DNA of 64,000 nt, taken from an uncultured Rhodoblastus sp. Its GTDB lineage: Bacteria; Pseudomonadota; Alphaproteobacteria; Rhizobiales; Beijerinckiaceae. Location of the stretch: the NCBI RefSeq assembly GCF_903903185.1, contig NZ_CAIUXT010000016.1:1-64000 (forward strand). The letters run 5' to 3'. A model generated the notes under the pieces. That model was given only the letters and a program-made list of their open reading frames with translations. It did not search any database and was not told where the DNA came from. The translations under genes were made by a program, and so were the position numbers. Positions 1 to 64,000 of this stretch are shown here, one piece after another; the stretch's first letter is position 1, and every line of letters begins with the position of its first letter.

Positions 1-1
1 C

Positions 2-526
2 CGATCTGAATCGCAATCGACGCTGGAAGCGGACGCATTCGAGCACGCCTTCGCCAGCGTCAGTCAAAGCCTCGCTTTGGTCGACGGCCTGCGCCGCGCC
101 CTGCCCCATGCGCCCGTGCGCCAGCCCATGACCGGCCCGCTCGACGTGACGTCGAGCTTCGGATTCCGCACCGATCCCTTCCTCGGCCGTCCGGCGCTGC
201 ATAGCGGCGTGGACTTGCGCGGCGACATCGGCGATCTCGTGCGCGCCACCGCCGCCGGACGCGTCGTCGTCGCCGGTCCGTCCGGCGGCTATGGCAATCT
301 GGTCGAGATCGACCATGGCGCGGGCCTCGCCACCCGCTATGGCCATTTGTCGCAAATCGCGGTCGATGACGGCCAATGGGTCGAGGCCGGCGCGTTTCTC
401 GGCGAAATCGGCTCGACCGGACGCTCGACGGGCCCACATCTGCATTATGAAGTGCGGGTGGACGGCGCAGCCGTCGATCCCGCGCGTTATCTTCGCGCCG
501 GACGCCTCTTGAATTCCGCGCCATGA
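2..526 (+). CDS. M23 family metallopeptidase, C-terminal part (5' end outside window)
   Basis: Frame open from window edge; VTSSFGFRTDPFLGRPALHSGVDLRGDIG...GNLVEIDHGAGLATRYGHLSQ...GSTGRSTGPHLHYEVRVDG is the LytM/M23 signature. Confidence 0.93.
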   Translation, partial: RSESQSTLEADAFEHAFASVSQSLALVDGLRRALPHAPVRQPMTGPLDVTSSFGFRTDPFLGRPALHSGVDLRGDIGDLVRATAAGRVVVAGPSGGYGNLVEIDHGAGLATRYGHLSQIAVDDGQWVEAGAFLGEIGSTGRSTGPHLHYEVRVDGAAVDPARYLRAGRLLNSAP

Positions 527-711
527 CCGGGGTGATTGCGGCAATTCTTTCGCTCGGAGACCGGCTGGCGCATGCGCGTAAGTCGTATCTTTCTTACGGC
601 CGCATTTTCGTCGCAGGTCGTGGGGCTGCGACCATTGCAAAGGTTTCGCGCTCAAATGAATAAAGGAAATGGCCGTGCTCAGGTTTATCGTGCTTGTTTA
701 TTCGCCGATAT

Positions 712-936
712 TTATTTCCGTCCCTGGCGCAACAATTCGTGGAGCCAGTCGGCGTTAAGCGCGCCCGGCGTCAACCAGGTCTTGAGCAAAGCCTCTGGCG
801 AATAGCGTTCCAGCGACTCCATCATTTGTTTTTCAAGCTCCTCCATCGCGCGTTTTTGCATGGGTTCGAAATCCGGCAAGCCCATGAAAGCGCGCGCCTC
901 GGCCGGCGTACAGTCGACATTGACCGTTATTTTCAT
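712..936 (-). CDS. Small conserved alphaproteobacterial protein (DUF6489-like)
   Basis: 74 aa ORF MKITVNVDCTPAEARAFMGLPDFEPMQ..., plausible start. Confidence 0.75.
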   Translation of the reverse strand: MKITVNVDCTPAEARAFMGLPDFEPMQKRAMEELEKQMMESLERYSPEALLKTWLTPGALNADWLHELLRQGRK

Positions 937-1017
937 CGGAGCGACCTCAGGAAGCAGACAACAAACGCAACATCCTAGGAAACCATAAGCCTGCGCGGGC
1001 GGAAAGCCATTACTTTG

Positions 1018-1032
1018 TTAATAATTAGTTAA
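1018..1032. promoter_or_regulatory. Candidate CtrA binding site TTAA-N7-TTAA
   Basis: TTAATAATTAGTTAA, exact full-site spacing, upstream of the 712-936 minus-strand gene. Confidence 0.5.
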
Positions 1033-1043
1033 CGACCAAAGCT

Positions 1044-2831
1044 TCAGCTTGCGAGCAGCGCCGGATCGAAGTCTTCGACCGCCTCGGAGCCTTCGCTGAT
1101 CGCGCGGTAAAGCGCTTCGACGCCTGGAAGGACGTGTTTGGCGAAAAAGCGCGCATAGACCAGTTTCCCCTTGAGGAAATCGGCGTCGCCCTCGCCTGCC
1201 GCCAGCATTTGCGCGGCAAGCCCGGCCTGTTTCACCAACAGCCAGTAGCCGGCGACGATCCCGGTCAGATGCAGCATCGGCACGGCGGCGGCGGCGGTGC
1301 GCGCCGGCGCGGCCCCGTTATGATCGAGAATCCAGGAGACGGAATCGGCGAAATGGACCATCGGCCCCCCCAGCGCCCCGGCGAGGGCGGCGACTTCCGC
1401 CGCCCCGGCGCTGGCGGCGACCGTCGCCTCGATGTCGACGATCAGCTCGCGCGCCGCAGCGCCGCCGTCGCGGACGATTTTCCGCCCGATCAGATCATTG
1501 GCCTGGATCGCGGTGGTTCCCTCGTAGATCGTGGTGATGCGGGCGTCGCGGAAATGCTGGGCCGCGCCAGTCTCCTCGATGAACCCCATGCCGCCATGCA
1601 CCTGGATGCCGGTCGAGGCGACGCCGACCGAATTCTCGGTGCACCAGCCCTTGACCACCGGGATCAGCAGGTCGACGCGCGCCTGAGCCTTTTTGGCCTC
1701 GCCGTCGTCGGCCGACTGGCGGGCGACATCCATTTGGCTCGCGGTGTAATAGGCCAGCGCCCGCATCGCCTCGACGCGCGATTTCATGTCGAGCAGCATG
1801 CGCTTGACGTCGGGATGATAGGCGATCGGCTTGCCCGCCGCCTCTCCGATGGGGCGGCCCTGGACGCGGTCGAAGGCGTAGGCAAGCGCCTGCTGATAGG
1901 CCCGTTCCGAAATGGCCACGCCTTCCAGCCCGACGTTGAGCCGGGCGTGGTTCATCATGGTGAACATATATTCGAGGCCGCGATTGGGCTCGCCGACCAG
2001 AGTGGCGTGCGCGCCGCCGTTTTCGCCGAAGGACATCACCGCCGTTGGACTGGCGTGGATGCCGAGCTTGTGCTCGATGGAGGCGCAGACGAGGTCGTTG
2101 CGGGCGCCGAGCGATCCGTCGGGATTGACCAGGAATTTGGGCGCGATGAACAGCGAAATGCCTTTCACGCCCGGAGGGGCGCCGGCAAGGCGCGCCAGCA
2201 CCAGATGAATGATGTTTTCGGCGACGTCGTGCTCGCCCCAGGTGATGAAGATTTTCGTGCCGGTGATGCGGTAGGCGTCGCCGTCGGGCACGGCGTGCGC
2301 ATGCACGGCGGCGAGATCGGAGCCGGCCTGCGGCTCGGTCAGGTTCATCGTACCGGTCCAGGTTCCCGCAACCATTTTCGGCAGGTAGAGAGCCTTCTGC
2401 GCCTCCGAGCCATGATGATCGATGGCCGAAATGGCGCCGATGGTCAGCATCTGGCATAGCGAAAAGGCCATGTTCGAGGCTTTCCACATTTCCATCACCG
2501 GCGTCGAGACCAGAGTCGGCAGGCTCATGCCGCCATATTCCGCCTTGGCCGGCATGGCGTGCCAGCCCTTGTCGCAGAAAGCGGCGAAAGCCTGCTTGAC
2601 TCCGTCCGGCGTCGTCACTGCGCCGTCCTTGCATTGACAGCCGGCGACGTCGCCGGGCTGGTTCAGCGGCGCCAGCACTTCGCCGGCGAATTTGCCCGCC
2701 TCCTCGAAAATGGCGCCGACCAGATCTGCGGAGATATCCTCATTGCCGGGCAAGGCGGCGACCCGGTCGAAATCACCGACCGAACGCAAGGTGAAGAGCA
2801 TGTCGCGAATCGGCGCGGAATAAGCGGTCAT
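1044..2831 (-). CDS. Acyl-CoA dehydrogenase (long form, C-terminal extension)
   Basis: 595 aa; MNLTEPQAGSDL, QVHGGMGFIEETGAAQHFRDARITTIYEGTTAIQANDLIGRK motifs. Confidence 0.95.
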   Translation of the reverse strand: MTAYSAPIRDMLFTLRSVGDFDRVAALPGNEDISADLVGAIFEEAGKFAGEVLAPLNQPGDVAGCQCKDGAVTTPDGVKQAFAAFCDKGWHAMPAKAEYGGMSLPTLVSTPVMEMWKASNMAFSLCQMLTIGAISAIDHHGSEAQKALYLPKMVAGTWTGTMNLTEPQAGSDLAAVHAHAVPDGDAYRITGTKIFITWGEHDVAENIIHLVLARLAGAPPGVKGISLFIAPKFLVNPDGSLGARNDLVCASIEHKLGIHASPTAVMSFGENGGAHATLVGEPNRGLEYMFTMMNHARLNVGLEGVAISERAYQQALAYAFDRVQGRPIGEAAGKPIAYHPDVKRMLLDMKSRVEAMRALAYYTASQMDVARQSADDGEAKKAQARVDLLIPVVKGWCTENSVGVASTGIQVHGGMGFIEETGAAQHFRDARITTIYEGTTAIQANDLIGRKIVRDGGAAARELIVDIEATVAASAGAAEVAALAGALGGPMVHFADSVSWILDHNGAAPARTAAAAVPMLHLTGIVAGYWLLVKQAGLAAQMLAAGEGDADFLKGKLVYARFFAKHVLPGVEALYRAISEGSEAVEDFDPALLAS

Positions 2832-2868
2832 GACGGACTTCCAATTTTAAAATGCAGCGCGGGCCAAA

Positions 2869-4506
2869 TCAGCCGATGGCGTCGGTCGCGCGCGCGGCTT
2901 CGCGCAGGATGAATTTCTGGATCTTGCCCGTGGAGGTTTTCGGCAGCGGGCCGAAAATGAATTTCTTGGGCACCTTGAATCGCGCCATGTGGGCGCGGCA
3001 GAATTCCAGAAACTCTTCCTGCGAGGGATGGGCGCCCTCGCGCAATTCCAGGAACGCGCAAGGAACCTCGCCCCATTTCTCGTCGGGCGCCGCCACGACC
3101 GCCGCCGCCAGCACGTCCTTGTGGCGATAGAGCACGTCCTCGACCTCGATGGAGGAAATATTCTCTCCCCCGGAGATGATCACGTCCTTTGAGCGGTCCT
3201 TGATCTTGATATAGCCGTCCGGGTCGATCACCGCGAGATCGCCGGTGCGGAACCAGCCGCCGGCAAAGCATTCCTGCGTCGCGCGCTCGTTCTTGAGATA
3301 GCCCTTCATCACGATATTGCCGCGAAACACGATCTCGCCCATCGTCTGGCCGTCATGCGGCACGGGCGTGAAATGGGTCGTGTCGATCACGTCGATGCCT
3401 TCCTGCAGCAGCGAGCGCACGCCCTGCCGCGCGTTCAGTTCGGCGCGTCTGGCAAGGCTCTCGCTCTCCCATTCGCCCTGCTTGGAACAGACCGAGGCCG
3501 GGCCATAGGTCTCGGTCAGGCCATAGACATGGGTGATCGAGATGCCCAGCCGCTCCATGCCCTCGATGATCGAGGCCGGCGGCGCGGCGCCGGCGATCAG
3601 CGCCGAAACCTGATGTGAAATCCCCGACTGGATCGCCGGATCGGCGTTGATCAACATGCCATGGACGATCGGCGCGCCGCAGAAATGCGAAACCTTTTCG
3701 GCCCGGATCAGGTCGAACACCGATTTGGGATCGATCCGGCGCAGGCAGACGTTCACCCCCGCATTGGCCGCGACCGTCCAGGGAAAACACCAGCCGTTGC
3801 AATGGAACATCGGCAGGGTCCACAAATAGACCGAATGCGGCGGCATGCCCCAGCTGACGATATTGTTGATGGCGTTCAGATAGGCGCCGCGATGATGATA
3901 GACCACGCCCTTGGGATTGCCGGTGGTGCCCGACGTGTAATTGAGGGCGATGGCGTCCCATTCGTCGTCGGGCGGCAGGCTCTCGAAATCGGCGTCGCCC
4001 TCGGCGAGCAGCGCCTCATAGTCGATTTCGCCGAGCAGGCGGCCGCCCTCGAACAGCGAATCGTCGATATCGACGACCAACGGCTTTGGCCCCTTCAGCA
4101 GCGTGAGCGCCTTTTCGACGATGCGGGTGAATTCGCGGTCGGTGAACAGGACTTTCGCCTCGCCGTGATCGAGCATGAAGGCGATGGCTTCGGCGTCGAG
4201 GCGGGTGTTGAGCGTGTTGAGCACGCCGCCGCTCATCGGGACGGCAAAATGCAATTCCAGCATTTCCGGAATATTGGGCAGGATCGCCGCGACCGTGTCG
4301 CCCTTGCCGATTCCCCTTTTCTGGAGGGCCGAGGCGATGCGGCGGCAGCGCTCGAAAGTCTGCCCCCAGTTATAGCGTCGGTCGCCATAGACGATCGAGG
4401 TCCTGTGAGGGAACACGTCCGCCGCGCGGGACAGAAAGCTCAGCGGGGTCAAAGCGGCGAAATTGGCTTTGTTGCGATCGAGACCGGACAGATAGGCCTT
4501 TCCCAT
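2869..4506 (-). CDS. Acyl-CoA synthetase / AMP-dependent ligase
   Basis: LNYTSGTTGNPKGVVYHHRG, TGDLAVIDPDGYIKIKDRSKDVIISGGENISS, KTSTGKIQKF; likely start MGKAYLSGLDR. Confidence 0.94.
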   Translation of the reverse strand: MGKAYLSGLDRNKANFAALTPLSFLSRAADVFPHRTSIVYGDRRYNWGQTFERCRRIASALQKRGIGKGDTVAAILPNIPEMLELHFAVPMSGGVLNTLNTRLDAEAIAFMLDHGEAKVLFTDREFTRIVEKALTLLKGPKPLVVDIDDSLFEGGRLLGEIDYEALLAEGDADFESLPPDDEWDAIALNYTSGTTGNPKGVVYHHRGAYLNAINNIVSWGMPPHSVYLWTLPMFHCNGWCFPWTVAANAGVNVCLRRIDPKSVFDLIRAEKVSHFCGAPIVHGMLINADPAIQSGISHQVSALIAGAAPPASIIEGMERLGISITHVYGLTETYGPASVCSKQGEWESESLARRAELNARQGVRSLLQEGIDVIDTTHFTPVPHDGQTMGEIVFRGNIVMKGYLKNERATQECFAGGWFRTGDLAVIDPDGYIKIKDRSKDVIISGGENISSIEVEDVLYRHKDVLAAAVVAAPDEKWGEVPCAFLELREGAHPSQEEFLEFCRAHMARFKVPKKFIFGPLPKTSTGKIQKFILREAARATDAIG

Positions 4507-4766
4507 GGTTTTCCCTCTTTTTATCGTTGCCCTCGCGCGCAATGCCGGAGCGGCGTTGGCGCGGAGATTAGCCAATTTGCCGGCGCCCTCCAACTAGCCG
4601 GAAGGCAAAGAACCGCGTTCATATTGCAGAGACTTCCGCGCCGGCGCCGGCGCACGGGCCGGCGCTGAATATAAGGAGAAACCAGGCATCCGGCGACCGA
4701 TCGCCGAAAATTTTCGACAAGCCGGCCTGTCGGGCGACGCGCTTGCGTTCGACCGGGCCAATTCGG

Positions 4767-5246
4767 TCACCCGTGTTTGTCGGGCGCGTGTATTGGCTGC
4801 ACCGACCAGGCCGCCGGTTCGTCGTCCTTGTCGGCTTCGGCCACGGCGATTGTCGCCTGCACCTTGTCGGGCTTGTGATGGGCGGGCGCATAGATGGCGT
4901 AGACCTGCATCGGCGTCGCGCCGATATTGGTGATGTTGTGCCAGGTCCCCGCCGGAACGAGGACGCACCAGCCGTCCGCGACTTCTTTTTCGAAAGTCAG
5001 CTGGTCTTTCGCGGGTCCCATCTGAACCCGGCCGCTGCCGGCGTCGAGTCGCAGGAATTGATCGGTTTCCGGATGCGCTTCAAGTCCGATATCGCCTCCA
5101 ACCGGGATCGACATCAGCGTCACTTGCAGGTAGCGCCCACTCCAGGCGACCGAACGGTAATTGGCGTTGTCCTTCGTCGCGCGTTCGATGTCGAACGATT
5201 GCGGCTGTGGCCCGATGTCCTTGATCCTCTCGGCGGCTCCGCTCAT
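4767..5246 (-). CDS. Cupin domain protein
   Basis: GGDIGLEAHPETDQFLRLDAGSGRV...VPAGTWHNITNIG cupin motifs. Confidence 0.87.
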   Translation of the reverse strand: MSGAAERIKDIGPQPQSFDIERATKDNANYRSVAWSGRYLQVTLMSIPVGGDIGLEAHPETDQFLRLDAGSGRVQMGPAKDQLTFEKEVADGWCVLVPAGTWHNITNIGATPMQVYAIYAPAHHKPDKVQATIAVAEADKDDEPAAWSVQPIHAPDKHG

Positions 5247-5413
5247 GGCTGATCTCCTCCAGTTTGCCGGCGCTGCGCAGTCCCGCATCGCCCTCGGTAA
5301 TTCATCGCTCACCGCGATGAATTTATCGCGTCATCCTCCGAAAGCGGGAAGGTTCGGAAAACACCCAGTCCTGGCGGAGCGCGTTCGGTGAAACTCAAAT
5401 CTCCCACCGCATT

Positions 5414-6337
5414 CTAACCTCCGCGCGCGAGCTTGGCCGCGCGCAAAGTGTTGGACATCAGCATGGCGATGGTCATCGGCCCGACGCCGCCCGGAACCGG
5501 AGTGATCGCGCCCGCGACATCGAGCGCCTCGTCAAAGGCGACATCGCCGACCAGCCGGGTTTTTCTCTGCCCCTCGGCGTTCAGGCCCTGCGCCGGAACG
5601 CGGTTGATGCCGACATCGATCACCAGCGCGCCCGGCTTGATCCAGTCGCCCCGGATCATTTCCGGCTTTCCCACGGCGGCGACCAGAATATCGGCGCGGC
5701 GCGCCACGGCGGGCAGATCGCGGGTGCGCGAATGGGCGATGGTGACGGTGGCGTTTTGCGCCAGCAGCAGGTTCGCCATCGGCTTGCCGACGATGTTGGA
5801 GCGCCCGACGATCACCGCCTCGGCGCCGGCGAGATCGCGGCCCAGAAACCTCGCCGCTTCCTCGATCAGCAGCAGCGCGCCCGCCGGCGTGCAGGGAATC
5901 AGGGCGCGCTCGACGGCGCCGGTCGCCAGCAGACCGACATTGACCGGATGGAACCCATCGACATCCTTTTCCGGCGCAACGGTCAGCAGAACTTTTTGCG
6001 TATCGATACCCACCGGCAACGGCAATTGCACCAATATGCCGTGAATCGCGGGATCGGCGTTGAGGCGGCGCACCAGCGCGATCAGCTCCGGCTCGCCCGT
6101 CGTCGCCGGCAGGTCATGCTGCACCGAATGAAAGCCACAGGCCTGGGCGGCCTTGCCCTTGGATTTGACATAGACCTGGCTGGCCGGGTCTTCGCCGACC
6201 AGAACCACCGCAAGACCGGGTTTGAAAGGGAGCGACGCGGCCTCGCGCGCCACGCGCTCGATCGCGACCGCCGAGGCGGCCTTGCCGTCGATCAGCAGCG
6301 CCTGTTTGCCGGACGGCTTTACGATGGATGAGGTCAT
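5414..6337 (-). CDS. folD: Bifunctional methylenetetrahydrofolate dehydrogenase/cyclohydrolase
   Basis: [60 protein letters not shown]. Confidence 0.97.
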
Positions 6338-6406
6338 GGCGGCAATCCAGCGGGTCGCTTAATTTTCTTGGCGGAGCCCGGCTTTTCGCAGAGCTTGGCG
6401 AAATTG

Positions 6407-7618
6407 TTAAGTCCCCATCGCATCGGCCTTGCGCAAATTCGGGAAGGCCACGGCCCAGATCGCCACCACCGCCAGCGCGCCGAAACCGCCCAGCAACGCC
6501 GCGCCGACCGCGCCAAGCAGCGCGGCGGCGAGACCGGATTCGAATTCGCCGAGTTGGTTCGAAGCGCCGATGAACAGGAAATTGACCGCCGAAACCCGCC
6601 CGCGCATTTCATTGGGCGTCGCCATCTGCACCAGGGTCTGGCGCACCACCATGCTGACGACGTCGAAGGCCCCGAGCGCCGCCAGCGCCGCCAGCGACAG
6701 GGCAAAGGAAGTCGACAAGGCGAAAACGATGGTCGCCACGCCATAGCCGGCGACGCAGGCGAGCATTTTCAGGCCGACCCGCCGGCGAAGCGGAAAGGCG
6801 GCGAGCGTCAGCCCGACCAGAATCGCGCCCATTGCCGGTCCCGCCCGCAAAATGCCGAGGCCCACCGGCCCGACTTGCAGAATGTCGCGCGCGTAAATGG
6901 GCAAAAGCGCGGTCACGCCGCCAAGCAGGACAGCGAACAGATCGAGCGAGATGGCGCCGAGAACCAGCTTGTTCGACCAGACATAGCGCAATCCCGCCAG
7001 CGGGCTCGTCTCGACCGGGTCGGCGGCGGCGCGCCCCGCGGAAGCGTCAGGACGGCGGATCGCCAGCGCCAGCGGGGCGGCCGCCACCGCCAGCAGCGCA
7101 CAGAGCAGGAACACTTTTACGCCCGCCACGGCGAACAGCAGGCCGCCCAGCGCCGGCCCGGCGATGGTCGCCGCCTGGAACATGGTCGCGGACAGGGCGA
7201 CGGCGCGCGGAAACCGTTCTTTTTCGACGATTTCCGGCAACAGCGCGGCATTGGCCGGGCCGGCGAAGGCGCGCGCCGATCCGAGCGCCAGCAAAGCGGG
7301 GTAAATCAGCCAGATCGGCGCATCCATCGTGGCGACGCCAAAAATCGCCAGCGAGGCTCCGGCCTGACCCAGAGCGGCATAGGCGGATATCTTGCGTCGG
7401 TCGAACCGGTCCGCGACGTGGCCGCTCCAGATCAGCAGGACGATCAGCGGCAGGAATTGCGCCAGGCCGATCAGGCCGAGACTGAGCGCGCTGCCGGTCG
7501 CCGCATAGACATGCCAGCCCAGGGCGACATCGAGCATTTGCGCGGCAAAGGCGCCCAGCCCGCGCGCGCCAAGGAAAAGATAGAGATTTTTCTGCGCAGC
7601 GCCTGTCGAAACATTCAT
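6407..7618 (-). CDS. MFS transporter (enterobactin exporter/MFS_3-like)
   Basis: Multiple TM segments; start MNVSTGAAQKNLYLFLGARGLG. Confidence 0.88.
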   Translation of the reverse strand: MNVSTGAAQKNLYLFLGARGLGAFAAQMLDVALGWHVYAATGSALSLGLIGLAQFLPLIVLLIWSGHVADRFDRRKISAYAALGQAGASLAIFGVATMDAPIWLIYPALLALGSARAFAGPANAALLPEIVEKERFPRAVALSATMFQAATIAGPALGGLLFAVAGVKVFLLCALLAVAAAPLALAIRRPDASAGRAAADPVETSPLAGLRYVWSNKLVLGAISLDLFAVLLGGVTALLPIYARDILQVGPVGLGILRAGPAMGAILVGLTLAAFPLRRRVGLKMLACVAGYGVATIVFALSTSFALSLAALAALGAFDVVSMVVRQTLVQMATPNEMRGRVSAVNFLFIGASNQLGEFESGLAAALLGAVGAALLGGFGALAVVAIWAVAFPNLRKADAMGT

Positions 7619-7640
7619 GTGGCTGTCTATCAGCTGGGCG

Positions 7641-8516
7641 TCAGCCGTTCCAGATGAATGTGGCGGCGCAGCGCGCGCTTTCGCCCGGGCCAAGGTTGCG
7701 CATGGAAGGCTTTGCAAAAATATCGCCGGCAAATCCTTCCGGGTCGCCATGACCGGTCCAGGCTTCGAGACACAGGAAAGCGGCGCCGGGCCGCGACCAC
7801 AGGGCGATATGGGGGAAGTTTTCCAGCTCCATGCGTAACAGCGGTCTTGCCGCGCCGAAATCGTCGCGGGCGAAAAAATCGAGGCCGGAACTGCGCGCGT
7901 CGAGGAAACACAGGGCTTCCTCGAACAGCGAAGGCGTCAGCGGCAACTCGCGGCCGTGCAGCGGAATCTCCCGGGTTTCGGGAGAAAACAGGCCGCCCGG
8001 CGTAATCAGCGGAATTTTGGGATGCTCCTCCCGGTCGAAGCGCACGAAATGCGGCCCGGTCGCCCCCGGCAAAGGCCAGTTGAACCCCGGATGCAGGCCG
8101 CAGGCGAAAGGCAGGAGATTATTGTCTTCATTGACGACATTAATAACGATGTTTAATTTATTGTTTTGTATGGATATAATTAGTTCTAGCGCGAACTCGA
8201 ACGGGTAGAGCGCCCGCGTCGTTGGATTGGCCGCGAGGCGGAACACCGCGCGGTCCCCCGCCTCTTCGGCGACAACGAAATCCTGCCCGCGCGCAAAACC
8301 ATGCAGGCCGAGGGGATAGCGCCGGCCCTCGATGATAATGCCGTCCCGCGTCCATCCGACGACGGGAAACAAAATCGGCGCCGACTCCGCCCAAAACATC
8401 ACATCGCCCGGCCAGATCAATTCCCTGCCGGCGATTTTCCAGCTTTTGAGTTCGGCGCCGCGCCGGGCGATGCGCGCGACCGCATCGCCCGAGGAGATTT
8501 CGATGAATTCGTCCAT
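7641..8516 (-). CDS. Aldose 1-epimerase family protein
   Basis: [41 protein letters not shown] motifs. Confidence 0.88.
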
Positions 8517-8689
8517 TGCCCGCCTGCCCGAACTTGAAGCCGCGATCCGACCGTCATTTGGCCGAAAGGCCATTTGCTATAGAATGCCGTCACGCGCGAT
8601 TTTCGCGCCGCCCGCCTTGCTTTGCGTCGCCGCCACGAGCGGACACAAGGCGGCGCGCGAAAGAATCCGCCGCCCCGGAGTCCTGCCGC

Positions 8690-9451
8690 ATGACCGTCCC
8701 TTCGCCCGAAGCCGAGACCTGCCCGGCGATTCGCATGATCGGCGTCAATAAATGGTATGGCGCCTTTCATGTGCTGCGCGACATCGATCTCGAAGTGGTC
8801 AAGGGCGAAAAAATCGTGCTGTGCGGGCCTTCGGGCTCAGGAAAATCGACTTTGATCCGCTGCATCAACCGGTTGGAGGCGCATCAGGCCGGAAAAATCA
8901 TTGTCGATGGCGTCGAACTGACCGACGAACTCAAGAGCATCGAGGAAGTGCGGCGCGAAGTCGGCATGGTGTTCCAGCATTTCAACCTGTTTCCGCACCT
9001 GAGCGTGCTCGATAATTGCACGCTCGCCCCGATCTGGGCGCGCAAGACGCCGAAAGCCGAGGCGCAGGCCCAGGCCATGCATTTCCTGCAAAGGGTGCGC
9101 ATCGCCGATCAGGCCGACAAATTTCCGGGCCATCTTTCCGGCGGCCAGCAGCAGCGCGTCGCCATCGCCCGCGCCTTGTGCATGAAGCCGAAAATCATGC
9201 TGTTCGACGAACCGACCTCGGCGCTCGATCCGGAAATGGTCAAGGAAGTGCTGGACACGATGGAGCTTCTGGCGCGCGACGGCATGACCATGATGGTGGT
9301 GACCCATGAAATGGGTTTCGCCCGCCAGGTCGCCGACCGGGTGATTTTCATGGATCAGGGCCAGATTGTCGAAATGAACGCCCCCGAGGCTTTTTTCTCC
9401 AACCCGCAACACGAACGGGCGAAGACTTTTCTCAAGCAGATCCTGCATTGA
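8690..9451 (+). CDS. Polar amino acid ABC transporter ATP-binding protein
   Basis: Walker [25 protein letters not shown], Walker [16 protein letters not shown] at 8690. Confidence 0.95.
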
Positions 9452-9599
9452 AGACGCGGACTTAGCGTTGCGGAAGGGCGACCGATGCGGCGACCGTCGC
9501 GCGGATTGCCTAACCGGAGTTTTTTTCTTAGGAATAGGTCGAGGAAGCGCCGCCCACGGCGCCCGGATTCCGCATCCAAATGGCGGAGGGGGATACTAC

Positions 9600-11093
9600 A
9601 TGTCGATTTGCGACCAGCAGGCCAGACGATTCCTGGCCACGATCTGGCTTTCACTGGCGCTTGGCGTCGGACTGGGCTCATGGCCCGCCGCCGCCGATAG
9701 CGCCGCCCCGGCTGCCCAGACGGCGCCCGCGCCGGCTCCGCCGGGGCCGCTCACCACCAAGGATCCCGCGATTTCACTCGACGACCTCGAACTCCTGCTC
9801 GCCCCATTGTCGAAGGACGAGGTCGAGACCGAAGCGAAAGGCTGGTTCGATCTTTTGCGCGCCAAGGAACGCGAAATCACGCTGGCCGAATTGAGCGTCC
9901 ATCGCAAGAACCGCGAAATCGCCCTGCTGGAAAAACAAAAGGCGGCGGCGGGGCAATTGGCCAAGGCCACGGCGAACGCGAAGGCGACCGGCGGCGCCGG
10001 CGGCGCGGCCTCCGAAAAGGTCGCGGAAGCGCAAAAGGCTCTCGCCAAGACGGTCGAAGCCACGAGCAGCGAAACCGCCAAGGAGGAAAAAAAGGCCGAG
10101 GCGATCGCGGGGGCGACGGCGAAACCAGCCGCAGCATCGCCTGCGACCGCGCCCGCGAGCGACGCGAAGGCCGGGAATGTCGTCGCGGCGGCCCAGAAGG
10201 AAGCCGCGACCGCCGAACAGGCCAAGGCGCTGGCCAAGGCCGCCCCGGCGGCGCCCGCCACTGCTCCCGCCGCCGTCGTCGATGCTTCAAAAAAGGCGGA
10301 AAAACTGGTCGAGAAGACCGAGGAAGCCTCTGCCGCCAAGGCCGACGCCAAGGTGCAACTGGTCGATTACAGCACACAGCTGACGAGCGAGCGCACCGCC
10401 CTGCTCGATCGCCTGAAGCTCGTGCTCGACAATTGGGAGCTCAAGGGCGGCGACCCCAAGACCTATCGTCTCTATGTGGCGTCGATCGGCGGGATCAAGA
10501 TCGACGTCTCGGATCGGGCCGCGACCTGGGCGCGGGTCTCGGCCTGGCTTACCGCCGATGAGGGCGGCCTCCGCTGGGCGCGCAATCTGGCGACCTTCCT
10601 CGCCTATATTCTGGGATCGATTGTCGTCGCCCGGATCGTTCGCGGGCTCCTGCGCCGGGCTTTGGGCAGTGGCCGGCTGCATTCTTCGCAGCTTCTCGCC
10701 GACTTCCTCGTTTCAAGCTCGGGACGGATCATCCTCGCCATCGGCGTTCTGCTGGGCCTGTCGGCGCTTGAAGTCAATCTGGCGCCCCTGCTGGCGGTGA
10801 TCGGCGCCGCCGGCTTTGTCGTCGCGTTCGCCCTGCAGGGCACGCTCAGCAATTTCGCCAGCGGCCTCCTGATCATGGTGTTCAAGCCGTTCGACATCGG
10901 CGACGAGGTCGAAGCCGGCGGCATCAAGGGCAAGGTCGTCGGAGTCAATATCTTCAGCACGACCATCCTGACGGAAGAAGGACTCCAGAACATCGTTCCC
11001 AACGATAACATCTGGAAGAACGTCATCGTCAACCGGACGACAGGCGTCTCCAAAAACCCCGGCGAGACGGCTTCAAAGCCCTCGGCGGCGTAA
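9600..11093 (+). CDS. MscS-family mechanosensitive channel, Ala/Lys-rich periplasmic region, short C-terminus
   Basis: FVVAFALQGTLSNFASGLLIMVFKPFDIGDEVEAGGIKGKVVGVNIFSTTILTEEG...VPNDNIW is the MscS core. Confidence 0.88.
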   Translation: MSICDQQARRFLATIWLSLALGVGLGSWPAAADSAAPAAQTAPAPAPPGPLTTKDPAISLDDLELLLAPLSKDEVETEAKGWFDLLRAKEREITLAELSVHRKNREIALLEKQKAAAGQLAKATANAKATGGAGGAASEKVAEAQKALAKTVEATSSETAKEEKKAEAIAGATAKPAAASPATAPASDAKAGNVVAAAQKEAATAEQAKALAKAAPAAPATAPAAVVDASKKAEKLVEKTEEASAAKADAKVQLVDYSTQLTSERTALLDRLKLVLDNWELKGGDPKTYRLYVASIGGIKIDVSDRAATWARVSAWLTADEGGLRWARNLATFLAYILGSIVVARIVRGLLRRALGSGRLHSSQLLADFLVSSSGRIILAIGVLLGLSALEVNLAPLLAVIGAAGFVVAFALQGTLSNFASGLLIMVFKPFDIGDEVEAGGIKGKVVGVNIFSTTILTEEGLQNIVPNDNIWKNVIVNRTTGVSKNPGETASKPSAA

Positions 11094-11161
11094 CGCAAGG
11101 TCTCGGCGACAAGGCAGGCTCCTCCCGCCTGATCGGGCGGGGGGAAATCAGACCCGTTGCT

Positions 11162-11908
11162 TCACAGGCTGTGCCGCGCCGAAATCTCCGCGAGCATTTC
11201 GAGCGTTTTTGCGACCGCCGCCGCCAGGGCCCGCGCGTCTTTCGCGCGCAAGACAATCTGGTTCTTGAAGCGGCCATCTGACAGTTGCGGATAGGAGCCT
11301 ATCGATACGTCCGGCAGGGCTTTCGCCAGCGCCGAGAGAGCGTCGGCATAGGCGCCTTCGGGCAGTCCGTGCGCATCGAGGGTTTCGGACAGGATTTTCA
11401 CCCCCCTTGCCAGTTTCGGCGCAACATCTTCGAGCATGGCCTGCATGATCGCCGGCACGCCGGCCATGACGATGACATTGCCGATCCAGAAGCCGGGCGC
11501 CCGGGAAATCGGATTGGCGACGAGTTCCGCGCCATCGGGAATACGCGCCATGCGGCGGCGCGCCTCGTTGAGGTCTTGCGGAGCGATGCGCTCCAGCAGC
11601 AGCGCCAACGCGCGCGGATCTTCGGAAATGCCGACGCCAAAAGCCTTGGCGACGCCGTCGGCGGTAATGTCGTCGTGGGTCGGGCCGATGCCGCCGGTGG
11701 TGAAGACATAGTCGTAACGCGACCGCAAGGCGTTGACCGCTGCGACGATCTCCTCCTCCACGTCGGGAACGACGCGGATTTCCCGTGTCTCCAAGCCAAT
11801 CTGCGCGAGATAATGGGCGATATGGCCGCTGTTGGTATCTCGGGTGCGGCCGGAGAGGATTTCGTCGCCGATGACCAGCACGGCGGCGGTGACCTGTTTT
11901 TCGCTCAT
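11162..11908 (-). CDS. Competence/damage-inducible protein A-like (CinA N-terminal, MoaB/Mog fold)
   Basis: AAVLVIGDEILSGRTRDTNSGHIAHYLAQIG; TTGGIGPTHDDITADGVAKAFG. Confidence 0.92.
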   Translation of the reverse strand: MSEKQVTAAVLVIGDEILSGRTRDTNSGHIAHYLAQIGLETREIRVVPDVEEEIVAAVNALRSRYDYVFTTGGIGPTHDDITADGVAKAFGVGISEDPRALALLLERIAPQDLNEARRRMARIPDGAELVANPISRAPGFWIGNVIVMAGVPAIMQAMLEDVAPKLARGVKILSETLDAHGLPEGAYADALSALAKALPDVSIGSYPQLSDGRFKNQIVLRAKDARALAAAVAKTLEMLAEISARHSL

Positions 11909-12774
11909 GGGGTTAGACCTTGGTCCTCGGAGCGTTCATAAATGACATAGACGCGGGTGCGCAGCACGCGGACATAGCCGCGTTCTTCCAGCATGGCGCA
12001 GAGATCGACGTCCCATTTCCCCGGCGAATAGGCGAGGATCAGCGCGCGCGGCCAGAGCGTTTCCGGCTCAAAGCTCAGAAAAGGCTCCAGCACCAGATCC
12101 TCCGCGCCTTCGACATCGAGTTTCATCGCGTCGATGCGCCCGAACCCTTCCTCGCGCACGAGCGTCGCCAGCGCATAGGCGGGAACCCGCGCCGAGCCGC
12201 CGCCGCCCTCGACATTGACGATGCGCATCGAGGTTTCGGCGAGATCATAGGGATTGATGAACAGGGTCACGTCGTTTTCCGAGTCGGCGACGGCGCAGTC
12301 CATCGCCTTGACGGTCGCCGCCGGATTCTGCCGCAGATTGTAGACCAGGCGCTCGTAGAGCATCGGCTGCGGCTCGACCGCGAGTATTTTGGCGCGCGGC
12401 CCGGCGCGCAGCGCCACGAACAGGCTGGTAGCCCCGACGCCGGCGCCGAGATCGAGAAACGTCATGTCCGGCGTGATTCGGGCGGCCAGAAACCGCCTTT
12501 CCTCACGGTCGGCGAGTTGCGGCGTGAACAGCAGCCGCTTTTCGCAGGCGTTGTTGAAGGGATAAAGCCGCATCCGGGCGCGCAGGGTTTCGACCGTGAC
12601 ATCGACCGGCCGGGAGCGCAGCCGCCGCAGGCCGACACCGCGCACCAGCAGCGCCGCGCGCTGCCCAAGCCAGTGCATCCCGGCGTTCTGGGTGAATTGG
12701 AGCAGACGGCGCAGCGCGCCATGCGGCTGATGCTGGCCGAAGGGGGAAAGATCATTGGCCGCTCGTGCGCGCAT
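11905..12774 (-). CDS. FkbM family methyltransferase
   Basis: TFLDLGAGVGATSLFVALRAG, AVEPQPMLYERLVYNLRQN, DAMKLDVEGAEDLVLEPF. Confidence 0.88.
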   Translation of the reverse strand: MRARAANDLSPFGQHQPHGALRRLLQFTQNAGMHWLGQRAALLVRGVGLRRLRSRPVDVTVETLRARMRLYPFNNACEKRLLFTPQLADREERRFLAARITPDMTFLDLGAGVGATSLFVALRAGPRAKILAVEPQPMLYERLVYNLRQNPAATVKAMDCAVADSENDVTLFINPYDLAETSMRIVNVEGGGGSARVPAYALATLVREEGFGRIDAMKLDVEGAEDLVLEPFLSFEPETLWPRALILAYSPGKWDVDLCAMLEERGYVRVLRTRVYVIYERSEDQGLTP

Positions 12775-12993
12775 GATCCGCGTTCTAGCAGCCGCAGCCC
12801 CAAGCTCCAAGTTGACGGGCCAATTTGACGAGCCATGTCGATGCAGCCAAGTTTTATCGCCCGAACCCTTGCGCGTCGCCCGGTTTGGGCTAAATCTGGC
12901 GATCGAAGGAGCTTGCGCCGGCGCCTGGCGCATGGTCTTTGCACCGTTTTCCGGACCCATTTTTCCCGTCGGCGGCGGACTGCATCAAGCGAA

Positions 12994-13833
12994 ATGGAAA
13001 AAATGACTTTTATCGAAGCCGAAGCCTCGCCCGTCCGCAAGAACGGCCAGATCAGACTGCACGGGCCGGAAGCTTTCGCCGGCATGAGGAAGGCCGGGCG
13101 CATCGCCGCCGAAGCGCTCGACCTGTTGACGCAAGCCGCGCAGCCAGGCGTCGCCACCGAAGCGCTGGACCGGCTGGCCTATGAATTCGGCATGGATAAT
13201 GGCGCCTATCCGGCGCCGCTCGATTATCGCGGCTATCGCAAGTCGATCTGCACCTCGATCAACCATGTCGTGTGCCATGGCATTCCCGACAGCAAGCCAT
13301 TGCGCGACGGCGACATCGTCAATCTCGACGTGACCTATATCGTCGACGGCTGGCACGGCGATTCGAGCCGCATGTATTTCATCGGCGAAGTCGCGCGCCG
13401 CGCGCAGCGGCTGTGCGAAGTCACCTATGAAGCGCTGCGGCGCGGCATTGCGGCGGTCAAGCCCGGCGCCACCACCGGCGACATCGGCTACGCCATCCAG
13501 ATCTACGCCGAATCCGAGCGCTGTTCGGTGGTGCGCGAATTCTGCGGCCACGGCATCGGCAAATTGTTCCACGACGAGCCCAACATCCTGCATTACGGCC
13601 ACAAGGGCCAGGGCGTGACCCTCAAGGAAGGCATGTTCTTCACCATCGAGCCGATGATCAATCTCGGCAAGCCGCAGGTGAAGATTCTGGCCGACGGCTG
13701 GACCGCCGTGACCCGCGACCGTTCGCTTTCGGCGCAGTTCGAACATGCGCTGGGCGTCACCGCGACGGGCGCCGAAATCTTCACCCTCTCGCCGCGCGGC
13801 CTGCATTGCCCGCCCTATGGCAAGGCGGAATGA
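12994..13833 (+). CDS. map: Type I methionine aminopeptidase
   Basis: YRGYRKSICTSINHVVCHGIPDSKPLRDGDIVNLDVT; GHGIGKLFHDEPNILHYG. Confidence 0.96.
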   Translation: MEKMTFIEAEASPVRKNGQIRLHGPEAFAGMRKAGRIAAEALDLLTQAAQPGVATEALDRLAYEFGMDNGAYPAPLDYRGYRKSICTSINHVVCHGIPDSKPLRDGDIVNLDVTYIVDGWHGDSSRMYFIGEVARRAQRLCEVTYEALRRGIAAVKPGATTGDIGYAIQIYAESERCSVVREFCGHGIGKLFHDEPNILHYGHKGQGVTLKEGMFFTIEPMINLGKPQVKILADGWTAVTRDRSLSAQFEHALGVTATGAEIFTLSPRGLHCPPYGKAE

Positions 13834-14522
13834 AGGACGACGCACCAAAGGAATCGCTGAACGCCGGCCATCGCGAGCGGCTGCGCGAGCGATTTCTGGC
13901 GGGCGGGTCCGAGGCTCTGGCGGATTACGAAGTGCTGGAATTGTTGCTGTTTCGCGCCATTCCGCGCCGCGACGTCAAGCCGATCGCCAAAATGCTGCTC
14001 AAGAAATTCGGTACTTTCGGCGAGGTGATCGCCGCCCCGGCGGCGCGGCTCAAGGAAGTGGAGTTCATCGGCGATTCGGCGGTCACCGAGCTGAAGATCG
14101 TCGAGGCGGCGGCGCGTCTGCTGTCGAAGGAAACCATGCGCAAGCGACTGACGCTCGGCGCTTTCACGCAGGTGCTCGATTATTGCCGGGGCGCCATGGC
14201 CTTTCTCGACACCGAGGAATTTCGGGTGATCTTTCTCGACAAGAAAAACGGCCTGCTCGCCGACGAGGTGCAGGGGCGCGGCACGGTGGACCATACGCCG
14301 GTCTATCCGCGCGAAATCATTCGCCGCGCGCTGGAACTCAATGCGAGCGCGGTCATTCTCGTCCACAATCACCCTTCCGGCGACCCTACTCCCTCCTCGG
14401 CCGATGTCGTGATGACGCAGAATATCGCCTCCCTCGCCAAGCCGCTCGGCATCAATGTGCACGATCATCTGATCATCGGCCGCAACGGCCATGCATCGAT
14501 GCGCGCGCTGAAACTATTCTGA
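13830..14522 (+). CDS. radC: DNA repair protein RadC (JAB/MPN domain)
   Basis: GHRERLRERFLAGGSEALADYEVLELLLFRAIPRRDVKPIAK; VHNHPSGDPTPSSAD; ATGA overlap with map. Confidence 0.95.
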   Translation: MKDDAPKESLNAGHRERLRERFLAGGSEALADYEVLELLLFRAIPRRDVKPIAKMLLKKFGTFGEVIAAPAARLKEVEFIGDSAVTELKIVEAAARLLSKETMRKRLTLGAFTQVLDYCRGAMAFLDTEEFRVIFLDKKNGLLADEVQGRGTVDHTPVYPREIIRRALELNASAVILVHNHPSGDPTPSSADVVMTQNIASLAKPLGINVHDHLIIGRNGHASMRALKLF

Positions 14523-14534
14523 CGGGAAACAGCC

Positions 14535-15317
14535 ATGGTCGATTGGGGGATCGAAGGGTTAAAGCTGAACGTCTCGCTCGCGGGCGAGAGGCGCGCGCCG
14601 GCGCTGATCCTCGCCCATCCGCTCGGCGCCAATCTGCAAGTCTGGGACGACATCGCGCCGGCGCTGGCCGAAAAATTCTTTCTCGTCCGCCTCGACTTGC
14701 GCGGCCATGGCCGGTCGCGGAGTCCTGCCGGGCCCTATGCGCTTGCCGATTTCGGCGGCGACGTCTGCGCGACGATGGACGCGCTCGGCGTCAAGCGGGC
14801 GCATTTTCTCGGCCAGTCGATGGGCGGCGCCATCGGCCAATGGCTGATGATTCACGCGCCCGAAAGGCTCGACAAAATCGTGCTGGCCAATACGGCGTCT
14901 TATTTCCCGTCCGCCGCCGGCTGGAACGCCCGCATCCGCTCGGCGCGCGAAAAAGGCATGACGAAACTCGCGCCCTCCGTCGCACAGCGCTGGCTGACGG
15001 AAGGTTTCCGCAATGACCGGCCCGACGTCGCGCGAAAAATCGAGCACATGCTGCTCGCCAGCGATCCGCTCGGCTACGCCGCCTGCTGCTCGGCCCTGCG
15101 CGACACGGATCTGCGCGACGCGATCCGCGCAGCGCCGCCCCGCCCGGTTCTGGTGATTGTCGGCGAATCCGACGCTTCGACGCCACCCGAACTCGGCGTC
15201 GCTCTGGCGAAGAGTTTGAGCGATTCACGGCTGGTCCGGCTCAAGGCGGCGCATCTGTCCAGCGTCGAGGCCGAGGAGGCTTTTTTGGAGGCGGTGACGG
15301 TGTTTCTGGCAGGCTAA
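14535..15317 (+). CDS. pcaD: Alpha/beta hydrolase, 3-oxoadipate enol-lactonase-like
   Basis: LAHPLGANLQVWDDIAPALAEKFFLVRLDLRGHGRSRSPAGPYALADFG; GQSMGGAIGQW. Confidence 0.8.
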   Translation: MVDWGIEGLKLNVSLAGERRAPALILAHPLGANLQVWDDIAPALAEKFFLVRLDLRGHGRSRSPAGPYALADFGGDVCATMDALGVKRAHFLGQSMGGAIGQWLMIHAPERLDKIVLANTASYFPSAAGWNARIRSAREKGMTKLAPSVAQRWLTEGFRNDRPDVARKIEHMLLASDPLGYAACCSALRDTDLRDAIRAAPPRPVLVIVGESDASTPPELGVALAKSLSDSRLVRLKAAHLSSVEAEEAFLEAVTVFLAG

Positions 15318-15405
15318 AATATCGATTTCGCTATTTCGCGCCGATCTTCGGAGAGCGGAAAATGCCGACCGCTTCTTGTGACGTAAAGTCGAAGTCCTTC
15401 TTCGT

Positions 15406-15933
15406 TCACCCCGCCATCTCTCGCAACGCCGCCCGGACCCGCGCCACCGCCTCGATCAGCCTATGCGTGTCGCTGTCGCGCAAAATGCCCTTGCCCGCGC
15501 AATATTCGTAATTTTCCGCCGCCGCCGCGACTTCATGGGCGCCGACGGCGCGCGCCGAGCCTTTGAGCTTGTGCGCCAGGTCGGCTCGCGAAAACTTCGC
15601 CGCGTCCGCATCGGCGCGGCCGAGTTGCTCGGCGATCCGCCCCGCCTGATGGTCGAACAGCGCCAGCAATTCGCTTTCCAGCGCGCTGTCGCCCATGGTC
15701 TGGCGCGCCAGATGGACAAGATCGATCGGGCATGCGCCAGCGCCGTCCCCGCTGGCGGTGGAAGCGGAATCGAAACCGGGAATACGCTGGGCGGGGGCCA
15801 AGGTTTTCTCCTGTCGGCGTGGATTTGGAGCGGTTTCACGCCGAAGGGCGGCGACCTGTGGTTGCGAAATTGAAAAATCCGGACGAAACCGCGCTGCCCA
15901 ACTTCGCCCAAAAAAATGGACGAAACCCCTCAT
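15406..15933 (-). CDS. Hpt (histidine phosphotransfer) domain protein
   Basis: DSALESELLALFDHQAG...FSRADLAHKLKGSARAVGAHEVAAAAENYE with HxLKGSA phospho-His motif; start uncertain. Confidence 0.8.
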   Translation of the reverse strand: MRGFVHFFGRSWAARFRPDFSISQPQVAALRRETAPNPRRQEKTLAPAQRIPGFDSASTASGDGAGACPIDLVHLARQTMGDSALESELLALFDHQAGRIAEQLGRADADAAKFSRADLAHKLKGSARAVGAHEVAAAAENYEYCAGKGILRDSDTHRLIEAVARVRAALREMAG

Positions 15934-16050
15934 TTTCCGATATTTTCCGAAAATTTTAGCAACATGGAAAAAACTCCGTTAACGACGTTGGCAAAAGCCG
16001 CCCCGGCGGCTGTTTTCTTCGCGGCGGCGCCAGCGTAAAGTGTGTCTTGG

Positions 16051-16065
16051 TTAACTGCCTCTTAA
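16051..16065. promoter_or_regulatory. Candidate CtrA binding site TTAA-N7-TTAA upstream of giant gene
   Basis: TTAACTGCCTCTTAA, exact 7-nt spacing, 79 bp before the ATG. Confidence 0.6.
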
Positions 16066-16143
16066 TGCGACTGGCGGTGAACCACCGACGCGACGCGTAA
16101 GGTCGCGTCACGACGTTGGTAAAGTCAAAAGGGCGATTTGGTC

Positions 16144-19100
16144 ATGTCCACACCGAGCAAGGCTCAGGATCCCGCGGCCGCCGCTTTGTCGGCGATCGAG
16201 GACGCGCTTCGGCTGCATGTCGAGCCGGAAGCGGCAAACGCCGAAACGCCCAACGAAACGCCAGCGGAAACCTCCGCCGAGACCGGCGAAGGCCCCAAAC
16301 TCGAATTCCATTTGCCGACGACGCGCCCCGATAATGAGCCGCCAACGCCGCGCCTGCCCGAAATCGCCGCCGACGAACTTTCGGGCGCCGTGCGCCCGCG
16401 CGACCCGGAAGCGCCGCGCTCGCCCCTGACCCCGAACGCCTTCCCGGCCAACGACGACCGCCCCTCGGTTGGCCAGATCCTGCAGAGTCTGCAGGCGCGC
16501 CCCGATTCCACCGCCATGACCGGCGCGATCATCGCCGCCGCCGCCTGGACCGGCCTGTGGATCGGCTATTTCCTGTTCACCCATGGCGCGGCCTTTTCCG
16601 GCTCGCTGTTCAGCCCGGCAGCCGCCATTTCCGCCTTCGCTCTGATCGGTCCGGTGATCTTCTTCCTCGCGATGGGCTCGGTCGCCCGCCGCGCCCAGGA
16701 AATGCGGCTGACCGCCCGCTCGATGGCGGAAGTGGCGATCAGGCTCGCCGAACCCGAGACCATCGCCACCGAACAGGTCGTCACCCTGAGCCAGGCGATC
16801 CGCCGCGAGGTCGCCTCGATGGGCGACGGCATCGAGCGGGCGCTGGCCCGCGCCAGCGAACTCGACACCATGGTTCGCGCCGAAGTCGCCTCGCTGGAGC
16901 GCACCCATGGCGAAAACGAGCGCCGCATCCGGCTGCTGCTCAGCGAATTGGCGAGCGAACGCGAATCCATCGTGCTCAATGCAAACCGGGTTTCTGCGGC
17001 GCTGACCGACGCCCAAAATTCCGTTTCCGGCGAGTTGGACGCCGCGACCCGGCAACTGACCGGGCTGCTCGACGCCACCGGCGAACGCCTCGCGAGCCAG
17101 CTTGAGGAAAAGAGCGGCGCCATCGAGCAGGCCTTCGCCCGGACCGGCGATGCCTTGCTGCAACAGATCGAAAGCCGCGCCGAAGCCTTGCTGGGCCGTT
17201 TCGACGCCACCGGCGGCGAGGCCTCGCGGCGGATCGAGGAGCGCGCCGGCGATGTCGACGGACGCTTGCGCGCCTTCGCCAGTTCATTCCTCGAACAGAT
17301 TGACGGCCAGTCGAACCAATTGGCGCAGAATCTTCGCGACGCGGGCCAGCGCATTGGCCAAACCATCGGACAGCAAGGCGACGAACTGACCGGCCGCATT
17401 GCCGGTCAGACCGAGCGGCTGCATGAAATCGTCGCGGTCCATGGCCCTGCCCTGAGCCAGTCTCTGGCCTCGGTCGGAGAGGATCTCGCCCAGCGCCTGC
17501 GCGGGGAAACGCAAGCGGCGCAGAACCTTCTGGGCGCCTCTGGCGAAGCCTTCTCGCAGACCCTCGATGCGCAGCGCGCGCGCTCGGCCGAGCATTTCGC
17601 GCAGGCGACGCAGGCCGCACTCCGGGACATGAGCGCCCAGGCCGAAGCCCTGCAAAATCATGTCGGCGAAACGGCGCGGCGCGCCGTCGAGGACTTCGGC
17701 GCCCATGCCGAGAGCGTCGGCCAGACCTTCGCCAGCGTCAGCCTGCAAGCGGTCGAAAGCGTCGCTGGCCAGACCGATGCGCTGCGCGAGAACTTCCACC
17801 TGGCGGCGGAAGAAACCCTTGCGGCGCTGGCCGGCCACACCGAGGCCTTCAACGAGGCCTTCGCGCGCACCGCCGCCGAGGCCATCGAAGGCGTCGCCGG
17901 ACAGACCGAGGCGTTGCGGGCGGCTGGCGAAACGCTGCGCGGGGCTGGCGATTCGGTGCGGGAAGCGGGCGACGCCCTGCGCGGAACCATCGAAATTTCG
18001 ACCCATGCCGCTCTCGCCGCGATCGAGGACAAGACCGAGAACCTGCGGCACAGGTTCGACGTCCTTTCGGGCGCGACCGTCGAAACGCTGGAGGCGCAGA
18101 CCGCCCGCATCGAGCAGTCTTTCTCGCGAAACTTCGAACATCTGAAGCAGACCGTCGGCTCGGCGACGCAGGAAACGCTGGCCGCGCTCGTCGGCCATAC
18201 CGGCGCGTTCCAGGAGCAGTTCGCCCAGACGGCGCAACTGACCGTCGACGCCGTCGGCGTCCACGGCGAGCGTCTGGAACATATGGTCGCCGCCGTGACG
18301 CAGGACCAGCTCTCGGCTCTGGTCGGTCATACCGAAGCGTTCCAGCAGAATTTCGCCCGGCTGGCGCACGAAACCGCCGAACTGGCCGCCACCCGGACGC
18401 AGGCTTTGCAGATTTCGCTGGAAGCCGCCGGAAATGCCGTAGGAGACGCGCTCAGCGAGACCGTGGCCAGCACGCAGGCGCGGTTCGAGACCGTCGCCGA
18501 GACGACCGTCGCCGCAATGGAGACCAAAGCGCAGCAGCAGATCGCCGCCCTCGCCGAACAAGGCGAGGCCTTCCAGAGCCAATTCGCCCGCCTGACAGAG
18601 GAAACCGTCGGTCAGGCCCGGACGCGGACCGATGGCATGCGCGAATCGCTCGAAGCGACCAGCCACGCGGTGGGCGAGGCGCTGAGCCAGACCGTGGCCG
18701 CAACCCAGGCGCAATTCGAGACGGCGGCCGAGGCGACGCTGGCGGCCCTTCACGCCAAAGCGCAGGACCAGATCGACGCCCTCGCCGGCCATGGCGATGC
18801 CTTCCATGAGAATTTCGCGCGCCTTACCGAAGAAACGGTGAGCCAGGCGGAAGCTCGCGCGAAGACCCTGCGCCTGTCGCTCGAAGCGGCCAGCCGGACT
18901 GTGGGCGAGACGCTGAGCGAGACCGTCGCCGCCACGCAGGCGCGGTTCGAGACCGCAACCGACGCGTCGCTCGCGGCGCTGCAAAGCAGATCGCAGGAGC
19001 AGATCGACGCCCTCGCCGGCCATGGCGAGGCCTTCCACGAGAATTTCGCCCGGATCGCTCAGGAAACGGCGAACCAGGCGGAAACGCGCGCGAACGCCCT

Positions 19101-22100
19101 GCGGCAGGCGCTCGAAGCCGCCAGCCGGACTGTGGGCGAGACGCTGAGCGAGACCGTCGCCGCCACGCAGGCGCGGTTCGAAGCCGCCGCCGACGCTTCA
19201 CTCGCGGCGCTGCAAGGCAAATCGCAGGAACAGATCGACGCCCTCGCCGGCCATGGCGAGGCCTTCCACGAGAATTTCGCCCGGATCACCGAGGAAACGG
19301 TAAGCCAGGCGGAAGCTCGCGCGAAGACCCTGCGACTGTCGCTCGAAGCGGCCAGCCGGACGGTCGGCGAGACGCTGAGCGAGACCGTCGCCGCCACGCA
19401 GGCGCGGTTCGAGGCCGCAACCGACGCCTCGCTCGCGGCGCTGCAAGGCAAATCGCGGGAACAGATCGATGCCCTTGCCAGCCACGGCGAGGCCTTCCAC
19501 GAGAATTTCGCCCGGATCACCGAGGAAACGGTGGGTCAGGCCGAGGCGCGCGCGGAATCCCTGCGCCTGTCGCTCGAAGCGGCCAGCCGAACAGTCGGCG
19601 CGACGCTGAGCGAAACGGTCGCCGCCACCCAGGCGCGATTCGAGGCGACCGCCGAATCGTCGATTGCCGCCCTGCAAAGCCGTTCCCGGGAGCATATCGC
19701 CGCGCTTGCCGGCGAAGGCGAGGCCTTCCGCCAGGATTTCGTTCGGATCACCGAGGAGACCGTCGGCGGCGCCGAAGCGCGGACGCGGACCCTGCGCCAG
19801 TCGATCGAAGAGATCGGCCGGCTGGTCGGCGAGACCGTCGGCGGCAATATCGCCGCGACGCAGGCGCAGTTCGAGGCGGCTACCCAGTCGGCTCTTAGCG
19901 GCCTGCTAGCGCAGACGGCGACGATCGACCGCAATTTCGCCGCCTCCGCCGACCAGTTTGCCGCCCGAACGGGCGAAGCCGCCGCCCAGGTTGCCCAGCG
20001 CGTCGGAGAGACCCAAAAGCGCTTCGCCCAGGTCGCCTCGGAAGCCGTCGCCGCCGTCGGCATGCATGGCGACCGCGTCAACGAAACCCTCGCCCGGCGT
20101 CTCGACGCCTTCGAGGCGACGCTGACACGCGGCGGCGACGAAACCTCCAACTCCATCGGCCAGCACGCCGAGCGGCTCACCCAGCAGATTTCCGTCAGTC
20201 TCCATGCTTTCGAGACCCAGTTGGCGCTCGGCATCGCCGAGGCGCGGGCCAAGCTGGCGCAGCATGCCGAAAGGTTCAACGCCGATTTCGTCGCCCAACT
20301 CGCGGCGCTCGAACAACTGATGCGCGGCGGCGGCGAAAGCTCCGCCGACCATATTCAGGCGCAGACGGAAGTCCTTCGCGAGACACTGACGCAGAATCTG
20401 CGCGGCTTTGAAGCCGCCATCGCCGAACTCGGCGGCGGCGTCACGGACCGCATCGGCGCGCAGGCCGACGCCCTCGCCGAGACCATCGGCGGACGGCTGG
20501 CGGCGATCGAGGCGACCATCGACGTGCATGGTTCGGCGCTCGACGCGCGCCTCGGCGAACGGGCCCGGACCATCGCCGATCTCCTCGGCGGACAGCTCGA
20601 CCGCTTCGCCGCGCAAACCACCGATAAGTCGCAGGAAATTTTCGAGACCATCGACGGACTTATCGGCAAGGCCCATACCGGCCTGGCCTTGCGCTCGGAC
20701 CAGCTCAACGATGCGCTGGCGGGACGCGCCATCGACATAGCCAAGGTGCTGGGCGAAGGCGGCCGCGAAGTCGGCCGCGCGCTCGACGCCAAGGCGCGCG
20801 AACTCGATGCGATTATCCTAGCGCGCTCCACCGCGCTGACCGAGGAATTGTCGTCCAAGACCCATGAGATCGATTCCACCCTTGGCGGGCGCGCCAGTGA
20901 AATCGCCGCCAGTCTTGGCGGCCATATCGAGCTGTTCGAGCAGAAAGTATTCGGTCGCCTCGGCGAGGTCGGCCGCACGCTCGACCTCAAAGCGAACGAA
21001 CTCGACGCCATCTTCCTCGCCCGCTCCACCGAGCTCAGCGCGGAATTGTCGTCGAAGGCCCGTGAGATCGATTCGACGCTCGGCGGCCGCACCAATGAAA
21101 TCGCCGCCAGTCTCGGCGGCCATATCGACCTGTTCGAGCAGAAGGTATTCGGTCGCCTCGGCGAAGTCGGCAGCACGCTCGACGCCAAAGCGCATGAACT
21201 CGACGCCATCATCCTCGCCCGCTCCACCGAGCTCAGCGCGGAATTGTCGTCGAAAGCCCACGAGATCGATTCCACGCTCGGCGGCCGCGCCAGTGAAATC
21301 GCCGCCAGTCTCGGCGGCCATATCGATCTGTTCGAGCAGAAGGTGGTTGGCCGCCTTGGCGTGGTCGGCGAGGAACTGGATCGCCGCATCGGCCAGATCG
21401 AGGCCACCGTCGATGGACGCGGCCGGGCGCTGACCGACGAATTGCACGCCCGCGCCTCCGAACTCAACGAATGGTTCGATACGCGCGGCCTAAAGCTGAT
21501 CGAATTGTTGGGAACGCGCGGCGGCGAAGTGGTGTCGCAGATCGTCTCCTTCAGCGAAAGCGCCGTCAGCGCCCTATCCAATCGTTCCGGGGAAATGCTC
21601 GAAGAGTTGCGCCGGCGCCAGACCGAGATCGGCGCGACGCTGGAGCGTTCCGACCGCGAAATGCGGGAGAATCTCGATCGCGCTACCCAGACGCTCGAAA
21701 CGGCGATCGCCGGGTCGAGCGCCTCGTTGAGCCAGGCGCTCGATGAGAGCGCCGCCGGCTCGGTGACGCGGCTGACCGACGTCAATCTCCAGCTCCGGCG
21801 GGAGGTCGGCGGCCTGATCGACGGCCTGTCGCAGACCCATGCCTCGCTGATCGAGCTGATGCAGGCCGCCGAAGCCGATTTCGGTCGGCTCGACGGCTCC
21901 TTCGCGCCGAAGATCGAAGCTTTTGCCGGCGCCGTCGAAGCGCTGCGCGGCGAATTGGACCGGCTCGATTCGTCGGGACAGGAAAGTGTGCGCCTCGCCA
22001 GCGAGACGGCGCGCTCCATCGGCGGCCAGAACCGGGTTCTCGAAGCCAGCCTGCGCGAAATGTCGGCGACGCAGAAATCCATTGATCAGACGCTGGAGGA

Positions 22101-23379
22101 GCGTCTCAACACGCTGGCGACGGCCCAGGCGTCAATCGACGAGGCGCTCGAAGCGCGGCTCCAGACGATGCAGCGCCTGTTCGACGAAGCGCAGCAGCGC
22201 CAGAGCGAGTTCGAAAGCCGGCTGGAGAATTTCGGCGGTGCGATCGGACGCACCTTGTCGCAGGCCGAAATCCGGGCGCGCGAGGTCGGCGCCTTCCTCG
22301 CGGAGTCCTCGACGGCCACCGCCGGCGCACTCACTGGCCAATACGAGGAACTGCGTCAGAGCGCCGAGCGCGAAGGCGCGCGGGCGGCGACGGAAATCGC
22401 CGCCGTCTATGAGCAGAATCTCGGCGAGATGAACCGGACGTTCCAGCAGGCGGCCGACCGCTACAAGGCGGTCTCGGGCGAACTGCGCGCCATGACCGGC
22501 GAAATCCAGCGCGAACTGGAAGCCACGCGGCAGGAATTGCGGCGCGGCGCGCTGGAACTGCCGCGCGAGGCCGGCGAACAGACCGCCGCCATGCGCCGCG
22601 TTGTCGCCGACCAGATCAAGGCGCTTAGCGAATTGACCGATCTGGTCGCCCGTTCGGAACGCGCACATGACATCTCCGAACCGGCGACCCAGCCCAAACC
22701 CGCGATCCCGGTCCGGCCCGAACCTGCAATCCCGGCGAGGGATTCGGCCGCGATCCCCGCGCGGGACACCGCCACCATCCCCGCGCAGGATTTTGGCGCG
22801 ATCCACGAAAGACTGCCGGAGCAACGGCTCGCGCCGCGTCGCGAACCGCCGCGTCAGGCCGCGCGTGAAGACAAGCGTCAAGAAACGCGTCAGGAGACCT
22901 TTGGCGAATCGCGCTTCGACCTGCGCCCGACCGCGCCGCGAGCGCCGGCGCCGTCGTCAAGCGAACGCGGCGGCGGCTGGATGAGCGACCTGCTCGCCCG
23001 CGCCTCGCTCGACGAGCAACCGGCGCGGCGCGGCTCCTCCGGCGACCCGCTGGAGAATCTGTCTGCCGACATCGCCCGGGTATTCGATGAAAACGCCCTC
23101 GTCGACGCCTGGGACGGCTATCGTCGCGGCGAAGGCGCCGCCTTCGACCGCCGGCTCTATACCTCCCAGGGCTTGAAGAGTTTCGACGATGTCCGCCGCC
23201 GCTATGGCGCCGACGCCGATTTCCGCCAGACCGTCGATCGCTATTTGCAGGAATTCGAACGGCTGCTGATGGAGATCGACCGCGAGGATCGCGATGGCTC
23301 CCTGACCCGCGCCTATCTCCTCTCGGAGACCGGCAAGGTCTACACCCTGCTCGCCCATGCCTCTGGACGACTTGGTTGA
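16144..23379 (+). CDS. Giant membrane-anchored helical-repeat protein, GPR (growth pole ring)/apolipoprotein-like
   Basis: ~2411 aa from ATG 16144 (TTG at 16138 also possible); Pro/Glu-rich N-term, two TM segments (AIIAAAAWTGLWIGYFLFT; AAISAFALIGPVIFFLAMG), ~2000 aa Ala/Glu/Gln helical repeats, disordered linker, small C-terminal domain (ALVDAWDGYRRGEGAAFDRRLYTSQGLKSFDDVRRRY...). Confidence 0.85.
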   Translation: MSTPSKAQDPAAAALSAIEDALRLHVEPEAANAETPNETPAETSAETGEGPKLEFHLPTTRPDNEPPTPRLPEIAADELSGAVRPRDPEAPRSPLTPNAFPANDDRPSVGQILQSLQARPDSTAMTGAIIAAAAWTGLWIGYFLFTHGAAFSGSLFSPAAAISAFALIGPVIFFLAMGSVARRAQEMRLTARSMAEVAIRLAEPETIATEQVVTLSQAIRREVASMGDGIERALARASELDTMVRAEVASLERTHGENERRIRLLLSELASERESIVLNANRVSAALTDAQNSVSGELDAATRQLTGLLDATGERLASQLEEKSGAIEQAFARTGDALLQQIESRAEALLGRFDATGGEASRRIEERAGDVDGRLRAFASSFLEQIDGQSNQLAQNLRDAGQRIGQTIGQQGDELTGRIAGQTERLHEIVAVHGPALSQSLASVGEDLAQRLRGETQAAQNLLGASGEAFSQTLDAQRARSAEHFAQATQAALRDMSAQAEALQNHVGETARRAVEDFGAHAESVGQTFASVSLQAVESVAGQTDALRENFHLAAEETLAALAGHTEAFNEAFARTAAEAIEGVAGQTEALRAAGETLRGAGDSVREAGDALRGTIEISTHAALAAIEDKTENLRHRFDVLSGATVETLEAQTARIEQSFSRNFEHLKQTVGSATQETLAALVGHTGAFQEQFAQTAQLTVDAVGVHGERLEHMVAAVTQDQLSALVGHTEAFQQNFARLAHETAELAATRTQALQISLEAAGNAVGDALSETVASTQARFETVAETTVAAMETKAQQQIAALAEQGEAFQSQFARLTEETVGQARTRTDGMRESLEATSHAVGEALSQTVAATQAQFETAAEATLAALHAKAQDQIDALAGHGDAFHENFARLTEETVSQAEARAKTLRLSLEAASRTVGETLSETVAATQARFETATDASLAALQSRSQEQIDALAGHGEAFHENFARIAQETANQAETRANALRQALEAASRTVGETLSETVAATQARFEAAADASLAALQGKSQEQIDALAGHGEAFHENFARITEETVSQAEARAKTLRLSLEAASRTVGETLSETVAATQARFEAATDASLAALQGKSREQIDALASHGEAFHENFARITEETVGQAEARAESLRLSLEAASRTVGATLSETVAATQARFEATAESSIAALQSRSREHIAALAGEGEAFRQDFVRITEETVGGAEARTRTLRQSIEEIGRLVGETVGGNIAATQAQFEAATQSALSGLLAQTATIDRNFAASADQFAARTGEAAAQVAQRVGETQKRFAQVASEAVAAVGMHGDRVNETLARRLDAFEATLTRGGDETSNSIGQHAERLTQQISVSLHAFETQLALGIAEARAKLAQHAERFNADFVAQLAALEQLMRGGGESSADHIQAQTEVLRETLTQNLRGFEAAIAELGGGVTDRIGAQADALAETIGGRLAAIEATIDVHGSALDARLGERARTIADLLGGQLDRFAAQTTDKSQEIFETIDGLIGKAHTGLALRSDQLNDALAGRAIDIAKVLGEGGREVGRALDAKARELDAIILARSTALTEELSSKTHEIDSTLGGRASEIAASLGGHIELFEQKVFGRLGEVGRTLDLKANELDAIFLARSTELSAELSSKAREIDSTLGGRTNEIAASLGGHIDLFEQKVFGRLGEVGSTLDAKAHELDAIILARSTELSAELSSKAHEIDSTLGGRASEIAASLGGHIDLFEQKVVGRLGVVGEELDRRIGQIEATVDGRGRALTDELHARASELNEWFDTRGLKLIELLGTRGGEVVSQIVSFSESAVSALSNRSGEMLEELRRRQTEIGATLERSDREMRENLDRATQTLETAIAGSSASLSQALDESAAGSVTRLTDVNLQLRREVGGLIDGLSQTHASLIELMQAAEADFGRLDGSFAPKIEAFAGAVEALRGELDRLDSSGQESVRLASETARSIGGQNRVLEASLREMSATQKSIDQTLEERLNTLATAQASIDEALEARLQTMQRLFDEAQQRQSEFESRLENFGGAIGRTLSQAEIRAREVGAFLAESSTATAGALTGQYEELRQSAEREGARAATEIAAVYEQNLGEMNRTFQQAADRYKAVSGELRAMTGEIQRELEATRQELRRGALELPREAGEQTAAMRRVVADQIKALSELTDLVARSERAHDISEPATQPKPAIPVRPEPAIPARDSAAIPARDTATIPAQDFGAIHERLPEQRLAPRREPPRQAAREDKRQETRQETFGESRFDLRPTAPRAPAPSSSERGGGWMSDLLARASLDEQPARRGSSGDPLENLSADIARVFDENALVDAWDGYRRGEGAAFDRRLYTSQGLKSFDDVRRRYGADADFRQTVDRYLQEFERLLMEIDREDRDGSLTRAYLLSETGKVYTLLAHASGRLG
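18319..19935 (+). repeat. Seven tandem 231-bp (77 aa) in-frame repeats inside the giant gene
   Basis: Matching codon landmarks end at 18318, 18549, 18780, 19011, 19242, 19473, 19704 (231 bp steps); units at 18780-19473 nearly identical. Confidence 0.9.
20803..21396 (+). repeat. Three tandem 198-bp (66 aa) in-frame repeats inside the giant gene
   Basis: LDAIILARSTxLxxELSSKxxEIDSTLGGRxxEIAASLGGHIxLFEQKVFGRLGEVG; landmarks at 20803, 21001, 21199. Confidence 0.9.
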
Positions 23380-23416
23380 GCGGCCGACCTTAGTTCGGCT
23401 TGGTTGAGCGGCCGAC
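23371..23416 (+). repeat. 18-bp direct repeat spanning the giant gene stop codon
   Basis: CTTGGTTGAGCGGCCGAC at 23371-23388 and 23399-23416. Confidence 0.9.
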
Positions 23417-23429
23417 GTTGAATGAGCAG

Positions 23430-23457
23430 AACGCCCGGAGAAATCCGGGCGTTTTTT
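23430..23457 (+). terminator. Rho-independent terminator of the giant gene
   Basis: AACGCCCGGA-GAAA-TCCGGGCGTT followed by T run. Confidence 0.93.
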
Positions 23458-23599
23458 TCGGCCATCCGTGAAAATGGAATTTTGCATCGGCGCATTCAAG
23501 CCATCTGCCTTTGCTTCCGACTCGTCGGAAGCCATAGCCGTTCGCAAGGACGGGCGACTATCGACGCCCTACCGGCGTCAGCCGGCGCCGCTCCAGTCG

Positions 23600-23644
23600 G
23601 GGCTGATATCATCGGTCCTTTTCAAGGGCCGATGATATCAGCCC
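23600..23644. other. Long inverted repeat (21-bp arms, 3-nt loop) overlapping the end of the minus-strand lipoprotein gene
   Basis: GGGCTGATATCATCGGTCCTT-TTC-AAGGGCCGATGATATCAGCCC, one non-Watson-Crick pair. Confidence 0.88.
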
Positions 23645-24243
23645 GTCCTTGCGGCCCAGGCGACGAGTTGCGGCAGAATCCGGCGGAAGGCGAGGTCGAG
23701 CGCCTCCAGGGCCTCCGGGGCTTTGATCTCGCCGACCGGTTCGCTGGCGGAAAACATTTTCGCCGAAACGACCTGCCCGCTCGCTGTGACAATCTGGGCG
23801 GCGATTTCGACCCGCGCGACGCGGCGCGTCGCATCAATGTCAAAATGGCGGATCGCGAGCGCCAGCGAAGCAGCGGACGGCTCCCCGGGGCCGCGAAGTC
23901 GCGACAGCATTCCGGCGTTTTGAAATGTCTCGATGGTTCGGCTCTGCACGAGATAGGTCAGCCGGTCCGCCCAGCGCACGCCGGGAAGGTAGGCGAAGCG
24001 ATCCTCGCTTTCGCGCACCACCACCAGATCATTGTCGAGCGGCGGCGCGACCGTCGGCACATCGACGGAAATATTTCCGCGCGCCATGCGGGCGGCAACC
24101 GCGGCCGGACTTAGATTGTAAACCTGCGGCGCGCTCGCGCAGCCGGCCAGCAGCAGCGCGAACAGCAGCGCCGCCGGACCCGGAACGAGCCCGGACAAAA
24201 GCCGGGCAGCCTCGCGCCGAAAGGAGATTCCAATTCGCTTCAC
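23638..24243 (-). CDS. ABC-type transport auxiliary lipoprotein (PqiC/MlaB-type partner)
   Basis: Lipobox LLAGCASAPQVYNLSP; VPTVAPPLDNDLVVVRESEDRFAYLPGVRWADRL; follows MlaD gene. Confidence 0.85.
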   Translation of the reverse strand: MKRIGISFRREAARLLSGLVPGPAALLFALLLAGCASAPQVYNLSPAAVAARMARGNISVDVPTVAPPLDNDLVVVRESEDRFAYLPGVRWADRLTYLVQSRTIETFQNAGMLSRLRGPGEPSAASLALAIRHFDIDATRRVARVEIAAQIVTASGQVVSAKMFSASEPVGEIKAPEALEALDLAFRRILPQLVAWAARTG

Positions 24244-24328
24244 GCCGTCCCCAGTTCGATTTCAACCAACTCTGGCCAAACCATGGCCAAAGCGAAAGCA
24301 TAGCAAGCCTCTCCTCGCCGAAAAGCTT

Positions 24329-25225
24329 TTATCGGCCCTTGTATTCGGGCAAAGCCGGCTTCGGTCCGAAAAGAATGCTTTGCGGGTCGCGCTCCAGTTG
24401 CCGCACCGCATGACCGACGTCCTGCAAGGTGCGGCGTCCATCGACCGCCAGCCCCTCATATTGGCGCAGGCCCGTATTGGCGAAGCGCGACAGATTTTCC
24501 GCGAGCTTCTTGATCGAACGCGCGGCCTCGGCAATATCGGCCACCATGGTCTTGCCCTCGCCCTTGCCGAGCAGGGTGTTGATCCGGGTCATGGCCTGAT
24601 CCGCGTTATCGACAATGGCGTTGACCTTGGCCGGATCGACGCTGTCGATCAACTCGCGCAAATTGCCGGAACTGTCGGCCAGCGCCCCGGTCAGCGTCTG
24701 GATATTGGCGACGGAAGCTTTCAGCGCCGGCGCGTTTTCGTCCACCATCTTGCTGACGTTGCCGATAAATACGTCCGCCTTGGTGCTCAGGTCCTGCGCC
24801 GTCTTCATCAATATTTGCAGCTGCGACGGTTGCGCGTCGATCACGGCGTTGGCGGGCAAGGCCTCGGCGGCGGCGCTGCCGCCCTGCAAGGCGATGGAGG
24901 CGTAGCCGGTCAGGCCGCCGGTCTCCAGCTGGGCTTTGGTGTCGGTCTTCACCGGCGTCTGCGCATCGACCTTGATGGTCGCGAAGACCCGGCTCGGATC
25001 GTTGGGCATCAGGCCGAGTTCGGTCACTTCGCCGACCTTGAGGCCATTGAACAGCACCGAATTGCCATTGGAAAGGCCCGAGACCGAGCCCGCGAAATGT
25101 ACCTGATAGGTTGTCAGCGTCACCTTGCCGCCCGTGCCCTTGAACCAGAACACGAACAGAAAGGCGCCGACGATCACCGCCAGCGTGAACAGGCCGATCA
25201 GCGCATAATTTGCGCGCGTTTCCAT
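24329..25225 (-). CDS. MlaD/MCE domain lipid-transport protein
   Basis: METRANYALIGLFTLAVIVGAFLFVFWF; VHFAGSVSGLSNGNSVLFNGLKVGEVTELGL MCE domain. Confidence 0.93.
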   Translation of the reverse strand: METRANYALIGLFTLAVIVGAFLFVFWFKGTGGKVTLTTYQVHFAGSVSGLSNGNSVLFNGLKVGEVTELGLMPNDPSRVFATIKVDAQTPVKTDTKAQLETGGLTGYASIALQGGSAAAEALPANAVIDAQPSQLQILMKTAQDLSTKADVFIGNVSKMVDENAPALKASVANIQTLTGALADSSGNLRELIDSVDPAKVNAIVDNADQAMTRINTLLGKGEGKTMVADIAEAARSIKKLAENLSRFANTGLRQYEGLAVDGRRTLQDVGHAVRQLERDPQSILFGPKPALPEYKGR

Positions 25226-25259
25226 TGGCAGTCTCCCTGTCCTTTCAGCGTTTCGCCGC

Positions 25260-26183
25260 TCACGCGCGCGCTCCGTGCCGGGAACCCGCCGGGGCGGCCG
25301 TCAGCAAACCCGCGTCGGACGCCGGAACATCCGGAATTTTCGGCGCCGCGCCTTGCGGGACGATGGTCCGCGCCCGCTTGCCATGGAAATAGGATCGCAG
25401 CCAGGGATGATCCGACGCCAGCATGGTCGAAAGCGGACCGGACGCGATCACCTTGCCGTCGGCCAGAGCCGCGATGGTGTCGCATATCGAATAGAGACTG
25501 TCGAGATCATGCGTGACCATGAACACGGTCAAGCCGAGCGTCTTCTGCAGGGTCGAGATCAACTCGTCGAACTCCGCCGCGCCGATCGGGTCGAGGCCCG
25601 ACGTCGGCTCGTCGAGGAACAGCAGTTCGGGGTCGAGCGACAGGGCGCGGGCGAGCGCCGCCCGCTTGATCATGCCGCCCGAAAGCTCGGAGGGAAACTT
25701 GTCGGCGGCATCCGGCGCCAGCCCGACCAGCTTGATCTTGAGCATCGCCAGTTCGTCCATCGTCTCTTGCGACAGCGACAAATATTCGCGCATCGGCGCC
25801 TGGATGTTCTGCTTGACGGTCAGCGCGGAGAACAGCGCCCCGCTCTGGAACAATACGCCCCAGCGCCGCTCCAGCGCGCGATGTTCTTCGGGCGAAAGCT
25901 TGTCGATGTCTTCGCCGAAAACCTCGATCTCGCCGGATGTTTTCGGCAAAAGTCCGAGGATCGTCCGCGTGAGAACCGATTTGCCTTGACCGGAGCCGCC
26001 GACGAAGCCCATTACCTCGCCGGCCTTGACGTCGAGATCGAGCCCTTCGAGCACCATTTTCGGCCCGAAGCCGACATAAAGGTCGCGGACGCGGATGATC
26101 GGCGGCTTGTCAATTTCCGGCTTGTCGTTTTGCTGGCTTTCGCGTTCTCGGCTCTCGTTTTCCTGGCTGTCGTTTTCTTGCAT
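25260..26183 (-). CDS. MlaF-type ABC transporter ATP-binding protein
   Basis: FVGGSGQGKSVLTRTILGLL; LSGGMIKRAALARALSLDPELLFLDEPTSGLDPIGA; start MQENDSQEN. Confidence 0.93.
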   Translation of the reverse strand: MQENDSQENESRERESQQNDKPEIDKPPIIRVRDLYVGFGPKMVLEGLDLDVKAGEVMGFVGGSGQGKSVLTRTILGLLPKTSGEIEVFGEDIDKLSPEEHRALERRWGVLFQSGALFSALTVKQNIQAPMREYLSLSQETMDELAMLKIKLVGLAPDAADKFPSELSGGMIKRAALARALSLDPELLFLDEPTSGLDPIGAAEFDELISTLQKTLGLTVFMVTHDLDSLYSICDTIAALADGKVIASGPLSTMLASDHPWLRSYFHGKRARTIVPQGAAPKIPDVPASDAGLLTAAPAGSRHGARA

Positions 26184-26190
26184 CGGCCCC

Positions 26191-27336
26191 TCAGTAATGG
26201 ATGCTGGCGAAGAAAATGGCGAACAGGCCATCGACGAAAATCACCATGAAGATGCCATTGACCACCGAGTCGGTCACCCGCCGGCCAAGGGACTCGGCCG
26301 ATCCTTCGACCTTGAACCCTTCGATCGACGCAATGATGGCGATGACCAGAGCCATGAACGGCGCCTTGATCAGGCCGACCAGAAACGTGTTCAGGCCGAT
26401 GGCGTCCTGAAGGCGGTTGGCGAAGGCCACCGGGCTGATGCCCTCATAAATCCAGGCGGTGAGCAGGCCCCCGGACAGCGCCGCCATATCCCCGAGGAAG
26501 GTAAGCAAGGGCAAGGCGATGATCAGTGCGTAAAGCCGCGGCAGGATCAAGACGTCGATCGGCGACATGCCCATCACCCGCAGGGCGTCGATCTCCTCGC
26601 GCATTTTCATCGAGCCGATTTCGGCGGTGATCGCCGAACCCGAGCGGCCGGCGATCATGATCGAGGTCAACAGCACGCCGAGTTCGCGCAGAACCAGCAC
26701 CCCGATCAGATCGACGGCGTAAATCGGGGCGCCGAAACGCTTCAACTGAAAAATGCCCTGCTGTTCGACGATGCAGCCGACCAGGAAATTGATCGTCACG
26801 ATGATCGGCACCGCCCGCAGGGAAAAGGTTTCGAGGTGATAGACCAGCGAAGTCGGCCGCGCGAGCTTCGGATTGAACAAGGTCCGCGACGATTCGATCA
26901 CCAGTTCGCCGAGAAAGGCCACGCCCGCGACAATCTGGCGCACGATGTCGAGAGTCCATGCGCCAAACCCGGCGAGCAAGCTGACCAGCGGATTGAGCTT
27001 GGGAAGCTTGACGACCACCGGGGGGGCATAGGCCGCCTCGTGCAGCAGCGTGTTCTGGTCTTGCGAGACGGCGGCATATTCCGCCGCGACGCCCGCCGCC
27101 GCGATGCTGGTCCGGGCCTTGTCGATCAGCCATGCGCCCGCCGTGTCGAGCCGCGTCACGCCGGCGAAATCGATCGAAACCTTCGCCGCGCCATGGGCGG
27201 CCTCGGCCAGCGCTTTGGCGCTTTGCTCGAGGACGCGCGAAGCGGCGATGGTCCAGGCGCCGCTCAAGGCGATGCGGGTGTTCTCCCCGTCCTTTTCAAC
27301 CGAAAAGCGCGGGGCGGCGGTGTCGAATTTGGACAT
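26191..27336 (-). CDS. MlaE-type ABC permease with N-terminal STAS-like domain
   Basis: STAS-like region (VSIDFAGVTRLDTAGAWLIDKA) fused to MlaE permease (LRELGVLLTSIMIAGRSGSAITAEIGSMKMREEIDALRVMG). Confidence 0.92.
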   Translation of the reverse strand: MSKFDTAAPRFSVEKDGENTRIALSGAWTIAASRVLEQSAKALAEAAHGAAKVSIDFAGVTRLDTAGAWLIDKARTSIAAAGVAAEYAAVSQDQNTLLHEAAYAPPVVVKLPKLNPLVSLLAGFGAWTLDIVRQIVAGVAFLGELVIESSRTLFNPKLARPTSLVYHLETFSLRAVPIIVTINFLVGCIVEQQGIFQLKRFGAPIYAVDLIGVLVLRELGVLLTSIMIAGRSGSAITAEIGSMKMREEIDALRVMGMSPIDVLILPRLYALIIALPLLTFLGDMAALSGGLLTAWIYEGISPVAFANRLQDAIGLNTFLVGLIKAPFMALVIAIIASIEGFKVEGSAESLGRRVTDSVVNGIFMVIFVDGLFAIFFASIHY

Positions 27337-27466
27337 TTCGCGCGATTCTGCTTTGCTGACCCGAAGGATTGAATAAGCTCGCCAATCGTTCTTGAATAAC
27401 CTCGCCAAGCCATTTAAGCAAAAGCCAAATTGCCGACAAGCTACGACTCGCGCCCTTCAGCAGGCC

Positions 27467-28462
27467 ATGACCGCTTCGCAACGCCGCCAGATGGACGTCC
27501 AGATCGAGCGTTTCGCGCTCGAAAACCCCTTCGTCATCGCGCGCGGCGCCAAAACCGAGGCGGTCGTCGTCGTGGTCTCCTTGCGCGAATACCGATCCCT
27601 GGGGCGCGGCGAATGCACGCCCTATGCGCGCTACGGCGAAAGCGTCGAGAGCGTGATGTCGGCGATCGAATCGGTGCGCGCATCGCTCGAAGCCGGGGCC
27701 GACCGCGTGGCCTTGCAAAAGCTGCTCCCGGCCGGCGCGGCGCGCAATGCGCTCGATTGCGCGCTGTGGGATCTCGAGGCGAAAATTTCCGGCGTCCCGG
27801 CCTGGCAATTGGCCGGCCTGCACCGGCTCGCGCCTTGCGTCACCGCTTACACCCTGTCGGTCGGGACGCCCGAAGCCATGGCGCGGGCGGCGGCCCGGGC
27901 GGCGGATCGACCGGTGCTGAAAATCAAGCTGGCGGGCGTGGGCGACGCCGAGCGGCTGGCGGCGGTGCGGCAAGCTGCGCCGGACTCGGAACTGCTCGTA
28001 GACGCCAACGAGGCCTGGCGCCCGGAGGATCTGGAGGCGCATTTCAACGCCTGCGCGCGGGCGGGCGTCGCTTTGGTCGAACAGCCCCTGCCCGCCGGCG
28101 CGGATGACGCGCTGGCCGCCAGAACCTGGCCAGTCCCGGTCTGCGCCGACGAAAGCGCCCACGACCGCCACGGCCTCGCGCAATTGCGCACAAAATACGA
28201 TCTGATCAACATCAAGCTCGACAAGACCGGCGGCCTGACCGAGGCGCTGGCGCTCGCGGACGCCGCCGAAAAACTGGGCTTTGGCCTGTTCGTCGGCTGC
28301 ATGGTGGCGTCGTCGCTGGCCATGGCCCCGGCCCTGTTACTCGCCGGACGGGCTCGGTTTGTCGATCTCGACGGCCCGCTGTTGCTGGCGCATGACCGGC
28401 CCGAGGGCCTGCGCTACGAAGGCTCGACGGTTTACCCGCCGGAACGGGCGCTGTGGGGGTAG
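27467..28462 (+). CDS. L-Ala-D/L-Glu (dipeptide) epimerase, enolase superfamily
   Basis: VLKIKLAGVGDAERLAAVRQAAPDSELLVDANEAW; VEQPLPAGADD; CADESAHDR; INIKLDKTGGLTEAL. Confidence 0.9.
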   Translation: MTASQRRQMDVQIERFALENPFVIARGAKTEAVVVVVSLREYRSLGRGECTPYARYGESVESVMSAIESVRASLEAGADRVALQKLLPAGAARNALDCALWDLEAKISGVPAWQLAGLHRLAPCVTAYTLSVGTPEAMARAAARAADRPVLKIKLAGVGDAERLAAVRQAAPDSELLVDANEAWRPEDLEAHFNACARAGVALVEQPLPAGADDALAARTWPVPVCADESAHDRHGLAQLRTKYDLINIKLDKTGGLTEALALADAAEKLGFGLFVGCMVASSLAMAPALLLAGRARFVDLDGPLLLAHDRPEGLRYEGSTVYPPERALWG

Positions 28463-28483
28463 GCGAACAGATCGGCAAGTCGC

Positions 28484-28502
28484 GACCGCCTCGAAGGCGG
28501 TC
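28484..28502. terminator. Hairpin between convergent genes (possible bidirectional terminator)
   Basis: GACCGCCT-CGA-AGGCGGTC 8-bp perfect stem; no T tract. Confidence 0.4.
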
Positions 28503-28809
28503 ACGGTCGGTTTCCGACCTTGACGCAAGTCGTCGGCGCGCGACCCGACATCCTGAACCGCGCCCTTACCCCGGCAGCGCGAAAATCGCCATGCGGCGAC
28601 GCATACCACAGGCCAGAAGCCGGCTTGCGATTCTGCAATCGCAGCGCGCCGCCGCCGACCATGATCAGCGCCGTTCCCGGCTTCTCGAAAATCAGCGACA
28701 GCCTGGCCCCGTCGGCGCACTCAAAATTCATGTAAGCCTGCGCGTGGACCGGACCAGCGCCGCTCATCAAAGCAAACGTCAGAATGATCGCGCGGTTCGT
28801 TGCAGCCAT
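28501..28809 (-). CDS. Secreted MliC-like (lysozyme inhibitor fold) protein
   Basis: Signal peptide MAATNRAIILTFALMSGAGPVHAQA then FECADGARLSLIFEKPGTALIMVGGGALRLQ...GLWYASPHGDFRAAG; MliC-type pattern. Confidence 0.6.
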   Translation of the reverse strand: MAATNRAIILTFALMSGAGPVHAQAYMNFECADGARLSLIFEKPGTALIMVGGGALRLQNRKPASGLWYASPHGDFRAAGVRARFRMSGRAPTTCVKVGNRP

Positions 28810-28905
28810 CGCGGTCGCCTTGCCGATCGAGAGAGGCGATGGTCGATAGTCTGGAGCAAGATTCTTTGCGGCGCAATGCGGGCCGGATGGCGACGAAAGC
28901 CGGCG

Positions 28906-29523
28906 TCACTCCATCGCCGCCGCTTTTAATATGCAGATCATCACCGCCCGCGCCGGCGTTTCGGCGCCATTGCGGATCAGATGCGGGCGGTCGGCGCGAT
29001 AGCGGAGGGTTTCGCCAGCGCGCAAGAAATCGGTCTCTCCGGCGACTTCCACCTGCAATTCGCCCTCGATGACCGAAAGTTGTTCGACCGCGCCGGGCTG
29101 GTGCGCGTCGGATTCGAGCACGCCTCCGGGTTCGGCGGAAAAATCATAACATTGCAGCCAGTCCACCGTCTTGATCCAGCCGGTGATGGCGAGCCGGCAC
29201 TTGCCGTCGTCGGACACCAGGATCGGCGTGTCGCCGCGTGAAATTTTTTCGATGAAGGGCGAATCGTCGCGCTCGCGCAACACCCGCTCCATCGTCACGT
29301 CGAGCGCCTGCGCCAGGCGCCAGATCGTCGCAAGCGTCGGATTGGTCTCGTTGCGCTCGATCTGGCTGATGATCGATTTGGCGACGCCGGATTGTTCGGA
29401 CAATTCCGACAGCGACAGATTGTAGGCCTTGCGCAGCCGTTGCACGGTCTTGCCCAATTGTCCCGACAAAGCGGCTGCTCCGGCTTCGAGCGCCTTCTGC
29501 TTGTCCCGCCCTTCAATCCCCAT
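28906..29523 (-). CDS. XRE family transcriptional regulator with C-terminal cupin
   Basis: HTH LSLSELSEQSGVAKSIISQIERNETNPTLATIWRLAQAL plus cupin GAVEQLSVIEGELQVEVAGETDFLRAGETLRY. Confidence 0.92.
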   Translation of the reverse strand: MGIEGRDKQKALEAGAAALSGQLGKTVQRLRKAYNLSLSELSEQSGVAKSIISQIERNETNPTLATIWRLAQALDVTMERVLRERDDSPFIEKISRGDTPILVSDDGKCRLAITGWIKTVDWLQCYDFSAEPGGVLESDAHQPGAVEQLSVIEGELQVEVAGETDFLRAGETLRYRADRPHLIRNGAETPARAVMICILKAAAME

Positions 29524-29619
29524 TGCTTCAAATCCGGCCCGTTGCGTGAAGGAACCCGCATCAAACGGAATACCGTTTGAAATAATAGCCAGTTTCGTTT
29601 GAAATATCGAACGAATGTT

Positions 29620-30579
29620 TCAGGCGGGCGAGGCTTGTCGTCGTCGCGCCGATCTTTCGCCGAGAATGGCCAGCAGGCCGGAACCGGCGATCGCCGCCGC
29701 GCCGGCCAGAACGGCGTCCGAGGGCCATTCGCCGAAAAAGGCGAGGCTCGCCAGCAGCGCCCAGAGCATGGCGAGATAATCGAACGAGGCAAGCAGCGAG
29801 GCGTCCGCAAAGCGATAGGCAAGCGTGGCGAGGATCTGCGCGACGCCGCCGGCCACACCGACCCCGGCCAGCGCAAGCCATTCGCGCGCGCCGGGCGCAA
29901 CATAGGCCTGACTGGCGAGAAAAGACGCCCCAAAAGCCCCGGCGGGCCAGATCCACGCCAGCGCCATGAGCAGCGCCCCGAAAAATGCCGCGAGGGAGGT
30001 GAAATAGAACACGATGGCGCCGGTGTGTTCCGAAATCGCCAGCCGCCGCGTCTGGATGATCGACAAGGCCGCAAAAGCCGCGCCCGAAAGCGCGACGAGG
30101 GCTCCGGCCCCTTCCGCTCCAAACCCCTGAGGGGTTTGGGAATCGTCCGGCGAAAAGCCGATGTGGTCCGACAGCATCGCGAGAACGCCGCAAAACCCGA
30201 TGGCCACGGCGATCCAGCGCATCGCGAGGACGTTTTCGCGCAGGGCCAGCGCCGCGATCAGGGTGACGAAAATCGGCGAGACGTAGAAATAGGCGGTGGC
30301 GTCGGCAAGCGGCAGCAGCGACAAGGCCAGGAAATTGGCGAACATGCCCGCCGTACCCGACAGGCCCCGGCCAAGATGACGCAGCGGCTTCGTCGTCGCC
30401 AGATGGGCGGGAAAGCCGCCGCTGATTCGCAGCCAGGCCAACAATACGACCAGCGCGATAGCGGAGCGAAAAAACACGATTTCGCCGACCGGACAGGAGG
30501 ACGCGGCGGCGCGCACGCCAATCGCCATGGCTGTAAAGGCAACGGTTGAAAGGATTTTCAGCAGAACTGCGATCAGCAT
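29620..30579 (-). CDS. DMT (EamA) family transporter
   Basis: Ten-TM pattern; likely start MLIAVLLKILSTVAFTAMAIGVRAA; the longer ORF to 31668 is antisense read-through. Confidence 0.88.
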   Translation of the reverse strand: MLIAVLLKILSTVAFTAMAIGVRAAASSCPVGEIVFFRSAIALVVLLAWLRISGGFPAHLATTKPLRHLGRGLSGTAGMFANFLALSLLPLADATAYFYVSPIFVTLIAALALRENVLAMRWIAVAIGFCGVLAMLSDHIGFSPDDSQTPQGFGAEGAGALVALSGAAFAALSIIQTRRLAISEHTGAIVFYFTSLAAFFGALLMALAWIWPAGAFGASFLASQAYVAPGAREWLALAGVGVAGGVAQILATLAYRFADASLLASFDYLAMLWALLASLAFFGEWPSDAVLAGAAAIAGSGLLAILGERSARRRQASPA

Positions 30580-30756
30580 GCCTCGATGAAGATCAGCATC
30601 GTCATCGTCTCGCAACAATAAGCTGTCAGCAATTTCGCAAGTCCTTCTTGCGCTGTCCGCGATTCTGCGGGCCGACGGAAGGCGCAGGGTTCCTCGAACA
30701 CGCGGATTGCGAGACGGAAACAATCCCGATCCCGCCGCCGCCAACGCAGGGAAAAA

Positions 30757-31662
30757 ATGACCGAAGCGCCGGACGACCACGCCGACTCGCCTGAGCCCAG
30801 GCTTTACCGGACCTTGTTCCTTTCCGACATCCATCTGGGCACACGCGGCTGTCAGGCCGAGCTTCTGCTCGATTTTCTGAGGCACAATGACTCCGAGGAG
30901 CTTTTCCTGGTCGGCGACATCGTCGACGGTTGGCGGCTCAGATCCGGCTGGTACTGGCCGCAGGCGCACAACGACGTGGTGCAGAAACTGCTTCGCAAAG
31001 TGCGCAAGGGCGCGCGCGTGGTTTTCGTTCCCGGCAATCACGACGAATTCGCCCGCGAATTCATCGGACTGGAATTCGGCGGCGTCGAAGTGGTCGATCA
31101 CGTCATTCACCGGACCGCCGACGGCCGGAAATTCCTCATCGTCCATGGCGACCAGTTCGACATTGTCGTGCGCAACGCCCGCTGGCTCGCCCTGCTCGGC
31201 GACTGGGCCTATGATTTCGCCATCTGGCTCAATACCTGGTTCAATATTTTCCGCCGCAAATGCGGCATGCCCTATTGGTCGTTCTCGCAATGGGCCAAGC
31301 TCAAGGTCAAGAACGCCGTCAATTTCATCGGCGATTTCGAAGTCATGCTGGCGGGCGAGGCGCGCAAGCGCGGCGTCGACGGCGTGGTCTGCGGCCATAT
31401 CCATCACGCCACGATCCGCGACATCGACGGCGTCACCTATGTGAACACTGGCGATTTCGTCGAATCCTGCACCGCCATCGCCGAACATTTCGACGGCAGG
31501 CTTGAATTGCTGCACTGGGGCCTGCTGGAGGCCGAACGCGCCCAGACCCCGGCCCGAATTTCGGCCCCGACGCCGGTTCAGGTCGTCCCGCTCCCGCAGC
31601 CGATCGGCCTGCCCGCAACCCAGCCGGAAACCATCGCGGCGCGCGAGACCGCGCGGGCGTAA
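30757..31662 (+). CDS. UDP-2,3-diacylglucosamine diphosphatase-like metallophosphoesterase
   Basis: LFLSDIHLGTRGCQAELLLDFL; VGDIVDGW; VPGNHDEFAREF; VCGHIHHATI. Confidence 0.9.
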   Translation: MTEAPDDHADSPEPRLYRTLFLSDIHLGTRGCQAELLLDFLRHNDSEELFLVGDIVDGWRLRSGWYWPQAHNDVVQKLLRKVRKGARVVFVPGNHDEFAREFIGLEFGGVEVVDHVIHRTADGRKFLIVHGDQFDIVVRNARWLALLGDWAYDFAIWLNTWFNIFRRKCGMPYWSFSQWAKLKVKNAVNFIGDFEVMLAGEARKRGVDGVVCGHIHHATIRDIDGVTYVNTGDFVESCTAIAEHFDGRLELLHWGLLEAERAQTPARISAPTPVQVVPLPQPIGLPATQPETIAARETARA

Positions 31663-31699
31663 ACGCAAGTCCGGTGGCCCCTGCCCGATCCGTTCGCGC

Positions 31700-32023
31700 T
31701 TACTTTTCGACCGGTTCTCCAGCGGCGAGCCAGTCGTTCATCGACCCGGCATAATGGGCGGTGGCGTCGCGGCGGCCGCCGAGCCGCGCCAATTCGATCG
31801 CCTGCAAGGTGCGCTGGCCGGATCGGCAGCTGAAAACCACGCGTTTTCCAGGCTCGCTGGGCAGGAGCGCCGGGTCGAAGCGCGACAGCGGCAGGGAGGA
31901 CGCGCCGGGAATATGACCGGCGGCAAATTCATTGGGCTCGCGCACGTCGAACAGCGCGATGGACCCATCGGCCAAACCCTTTTTCAATTCTTCGCGCGTG
32001 ACGATTTCGACCATGGACCTCAC
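31700..32023 (-). CDS. Rhodanese-like domain protein
   Basis: LFDVREPNEFAAGHIPGASSLPLSRF; VVFSCRSGQRTLQAIELA. Confidence 0.93.
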   Translation of the reverse strand: MRSMVEIVTREELKKGLADGSIALFDVREPNEFAAGHIPGASSLPLSRFDPALLPSEPGKRVVFSCRSGQRTLQAIELARLGGRRDATAHYAGSMNDWLAAGEPVEK

Positions 32024-32260
32024 TCCGTATCATTTCTTCGACGGCGCAAAATAGTCGGTTCGACCGAACTTTCCACCCCGTCGCCGGAATTTTGACGCAA
32101 GATTTGGTCCATTTTCTTCGTCCATGTCGCCTGATGGCCATAAAACGGCCGTTGGAAGCGGCTTTCCAATGCGGCGAAGCCGCTCTCGGCGAAAATGGCG
32201 AAGCCGCGCTTGGCAAATGCCTCGAATCCGCGCACCCTGCCGCGCCCCGGAGTTTTTTGC

Positions 32261-33523
32261 ATGTCGATCCATTCTCGCGCCGCGCTCGCCCTGTCCGGTC
32301 TAATGCTGGCGGTCGCGCCGGCTGGCGCCGGCGACGTCTCGCTCGACCAGGCGGCGTTTTCGACCGGCGCCAAGGGCAAGGTGACCTTCAAGAACGTCCA
32401 GTTGAGCGACGCCAATCTGAGCCAGCCGGAAGTTGCAAGCCTGTTTTCCGGAACACTCACGCGCGAGGCGACGGGCGCGCTGCTCGAACGCCTGACCGCG
32501 AAACAGTTGAAAATTCCCGAGGTCGAAATCCTCTCGGAGAATGGCGACCGCTATATCCTCCATGACGTCGTCGCAGACCATATCGAGAAGGGCGGCGCGC
32601 AATCGCTGGCTTTCGCTTCGCTCGACGGCGTCCTGCCCGACGACAGCGGGGACGCCACGTTGCATTCCGGACCGGCGCGCTTCGAGGCGCTCTCGATGCC
32701 CGGCCTCGCCGCCTCGCTGCGTGGCGAGGACCTCAATCTGCCGGCTTTCCGCTTCGCGCATCTGAACTGGGATGGCGGCGAATTATCGCTCGTCGACAAG
32801 GCGACCGCCGCCGGCGCGCCGGGCGGCAACCGCATCCGGCTCAACGCCGGCCCCGCCCATGTCGACCAGACGTTCGACGCCTCGGGCGTTCAACTTGCCG
32901 CCGACGCCAATTTTGCGGGCCTTTCGGTGAAAATGCCGCCGCAGTCGAAAGGCGGCGCGGCGCTGACGGCTTTCGGCTATGGCGAGGTGTCCGGCGACGC
33001 CCATTACTCCGGCGCCTATGATCTGCCCGCGCGGGAATACAAGCTGGCCGATTATTCGCTCGACCTGCGCAAGATCGGCAAGATCGCCTTCAGCGGCGCG
33101 CTGTCGGGACTGGAAAAAAGCGTCTTCACCGGCGACAAGGCGACCCGCGAGCAGGCCATTCAGGCGGCGACCGTCGATTGGGCGCAGATCGATGTGACCA
33201 ACGCCGGCCTGTTCGACAAGATCGTCGCCTTCGTCTCGCTGAGCCAGGGCCGTAGCCCCGAACAGGTCAAGACGGAATGGCGGAGCGTGGTTTCGCAGGC
33301 GCCGCTGTTGTTTTCCGGCGCCCAGGCGGTCGCCGCGACGGCCAAAGCGGTGGACCGTTTCATCGCCGAACCGAAAAACCTGACCCTGCGCTTCAAGGGC
33401 AAGGGCGAACCGCTCAAAGTCGGGGAACTGCTCCATGTCGCCGATCCCACGGCGCTCATTGGCAGGCTGGAAGTCGCCCCCGCGCCCGAACCCGCGCGTC
33501 CGGCGAACGCGGCCAAACCTTGA
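32261..33523 (+). CDS. Exported hypothetical protein
   Basis: Signal peptide MSIHSRAALALSGLMLAVAPAGAG; ~420 aa, normal codon usage, family not recognised. Confidence 0.75.
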   Translation: MSIHSRAALALSGLMLAVAPAGAGDVSLDQAAFSTGAKGKVTFKNVQLSDANLSQPEVASLFSGTLTREATGALLERLTAKQLKIPEVEILSENGDRYILHDVVADHIEKGGAQSLAFASLDGVLPDDSGDATLHSGPARFEALSMPGLAASLRGEDLNLPAFRFAHLNWDGGELSLVDKATAAGAPGGNRIRLNAGPAHVDQTFDASGVQLAADANFAGLSVKMPPQSKGGAALTAFGYGEVSGDAHYSGAYDLPAREYKLADYSLDLRKIGKIAFSGALSGLEKSVFTGDKATREQAIQAATVDWAQIDVTNAGLFDKIVAFVSLSQGRSPEQVKTEWRSVVSQAPLLFSGAQAVAATAKAVDRFIAEPKNLTLRFKGKGEPLKVGELLHVADPTALIGRLEVAPAPEPARPANAAKP

Positions 33524-33636
33524 ACGTTTTTCCATCCAAGCCTTGTTCGAATTTCAGCGGATAGCGAAAAAACGATTTCGCGCGCTGGTCGCCAGTCTGG
33601 AATTCGGCGAAGCGCCGTCCATCGAGAGGATCATCC

Positions 33637-35937
33637 ATGACCGATCGCCTTACCTCCGACATGCAATCGGGCGCGCTGATTTATCATTCCCATCCCCGCC
33701 CGGGAAAGCTGGAGATCACGGCGACCAAGCCGCTCGGCAACCAGCGCGATCTGGCGCTCGCCTATTCGCCCGGCGTCGCCGCGCCCTGCCTCGCCATTGC
33801 CGAGGACCCGGCGCGCGCCGCCGATTACACCATCCGGCAGAATCTCGTCGCGGTGATCACCAATGGCACCGCCGTGCTCGGCCTCGGCGACATCGGCCCG
33901 CTCGCCGCCAAGCCGGTGATGGAAGGCAAGGCCGTGCTGTTCAAGAAATTCGCCGGCATCGACGTGTTCGACCTCGAAATGGCCGGCCATGACGTCGAAA
34001 AACTGGTCGACGCCATCGCCGCGCTGGAGCCGACCTTCGGCGGCATCAATCTCGAAGACATCAAGGCCCCGGAATGTTTTGAAGTCGAAAGGCTGCTGCG
34101 CGAGCGCATGTCGATTCCGGTTTTTCACGACGACCAGCACGGCACCGCCATCATCGTAGCCGCCGCCGTGCGCAATGGCCTCCAACTGGCCGGCAAGAAG
34201 ATCGAGGAGGCCAGAATCGTCGCCTCGGGCGCCGGAGCGGCGGCGCTAGCCTGCCTGAGCCTGCTGGTCGCGCTCGGCGCGCGACGGAAGAACATCACCG
34301 TCACCGATCTCAAGGGCGTCGTCTACAAGGGCCGTAACGAGCTGATGGACCCGCTCAAGGAGACCTTTGCGCAGGAGACTTCGGCGCGGACGCTGGCCGA
34401 GGTGATCGCCCGCGCCGACGTGTTTCTCGGCCTGTCCGCGGGCGGCGTGCTCAAGCGCGAAATGGTCAAATCGATGGCTGCAACCCCGCTCATTCTGGCG
34501 CTGGCCAATCCCGATCCCGAAATCACGCCGGAAGAGGCGCTGGCCGTGCGTCCCGACGCCATGCTGTGCACCGGGCGCTCGGATTATCCCAACCAGGTCA
34601 ATAATGTCCTGTGTTTTCCTTACATTTTCCGAGGCGCCCTCGACGTCCACGCGACGACCATCAACGAGGAGATGAAACTCGCCGCCGTGGACGCCATCGC
34701 CGCGCTGGCGCGCGAAACGCCGTCGGACGTGGTGGCCCGCGCCTATGGCGGCGTCGCGCCGCTCTATGGCAAGAATTCGCTGATCCCCTCGCCGTTCGAT
34801 CCGCGCCTGATCCTGCGCATCGCCCCCGCCGTGGCGAAGGCCGCGATGGACAGCGGCGTCGCCAAGAAGCCGATCCTCGATTTCGACGCCTATCACGAAC
34901 AGCTCGAACGCACGGTGTTCCGCTCGGGCTTCATCATGAAGCCGCTGATGCATGCCGCCAAGACCAAGCCGAAACGCGTGATCTACGCCGACGGCGAGGA
35001 CGAGCGGGTGTTGCGCGCGGTGCAATCGGTGGTCGAGGAAGGCATCGCCCGGCCGATCCTGATCGGCCGCCGCGCCGTGGTCGAGAAAAGGCTCAGGACT
35101 TTCGGCCTGTCGCTGCGCATCGACGAGGATTTCGCGCTGACCGACCCAGAAAGCGACCCGCGCTACAATGATTACGTCGCCACGCTGCTGGCGGTCGCCG
35201 GACGGCGCGGCATCAACCCCTTGACCGCGCGCACGCTGGTGCGCACCAATAATACGGTGATCGGCGCGCTGGCGGTCAAGCGCGGCGAGGCCGACGCCAT
35301 GCTCTGCGGCCTTGGCGGAAAGTTCGCGTCGCGGCTGCGCTACATCAAGGACATCATCGGGGTCGCGCCCGGCGTCGGCGACTTTTCCTCGATGAGCCTG
35401 ATGGTCACCCACAAGGGCGCGTTTTTCCTCGCCGACACCCATGTTCGCCTCAACCCGACCGCGGCGGAAATCGCCGAGACCGCCCTGCTCTGCGCCGTCC
35501 ATGTCCGCCGTTTCGGCCTGAAGCCGAAAATCGCCCTGATCTCGCATTCCGATTTCGGCGCCGACGACGCGCCTTCGGCGGTAAAAATGCGGTCGGCGCT
35601 CGAACTGATCCGCGCCCACGCTCCCGATCTCGAAGTGGATGGCGAAATGCAGGCCGACACCGCCCTGTCGCAGGAAATCCGCAATCTCAAGCTGCCCGGC
35701 TCAAGGCTCAAGGGCGAGGCCAATGTGCTGATCATGCCGGATCTGGCCGCCGCCAATATCGCCTTCCAGATGACCAAGATGATGGCCGACGCCTTGCCGG
35801 TCGGGCCGATCCTGCTTGGCGCGGCGCGGCCCGTGCATGTCATCACCGCCTCGATCACCGCGCGCGGCATCGTCAACATGACCGCCGTCGCTGTTGCGGA
35901 AGCGCAACAGAAGGACGAAGAACCGGATATGGCGTGA
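33637..35937 (+). CDS. maeB: NADP-dependent malic enzyme with C-terminal phosphotransacetylase-like domain
   Basis: [52 protein letters not shown]-like C-terminal half. Confidence 0.95.
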
Positions 35938-36157
35938 CCTTCGGCCGGAATTAGCCCCAATCGATGCTATATTAAGTGGGTCGGATCGTTGCTCGGAGGC
36001 GAAGTCGCGCCGCTGGAAGCGAGCCGCCGAGTCTTTTGCGGTGTCTCTCGCGGGTTTTTTGCCTGCGCTTCGCGCGAAAGGCTCCAAAAGGCGTTAGCCG
36101 CCTGCTCAACCGCGCCCGGCAAAGATGCGCGCAAAAACAGGCGAAGAAGGGTTCTGG

Positions 36158-37675
36158 ATGACGTTCGGCCTGGGCCGGATCGCCGGCTTCGTGCTGCTGG
36201 CTTCGTGTTTTCTCGCTGCGCTTTCCGCAAGGGGCGCGGAGCGATCGCTTGCGCCGGATTTCGGTCCGAACTTGTCGGACCGCGCGATCTCCTACGCCCG
36301 AACCTGCGACGCCGACGGCGCCGGCTATTTCACCCTGCCCGGTTCGGACCTTTGCCTGAATTTCGGCGGCCGGGCCTTTTCCGATCTCGCCCTGCGCCAT
36401 GTTCCGCTCACGGCTTTCACGCCCAATCCCGGCGCGCCCCTGCGGTCGACTTACCCTGCGACGTCGCGCGCGCCAAATCCCGCTTCTGTCGGCGGCGGTC
36501 TGGGCCTCGGCGCCAGCATCGGCGCGCAATTGCCGACCGAAGCCGGCCCCGTGTCGGCCTATGTCGACGTCACGACGATTTTCGGCGCCGGCATGCTGTC
36601 GCCCAATCCCGCCGGAGTTTACAGCCCCCAGGCCGATCTGGCCGGCGTCAACCCCAACGCCTGGCTCAATTTCACCCGGTTGGACCAGGCCTGGCTGCAC
36701 TGGGCCGGATGGACGGCGGGACGCGCCCAGTCGATTTTCGATTTCTATGCCGACGCCTACAACATCATGCCGCTGCGCGGATCGAACGCCCATACCGAAT
36801 TGCTGGCCTATCGCTTCCAGCCGACGCCGGGGGTGATGGCGGCGCTGGCGCTGGAGAACAACCGCGAGCGTCGCAATCTCGTCGGGCAGGCGGTCAACGT
36901 CAATGCTTCGGCCGATTATTCCGGTCCCGGCTTCCCCGACCCGGTCGCCGCCGTGCGCGTCGAAAGCCCGTTTGGCGTAGCGCAACTTTCTGGCGCGGCG
37001 CATGAACTGCGCACCCGCTATGTCGCGCCCGAATCGGTCGCGCCAGGCCAGCCCGACGCCAACACAACGACGCAATGGGGTTTCGCCGCCCAGGGCGGCC
37101 TCAAGGTAAACCTGCCGAACCTGTCCGACGCCGACGCCATGATCCTTCAGGCGACCTATGCGCGCGGCGCTTCGGCCTATCTCACCGGCGATAATCAGCC
37201 CTTGTTCGCCGGCGTCAACGATCCCAGCCATCCGGGCATCGCCAATCCGCGCCTCGCTGCGGCGCCGGGCCTGACCAGCTACGATTACGATTGCGTGACC
37301 GCGACGCCCCAGCCTTTCGGCAAGTGCGACCAATCTTCCGGCTATGCGCTGATCGCAGCGTTCAAGCATTTCTGGACGCCGACCTTGTCCTCCTCGCTGT
37401 TCGCCAGTTTTTTCGGCATGAATTACACCGAGGCGGCGCGGACCGGCGCGCCCGGAGTCGCCGGCGCCAGCAATTACCGCGAGACCTCCGTCGGCGCCAA
37501 CCTGACCTGGACGCCGCTCAAGAACATGATGGTAGGCGGCGAAATCGCCTTTACCCAGGGCAAGGCCTCGGGGGCCTCGGGGGCCGCGCCGGTTGCGCCG
37601 CAGCAGCCAAATTCCCCGGCCTGGCCTACCGCCAATGAATGGTCGGGACGCATCCGCGTCCAGCATAATTTTTGA
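36158..37675 (+). CDS. Porin (alphaproteobacterial Omp2b-like family)
   Basis: Signal peptide MTFGLGRIAGFVLLASCFLAALSARGA; beta-barrel pattern ending in WSGRIRVQHNF; ATG at 36125 also possible. Confidence 0.87.
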   Translation: MTFGLGRIAGFVLLASCFLAALSARGAERSLAPDFGPNLSDRAISYARTCDADGAGYFTLPGSDLCLNFGGRAFSDLALRHVPLTAFTPNPGAPLRSTYPATSRAPNPASVGGGLGLGASIGAQLPTEAGPVSAYVDVTTIFGAGMLSPNPAGVYSPQADLAGVNPNAWLNFTRLDQAWLHWAGWTAGRAQSIFDFYADAYNIMPLRGSNAHTELLAYRFQPTPGVMAALALENNRERRNLVGQAVNVNASADYSGPGFPDPVAAVRVESPFGVAQLSGAAHELRTRYVAPESVAPGQPDANTTTQWGFAAQGGLKVNLPNLSDADAMILQATYARGASAYLTGDNQPLFAGVNDPSHPGIANPRLAAAPGLTSYDYDCVTATPQPFGKCDQSSGYALIAAFKHFWTPTLSSSLFASFFGMNYTEAARTGAPGVAGASNYRETSVGANLTWTPLKNMMVGGEIAFTQGKASGASGAAPVAPQQPNSPAWPTANEWSGRIRVQHNF

Positions 37676-37730
37676 CCGCCCGACATGGGCCGGAATCATC
37701 CGCGAGGGCCAAAAAGGCGTAGGGTGAGAG

Positions 37731-39245
37731 ATGATTGAATCGGATTTCGCGCGCGCCCTGGCGCAAAAACATTTTGGCTATGGCCGACTCGACGCCGATC
37801 TCAGGGTGATCGACCGCGTTGGCGCCCTGATGGACTGGATGCCGCCCCCCGGCGAAAAAATCTTCAACTCCCCGGTTTTTCTCGCCATGGAGGCCGAATT
37901 CGCCGCCCTGCGCGGCGAGGGCGCAGCGCCTATCGACCTTCCCGGCCCGCGGCTTACGCCCTTCGACTCCCCGTCTTTTTCGTTATCCGTTGTTTTCGAC
38001 CCGCGCCGCGACGGCTTTCTCGTCCTGGCCAGCGCCGAACGCGACGCAAAACAGCGGCTGGCGCCCGAAGGAAGCGATACCGGGGCGCCAGAGCAATTTG
38101 CTAAAAAGCGGAGGCCGACGCCTGGTAAAAACATCGCGGAAACAAAAGACTCGGGGGTCGATGGCGATTGGGCCGGCAATTCGTCCACGCCGGAACGTCG
38201 GGCGCAGGCGGCGGGGCAGTTGATCCTGGAACAGGCGGCGCTTTATCGCGACATTGTCGAAACCTCCGCCGATCTGGTGTTTCGCCTCGACGCCGACCTG
38301 CGCGTCACTTTCGTCAACCGCCACGCCTGCAGCCTGTTGCTCGGGCCGGAGAGAGCGTTTCTCGGGCGCCATGCGGACCAGGTACTCGGCGTCGGCGCGC
38401 CCGAGGAAAGCTGGCGTTCGCGGCTTTCAAAGCAGGCGGATTGCTCGTTCGAACAGGCCCTGCGCGTTCCCGGACAGGAAACCCTATGGATCTGGTGGCG
38501 CGTCAACTGGATCGGCGCCCGGCGCGGTTTTGGCGAATATCAGGCCGTGGGCCGCGATGTCAGCGATCTGCGGCGGTTGCGCGCGGAAGCCGAGCAGGGC
38601 GCCGAGGAAGCGCGGCGCAATGCGGTGATGCGCGAGCGCCTGCGTATCGCCCATGACCTCCACGACACGCTCGTCCAGTCGCTGGTCGCCCTGGCGCCGC
38701 AAATTCATCTGATCCGCAAGGTCGCCGGGCGTGACGCCAATCCGCGCATGATCGACGAACTGGCCCGCGCCGAACAGGCCGTTCGCGACGGTTTGGCCCT
38801 CGCCCGCGCCGCCTTGACCGACCTGCGCGCCGGCAATGTCGAGTCCCAGGGTCTCGGAGCGGCGCTCGAAACCCTCGGTCGCCGTTTCACCGACCGCACC
38901 GGAATCCACGTTCTTGCAAATCTCAATCAGCGCGCCGGGGCGGCGGAAGGCGAAAGGGCGGAAACGCTCTACCGCATCTGCGAGGAAGCCTTGCGGAACA
39001 TCGAATGGCACGCCAGCGCCAGCCGCGTCGAAATCGCTCTTTCAGTCGACGATTGCGGGGCGCTGACGCTGGTCGTCGCCGATGACGGCGTCGGCTTCGA
39101 CCGCGACCGGATCAAGACCGGCCATTTCGGCCTGACCGGCATGCGCGAAAAAGCGGAGTCGCTCGGCGCCCGCTTCACCGTGGACACCGCGCCGGGGCGA
39201 GGCGTCCGCATCGAGATCGTCGCGCCGCCAGAACCGCCGAGCTAA
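37731..39245 (+). CDS. Sensor histidine kinase (PAS, HisKA_3, HATPase; NarL-partner type)
   Basis: ERLRIAHDLHDTLVQSLVALAPQIHLIRK; LYRICEEALRNIEWHASASRVEIAL; GVGFDRDRIKTGHFGLTGMREKAESLGA. Confidence 0.93.
   Translation: MIESDFARALAQKHFGYGRLDADLRVIDRVGALMDWMPPPGEKIFNSPVFLAMEAEFAALRGEGAAPIDLPGPRLTPFDSPSFSLSVVFDPRRDGFLVLASAERDAKQRLAPEGSDTGAPEQFAKKRRPTPGKNIAETKDSGVDGDWAGNSSTPERRAQAAGQLILEQAALYRDIVETSADLVFRLDADLRVTFVNRHACSLLLGPERAFLGRHADQVLGVGAPEESWRSRLSKQADCSFEQALRVPGQETLWIWWRVNWIGARRGFGEYQAVGRDVSDLRRLRAEAEQGAEEARRNAVMRERLRIAHDLHDTLVQSLVALAPQIHLIRKVAGRDANPRMIDELARAEQAVRDGLALARAALTDLRAGNVESQGLGAALETLGRRFTDRTGIHVLANLNQRAGAAEGERAETLYRICEEALRNIEWHASASRVEIALSVDDCGALTLVVADDGVGFDRDRIKTGHFGLTGMREKAESLGARFTVDTAPGRGVRIEIVAPPEPPS
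38089..38182 (-). repeat. Decayed in-frame copy of the dispersed two-hairpin element inside the histidine kinase gene
   Basis: AGCAATTTGCTAAAAAGCGGAGGCCG...GGTAAAAACATCGCGGAAACAAAAGACTC...TCGATGGCGATT matches reverse complement of the 58885-58990 copy over most of its length. Confidence 0.75.
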
Positions 39246-39745
39246 CCTCTCTTTTCAATTTATTTGATTATAAATCAATGATTTAAATAATTAATTCGGC
39301 TCGGTCGGGCCGGGGCCTGCAAAGAAGGCCGCCTTCCCTCGAGCGCTAACTTTCCGGCAGGAATATCCGGTTGAACCAGCGCGGAAATCGAACGCCGAAA
39401 TTCGATCCGGGCGGCGGACCGCGACGTCGGGACCCTGATCCGAGACTAATGCATAACCCGTTGAATATAAGTAAAAATTGCAATCGATCGCCAAAGACGC
39501 TAGGTTCGCTCGGAATTCTCTTGGGATTTTACGTCGGGCGCCCCACCCGGCCGGGAATTTGTAGCGCCTGGTGCGTTTTGGTTTTCGCTTGCGAGCCATG
39601 GCTCCAAAGCTGTTCGACGAATTCACCTTCCTCGAACAGGCGATGGATCGTTTGTTCGAGAGGCCTGTTGTAAAAAAAAATCTCCAGCTTTTTTGGAATT
39701 GGCGCTCGAAACAACAGGCCAGCGGATTGTTTCCAGCGGCCGACG

Positions 39746-40456
39746 ATGGGCGCCGTCCCAACGGGCGGCGGGGGGGATTTTTTGTTGCCTGACGAGCGCA
39801 TCCGCATCCTGATCGCCGAGGATCAACATCTGATCCGCCGGGCCTTCGCCTCGATGCTGGCGCTCGAACCGGATTTCGAAATCGTCGCCCAGGCGGCCGA
39901 CGGGGCCGAGGCGGTGCAGGCCGCGCGACGCTGGAAACCCCATATTGTGCTGATGGACATCCAGATGCCGCGCCTCAACGGCATTGCCGCGACGTTGCAG
40001 ATCGTCAGGGACTGTCCCGACACCCAAGTCGTCATCCTGACCACTTTCGACACCGACGATCTCATTTTCGACGCCATCTGCGCCGGCGCCCAGGCCTATC
40101 TGCTCAAGGACGCCGACGAAGCCGAGATTTTGGCGACGATCCGCTCGGTCTCGCGCGGCCATTCGCGGCTGACGCCCAATGTCGCGCGCAAATTGCTCAA
40201 TGAATTCCGCCGCGTGCGCCGCCCGCCCCGCTTCCTCGACGGCGACGGCGATCTGCCCGGCGAAGCGCTGACCGAACGCGAAAACGAGATTCTGCAATTG
40301 ATCGTCGAAGGCAAGGGCAACAAGGAAATCGCCGGCGACACCAAACTCGCCGAAGGCACGGTGAAGAATTACGTCAGCCGCATTCTCGAAAAGCTCAACG
40401 CCCGCAGCCGCACCGAATTGGCGGTCAAGGCGCTGAACCGGCGGCTCGACGGCTAA
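39746..40456 (+). CDS. LuxR/NarL family response regulator
   Basis: IRILIAEDQHLIRRAFASMLALEPDFEIVAQAADG; ALTERENEILQLIVEGKGNKEIAGDTKLAEGTVKNYVSRILEKLNARSRTELAVKA; start may be TTG near 39782. Confidence 0.92.
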   Translation: MGAVPTGGGGDFLLPDERIRILIAEDQHLIRRAFASMLALEPDFEIVAQAADGAEAVQAARRWKPHIVLMDIQMPRLNGIAATLQIVRDCPDTQVVILTTFDTDDLIFDAICAGAQAYLLKDADEAEILATIRSVSRGHSRLTPNVARKLLNEFRRVRRPPRFLDGDGDLPGEALTERENEILQLIVEGKGNKEIAGDTKLAEGTVKNYVSRILEKLNARSRTELAVKALNRRLDG

Positions 40457-41304
40457 ACCGCCAGATTATCGATCAGCCGCGTCTTGCCGATCCGAGCCGC
40501 AACCAGCAGGCGGATCGGCCCCTCTTCGAGCGAGGCGATTTGGGCCAGCGTCTCCGCGTGGCGGGCCTCCAGATAATCGACGTCGAAACCCGCCGCGCCA
40601 AGCTGCAAGGCCGCTTGCGCCGCCGCTTGCGCCGGGGCCGCGCCGGAGCGGATCGCCGCCGCCGTCTCGTTGAGAACGAGGGCCAGCAAAGGCGCCTGCG
40701 CGCGTTCCGCCACGCTCAGATAGATGTTGCGCGAGGACAGAGCGAGGCCGTCCGCCTCGCGCAGGGTCGGGACGCCGAAAATCCGGGTGGGAATGTCGAG
40801 ATCGGCGGCAAAGCGCCGGATGACCGCCAATTGCTGGAAATCCTTTTCGCCGAAAAATGCGCTGTCGGCCTGGGCCTGGTTGAGCAATTTGGCCACCACC
40901 AGAGCGACTCCGGGGAAATGATCCGGGCGGAAGCGGTCCTCCAGCCCCGCCAGCGCCGGGCCGCCCGGAATGATCTGGGTCGAAAAGCCTTCGGGATAGA
41001 TCTCGCGCGCGGGGGGTGCGAAACAGCCCGCAGCGCCGGCCTGCGCCAGTTTGGCGAGATCGGCGTCGAAGGTGCGGGGATAGGCGTCGAAATCCTCGTT
41101 GGGGGCGAATTGCGCCGGATTGACGAAAATCGAAACGACGGTCCGCTGCGCCACCTTCCGCGCGGCCTCGACCAGCGAGACATGGCCGGCGTGCAGCGCG
41201 CCCATGGTCGGAACCAGCGCGATTTTTTCGCCCGCCGCCCGCCATCGCGCCACGGCGGCGCGCAGTGAGGAAATATCGCGGAAGACGTGCGGCGCGTCGG
41301 ACAT
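40453..41304 (-). CDS. panC: Pantoate--beta-alanine ligase
   Basis: VPTMGALHAGHVSLVEAA; FVNPAQFAPNEDFDAYPRTFDADLA; FGEKDFQQLAVIRR. Confidence 0.96.
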   Translation of the reverse strand: MSDAPHVFRDISSLRAAVARWRAAGEKIALVPTMGALHAGHVSLVEAARKVAQRTVVSIFVNPAQFAPNEDFDAYPRTFDADLAKLAQAGAAGCFAPPAREIYPEGFSTQIIPGGPALAGLEDRFRPDHFPGVALVVAKLLNQAQADSAFFGEKDFQQLAVIRRFAADLDIPTRIFGVPTLREADGLALSSRNIYLSVAERAQAPLLALVLNETAAAIRSGAAPAQAAAQAALQLGAAGFDVDYLEARHAETLAQIASLEEGPIRLLVAARIGKTRLIDNLAV

Positions 41305-41310
41305 TTTGGC

Positions 41311-41781
41311 TCACAGCGCTTTCGGGTTCCGGATCGCGCGAAAGCGCGAGCAAGGTTCAAGATTTTCACCCGCCAGCCGGCGAAGAAAATCGATATGGCC
41401 GATCGGCAGGCCGACTTCTCGCGCCACGGCTACGATTCGGGCCATGTAGTCCTCCGGCGCGCGGTGGGAACCGCCCGCTGGCCGGCCGATATAGATCAAC
41501 GCCCGCATCGGCGGCAAGCCTTCGCGCAGCACCGGCTGGCTGACTTTGACATAGCCGTCGCCTTCGTAGCGGTCGAGCGCCGCGAGATTGCCAAAACTCA
41601 ATTCCCACAACACGCCATGCGCCGTGGACCCGGCGTCGCGAACCAGGGTGGCGAAACCGTCCGGCAGCAGCGCCACCCGGTGACGCGGCAGCCGCGCCCG
41701 GCCCCGCATTTTTGCGCCGGGGCAGCGCAATTCCATGGCTTTGGCGTCCATGTTGGAGCCATAGGCGAAAGTGAGCGGCAT
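41311..41781 (-). CDS. Gamma-glutamylcyclotransferase family protein
   Basis: MPLTFAYGSNMDAKAMELRCPGAK...AHGVLWELSFGNLAALDRYEGDGYVK. Confidence 0.88.
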   Translation of the reverse strand: MPLTFAYGSNMDAKAMELRCPGAKMRGRARLPRHRVALLPDGFATLVRDAGSTAHGVLWELSFGNLAALDRYEGDGYVKVSQPVLREGLPPMRALIYIGRPAGGSHRAPEDYMARIVAVAREVGLPIGHIDFLRRLAGENLEPCSRFRAIRNPKAL

Positions 41782-41857
41782 GGTTGGTCCCGAGGATTTC
41801 TGACGCTTGCCGATCCTTAGCAAAGACCGGACCCGCAGGCCAATCGTCACCAATCGT

Positions 41858-42742
41858 TCAAGCCGCTTGCGCCTGGAGGATATTGGCTGCGCTCGCGGCG
41901 GGCGGCGTCACCACGATCCGCGAAATGAACCAACCGGCAAGCCAGCGGATCATCCACGGTATCGGCAGGATGAAGACGCAGCCCAGAGCGGCGGCGAAGG
42001 TCCGCCAGAGAATGCTCACGCCCGTCCCGGTAAATTCGAACTCATGCGTCCCCACGGTTTGCGCACAGATCCAGCGCAGCATCAGCTTGAGGATCCAGGC
42101 CCATCCGACGATGGTCTCGACGGCGAAAAGAAACAGCACGCTCCATCCGAAAAAGGTCCAGAATCCGCCCTCGAACGAGACCTTCAGCGCCCCGTCCTCG
42201 CTGCGCAGGGCGCGGGCGAACCAACCCGTCAGCGCAAAAACCAAACCCGCGTTGATGAGCAGCAGGGCGCCGGCGATCGCCTGCCCCGTCGGGCTCTGGT
42301 TGACCAGCCCCAACCCGAGCCCGATCAGGCCGAAACCGACAAAAGTCGGCCAGCATTGGCCAATGTCGCCTTGCAGGAACAGGCGAACGCCATTCGGCAA
42401 GGCGACGCGCCCGGCGAACCAGCGATAGAACCACAAACCGGCCCAGGGCGCCGTAAAGACCAGGGAAATGCCGAGCGACGCGACGATGGAGCGCCAGAAC
42501 AATCCCCAGACCGGCAGGAAGGATTGCAGCGGGCCGACGCCCGCCGCCGCCCGGTTGCCGGCCTCTCCGAGGGCTGCGGCGAGTTCCGGGACCTCGCTCG
42601 CCGGCGCCGGCCCGCCGCCTTCGACCCAGACGGCGTCTGCCGGCCCAAGGCGCCCGGCCCGCGCCAGCGCCGCCAGTTCATCCAGCGAAACCGGACCGTT
42701 TTGCGCGCCCGCGCGATCCTTGAAAAAATAATTTCCCGCCAT
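41858..42742 (-). CDS. Membrane protein with N-terminal GYF_2-like domain
   Basis: YFFKDRAGAQNGPVSLDELAALARAGRLGPADAVWVEGG followed by several TM segments. Confidence 0.7.
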   Translation of the reverse strand: MAGNYFFKDRAGAQNGPVSLDELAALARAGRLGPADAVWVEGGGPAPASEVPELAAALGEAGNRAAAGVGPLQSFLPVWGLFWRSIVASLGISLVFTAPWAGLWFYRWFAGRVALPNGVRLFLQGDIGQCWPTFVGFGLIGLGLGLVNQSPTGQAIAGALLLINAGLVFALTGWFARALRSEDGALKVSFEGGFWTFFGWSVLFLFAVETIVGWAWILKLMLRWICAQTVGTHEFEFTGTGVSILWRTFAAALGCVFILPIPWMIRWLAGWFISRIVVTPPAASAANILQAQAA

Positions 42743-42823
42743 GGCCGAACGCCTGAAATACCGCCGTGAAAACCGACCCTCGCGATGGAGCCGGCGTGGC
42801 CAATCTGCGCCGGGAGACAAAAA

Positions 42824-42851
42824 AACGCCAGACTCGCGCGAGTCCGGCGTT
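42824..42851 (-). terminator. Rho-independent terminator of the biotin-carboxylase gene
   Basis: Minus strand: AACGCCGGACTCGCGCGAGTCTGGCGTT followed by T run. Confidence 0.9.
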
Positions 42852-42873
42852 CAAGTTGAGAAACCAGCGAGCC

Positions 42874-44880
<2,007 letters not shown>

Positions 44881-44996
44881 TCTGGCACCGGAACGGATTT
44901 TTCCGGCCTTGCGGAGGACAAGGCCCAGCGGATGATCTGTTGGGACCGACTATTATGGGAACTATCCGCCTGCGTCCAGCCAACAAACGGCTTATG

Positions 44997-45030
44997 CCAG
45001 CCCTCGCAGGTGAGAACCTGCGAGGGCTGG
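44997..45030. other. Perfect 15-bp inverted repeat with GAGA/TCTC loop
   Basis: CCAGCCCTCGCAGGT-GAGA-ACCTGCGAGGGCTGG; no T tract. Confidence 0.9.
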
Positions 45031-45106
45031 ATAGGAGCGAACGCGACGCCGAACTCATGCGAGGGATTCGTTGGCCGCGACGAGTCGCAGTCAACGAAAA
45101 ATGGTA

Positions 45107-45607
45107 TCAAGCCGAAGCAAGTTCTCCGTTCATCGCGGCCGCCGCCGCCAGCGCCGCCTGCACCGCCGGCGCCCGGGCGCGCTTGCGCACTTCATCGAGA
45201 AACCATTGCGGCGCGCGGTCGGATTCGGCGAGCACGTTTGCGAGCAACGCGAAGCCGGACAGCGAGAATTTCCTGCCCGCCTCGCCGATCAGCCATTCCG
45301 CCTGCTCCTGGGCAAGAACGCCGGTGGGGCGGACCTGCCAGACCAGGTGGTCGGTAAGGCATTCGACGAAGAATTCGGTCCATTCGAGACAGGGGGCGTT
45401 CTGCGCGCGATCGAGTTCGAACAAGGCGGCGGCCTCGTCGCGGCTGACGCCCTCCTCCTCGAACAAGGCGCGGCGCAATTGCCGGATTTCCGCCGGCGTC
45501 AGGTTGTTGGCGGCCCGCGCCAGCGACAGGATCAGGGCGCGGCGACCCCCCGCTCCCGCTTCATGCAGGCCGAACAGCGCGGCTTTGGCCGGATTTGCAA
45601 CAGACAT
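45107..45607 (-). CDS. Conserved hypothetical protein
   Basis: MSVANPAKAALFGLHEAGAGGRRALILSLARAANNLTPAEIRQLRRALFEEEGVSRDEAAALFELDRA. Confidence 0.72.
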   Translation of the reverse strand: MSVANPAKAALFGLHEAGAGGRRALILSLARAANNLTPAEIRQLRRALFEEEGVSRDEAAALFELDRAQNAPCLEWTEFFVECLTDHLVWQVRPTGVLAQEQAEWLIGEAGRKFSLSGFALLANVLAESDRAPQWFLDEVRKRARAPAVQAALAAAAAMNGELASA

Positions 45608-45724
45608 AGTTGGCGGCTCCATCGTTCGAGCAACGCTACCCCCGCCTGCGTTGCGTGAACGTGAATCGACAGAGTCAACGAATGGAAAGGTTAAGGCTTG
45701 GTTTCTTGCGTGTTTCGCAAAGGG

Positions 45725-46246
45725 CTACTTCCGGCTCCGGTCATAGCCGCGGCGGCGGTAGAGCAGGCTCGCGCCCGCGCCGCCATGGGCGACGGCGACA
45801 ACCGCGCCGATCAGCACGTGATGCGTCTCCACATCCTTCACGTCGATCAGGCGGCATTCGAAACTGACCAGCGCGCTGCGCAGCACGGGCGCGCCGGTGA
45901 CGCCCTTGCGCCAGTCGCCATGGGTGAATTTCTGCTCAAAATGCGCGTCGGTGCGCCCGGCGAAAATATCCGCCAGCGCCTCGTCGGCGGCCCCAAGCGC
46001 ATTGAGGCTGAAAACGCCGTTTTCCAGAAACCGCCGCGTCGAGGGCGAATGGCGGTTGAGGCAGACCAGCATCGTCGGCGGCTGGTCCGAGATCGAGGCG
46101 TGCGCCGTCACCGTCATGCCGGCGACGCCGGCGACGCCATCGGTGGCGATCAGATGCACCGGAGAGGCGACTTCGCTCATCGCGTCGCGATAGGCCTTGG
46201 GATCGAGCATCGATTCCCCTTTCGCGAACGTCATTTCGACCGCCAT
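45725..46246 (-). CDS. Flavin reductase family protein
   Basis: YRDAMSEVASPVHLIATDGVAGVAGMTVTAHASISDQPPTMLVCLNRHSPSTRRFLENGVFSLNAL. Confidence 0.92.
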   Translation of the reverse strand: MAVEMTFAKGESMLDPKAYRDAMSEVASPVHLIATDGVAGVAGMTVTAHASISDQPPTMLVCLNRHSPSTRRFLENGVFSLNALGAADEALADIFAGRTDAHFEQKFTHGDWRKGVTGAPVLRSALVSFECRLIDVKDVETHHVLIGAVVAVAHGGAGASLLYRRRGYDRSRK

Positions 46247-46473
46247 GCTGGTGTTCCGTTCTTTCCCGCCAGCGCGCTGCTTACACCGCGCCGCTCCGGC
46301 GGGAAAGCTTGGCCAGTAAAATTGGCCGACCAAGGCGACTTTGCGCGGCGACGGCCAATCCGCCGCGTCTTGCAAGCCTTCTGTGTTCCAAGCCTTGTGT
46401 TGCGGCCCGGCCCGGCGCTTGCTAGCGTCCCGAAGCCGAAGCCGCGCGGACCCCGGCCGATTCTGGATTACCG

Positions 46474-47388
46474 ATGGAAATTTTCCTGCAGCAACTGATT
46501 AACGGCGTGACCCTCGGCTCGATCTATGGACTGATCGCTATCGGCTATACAATGGTTTTCGGCATTATCGGCATGGTCAATTTCGCCCATGGCGACGTTT
46601 TCATGCTTTCCGCCTTCATCGCCCTTTTGCTGCTGCTGCTGCTGACTCAAGGTTTCGGCGTCGCGGAAGGCCCGGCCTTCGTCGTGGTGCTGTTCGCCTC
46701 GATGGCGCTGACCGCCTTGTGGAATTTCGTCATCGAGCGCGTCGCCTATCGCCGGCTGCGCGGCTCTTTCCGCCTCGCGCCGCTGATCTCGGCCATCGGC
46801 ATGTCAACCTTTCTCGCCAATTTTGTCACCGTAACGCAGGGGCCGAACAACAAGTCGATCCCGCCCTTCCTCGACAAGGTCATTGCCATCACCAGCGGCG
46901 GCGCCTACGACGTCACCCTGTCCTACAAGCAAATTCTCATCGTCGCGGTGACGGCGGCGCTGCTCGCCGCCTTCTGGTACGTGGTCCAGAAGACGCCGCT
47001 CGGCCGGGCGCAGCGCGCCTGCGAACAGGACGCCAAAATGGCCGCCTTGCTCGGAGTGGACGTCGACCGCACCATCGCCCTCACCTTCGTCATCGGCGCG
47101 GCGCTCGCCGCCGTCGCCGGCAGCCTGTTCCTGCTGCATTACGGCGTGGTCAAATCCTCCGACGGTTTCGTTCCCGGCGTGAAGGCCTTTACCGCCGCCG
47201 TGCTCGGCGGCATCGGCTCGTTGCCCGGCGCGGTGCTGGGCGGGATGGCGATCGGCCTGATCGAGACGATGTGGGGGCAATATTTCTCCAGCGACTACAA
47301 GGATGTCGCGGCTTTTTCGATCCTCGCCGTCACCTTGATCTTCATGCCCTCCGGCCTGCTCGGCCGGCCCGATGTCGAGAAGGTGTGA
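46474..47388 (+). CDS. livH: Branched-chain amino acid ABC permease
   Basis: QQLINGVTLGSIYGLIAIGYTMVFGIIGMVNFAHGDVFML; gene order. Confidence 0.95.
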   Translation: MEIFLQQLINGVTLGSIYGLIAIGYTMVFGIIGMVNFAHGDVFMLSAFIALLLLLLLTQGFGVAEGPAFVVVLFASMALTALWNFVIERVAYRRLRGSFRLAPLISAIGMSTFLANFVTVTQGPNNKSIPPFLDKVIAITSGGAYDVTLSYKQILIVAVTAALLAAFWYVVQKTPLGRAQRACEQDAKMAALLGVDVDRTIALTFVIGAALAAVAGSLFLLHYGVVKSSDGFVPGVKAFTAAVLGGIGSLPGAVLGGMAIGLIETMWGQYFSSDYKDVAAFSILAVTLIFMPSGLLGRPDVEKV

Positions 47389-48708
47389 GTGTTGAGCGCA
47401 GCCGCCTCGCCCTTTTCTCGCGCGCTGAAGGAGTCCGCGCTGGCGACGCTGATCGTCGCCGGCCTAGCCTTTCCGATCATTGCCTTTCGCGCCGATCCCG
47501 ATTTCAACAATCTGCTGGAATTGTCCGCGCGCTGGCCGCTGTTCCTGGCGTTCTGCGCGCTGGGCTTCGGCCTGCGCTTCCTGCTCTCGCTCTGGGAGTC
47601 CCGCCCGAAAGCGGCGCTTGCTCTGGCTCAGGCCACGACGGGCAAGCAAAGGAAATGGCTGGCGCCCGCGGCGCTGGCGGCGCTGGTCGCCTATCCGCTG
47701 CTGATCCTGGCCCTGCTCGGGCCGCAGGCGGCGCTCAAATGGGTCGATACGTTCGGCGTGCAGATCCTGCTCTATGTCCTGCTCGGCTGGGGGCTCAATA
47801 TCACCGTCGGCCTCGCCGGCCTGCTCGACCTCGGCTATGTCGCCTTTTACGCGGTGGGGGCCTATGGCTATGCGCTGCTGGCGCCCCTGACCGGCCTGTC
47901 GTTCTGGGCGCTGCTGCCGGTCTGCGGGCTGCTTGCGGCCTTCTGGGGTTTTTGCATCGGCTTCCCGGTGCTGCGCCTGCGCGGCGACTATCTCGCCATC
48001 GTCACTCTGGCCTTCGGCGAGATGCTGCGCATTGTCGCGGTCAACTGGGACGCGGTGACCAAGGGCGAGGCCGGCCTTTACGGCTTTCCCGGCCTGACGT
48101 TTTTCGGCCTGCCCTTCATCCCCGGCCCGCGTGGCTTCGCCGCCCATTTCGGCGTGGCTTTCGCCGGTGTGCACAAGCTGATTTTCCTCTATTATCTGGT
48201 GCTGGCCATCGCCCTTCTGGCCAATTTCGTCTCGATCCGGCTGCGCCGCCTGCCTTTGGGCCGCGCCTGGGAAGCGCTTCGCGAGGACGAAATCGCCTGC
48301 CGCGCGCTCGGGCTCGACACCGCCAAAATCAAGCTTACCGCCTTTGCGCTCGGCGCCTTTTTCGCCGGCGTCGCCGGCTGCCTGTTCGCGCTGAGGCAGG
48401 GTTTCGTGTCGCCTTCGAGCTTCACCTTCACCGAAAGCGCGACCATTCTCGCCATTGTCGTCCTCGGCGGCGGCGGTTCGCAGTTCGGCGTCGCGATGGC
48501 GGCGGCGCTGATCGTCGGCTCCTCGGAACTGTTGCGCGAACTGACCTTCCTGAAGGCGATTTTCGGCGAGAATTTCGACCCGACGCAATATCGTATGCTG
48601 CTGGTCGGAATCGCCATGGTGGCGATGATGAATTTCCGTCCGCGCGGGCTGGTGTCCATGCGCCAGCCGACCATTACGCTCGGGCCCGAGCCGGAGGCCA
48701 GATCGTGA
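47389..48708 (+). CDS. livM: Branched-chain amino acid ABC permease
   Basis: GLNITVGLAGLLDLGYVAFYAVGAYGYALL; GTG start directly after livH stop. Confidence 0.94.
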   Translation: MLSAAASPFSRALKESALATLIVAGLAFPIIAFRADPDFNNLLELSARWPLFLAFCALGFGLRFLLSLWESRPKAALALAQATTGKQRKWLAPAALAALVAYPLLILALLGPQAALKWVDTFGVQILLYVLLGWGLNITVGLAGLLDLGYVAFYAVGAYGYALLAPLTGLSFWALLPVCGLLAAFWGFCIGFPVLRLRGDYLAIVTLAFGEMLRIVAVNWDAVTKGEAGLYGFPGLTFFGLPFIPGPRGFAAHFGVAFAGVHKLIFLYYLVLAIALLANFVSIRLRRLPLGRAWEALREDEIACRALGLDTAKIKLTAFALGAFFAGVAGCLFALRQGFVSPSSFTFTESATILAIVVLGGGGSQFGVAMAAALIVGSSELLRELTFLKAIFGENFDPTQYRMLLVGIAMVAMMNFRPRGLVSMRQPTITLGPEPEARS

Positions 48709-48727
48709 GCGCGCGCGAGGTCCACCC

Positions 48728-49653
48728 ATGACGGGGTTCGCCTGGATCGACGATCCGCTGCTGCGGGTCGATCGCGTCACCATGCGGTTCGGCGGCCTCA
48801 CCGCCGTCAACGACGTGTCCTTTTCGGTCGGGCGCGGCGACATCACCGCGCTGATCGGCCCCAATGGCGCCGGCAAGACCACCTTGTTCAATTGCCTGAC
48901 CGGTTTTTACAAGCCGACCGTCGGCCGCATCGCCTTTTCGCCCAAGGGCGGACTCGACGACGACCGCATCGACGAATTGACCGCCACGGCCCGGAGGAAC
49001 TCCAACGACGGCGGCGAAGACCTCTATCTGCTGGAGCGCATGGCCGATTTCGAGATCGCCAAAAAAGCCCGGATCGCCCGCACCTTTCAAAACATCCGAC
49101 TGTTTTCCGGCATGAGCGCGCTGGAAAATCTTATCGTCGCCCAGCATATCGCCTTGACCCCGGCCTCGGGTTACGGCGTCTTCGGCTTGATCGGACTGCC
49201 CTCCTACCGCCGCGCCGAAAGCGAGGCGGTCGAGCGCGCCAAAAAATGGCTGGAGCGCATCGGGCTTCGGCGCCGCGCCGACGATCCCGCCGGCGCCCTG
49301 CCCTATGGCGACCAAAGGCGGCTCGAAATCGCCCGCGCCATGTGCGCCAACCCGGCCCTGCTCTGCCTCGACGAGCCCGCCGCCGGCCTCAACGCCAACG
49401 AATCCCATGGGCTGGCGACGCTTCTGCGCGAAATCCGGGGGGAATCAGGCGTCTCGATCCTCTTGATCGAGCATGACATGGCGGTGGTCATGGCCATATC
49501 CGATCATGTCGTGGTGCTTGATTACGGCCAGAAGATCGCCGATGGCTCGCCATTGGAAGTGCGAGAGAATCCAGCCGTTATAGCCGCCTATCTCGGCGTC
49601 GAGGATGAAGAACTCGGGCCCGCCGAAGCCGAGCTGACAGCCGAGACGAAGCC

Positions 49654-49657
<4 letters not shown>
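48728..49657 (+). CDS. livG: Branched-chain amino acid ABC ATP-binding protein
   Basis: ALIGPNGAGKTTLFNCLTGFYKPTVGRI; CLDEPAAGLNANES. Confidence 0.94.
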
Positions 49658-50372
<715 letters not shown>

Positions 50373-50376
<4 letters not shown>

Positions 50377-50693
50377 ACAGTGCCTTCGTAATCGGCGACC
50401 CGCGCGTTTTCATTGGCGTCACCTTGATCATCGGCGGGCTGGCCTCGTTCGCGGCGGGCCGCGCCGTCGCCCTGAACTGGAAGCCTTTGTGGCTGCTGGC
50501 GCTCTATGGCCTGCCTTTGACTTTTGCGATGCGCTTTCTGCACTGGTCGCTGTTTGGCGAACCGCTCGCCGCGCCTTTTGCCGCGCTGATCGCCTATGGC
50601 TGGACGCTTTTCGCCCAGGGGCTCGCCTGGCGGAGCGCTCATGACGCGCTGGTGCGGAGGCAATATCCCTGGCTTGGCGAAAAACATAACTGA
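50373..50693 (+). CDS. Small membrane protein in liv operon (DUF6867-like)
   Basis: 106 aa, three hydrophobic stretches, ATGA-type overlap with livF. Confidence 0.8.
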
Positions 50694-50758
50694 CGCCCAT
50701 CGACAAAAACCCGGCATGACGGCAAGATCGCGTCGCTAAACGGCAAGGGAAAACATCC

Positions 50759-51886
50759 ATGAAGAAGAGTTTGCTGGCCCATTGTCTCGCCACTTGTCTT
50801 GCCGCCGTCCTGCTGTCGGGCGTCGCGCAGGCGCAAATCAAGATGGGCGTCGGCGGGCCGATCACCGGCTCCGACGCTGCTTTCGGCGCGCAATTGAAGA
50901 ACGGCGTCGAACAGGCGGTTTCGGACATCAACGCCGCCGGCGGCGTTCTGGGCCAGAAAATCGTGCTCAGCATCGGCGACGACGCGGGCGACGCCAAGCA
51001 GGGCCGCTCGGTCGCCAATCAATTCATCGGCGAGGGCGTGACCCTGGTCGTCGGCCATTTCAATTCGTCGGTCACGATGCCGGCCTCCGAATCCTATAAT
51101 GAGGCCGGGATTCTCGAAATCACCCCCGCCTCGACCAATCCGCAGATCACCGAGCGCGGCCTGCCGCTGCTGTTTCGCACCTGCGGCCGCGACGACCAGC
51201 AAGGCGCGGTCGCCGCCAGCTATCTCGTCGCCCATGCCAAGGGCAAGAAAATCGCCATCGTCCACGACAAGTCCACCTATGGCAAAGGCCTCGCCGACGA
51301 GACGCGCAAGGCGCTCGCGGCGGCCGGCGTCAAGGAAGTGCTCTATGAGGGGCTGAACAAGGGCGAGAAGGATTATTCCGCGATTGTCTCCAAGCTCAAA
51401 TCGGTCGACGCCGACATCGTGTTTTTCGGCGGCCTCCATACCGAGGGCGGGCTACTGGTGCGCCAGATGCGCGACCAGGGCGTCAAGGCCGTGCTGATGG
51501 GCGGCGACGGCATCGCCAGCCAGGAATTCGCCGCGATTGCCGGACCGGGCGTGGTCGGCACGCTGATGACCTTCCCGCCCGACCCGCGCCAGCGCCCCGA
51601 AGCCGCCGCCGTGGTCAAAGCTTTTGAGGCCAAGCACTACAACCCGGAGACCTATACGCTCTATTCCTACGCCGCCGTACAGGCGATCAAACAGGCGATG
51701 GAAAAGGCCAAGTCCACCGATCCGACCCTGGTGGCCAAGACCCTGCGTGAAGGCGGCCCGTTCAAGACGGTGGTCGGCGACCTGTCCTTCGACGCCAAGG
51801 GCGACGTCACCCGCGCCGATTATGTCGTCTACCAGTGGCGCCCCGGCGCGGACGGCAAAATCACCTATGAGCAAGTTCAGAATTGA
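50759..51886 (+). CDS. Branched-chain amino acid ABC substrate-binding protein
   Basis: Signal peptide then IKMGVGGPITGSDAAFGAQLKNGVEQAVSDINAAGGVLGQKI. Confidence 0.95.
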   Translation: MKKSLLAHCLATCLAAVLLSGVAQAQIKMGVGGPITGSDAAFGAQLKNGVEQAVSDINAAGGVLGQKIVLSIGDDAGDAKQGRSVANQFIGEGVTLVVGHFNSSVTMPASESYNEAGILEITPASTNPQITERGLPLLFRTCGRDDQQGAVAASYLVAHAKGKKIAIVHDKSTYGKGLADETRKALAAAGVKEVLYEGLNKGEKDYSAIVSKLKSVDADIVFFGGLHTEGGLLVRQMRDQGVKAVLMGGDGIASQEFAAIAGPGVVGTLMTFPPDPRQRPEAAAVVKAFEAKHYNPETYTLYSYAAVQAIKQAMEKAKSTDPTLVAKTLREGGPFKTVVGDLSFDAKGDVTRADYVVYQWRPGADGKITYEQVQN

Positions 51887-51970
51887 GGTGATATACTAAT
51901 TTTAAATTACTGGAAAATATAACTAATTCTGCACTTGAGAAAACGCTCCATCTGGCCTCGTCCACCACGC

Positions 51971-52012
51971 CCCTCATGCTGAGGAGGCCCTGAAAGGGCC
52001 GTCTCGAAGCAG
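51971..52012 (+). repeat. REP-like palindromic unit
   Basis: CCTCATGCTGAGGAGGCCCTGAAAGGGCCGTCTCGAAGCAGG. Confidence 0.7.
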
Positions 52013-52072
52013 GGGGGATCGCTGGCCGCGATCTTTCCGCAATGCGCCTGTGATGAAGGTTTCGTCTGCGGC

Positions 52073-52110
52073 CCATGGTTCGAGACGCGCCTGACCGCGC
52101 TCCTTGACGC
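52073..52110 (-). repeat. Second REP-like unit in inverted orientation (BIME-like pair)
   Basis: Reverse complement reads AAGGAGCGCGGTCAGGCGCGTCTCGAACCATGG, same layout as the upstream unit. Confidence 0.6.
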
Positions 52111-52162
52111 GAAGAGGCGACGAGCGTCTTGGCCTTCCGTCCGCCCGGGCCGCGCTCGCCCG

Positions 52163-52894
52163 TCACCCCAGCGTCGCGAGCCCCGGAAACGTCTGCAACA
52201 GCCAGAAACTGACGCTCTGGATGCCCCCGGTCAGGAACATCACGCCGGTGACCACCAGCAACGCGCCGACGATTTTCTCGACCTTGCCGAAATGCGCGCG
52301 GAAACGCTTCATGAACCGGATGAAGGGCTCCATCGCCAGCGCCGCGAGCACGAAAGGCAGGCCGAGGCCAAGGGAATAGGCCGCGAGCAGGATCGCGCCA
52401 TGGGCGACCGTCGCCTCCTGCGAGGCGACGGCGAGGATCGCCGCGAGAATCGGCCCGATGCAGGGCGTCCAGCCGAAGGCGAAGGCGAGGCCCATGACAT
52501 AGGCGCCCCAGAGGCCGATCGGCTTTTCGACGCTGACTCGCTTTTCGCGATAGAGCAGATTCAGCCTGAAAACGCCCAGAAAATGCAGGCCCATGCCGAC
52601 GATGGCGACGCCGGCCAGCGCCGAAAGCAGGGGCAGATGCTGGCGCACCGACTGGCCGAGCACGGAAGCGGTGGCGCCGAGCAGCACGAACACCGTGGAA
52701 AAGCCGAGCACGAACAATATCGCCGCGATCAGCATGTCGCGTTCGGCGCGGCGCTCGCCGCCCTCGGCCAGTTCCTCCAGCCCCGAACCGGCAATAAAGG
52801 TCAGATAGGGCGGCACCAGAGGCAGCACGCAGGGACTGAGAAAGGACAACAGCCCCGCCAGCGCCGCCGCCGACATGGTCACATTACTCGTCAT
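52163..52894 (-). CDS. ccdA: Cytochrome c biogenesis protein CcdA
   Basis: AALAGLLSFLSPCVLPLVPPYLTFIAG; AFAFGWTPCIGPILAAIL. Confidence 0.93.
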   Translation of the reverse strand: MTSNVTMSAAALAGLLSFLSPCVLPLVPPYLTFIAGSGLEELAEGGERRAERDMLIAAILFVLGFSTVFVLLGATASVLGQSVRQHLPLLSALAGVAIVGMGLHFLGVFRLNLLYREKRVSVEKPIGLWGAYVMGLAFAFGWTPCIGPILAAILAVASQEATVAHGAILLAAYSLGLGLPFVLAALAMEPFIRFMKRFRAHFGKVEKIVGALLVVTGVMFLTGGIQSVSFWLLQTFPGLATLG

Positions 52895-52985
52895 TGCAAG
52901 AATTCCGTCTTCGTCGCTGCGCCCTGACGCCTTATACGATAGAATCCCATCTCTGCTTCAATGGATTTCAACCGATCCTTGGGAA

Positions 52986-53987
52986 ATGGAACTGTCCTTG
53001 CGCAATCTCATCACCGATGTCGCCGGCGTCAAGGTCGGCTCCGCCCATGATCCGGTCCTGGCTTCCGGCGTCACCGCGCTGATCTTTGACTTGCCCGCGA
53101 CCGCCGCCATTTCGATCGCCGGCGGCGGGCCGGGTCTGCGCGACGCGGCTTTGCTGGAGCCGGAAATGACCGTGCAGACGATCGACGCGCTGGTTCTCTC
53201 GGGCGGGTCGGCCTATGGCCTCGATGCGACGGGCGGCGTGCAGTCTTATTTACGCGAGATCGGTCGGGGGTTTGACGTCGCCGGCCAGCTGGTGCCGCTG
53301 GCGCCGGGCGCGATCCTGTTCGACCTCGCCAATGGCGGCGACAAGAATTTCTGGAGCGAGCCGAAATATTGGCGACTCGGGCGCGAGGCGGCGCGGGCGG
53401 CGGCGGAGGTTTTCGACCTCGGCACCAGCGGCGCCGGCTATGGCGCGACGCTGGCCGATCTCAAGGGCGGCCTCGGTTCGGCCAGCATGGTGACGCAAGA
53501 CGGTTTTGTCGTCGGCGCGCTGGTCGCCGTCAACTCGGTGGGACAGGCGACGATTGGCGACACCGGCCATTTCTGGGCCGCGCCTTATGAACAGAATCGC
53601 GAATTCGGCGGCGGCGGCTGGCCGCAAGCCTTCTTGCCGGAGCATCTGGCGCTGAAATCCAAGAGCGCGGCGCCGCAGAACACCACCATCGCGATTGTCG
53701 CCACCGACGCCGCGCTGACCAAGCCGCTGGCCAAGCGCATGGCGATCATGGCGCAGGATGGCGTCGCCCGCGCGTTGCGGCCGATCCATGCGGCGCTCGA
53801 CGGCGACGTGGTTTTTGCGGCGGCCACCGGCGCCAGCGGCCGCGAAGCCGATATTTTCAGCCTGACCGGGATCGGCGCGGCGGCGGCCGATTGCCTCGCC
53901 CGCGCCATCGCCCGCGCGGTCTATGAGGCGACGCCTTTGCCCTTTGTAGGCGCCCTGCCGAGTTGGCGGCAGAAATTTGGCGGCTGA
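52986..53987 (+). CDS. P1 family peptidase (DmpA/PPC superfamily)
   Basis: NLITDVAGVKVGSAHDPVLASGVTALIF; VLSGGSAYGLDATGGVQSYL; NTTIAIVATDAALTKPLAKRMAIMAQDGVARALRP. Confidence 0.93.
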   Translation: MELSLRNLITDVAGVKVGSAHDPVLASGVTALIFDLPATAAISIAGGGPGLRDAALLEPEMTVQTIDALVLSGGSAYGLDATGGVQSYLREIGRGFDVAGQLVPLAPGAILFDLANGGDKNFWSEPKYWRLGREAARAAAEVFDLGTSGAGYGATLADLKGGLGSASMVTQDGFVVGALVAVNSVGQATIGDTGHFWAAPYEQNREFGGGGWPQAFLPEHLALKSKSAAPQNTTIAIVATDAALTKPLAKRMAIMAQDGVARALRPIHAALDGDVVFAAATGASGREADIFSLTGIGAAAADCLARAIARAVYEATPLPFVGALPSWRQKFGG

Positions 53988-54024
53988 TTTTAATCGATGT
54001 TTCCGCCGGGCGGCATCGACGCCT

Positions 54025-54390
54025 TCATGAGAATCGTTCGACCGTCGCGCCCATCCAGAGCACGCCCGCCATGCAAATTGCGCAGAATACGGCGGCCGAA
54101 CCCATGTCCTTGACGATCTTGATGACAGGGTCGATCTGCGGCGTCGTGCGATCGCAGAGTTTTTCGATGCTGGTATTCAACAGCTCGACCGCGAGCACCG
54201 CCAGCAAACAGGCGATCAATTCAGCGCGGCGAAAGGCGTCCGGCGTCAGAATGAAGGCAGAGGGAATGGACGCCGCCAGCACAGCCACTTCAAGACGAAA
54301 GGCGCGCTCCGTTTGCCAGGCGCTGGCGAGGCCGCGGAACGAGGCCTCGAAGGCGCGGATCAATTGATGCTTGCTCAAAACTCTACACAT
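54025..54390 (-). CDS. dgkA: Diacylglycerol kinase
   Basis: AFEASFRGLASAWQTERAFRLEVAVL; ACLLAVLAVELLNTSIEKLCDR; MGSAAVFCAI. Confidence 0.93.
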   Translation of the reverse strand: MCRVLSKHQLIRAFEASFRGLASAWQTERAFRLEVAVLAASIPSAFILTPDAFRRAELIACLLAVLAVELLNTSIEKLCDRTTPQIDPVIKIVKDMGSAAVFCAICMAGVLWMGATVERFS

Positions 54391-54436
54391 TTTCCAGGGA
54401 GGGAACCCAATTCTATCGCGTATATACGAGGGTCGC

Positions 54437-55147
54437 ATGAAACTGTCTAACCTTTATCCCGGAACTCATGCGCCCCACATCTCGATTATTACACCAAATG
54501 GAATTCATGATCTCGCCAACAACGCGGGCTGGGTCAAGGGCTGCGTCCAAAACGACACGGGCGCCTTCGCGGTTCAGACGATCCGCCGATGGCGCCAAGA
54601 TGTCCGCCGCGTTCGCTAGAGTCGATTGCGATTCGGTTGAATCGCAATCGACTTTAGATTCCTTTGTTTTCGCAATGTTTTTGCGCAAAACCGGCGTCCA
54701 CATTTTCGCGCATTGCTTGATCGGCTCGCGAGGCGCCAGGTCGTCACCGCCGTTGGCGGCGGGTCGAATGGCTCGCGCGTGCGATTGCGGAAGGTCGAAC
54801 TGCAGCGCCTCGCCGATGAACTGGGCATCTCCATCGAGGTTCATCATCTGCTGCGGGGAATTAGCAAATAGAACAAGATCGACCATCCCCTGTTCTCGTT
54901 CATCATGCAAAACTGGCGCGCTAAACCGCCCGTCAACTATCACGTCACCGTCGAACGGATCGGCGCGACGACCACCGAAAACCGATCGACAGCGCGGTGC
55001 GAACCCGACAAAAAGCCCAATCCCAAGGGTATCGGCGTGTTGGACGAGGAAATTTGGAGCCTTAAAATCCAGCGCGCGGATTTCCACGGCGGATGGAACT
55101 ACTCCTTCGCGCATTCAAACCCGACAATCAAAGCGGTTGATTCCTGA
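54437..55147 (+). pseudogene. Decayed ISAzo13-like transposase, split by a dispersed repeat and an in-frame stop
   Basis: ITPNGIHDLANNAGWVKGCVQNDTGAFAVQTIRRWRQ ... [repeat] ... ARQVVTAVGGGSNGSRVRLRKVELQRLADELGISIEVHHLLRGISK*NKIDHPLFSFIMQNWRAKPPVNYHVTVERIGATTTE...DFHGGWNYSFA. Confidence 0.8.
54616..54717 (+). repeat. Dispersed two-hairpin element, copy A
   Basis: Perfect hairpin GTCGATTGCGATTC-GGTT-GAATCGCAATCGAC (54621-54652) plus second arm pair GCAATG...CATTGC; near-identical to 58885-58990. Confidence 0.92.
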
Positions 55148-55182
55148 CGATCCCTCATTTCGAAGCGCCTGTCTCACTCGCG

Positions 55183-55210
55183 TTGACAAATTTCGAGCCG
55201 CCAATAAACT
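55183..55210 (+). promoter_or_regulatory. Sigma70-like promoter upstream of the small secreted-protein gene
   Basis: TTGACA-16 nt-TAAACT. Confidence 0.45.
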
Positions 55211-55299
55211 ATTTGGGATTGCGTGGTTAAACAACGCTATCCATGTCGCCGGAACGACAGCGGCATTTCTTATTGTTGTCAATGGGAGGAAATAAGCGA

Positions 55300-55569
55300 A
55301 TGCACAAAGAACAAGTTTTTAAAATCGCCCTATCCGCTGCAATCTTAGTTGCGACTATGGTTTCCTTCCAGGCTTTTGCTGGACCCCACGATGCGGGCTA
55401 TTATAAATGCAATGCGCAGACCGGGATCACTTACTGGCGGTATTCAAAAAAGAGGAGCGATGCCCAGGAAACGGCCTTCAAGCAGGCTGTCACGAACGTG
55501 GCAGGTATAGGGAAAGGGTGCCGAAGTGTCTCATATCCATCGAAAGAGCCGGAAGGGACCGAGATCTGA
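55300..55569 (+). CDS. Small secreted hypothetical protein between two transposase remnants
   Basis: GGGAGG ribosome-binding site; signal peptide MHKEQVFKIALSAAILVATMVSFQAFA; ~63 aa mature part with two Cys. Confidence 0.6.
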   Translation: MHKEQVFKIALSAAILVATMVSFQAFAGPHDAGYYKCNAQTGITYWRYSKKRSDAQETAFKQAVTNVAGIGKGCRSVSYPSKEPEGTEI

Positions 55570-55636
55570 AATCAAATCGGCGTAATGCCGAGTTCCCAGG
55601 AGATCACTTCCTGCTTCTACGCTGGACATGGAAGAG

Positions 55637-55920
55637 CTTGCGGCCGTTGCCGGGGGAACATATCTGTCGAGGCTCGCCATCCGCCGCCGGGAACCAGCCA
55701 GCGGAACAAGATCGGGCGTCGCCTTTTCTCGTTCATCATGCAAAACGCGCGCGGCGCGCCGTTCGTCAGCTAACGCGTCATCGTCGAAAGTATCGGCGCG
55801 ACGACCACCGAAAACGGATCGACGGTTCGATGCAAACGCGACGAAAAGCGCCATCCCAAGAGTATCGTCGCGCCACGGCGAATGGAACCACGCCATCGCG
55901 CGTCCGGATATTCGTTCTCA
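55637..55920 (+). pseudogene. Second decayed ISAzo13-like transposase C-terminal fragment
   Basis: PPPGTSQRNKIGRRLFSFIMQNARGAPFVS*RVIVESIGATTTENGSTVRCKRDEKRHPKSIV...HGEWNHAIA. Confidence 0.75.
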
Positions 55921-55995
55921 AACCCGGGCTAACCGAGCGCGATTTATGAATTCCGCGCGGTCGCGCGGAAGCGGCGGTTTTTTCCGGATTTTGAG

Positions 55996-56787
55996 TTAAT
56001 TCACCGCCAGAATGACCTGGCTGGGGTCGAACGTCGCGGCGGCCTTGCTGCCGCGCACGAGGCCGAGATCTTCAGCCGTCTGGCGCGGAACCACCGCATG
56101 AAGCGTCTTGCCGTGGCCGATATCGAGCAGCACTTCGCTGTTGCGTTCGGCGTCGGTGCGCTCGGTCACTTCGCCGATGAAACAATTACGCCCATCTTTT
56201 GGCGCGTGTTCAACTGAAAACAGGCGGATGAACGGAGACTTGACCAGCGCTAGCACCTTGCGTCCGGGCGCGAGATCGAGATCGTCGGCGGCCTCGTTGG
56301 TGACGATGGCCAGAATGTGCCGATCCTCGGCGATCTTGAGCGTCACTTCGACATCGACCGGCCAGCGCCTGACCTGCGCCACTTCGGCCTGAAACACGTT
56401 GCGCGCCGAAATGCGCGCGCCGACCGTCCACAGCAGCGCCTCTTCCTGGCCTTGCACGCCTTCCTCGGCGATCATATTGGAAATGAGCGATAATTTCTCC
56501 TCCAGCCGGTGGAAGGTGGCGATCAGGCGGCGCCCCTCCTCGGTGACTTCGGCGCCGCCGCCGGAGCGCCCGCCCGGCCGCGTCAGGAACGCCGGGGTCG
56601 GCAGCAGATTATTGACCGCATTGACCGAATCCCACGCCGTCTTGTAGCTGAAGCCGGTGGCCTTGGCGGCCTTGGCGATGCTGCCGAGTTCCGCGACTTT
56701 TTCGAGCAGCTTGATGCGCTCGCGTCCGACCAGGAAGCGGCCCTCGCTGTGCAAAGCCAGCAGGGCGTTGATCTTGTGTCCCGTCAT
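55996..56787 (-). CDS. modE: ModE-like molybdenum-dependent transcriptional regulator (HTH + two TOBE domains)
   Basis: RIKLLEKVAELGSIAKAAKATGFSYKTAWDSVNAVNNLLPTPAFLTRPGGRSGGGAEVTEEG; ISARNVFQAEVAQVRRWPVDVEVTLKI; TOBE repeats. Confidence 0.93.
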   Translation of the reverse strand: MTGHKINALLALHSEGRFLVGRERIKLLEKVAELGSIAKAAKATGFSYKTAWDSVNAVNNLLPTPAFLTRPGGRSGGGAEVTEEGRRLIATFHRLEEKLSLISNMIAEEGVQGQEEALLWTVGARISARNVFQAEVAQVRRWPVDVEVTLKIAEDRHILAIVTNEAADDLDLAPGRKVLALVKSPFIRLFSVEHAPKDGRNCFIGEVTERTDAERNSEVLLDIGHGKTLHAVVPRQTAEDLGLVRGSKAAATFDPSQVILAVN

Positions 56788-57132
56788 TTCAGCCTCGTTT
56801 CCCGGCGCCACCTTTTCGCCTGGGGCGCTTTTCGTCGCGCGGCCGGGTAAAAATTCCGCTTGCCCGGCAGATCGTTTTGGTTTTAGCTCATGACAATATG
56901 TAATCGAATGACATTACGCTTTTTGCCCGTTATCTGGTCCACTGCAAGGCAAAGGCCGCGTCGCTCGCGCGGAAAAGGTCTGTTGATACCACGATTTGGA
57001 TAACGGCGCGCCAAAGTTGGCGGCGCACGGAACTGGATTATAGCCGCCGCCTGGAAAGGCGGCGCACCCAATCGTCAAGCCCGGAGCACGCGCGGTCCCC
57101 ATCTCCCGCGCCAGTTCTGGCATGACGGTCAA

Positions 57133-57173
57133 GGCGGCCCCGGCCTGTAGCCCTCTCGAAGGCCGGGGCCGCC
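57133..57173 (-). terminator. 14-bp stem inverted repeat downstream of phosphoesterase gene
   Basis: GGCGGCCCCGGCCT-13 nt-AGGCCGGGGCCGCC; no T tract. Confidence 0.45.
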
Positions 57174-57208
57174 GCCCAAGCTTCCGCCGTTTGCCTGGCG
57201 CGGTCAAA

Positions 57209-58222
57209 TCAGGGCGCGCAGCGGTCGGCGAACAGCGCGTCCATGGTCCGGGCCGGCGCCGCCTTGCGCAGGCGCGGCAGGCCGAAGCCGTCCTCGATCG
57301 TCGCCAGCAGGCTGAAATGATCGAAGCGCGTCGCATCCTGGAATGGCGCGTCGCAGGAAGTCGTCACAATGGTCGCAATATGGTTGTCGGCGCCGCCGGC
57401 GGCGCGCACAAATTCCGACACCGGCGCATCCGAATACAAAGGTCGCGCGCCCTCGTCGAAGGTCACGACGATCGCCGAGCGGCGGGAGAAATTTTTCGAG
57501 CCGCGAATCGCCGTGACGGCATCGCGCACAAAGGCGTCGAAATCGGCGATGAGGCGGTCGCGGTCATGGCACTGGGTCAGGCCGTGGCCGTCATGGCATT
57601 GATTGGGAACGATCAGCGCGACTTGCGGCGCCTCGCCTTCGAGATCGGCGGCCAAGGCCGCATAGGGCTTGATCAGCGTGGCCCGATCGGGGTCGGCGGC
57701 CAGCGACTGGAAATAGGGCAGCGGATTGTGCTTTTGCACGTAAAGCGCGCCCGCGACGCCGCCCGGCGCGACCGTGACCAGCGATCCCGGCTCCGGCAGG
57801 GTTTCGGCATAGAGAACGAAACGCAAGCCGGCGCGGCGCAATTGATCGACCAGCGAATCGCCCGAAATCTGGTTGCAGGGAGTCGAAGGCGCGATGTCCG
57901 GGGCAAAGCAACTCGGCCGGTCGTCGCGGATGCCGAAATCGTCGCCGCCGATCAGGGCAAGGTAATTGGGCAGGCTCGGATGGGCGACGCCGAAATAGCG
58001 GGTGGCCAACCCTTGCGTCCGCGCCAGTTCGCGCAGGAAGGGCGACGGGCCGTTGAACAGGGCGTCGTCGAAACCATGATTTTCAAGAACGATGACATAG
58101 ATATGGTCGAAACGCGGCGTTTGCGCCCGCGCCGTGGCGGTTGCGAGGACAAGGGCCGCCAGCAGCGCCGAAAATAACGGAATCGCCCGAAAAATGGGTC
58201 GCCAACGAACGCGTGTGGCCAT
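57209..58222 (-). CDS. Secreted phosphoesterase (acid phosphatase/phospholipase C family)
   Basis: Signal peptide; FDHIYVIVLENHGFDDALFNG; HPSLPNYLALIGGDDFG; NQCHDGHG; VVTFDEGA. Confidence 0.85.
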   Translation of the reverse strand: MATRVRWRPIFRAIPLFSALLAALVLATATARAQTPRFDHIYVIVLENHGFDDALFNGPSPFLRELARTQGLATRYFGVAHPSLPNYLALIGGDDFGIRDDRPSCFAPDIAPSTPCNQISGDSLVDQLRRAGLRFVLYAETLPEPGSLVTVAPGGVAGALYVQKHNPLPYFQSLAADPDRATLIKPYAALAADLEGEAPQVALIVPNQCHDGHGLTQCHDRDRLIADFDAFVRDAVTAIRGSKNFSRRSAIVVTFDEGARPLYSDAPVSEFVRAAGGADNHIATIVTTSCDAPFQDATRFDHFSLLATIEDGFGLPRLRKAAPARTMDALFADRCAP

Positions 58223-58399
58223 TCTTGCTTCTCCGGCTTGAACGCAACTGCAAGCATTTTGCGCAACAACAGGCGAATATTCAAAGGATTTCAGGTTCGC
58301 TCCAGCCTTCCCGGACCTATCCCTGAGCCGAGCCCCCCGGGCGCGACGTCGCCAGCGTAAAATCTCTGTTGACGAAATTAAAAAAGGTGTCACACTAGA

Positions 58400-58870
58400 A
58401 GTCATTGCAGCCTCGATTGAAAGACGTGCGGAGCCGCTTTCAAGTCAAGGATAACGCCTTCGGGCTATGAACCCGCAAGACGAGCAATATTATGGTCGAT
58501 ATCCCCGGTAATGGCGACAAGACTTAAAATGTTTTGTTGCTGTTGTGGATCGGCCGCCAGCATGGATCGCTGCGCGTGAGATCAGGCTCCCTCCGGATCC
58601 ACTCGCGCATCGGCGATAAAGCCTGGAAAGCGGTTTGCATGACTCCACCTCAGTTAGCTGATTTCGGACGCTCTCGTCAGGGTGAGACGTCTCGACGTTG
58701 AACCAAGGCCAAAGCGCGAAATCCGCCAGTTCGATGGGAGATGCCGATAAACACTCAAAGCAGGTCTCATAGCGGAAACATCCGCCTTTTGTTCTGATCT
58801 CTATCGGAATTCGCAATAAGGCGAATTTTGGCCCCGCGCGCCCCAGGCGGCGGGGCCTGTTCGTTTTTTC
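58400..58870 (+). ncRNA. Speculative transcribed non-coding segment with terminator
   Basis: ~470 bp with no convincing CDS, TTGACG box at 58369, hairpin AATTCGC-AATAAG-GCGAATT then GC-rich stem and T run at 58830-58869. Confidence 0.2.
58830..58869 (+). terminator. Rho-independent-like terminator
   Basis: GGCCCCGC...GCGGGGCC followed by TGTTCGTTTTTT. Confidence 0.6.
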
Positions 58871-58884
58871 CGCACCCCTGGCGA

Positions 58885-58990
58885 CTAGCTTCGATTGCGA
58901 TTCGGCTGAATCGCAATCGAATTTAGATTCCTTCGTTTTCGCAATGTTTTTGCGAAAAACCGGCGTCCACTTTTTCGCACATTGCTCTAG
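58885..58990 (+). repeat. Dispersed two-hairpin element, copy B, bounded by CTAG
   Basis: TTCGATTGCGATTC-GGCT-GAATCGCAATCGAA hairpin; rest near-identical to copy A. Confidence 0.92.
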
Positions 58991-59087
58991 GCGGCGCGGG
59001 CGGAGCTATGCAGGGCTGAAATTTATGCGCCCATTTGTCAACGCCACCGCCTGAACCGGGTCAAGCCGAGCGCAAGCGCAAAGAAAA

Positions 59088-59110
59088 AGGCCGCATCCAG
59101 GATGCGGCCT
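59088..59110 (-). terminator. rne terminator
   Basis: Stem AGGCCGCATC-CAG-GATGCGGCCT; minus strand followed by TTTTTC. Confidence 0.88.
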
Positions 59111-59118
59111 ATTTTCGT

Positions 59119-62100
59119 TTAGTTGCCGGCAATATTGGCCTTGGCTCGCGCCCACCAGCCGGAGCGCTTCGGCTTGTCCGGGTCGGCTGCGGTGATGACC
59201 GGCAGTTCGATCTGGCGGGGAACGGGAGACGGCGCCGCCTCCGGCAAAGGTTGCGACTCTTGCAAAGGTTCGGGCCTGGACTCCGATCGCGATTTTTGCG
59301 CCGGTTGCGATCTCGGCTCCGGCGTCGCGGCGACCGGGACAGGCGCCGGTTCGATGTGAACCGGAACGGGCGCCGCCTCGGCGACTGCTTCCGGCGAAGC
59401 CGGCTCGTGCGCCGCTTCCGGTGCAGCGAAAGCCGGATGGACGCGCGACTCAGGAGTCGGCGGCACAGCCTCGTCGGTTTCGGCGGCGGGCGCCGTCAGC
59501 TGCGACAATTCACCCGCTTCGTTCTCGTTGCTCGCCGTCTCGCCGGTCGGGCGCCAGTCGCCGGCAAATTCGCCGTTTTCACCGTCGCGGGCGCCGCGTC
59601 CGCCGCGACGCCGCCAACGGCCGCGGCCGCGCCGGCGCTCGTCCGGACCTTCTTCGCGCGGCGCCTCCGGGCTGGGTTCTTCCTCGCCGCCGGACTCGAC
59701 CGGCGCGATCAGGTCGCCGCCGATTTCCGCCATCGTCTCCAGCCCTTCATCGGAAGGCTGCGGCGCATTGGGATCGGCGACGCTGGCGTCGCGCTCGAAA
59801 TTGCGGCCCCGGCCGCGACGGCGGCGACGGCGGCGGCGGTTTTCCGCATCGCCGTTCTCGCCGCCCGCCTCGGAGGACTCGCCCTCCGCCGCCTCGGTCT
59901 CGGGCTCGATCTCTTCGTCGAAATCGGCTTCCGATTCCGCTTCGCCGATCGGTTCGATGTCGTCGATCGCGCGGCGGGGATCGAAGCGGCGCAGCGGGTC
60001 CGGCGCCGGACCGGTCGCCGGCTCGCCGCGCTCCAGCGCATGATAGGCGCCGCCGGTCAGCGAATCGTCGGCCTCGACGGTCACCGAGACGCCGAAACGC
60101 TCCTCGATCACGCGCAACAACGAGCGCTTCTGGTTGAGAATATAGAGCGCGATCACCGTGCGGGTGCGCAAAATCACATTATGCGAGGCGCTTTTGATCA
60201 GAGCGTCTTCGAGTACGCGCATCACATGGACGGCGACCGAAGCGGTCGAGCGCACGGTGCCGGCGCCCGCGCAATGCGGGCAGATCACCGAGGAGCCTTC
60301 GAGCACGCCGGTGCGGATGCGCTGGCGCGACATTTCCAACAGGCCGAAATGCGAGATGCGGCCGACCTGGATGCGGGCGCGATCGTCCTTGAGCGCTTCC
60401 TTGATGCGGCGCTCGACGGCGCGATTGTTGCGGCTTTCCTCCATGTCGATGAAATCGACGACGATGAGGCCGGCGAGATCGCGCAACCGCAATTGCCGGG
60501 CGACTTCGTCCGCCGCTTCGAGATTGGTGCGAAGCGCCGTGTCCTCGATATTATGTTCGCGCGTCGAGCGGCCCGAATTGACGTCGATGGCGACGAGGGC
60601 CTCGGTCTGGTTGATGACCAGATAGCCGCCCGACTTCAGCGTCACCTGGGTATGGAAAAGCGCGTCGAGCTGCGATTCCGCGCCCCATTTGGCGAAGATC
60701 GGCTGCGGCTCGGTATAGAATTGCACATTCTTGACATGGCTCGGCATCAACAGGCGCATGAAATCGCGCGCCTCGCGGTAACCCGCCTCGCCGGCGACGA
60801 CGACGTCGTCGATGTCCTTGTTATAGAGGTCGCGGATAGCGCGCTTGATCAGCGAGCCTTCCTCATAGACCAGCGCCGGGGCGCTGGAGGACAGGGTGAG
60901 TTCGCGCACCGTCTCCCACATGCGCATCAGATATTCGAAATCGCGCTTGACTTCCGGCTTGGTGCGGGACGCCCCGGCGGTGCGCAGGATGACTCCCATG
61001 CCTTCCGGAACGTCGAGTTCCTGGGCGATTTCCTTGAGCCGCTTGCGGTCGACGGCGTCGGTGATCTTGCGCGAAATGCCGCCGCCGCGCGCGGTATTGG
61101 GCATCAGCACCGAATAGCGCCCGGCGAGCGACAGATAGGTGGTCAGAGCCGCGCCCTTGTTGCCGCGCTCCTCCTTGACCACCTGGATCAGCAACACCTG
61201 ACGGCGCTTGATGACTTCCTGGATCTTGTACTGGCGGCGCAGGCGCGGCATGCGATAGGGCGCCTCGTCCATGGCGTCGCCGCCAAGCTGTTCGACGATT
61301 TCTTCTTCCTCGCCGCTTTCGCCGCCTTCACGGTCGCCGCTCTCACGGTCTTCATGGACGCCGTTATCGCCTTCCTGATCTCGGTCACGGACGGCGAAGC
61401 GGCGCGCGCTCGTCCCTTCTTCTTCCCCGTTTTCACCCAAGGCCTCGTCGGGATCCACCGCTTCCCGCGACTCGCGCGGTTCAAAAAAAGCGGCTTCTGG
61501 CGCGCGGGCCACAAATGTGTCGTCGTGCGTTTCACCCGGTTCGTCGCCAGCCTCCTCGACAATAGCGAATCCTTCCGGATCCGAAGCGAGTTCGTGGCTT
61601 GCGGCCCGTGGCGAGGCCTCGACCGAGGGGGCGACTTCCAAAACCGGCTCCTGCTCGGCGACAGCAAGCAATTCAACCGCGACCGACTGTTGAACCGAGT
61701 CAGCGTCGACGCTCCACTCTTGCGCCGCGACCGCGCCATCTGGCGCCGCTTCGCCTTCGAATTCAGCGGCCTCGACGAATTCTGCTTCCGGCCCGCCAGG
61801 TATTTCGACGCCCTGCTCCGGCGCAAAGTCCTGAGCTGCCTGACCATCCTCGCGGGCGCTTTCCCCGGATTGGGCCGATGCGCCGGGCTCGTCGTCGCCG
61901 AGAATCTCGCCGGTCACGCGCTCGTCGTCGTTGGGACGGCGGCGTTCCGAGCCGCGCCGGTGGCGGCGGCTGCGGCGGCGGCTGGTGTCCTCGTCCTCTT
62001 CCTCGCGATGCGCGCGCGATTCCTCTTCGAGCAAGGCGGCGCGGTCGGCATGGGGGATCTGGTAATAATCGGGATGGATTTCAGAAAAGGCGAGAAAGCC

Positions 62101-62298
62101 GTGGCGATTGCCGCCATATTCGACAAAGGCGGCCTGAAGCGAGGGTTCGACCCGCGTCACTTTCGCCAAATATATATTGCCGCGCAGTTGTTTCTTGGAC
62201 GCGGATTCGAAATCGAACTCTTCGACTCTATTGCCGCGTAGCACCACCACCCGCGTTTCTTCGGGATGGGAGGCGTCGATGATCATCTTGTTGGCCAT
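59119..62298 (-). CDS. rne: Ribonuclease E/G family protein
   Basis: MANKMIIDASHPEETRVVVLRGNRVEEFDFES...; DVNSGRSTREHNIEDTALRTNLEAADEVARQLRLRDLAGLIVVDFIDME; Zn-link CPHCAGAG. Confidence 0.96.
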   Translation of the reverse strand: MANKMIIDASHPEETRVVVLRGNRVEEFDFESASKKQLRGNIYLAKVTRVEPSLQAAFVEYGGNRHGFLAFSEIHPDYYQIPHADRAALLEEESRAHREEEDEDTSRRRSRRHRRGSERRRPNDDERVTGEILGDDEPGASAQSGESAREDGQAAQDFAPEQGVEIPGGPEAEFVEAAEFEGEAAPDGAVAAQEWSVDADSVQQSVAVELLAVAEQEPVLEVAPSVEASPRAASHELASDPEGFAIVEEAGDEPGETHDDTFVARAPEAAFFEPRESREAVDPDEALGENGEEEGTSARRFAVRDRDQEGDNGVHEDRESGDREGGESGEEEEIVEQLGGDAMDEAPYRMPRLRRQYKIQEVIKRRQVLLIQVVKEERGNKGAALTTYLSLAGRYSVLMPNTARGGGISRKITDAVDRKRLKEIAQELDVPEGMGVILRTAGASRTKPEVKRDFEYLMRMWETVRELTLSSSAPALVYEEGSLIKRAIRDLYNKDIDDVVVAGEAGYREARDFMRLLMPSHVKNVQFYTEPQPIFAKWGAESQLDALFHTQVTLKSGGYLVINQTEALVAIDVNSGRSTREHNIEDTALRTNLEAADEVARQLRLRDLAGLIVVDFIDMEESRNNRAVERRIKEALKDDRARIQVGRISHFGLLEMSRQRIRTGVLEGSSVICPHCAGAGTVRSTASVAVHVMRVLEDALIKSASHNVILRTRTVIALYILNQKRSLLRVIEERFGVSVTVEADDSLTGGAYHALERGEPATGPAPDPLRRFDPRRAIDDIEPIGEAESEADFDEEIEPETEAAEGESSEAGGENGDAENRRRRRRRRGRGRNFERDASVADPNAPQPSDEGLETMAEIGGDLIAPVESGGEEEPSPEAPREEGPDERRRGRGRWRRRGGRGARDGENGEFAGDWRPTGETASNENEAGELSQLTAPAAETDEAVPPTPESRVHPAFAAPEAAHEPASPEAVAEAAPVPVHIEPAPVPVAATPEPRSQPAQKSRSESRPEPLQESQPLPEAAPSPVPRQIELPVITAADPDKPKRSGWWARAKANIAGN

Positions 62299-62366
62299 TG
62301 GGAACTCTTGCAGGCATGACGCGGCCACAGGCCAGGATCGCGCTTGCGCATTCGTCGGCGGATTCC

Positions 62367-62464
62367 AGAGCATATTGCCAAAAAGCGGGTGACTTTCCGG
62401 ATAAGACTATGCTTTGAAAACAGAAGCTCAAATCGCTTTGACGTTTCCAGGAAACATCAAGCCG
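62367..62464 (+). repeat. Dispersed two-hairpin element, divergent copy D, in the rne leader
   Basis: AGAGCATATTGCCAAAAAGCGGGTGACTTTCCGGATAAGACTATGCTTTGAAAACAGAAG then CGCTTTGACGTTTCC-A-GGAAACATCAAGC hairpin. Confidence 0.65.
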
Positions 62465-63121
62465 AACTGGGCCGCCCGGTCCGATTACGCGCTCGGCGCC
62501 GCGCCACGGGAGGCGCGCCATGCGATAACGGGTTGAGGGAAGGTGAAGTGACGGAAAACGCCACGCGCAGCGCTCTTGAGGCGCGGCGCAGCGGGAAAAG
62601 ACGGGCGAACGGCCCGGTGGGCGGATCGGGACGCCGGAGGAAGGGGGGGAACGGCCCGCTGCGAATCGCGCGCAACCCGGACGCCTTTCGGCGCCGAGGG
62701 ATTCCGCGATAAAATGCCTCGCGCGGCTATTGTCGCCGCGATGAGGTCTTGATTCGAGCACGAGCAAACTTTTCACCTGTCCTCCGGCGCGCAGGGACGC
62801 CGGACTATGTCCAGGCCGTATGGCGGACGAAAAAGCGGCTCAACCCCCGCCGACGCGAAAAGCTCTTGCTTAAGGAAGCGGCGCGTCGAGGCTGGAGAGG
62901 CCGTTCTTCGCTCGTTTGGCGCGAATCTTATCGCGCCCGAACTGGAACCGTTCTATCTAACCGAAGGAACCCGGCTTTGGCAAGTTTGATCGCAGGCGTG
63001 GCGACGGCGCCACAGTGCGCGCGCGGACTCGCCTGTGGCGATGGTAAACAAAGGTTAATCATTTCATGGTCTGACTCCATCGCACGAACCGGCGTCGGCA
63101 GAACGGAATAATCTGAAAAAC

Positions 63122-64000
63122 ATGGGCTCTGGCGGCAAACCACGGCGGCGGACGCATGATCACCCGACTGCGCGTCCGGTTCTTGCGCTCGGCTTGGTTT
63201 TCGCGCCTTTTTTCGCGGCGCTGGCGCAACAACCGGCGCCGGTTTCGGCGCCGCCCCCCATCGCCCGCGCCGTCCGGCTCGAACCGGGGCCGCGCGAGAC
63301 CCGGCTGATCTTCAGCCTCTCCGCTTGCGTCGCCGCGCAGAGCTATGTGCTGGACCGGCCCGCCCGCGCCATTGTCGACCTGTCGGAGGTCAATTTCCAG
63401 ATCGATCCCGACGCCGGCTTGAAAGCGCCGGAAAAGCGCCGTCGCCACTCCCGGCACAGGGCGACGGACGCGGCGGGGCTCGTCGCCTCCTACCGATTCG
63501 GCAGATTGGCCCCGGGAAAATCCCGCATCGTCGTCGATCTCTCCGGGCCGGCGGAAATGATTTCGTCGGACTGCGCCCCGGCCGCAGAAGCCTATGAACT
63601 GTCCCTGTCGCTCGCTCCGCAGGCCGAAGCAGCGTTCCGGACGGCCGCGCGCGCCGGCGCCGAAAAACAGGCCGCCGCCGCCCTGCCGCAGGACACCGCC
63701 CGGGACAAGGCGCGGGAAACCGCGACCGCCGCCGCCCGGCCTCCCGGCGAAGCGCCCAGGCCGGTCGTCGTGCTCGACCCCGGCCATGGCGGGATCGACA
63801 CGGGAGCGATCGGACGTGATCGCGGGGTCGAAAAATTCCTGGTGCTCGATTTCGCCAAGGCTCTGGCGTCAAAATTGCGCCATGACGGCCATTACCGCGT
63901 CGTGCTGACCCGCGAGGACGATGTGTTCGTGCCGCTGCGCGAGCGCGTGCGGATGGCGCGCGACCTCCATGCCGAACTCTTCGTCTCCCTTCACGCCGAT
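63122..64000 (+). CDS. amiC: N-acetylmuramoyl-L-alanine amidase with AMIN domain (3' end outside window)
   Basis: MGSGGKPRRRTHDHPTARPVLALG...; VVVLDPGHGGIDTGAIGRDRGVEKFLVLDFAKALASKLRHDGHYRVVLTREDDVFVPLRERV; not in ORF track because it runs off the window. Confidence 0.93.
   Translation, partial: MGSGGKPRRRTHDHPTARPVLALGLVFAPFFAALAQQPAPVSAPPPIARAVRLEPGPRETRLIFSLSACVAAQSYVLDRPARAIVDLSEVNFQIDPDAGLKAPEKRRRHSRHRATDAAGLVASYRFGRLAPGKSRIVVDLSGPAEMISSDCAPAAEAYELSLSLAPQAEAAFRTAARAGAEKQAAAALPQDTARDKARETATAAARPPGEAPRPVVVLDPGHGGIDTGAIGRDRGVEKFLVLDFAKALASKLRHDGHYRVVLTREDDVFVPLRERVRMARDLHAELFVSLHAD

Follow-up and report, generated by a model that had tools for sequence, protein, structure and literature searches.

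A predicted GPR/RgsE growth-pole protein of an uncultured Rhodoblastus with a rod of 11-residue helical period and a rod length that changes mostly in multiples of 11 within genera

Polar growth of Agrobacterium requires the GROWTH POLE RING protein (GPR), and the mechanism of this protein has so far been framed by homology to apolipoproteins and by lipid sorting. In Agrobacterium, the protein assembles into a ring of 200 nm at the pole, its depletion gives round cells, peptidoglycan synthesis is dispersed in its absence and matches to the apolipoprotein family PF01442 are reported across it (PMC8262873). Here, we ask what is encoded by a giant gene of an uncultured Rhodoblastus, how its repetitive body is built and whether that body is related to apolipoproteins at all. 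The window, i.e. the whole stretch of DNA analysed, comprises 64,000 nucleotides of contig NZ_CAIUXT010000016.1, and the gene occupies 16144..23379 on the forward strand, encoding 2411 aa from an ATG or 2413 aa from a TTG at 16138.

A preliminary description of the locus had proposed two N-terminal transmembrane segments, a long helical body, a linker and a small C-terminal domain, and this layout is indeed present, with a body of about 1,900 residues and a proline-rich linker, all on the forward strand. Kyte-Doolittle 19-residue windows place the transmembrane segments at aa ~129-148 and 152-184 (16522..16689), and the pair also occurs in nearly all homologues. C-terminal of the second segment, an alignment of 30 homologues defines a conserved N-block (16690..17067) containing RLAEPETIATEQVVTLSQAIRREVASMGDGIERALARASELD. 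The hendecad body (aa ~270-1875; 16945..21762), in near-constant register from aa ~600, passes into a rod end of mixed hendecad and heptad periodicity (aa ~1876-2150; 21763..22587), where two anchors lie 70 residues apart, a spacing fixed in 28 of the 30 aligned proteins. The linker (aa ~2151-2289; 22588..23004) then leads to a C-terminal helical domain (23005..23376) with the last residues GKVYTLLAHASGRLG, and no periodicity was detected in either. A comparison of the C-terminal domain with the PDB found no relative, the best sequence match (E 0.0056) and the best fold match (E 0.7) both being taken as chance. Within the rod there are 4 prolines in 1955 residues, and lysine makes up 1.4% of residues.

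The preliminary description had inferred homology to GPR from this layout, and sequence matches at both ends of the protein now show it directly. Against a 2089-aa protein of Sinorhizobium meliloti, identity amounts to 43% in the N-block (212 aa, 1e-46) and to 49% in the C-block (125 aa, 1e-36). We equate this protein, by species and exact length, with RgsE, the GPR homologue of 2089 aa, which contacts TolQ, RgsA and RgsS in S. meliloti (PMC7327166). Besides the two membrane segments, homologues share the N-block and a C-terminal block of fixed spacing. Used as a query, the C-terminal 142 aa found a match in every one of the 41 genomes in the relatives set, and a profile of the C-terminal domain matched in 244 of 249 genomes of Rhizobiales; a search of NCBIfam with the gpr product gave no match. 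Judged by these matches, the gene is a GPR/RgsE orthologue and an ordinary member of a known family. The evidence as a whole is best explained, with a probability of roughly 0.8, if the gene encodes this bacterium's GPR/RgsE growth-pole scaffold. The S. meliloti homologue itself (locus L050, 6127-12396) is annotated as 'kinesin' on a 3.7-Mb record labelled pSymB.

The body had been described as built from multiples of 11 residues on the strength of its DNA repeats, and all three unit lengths were confirmed. Tandem Repeats Finder reports a 231-bp array of 6.2 copies (77 aa = 7 x 11; 18449..19875) and a 198-bp array of 3.1 copies (66 aa = 6 x 11; 20765..21369), and a 132-bp step (44 aa = 4 x 11; 18135..18380) leads from 18135 to 18267, in register with the step from 18186 to 18318 noted earlier. 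As an argument for a period of 11, unit lengths of 66 and 44 aa discriminate but 77 aa does not, being a multiple of both 7 and 11, so the 231-bp unit does not tell hendecad from heptad. The hendecad is nevertheless borne out by autocorrelation and spectrum. Hydrophobic autocorrelation over aa 196-2180 reaches 0.40, 0.41, 0.36, 0.34 and 0.35 at lags 11, 22, 33, 44 and 66, against 0.18 and 0.05 at lags 7 and 14, and the spectral power of hydrophobic residues in the body is 70-92 at period 3.66-3.67 versus 1.0 at 3.5. The 11-residue signal is not a product of the DNA repeats, since it is equally present outside the arrays (lag-11 autocorrelation 0.34 in aa 196-770, 0.41 in 1247-1542 and 0.40 in 1745-2150) and far above shuffled sequence: with 2000 shuffles for each of these three non-array segments, no value went beyond 0.19.

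The hydrophobic phase is near constant over ~1,270 residues (aa ~600-1875). It shifts once, near aa 590, and drifts to a lesser extent near aa 1260, and a heptad component is found chiefly at aa ~1875-2150. In aa 1247-1744, positions 1, 4 and 8 of 11 are hydrophobic (3-4-4 spacing). Along the body, hydrophobic residues form a stripe of ~60 degrees, the hydrophobic fraction being 0.71-0.81 in two central 30-degree bins and at most 0.25 beyond, while Arg/Lys and Asp/Glu lie mostly on different flanks of the helix. An AlphaFold single-sequence model of aa 1247-1878 consists of long helices at low confidence (pLDDT 61). A period of 11/3 is likewise found in nearly all sampled homologues of Rhizobiales.

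Such a period raises the question of what a match to an apolipoprotein profile means. PF01442 matches the body in 12 stretches (250.6 bits, 1.2e-74; Pfam cut-off 90), and the best PDB match of the real protein is human ApoA-IV (1.5e-10). In register shuffles, residues were permuted only inside the 11 hendecad columns. For aa 1247-1866, the real sequence scores 138.5 bits against PF01442 (cut-off 90) and three register shuffles 132.5-133.3, and one heptad-column shuffle and one full shuffle gave no PF01442 match. For aa 271-578, the corresponding values are 63.0 bits for the real sequence and 55.1-65.0 for four register shuffles, and two heptad shuffles gave no PF01442 match. In the PDB, too, register shuffles hit human ApoA-IV (1.1e-6 and 2.1e-5). 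In these two segments, then, the register shuffles revealed no similarity to PF01442 beyond 11-residue column composition. As their scores come close to those of the real sequence, the homology to apolipoproteins published for GPR does not testify to common descent. The 'apolipoprotein' signal largely reflects column composition at period 11, with which lipid binding is still compatible, and the 11-residue rhythm explains how such proteins come to be mistaken for relatives of human apolipoproteins. The earlier wording of 'apolipoprotein-like' helices thus stands for the periodicity and falls for kinship, as the PF01442 match needs no common ancestry. Hallmarks of apolipoproteins A1/A4/E are proline-punctuated 22-mers and a broad class A hydrophobic face. 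Both proline punctuation and such a face are absent from the rod, with its 4 prolines and ~60-degree stripe; the narrow stripe, split charges and few prolines would fit helix packing better than a lipid-binding face.

The same period governs how the protein changes in length. Total length ranged from 910 to 2977 aa among the homologues first fetched, and in one same-genus pair that is 89% identical (L026/L027) the sole gap is 88 residues. Among same-genus homologue pairs of >55% identity, 73 of 110 gaps of at least 4 residues are divisible by 11. A second set, independent of the first, covers named genomes of Bosea, Microvirga and Hoeflea as well as two smaller groups. Over its 87 pairs of at least 75% identity, 216 of 252 indels in the body are exact multiples of 11 versus 5 of 114 outside it. 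Branches are shared among pairs, and the counts therefore do not represent independent events, but the contrast between inside and outside is drawn within the same pairs. The commonest steps are 22, 11, 44 and 33 aa. Within genera, rod length thus changes mostly by whole multiples of 11 residues, and the register is thereby kept while length is free. Strict invariance of body length modulo 11 was rejected: between the fixed anchors it takes a few values (2, 5, 6) within the genus and not a constant one, and steps of 4 and 7 residues are occasionally seen. For the same published GPR deletions, sizes of 20, 21 and 22 residues are all stated (PMC8262873), and given this inconsistency we draw no conclusion on register from the deletion phenotypes.

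Further, the C-terminal domain reaches well beyond the order. Together with two transmembrane segments and a shorter helical body, it is present in 109 of 289 genomes drawn across Alphaproteobacteria, many of the open reading frames being 600-1100 aa long. Outside Rhizobiales, the body lacks hendecad coherence (n=37; median phase coherence -0.50, median lag-22 autocorrelation 0.08). Several of the class-wide proteins (L083-L122) have a period of ~3.6, and several are near TipN in size. MreB and Rgs proteins have been reported as mutually exclusive (PMC7327166). MreB was present in 48 of 50 genomes tested, nearly all from outside Rhizobiales, and gave no match in this genome or in 39 of the 41 genomes of the relatives set, while control genomes matched. 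As the assembly is 91% complete, the lack of MreB here rests also on the relatives. The exclusion is not universal, in that 28 of 249 Rhizobiales genomes have MreB and at least 10 of these also have the C-domain protein. Median body length in Rhizobiales is 495 aa with MreB (n=10; including L045, L047 and L203-L210) versus 1252 aa without (n=34; Mann-Whitney 7e-5), in a test that ignores phylogeny and with an MreB-positive sample consisting only of loci with listed coordinates; phase coherence is 0.37 with and 0.75 without MreB. At the level of the order, a class-wide protein has been elaborated into one with a coherent hendecad body, which is longest where MreB is missing. The methanotroph marker PF02461 had no match in this genome, and the control genomes gave none either.

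The neighbourhood of gpr offers additional clues. Divergently oriented upstream lies a gene for a single-domain Hpt (histidine phosphotransfer) protein with an HKLKG motif (15406..15933, reverse strand; PF01627, 8.4e-7). At 30 of 32 loci sampled, among them those of S. meliloti and of a Sphingomonas record, a divergent Hpt gene precedes gpr, and the phospho-accepting histidine is retained in 27 of these 30. Among named loci with enough upstream sequence the neighbour is present in 49 of 71, being absent largely from Microvirga and Xanthobacteraceae-type genera, and of 40 loci fetched from outside Rhizobiales, 14 have it as well. A literature search found no paper on the pairing, and we hypothesise that Hpt and gpr may be functionally linked. 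Convergent with gpr are genes for an ABC_trans_aux lipoprotein, mlaD, mlaF and mlaE (23638-27408, reverse strand); roughly half of the Rhizobiales loci sampled have mlaE/mlaF close to gpr, S. meliloti not being one of them.

Several other explanations can be weighed against this evidence. According to the published reading of GPR, the body would descend from, or work as, the lipid-binding domains of apolipoproteins A1/A4/E and sort lipids at the growth pole. The extensive PF01442 match and the top PDB hit to ApoA-IV speak for it, as do the mlaE/mlaF lipid-transport pair near gpr at about half of the loci and the impairment of GPR by deletion of PF01442-type regions (PMC8262873). We nevertheless regard it as improbable, as register shuffles come near the real score and keep their ApoA-IV matches at 1e-6 and 2e-5, heptad and full shuffles score nothing, and the stripe is narrow, with lysine and proline scarce. 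Far less credible still is a canonical heptad coiled coil, be it of the SMC type or of the 'kinesin' type that some records name. Apart from the 'kinesin' annotation in CP090106, only the heptad component near aa 1875-2150 speaks for it, while power at 3.5 is a small fraction of that at 3.67; Pfam and NCBIfam returned no kinesin or SMC family match for the gpr product, and periodicity rules out a heptad core for the main body.

Two further alternatives concern the origin and the role of the giant body. The 11-residue steps might be purely a mutational by-product, in which repeats of 33n bp slip, multiples of 11 stay in frame and register is unselected. The long DNA repeats in gpr and the most frequent steps of 22, 11, 44 and 33 aa are what slippage would yield, and part of the quantisation can come from it; as the entire explanation it seems rather unlikely, the hydrophobic register being equally strong where no tandem DNA repeat is reported and strong also in homologues only 25-30% identical. 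Alternatively, the protein could in this species be a polarity landmark of the TipN type, marking the new pole and not building a growth ring. TipN (882 aa) has been called analogous to GPR (PMC13170164), and the C-domain with two membrane segments and a shorter body is spread through the class, as described above; with a giant body as in growth-ring proteins and MreB missing, we give this option little credence. The 80 loci kept from the genome scan belong to Rhizobiales and to unnamed or neighbouring Alphaproteobacteria, with no named Caulobacter locus among them.

By analogy with Agrobacterium and Sinorhizobium, such a growth-pole scaffold would have its anchor in the inner membrane at the growing end of the cell and would keep the machinery of cell-wall synthesis in place there. 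Its rod may be a near-straight hendecad helix of about 285 nm (1,900 residues x 0.15 nm), packing through its narrow hydrophobic stripe with helices of neighbouring GPR chains or of partners, and not an apolipoprotein that binds lipid; at the distal end of the rod, the C-terminal domain would serve to recruit partners. In PMC8262873, a length of 600 nm is stated for 1,700 helical residues; at a rise of 0.15 nm per residue, an alpha-helix of that many residues would span ~255 nm. A bolder and more doubtful proposal is that of a modular molecular ruler. In this view, a short pole protein found across the class would have been elaborated in Rhizobiales into a register-locked rod with the loss of MreB; ring or pole geometry would be tuned from species to species by how many 11-residue units the rod contains, the protein would be controlled by its own divergent Hpt partner, and the apolipoprotein ancestry would be an artefact of the 11-residue period. 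The family itself was known; new are its build and mode of evolution, and an apolipoprotein label without basis in homology. The shuffle test takes sequence similarity away as a prop for the lipid-sorting frame, and quantised indels offer another frame, in which helix register is kept and length is variable. Additionally, the unstudied Hpt gene beside gpr is brought to attention.

Placed among known systems, the rod shares with human apolipoprotein A-IV and PF01442 an 11-residue helical periodicity and a score above the Pfam cut-off, and differs in its absent proline punctuation, its narrow stripe and a score that shuffles reproduce. With Caulobacter TipN (882 aa) a link would run through proteins of like size and layout across Alphaproteobacteria that share the gpr C-domain, TipN itself being likened by description. 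Agrobacterium tumefaciens GPR (Atu1348, 2115 aa) is of like layout and size class with PF01442 over most of its body, by description (PMC8262873), and the sequence link to it runs via the S. meliloti protein. S. meliloti RgsE (SMc00190; CP090106 LZK74_25975, 2089 aa) is ~320 residues shorter than the Rhodoblastus protein and is followed by transposase and cytochrome bc1 genes, whereas the mla cluster lies downstream here. It has the same two transmembrane segments, N-block, hendecad body (lag-11 autocorrelation 0.51, period 3.67), Pro-rich linker and C-domain, and a divergent Hpt gene lies upstream of it, as in Rhodoblastus.
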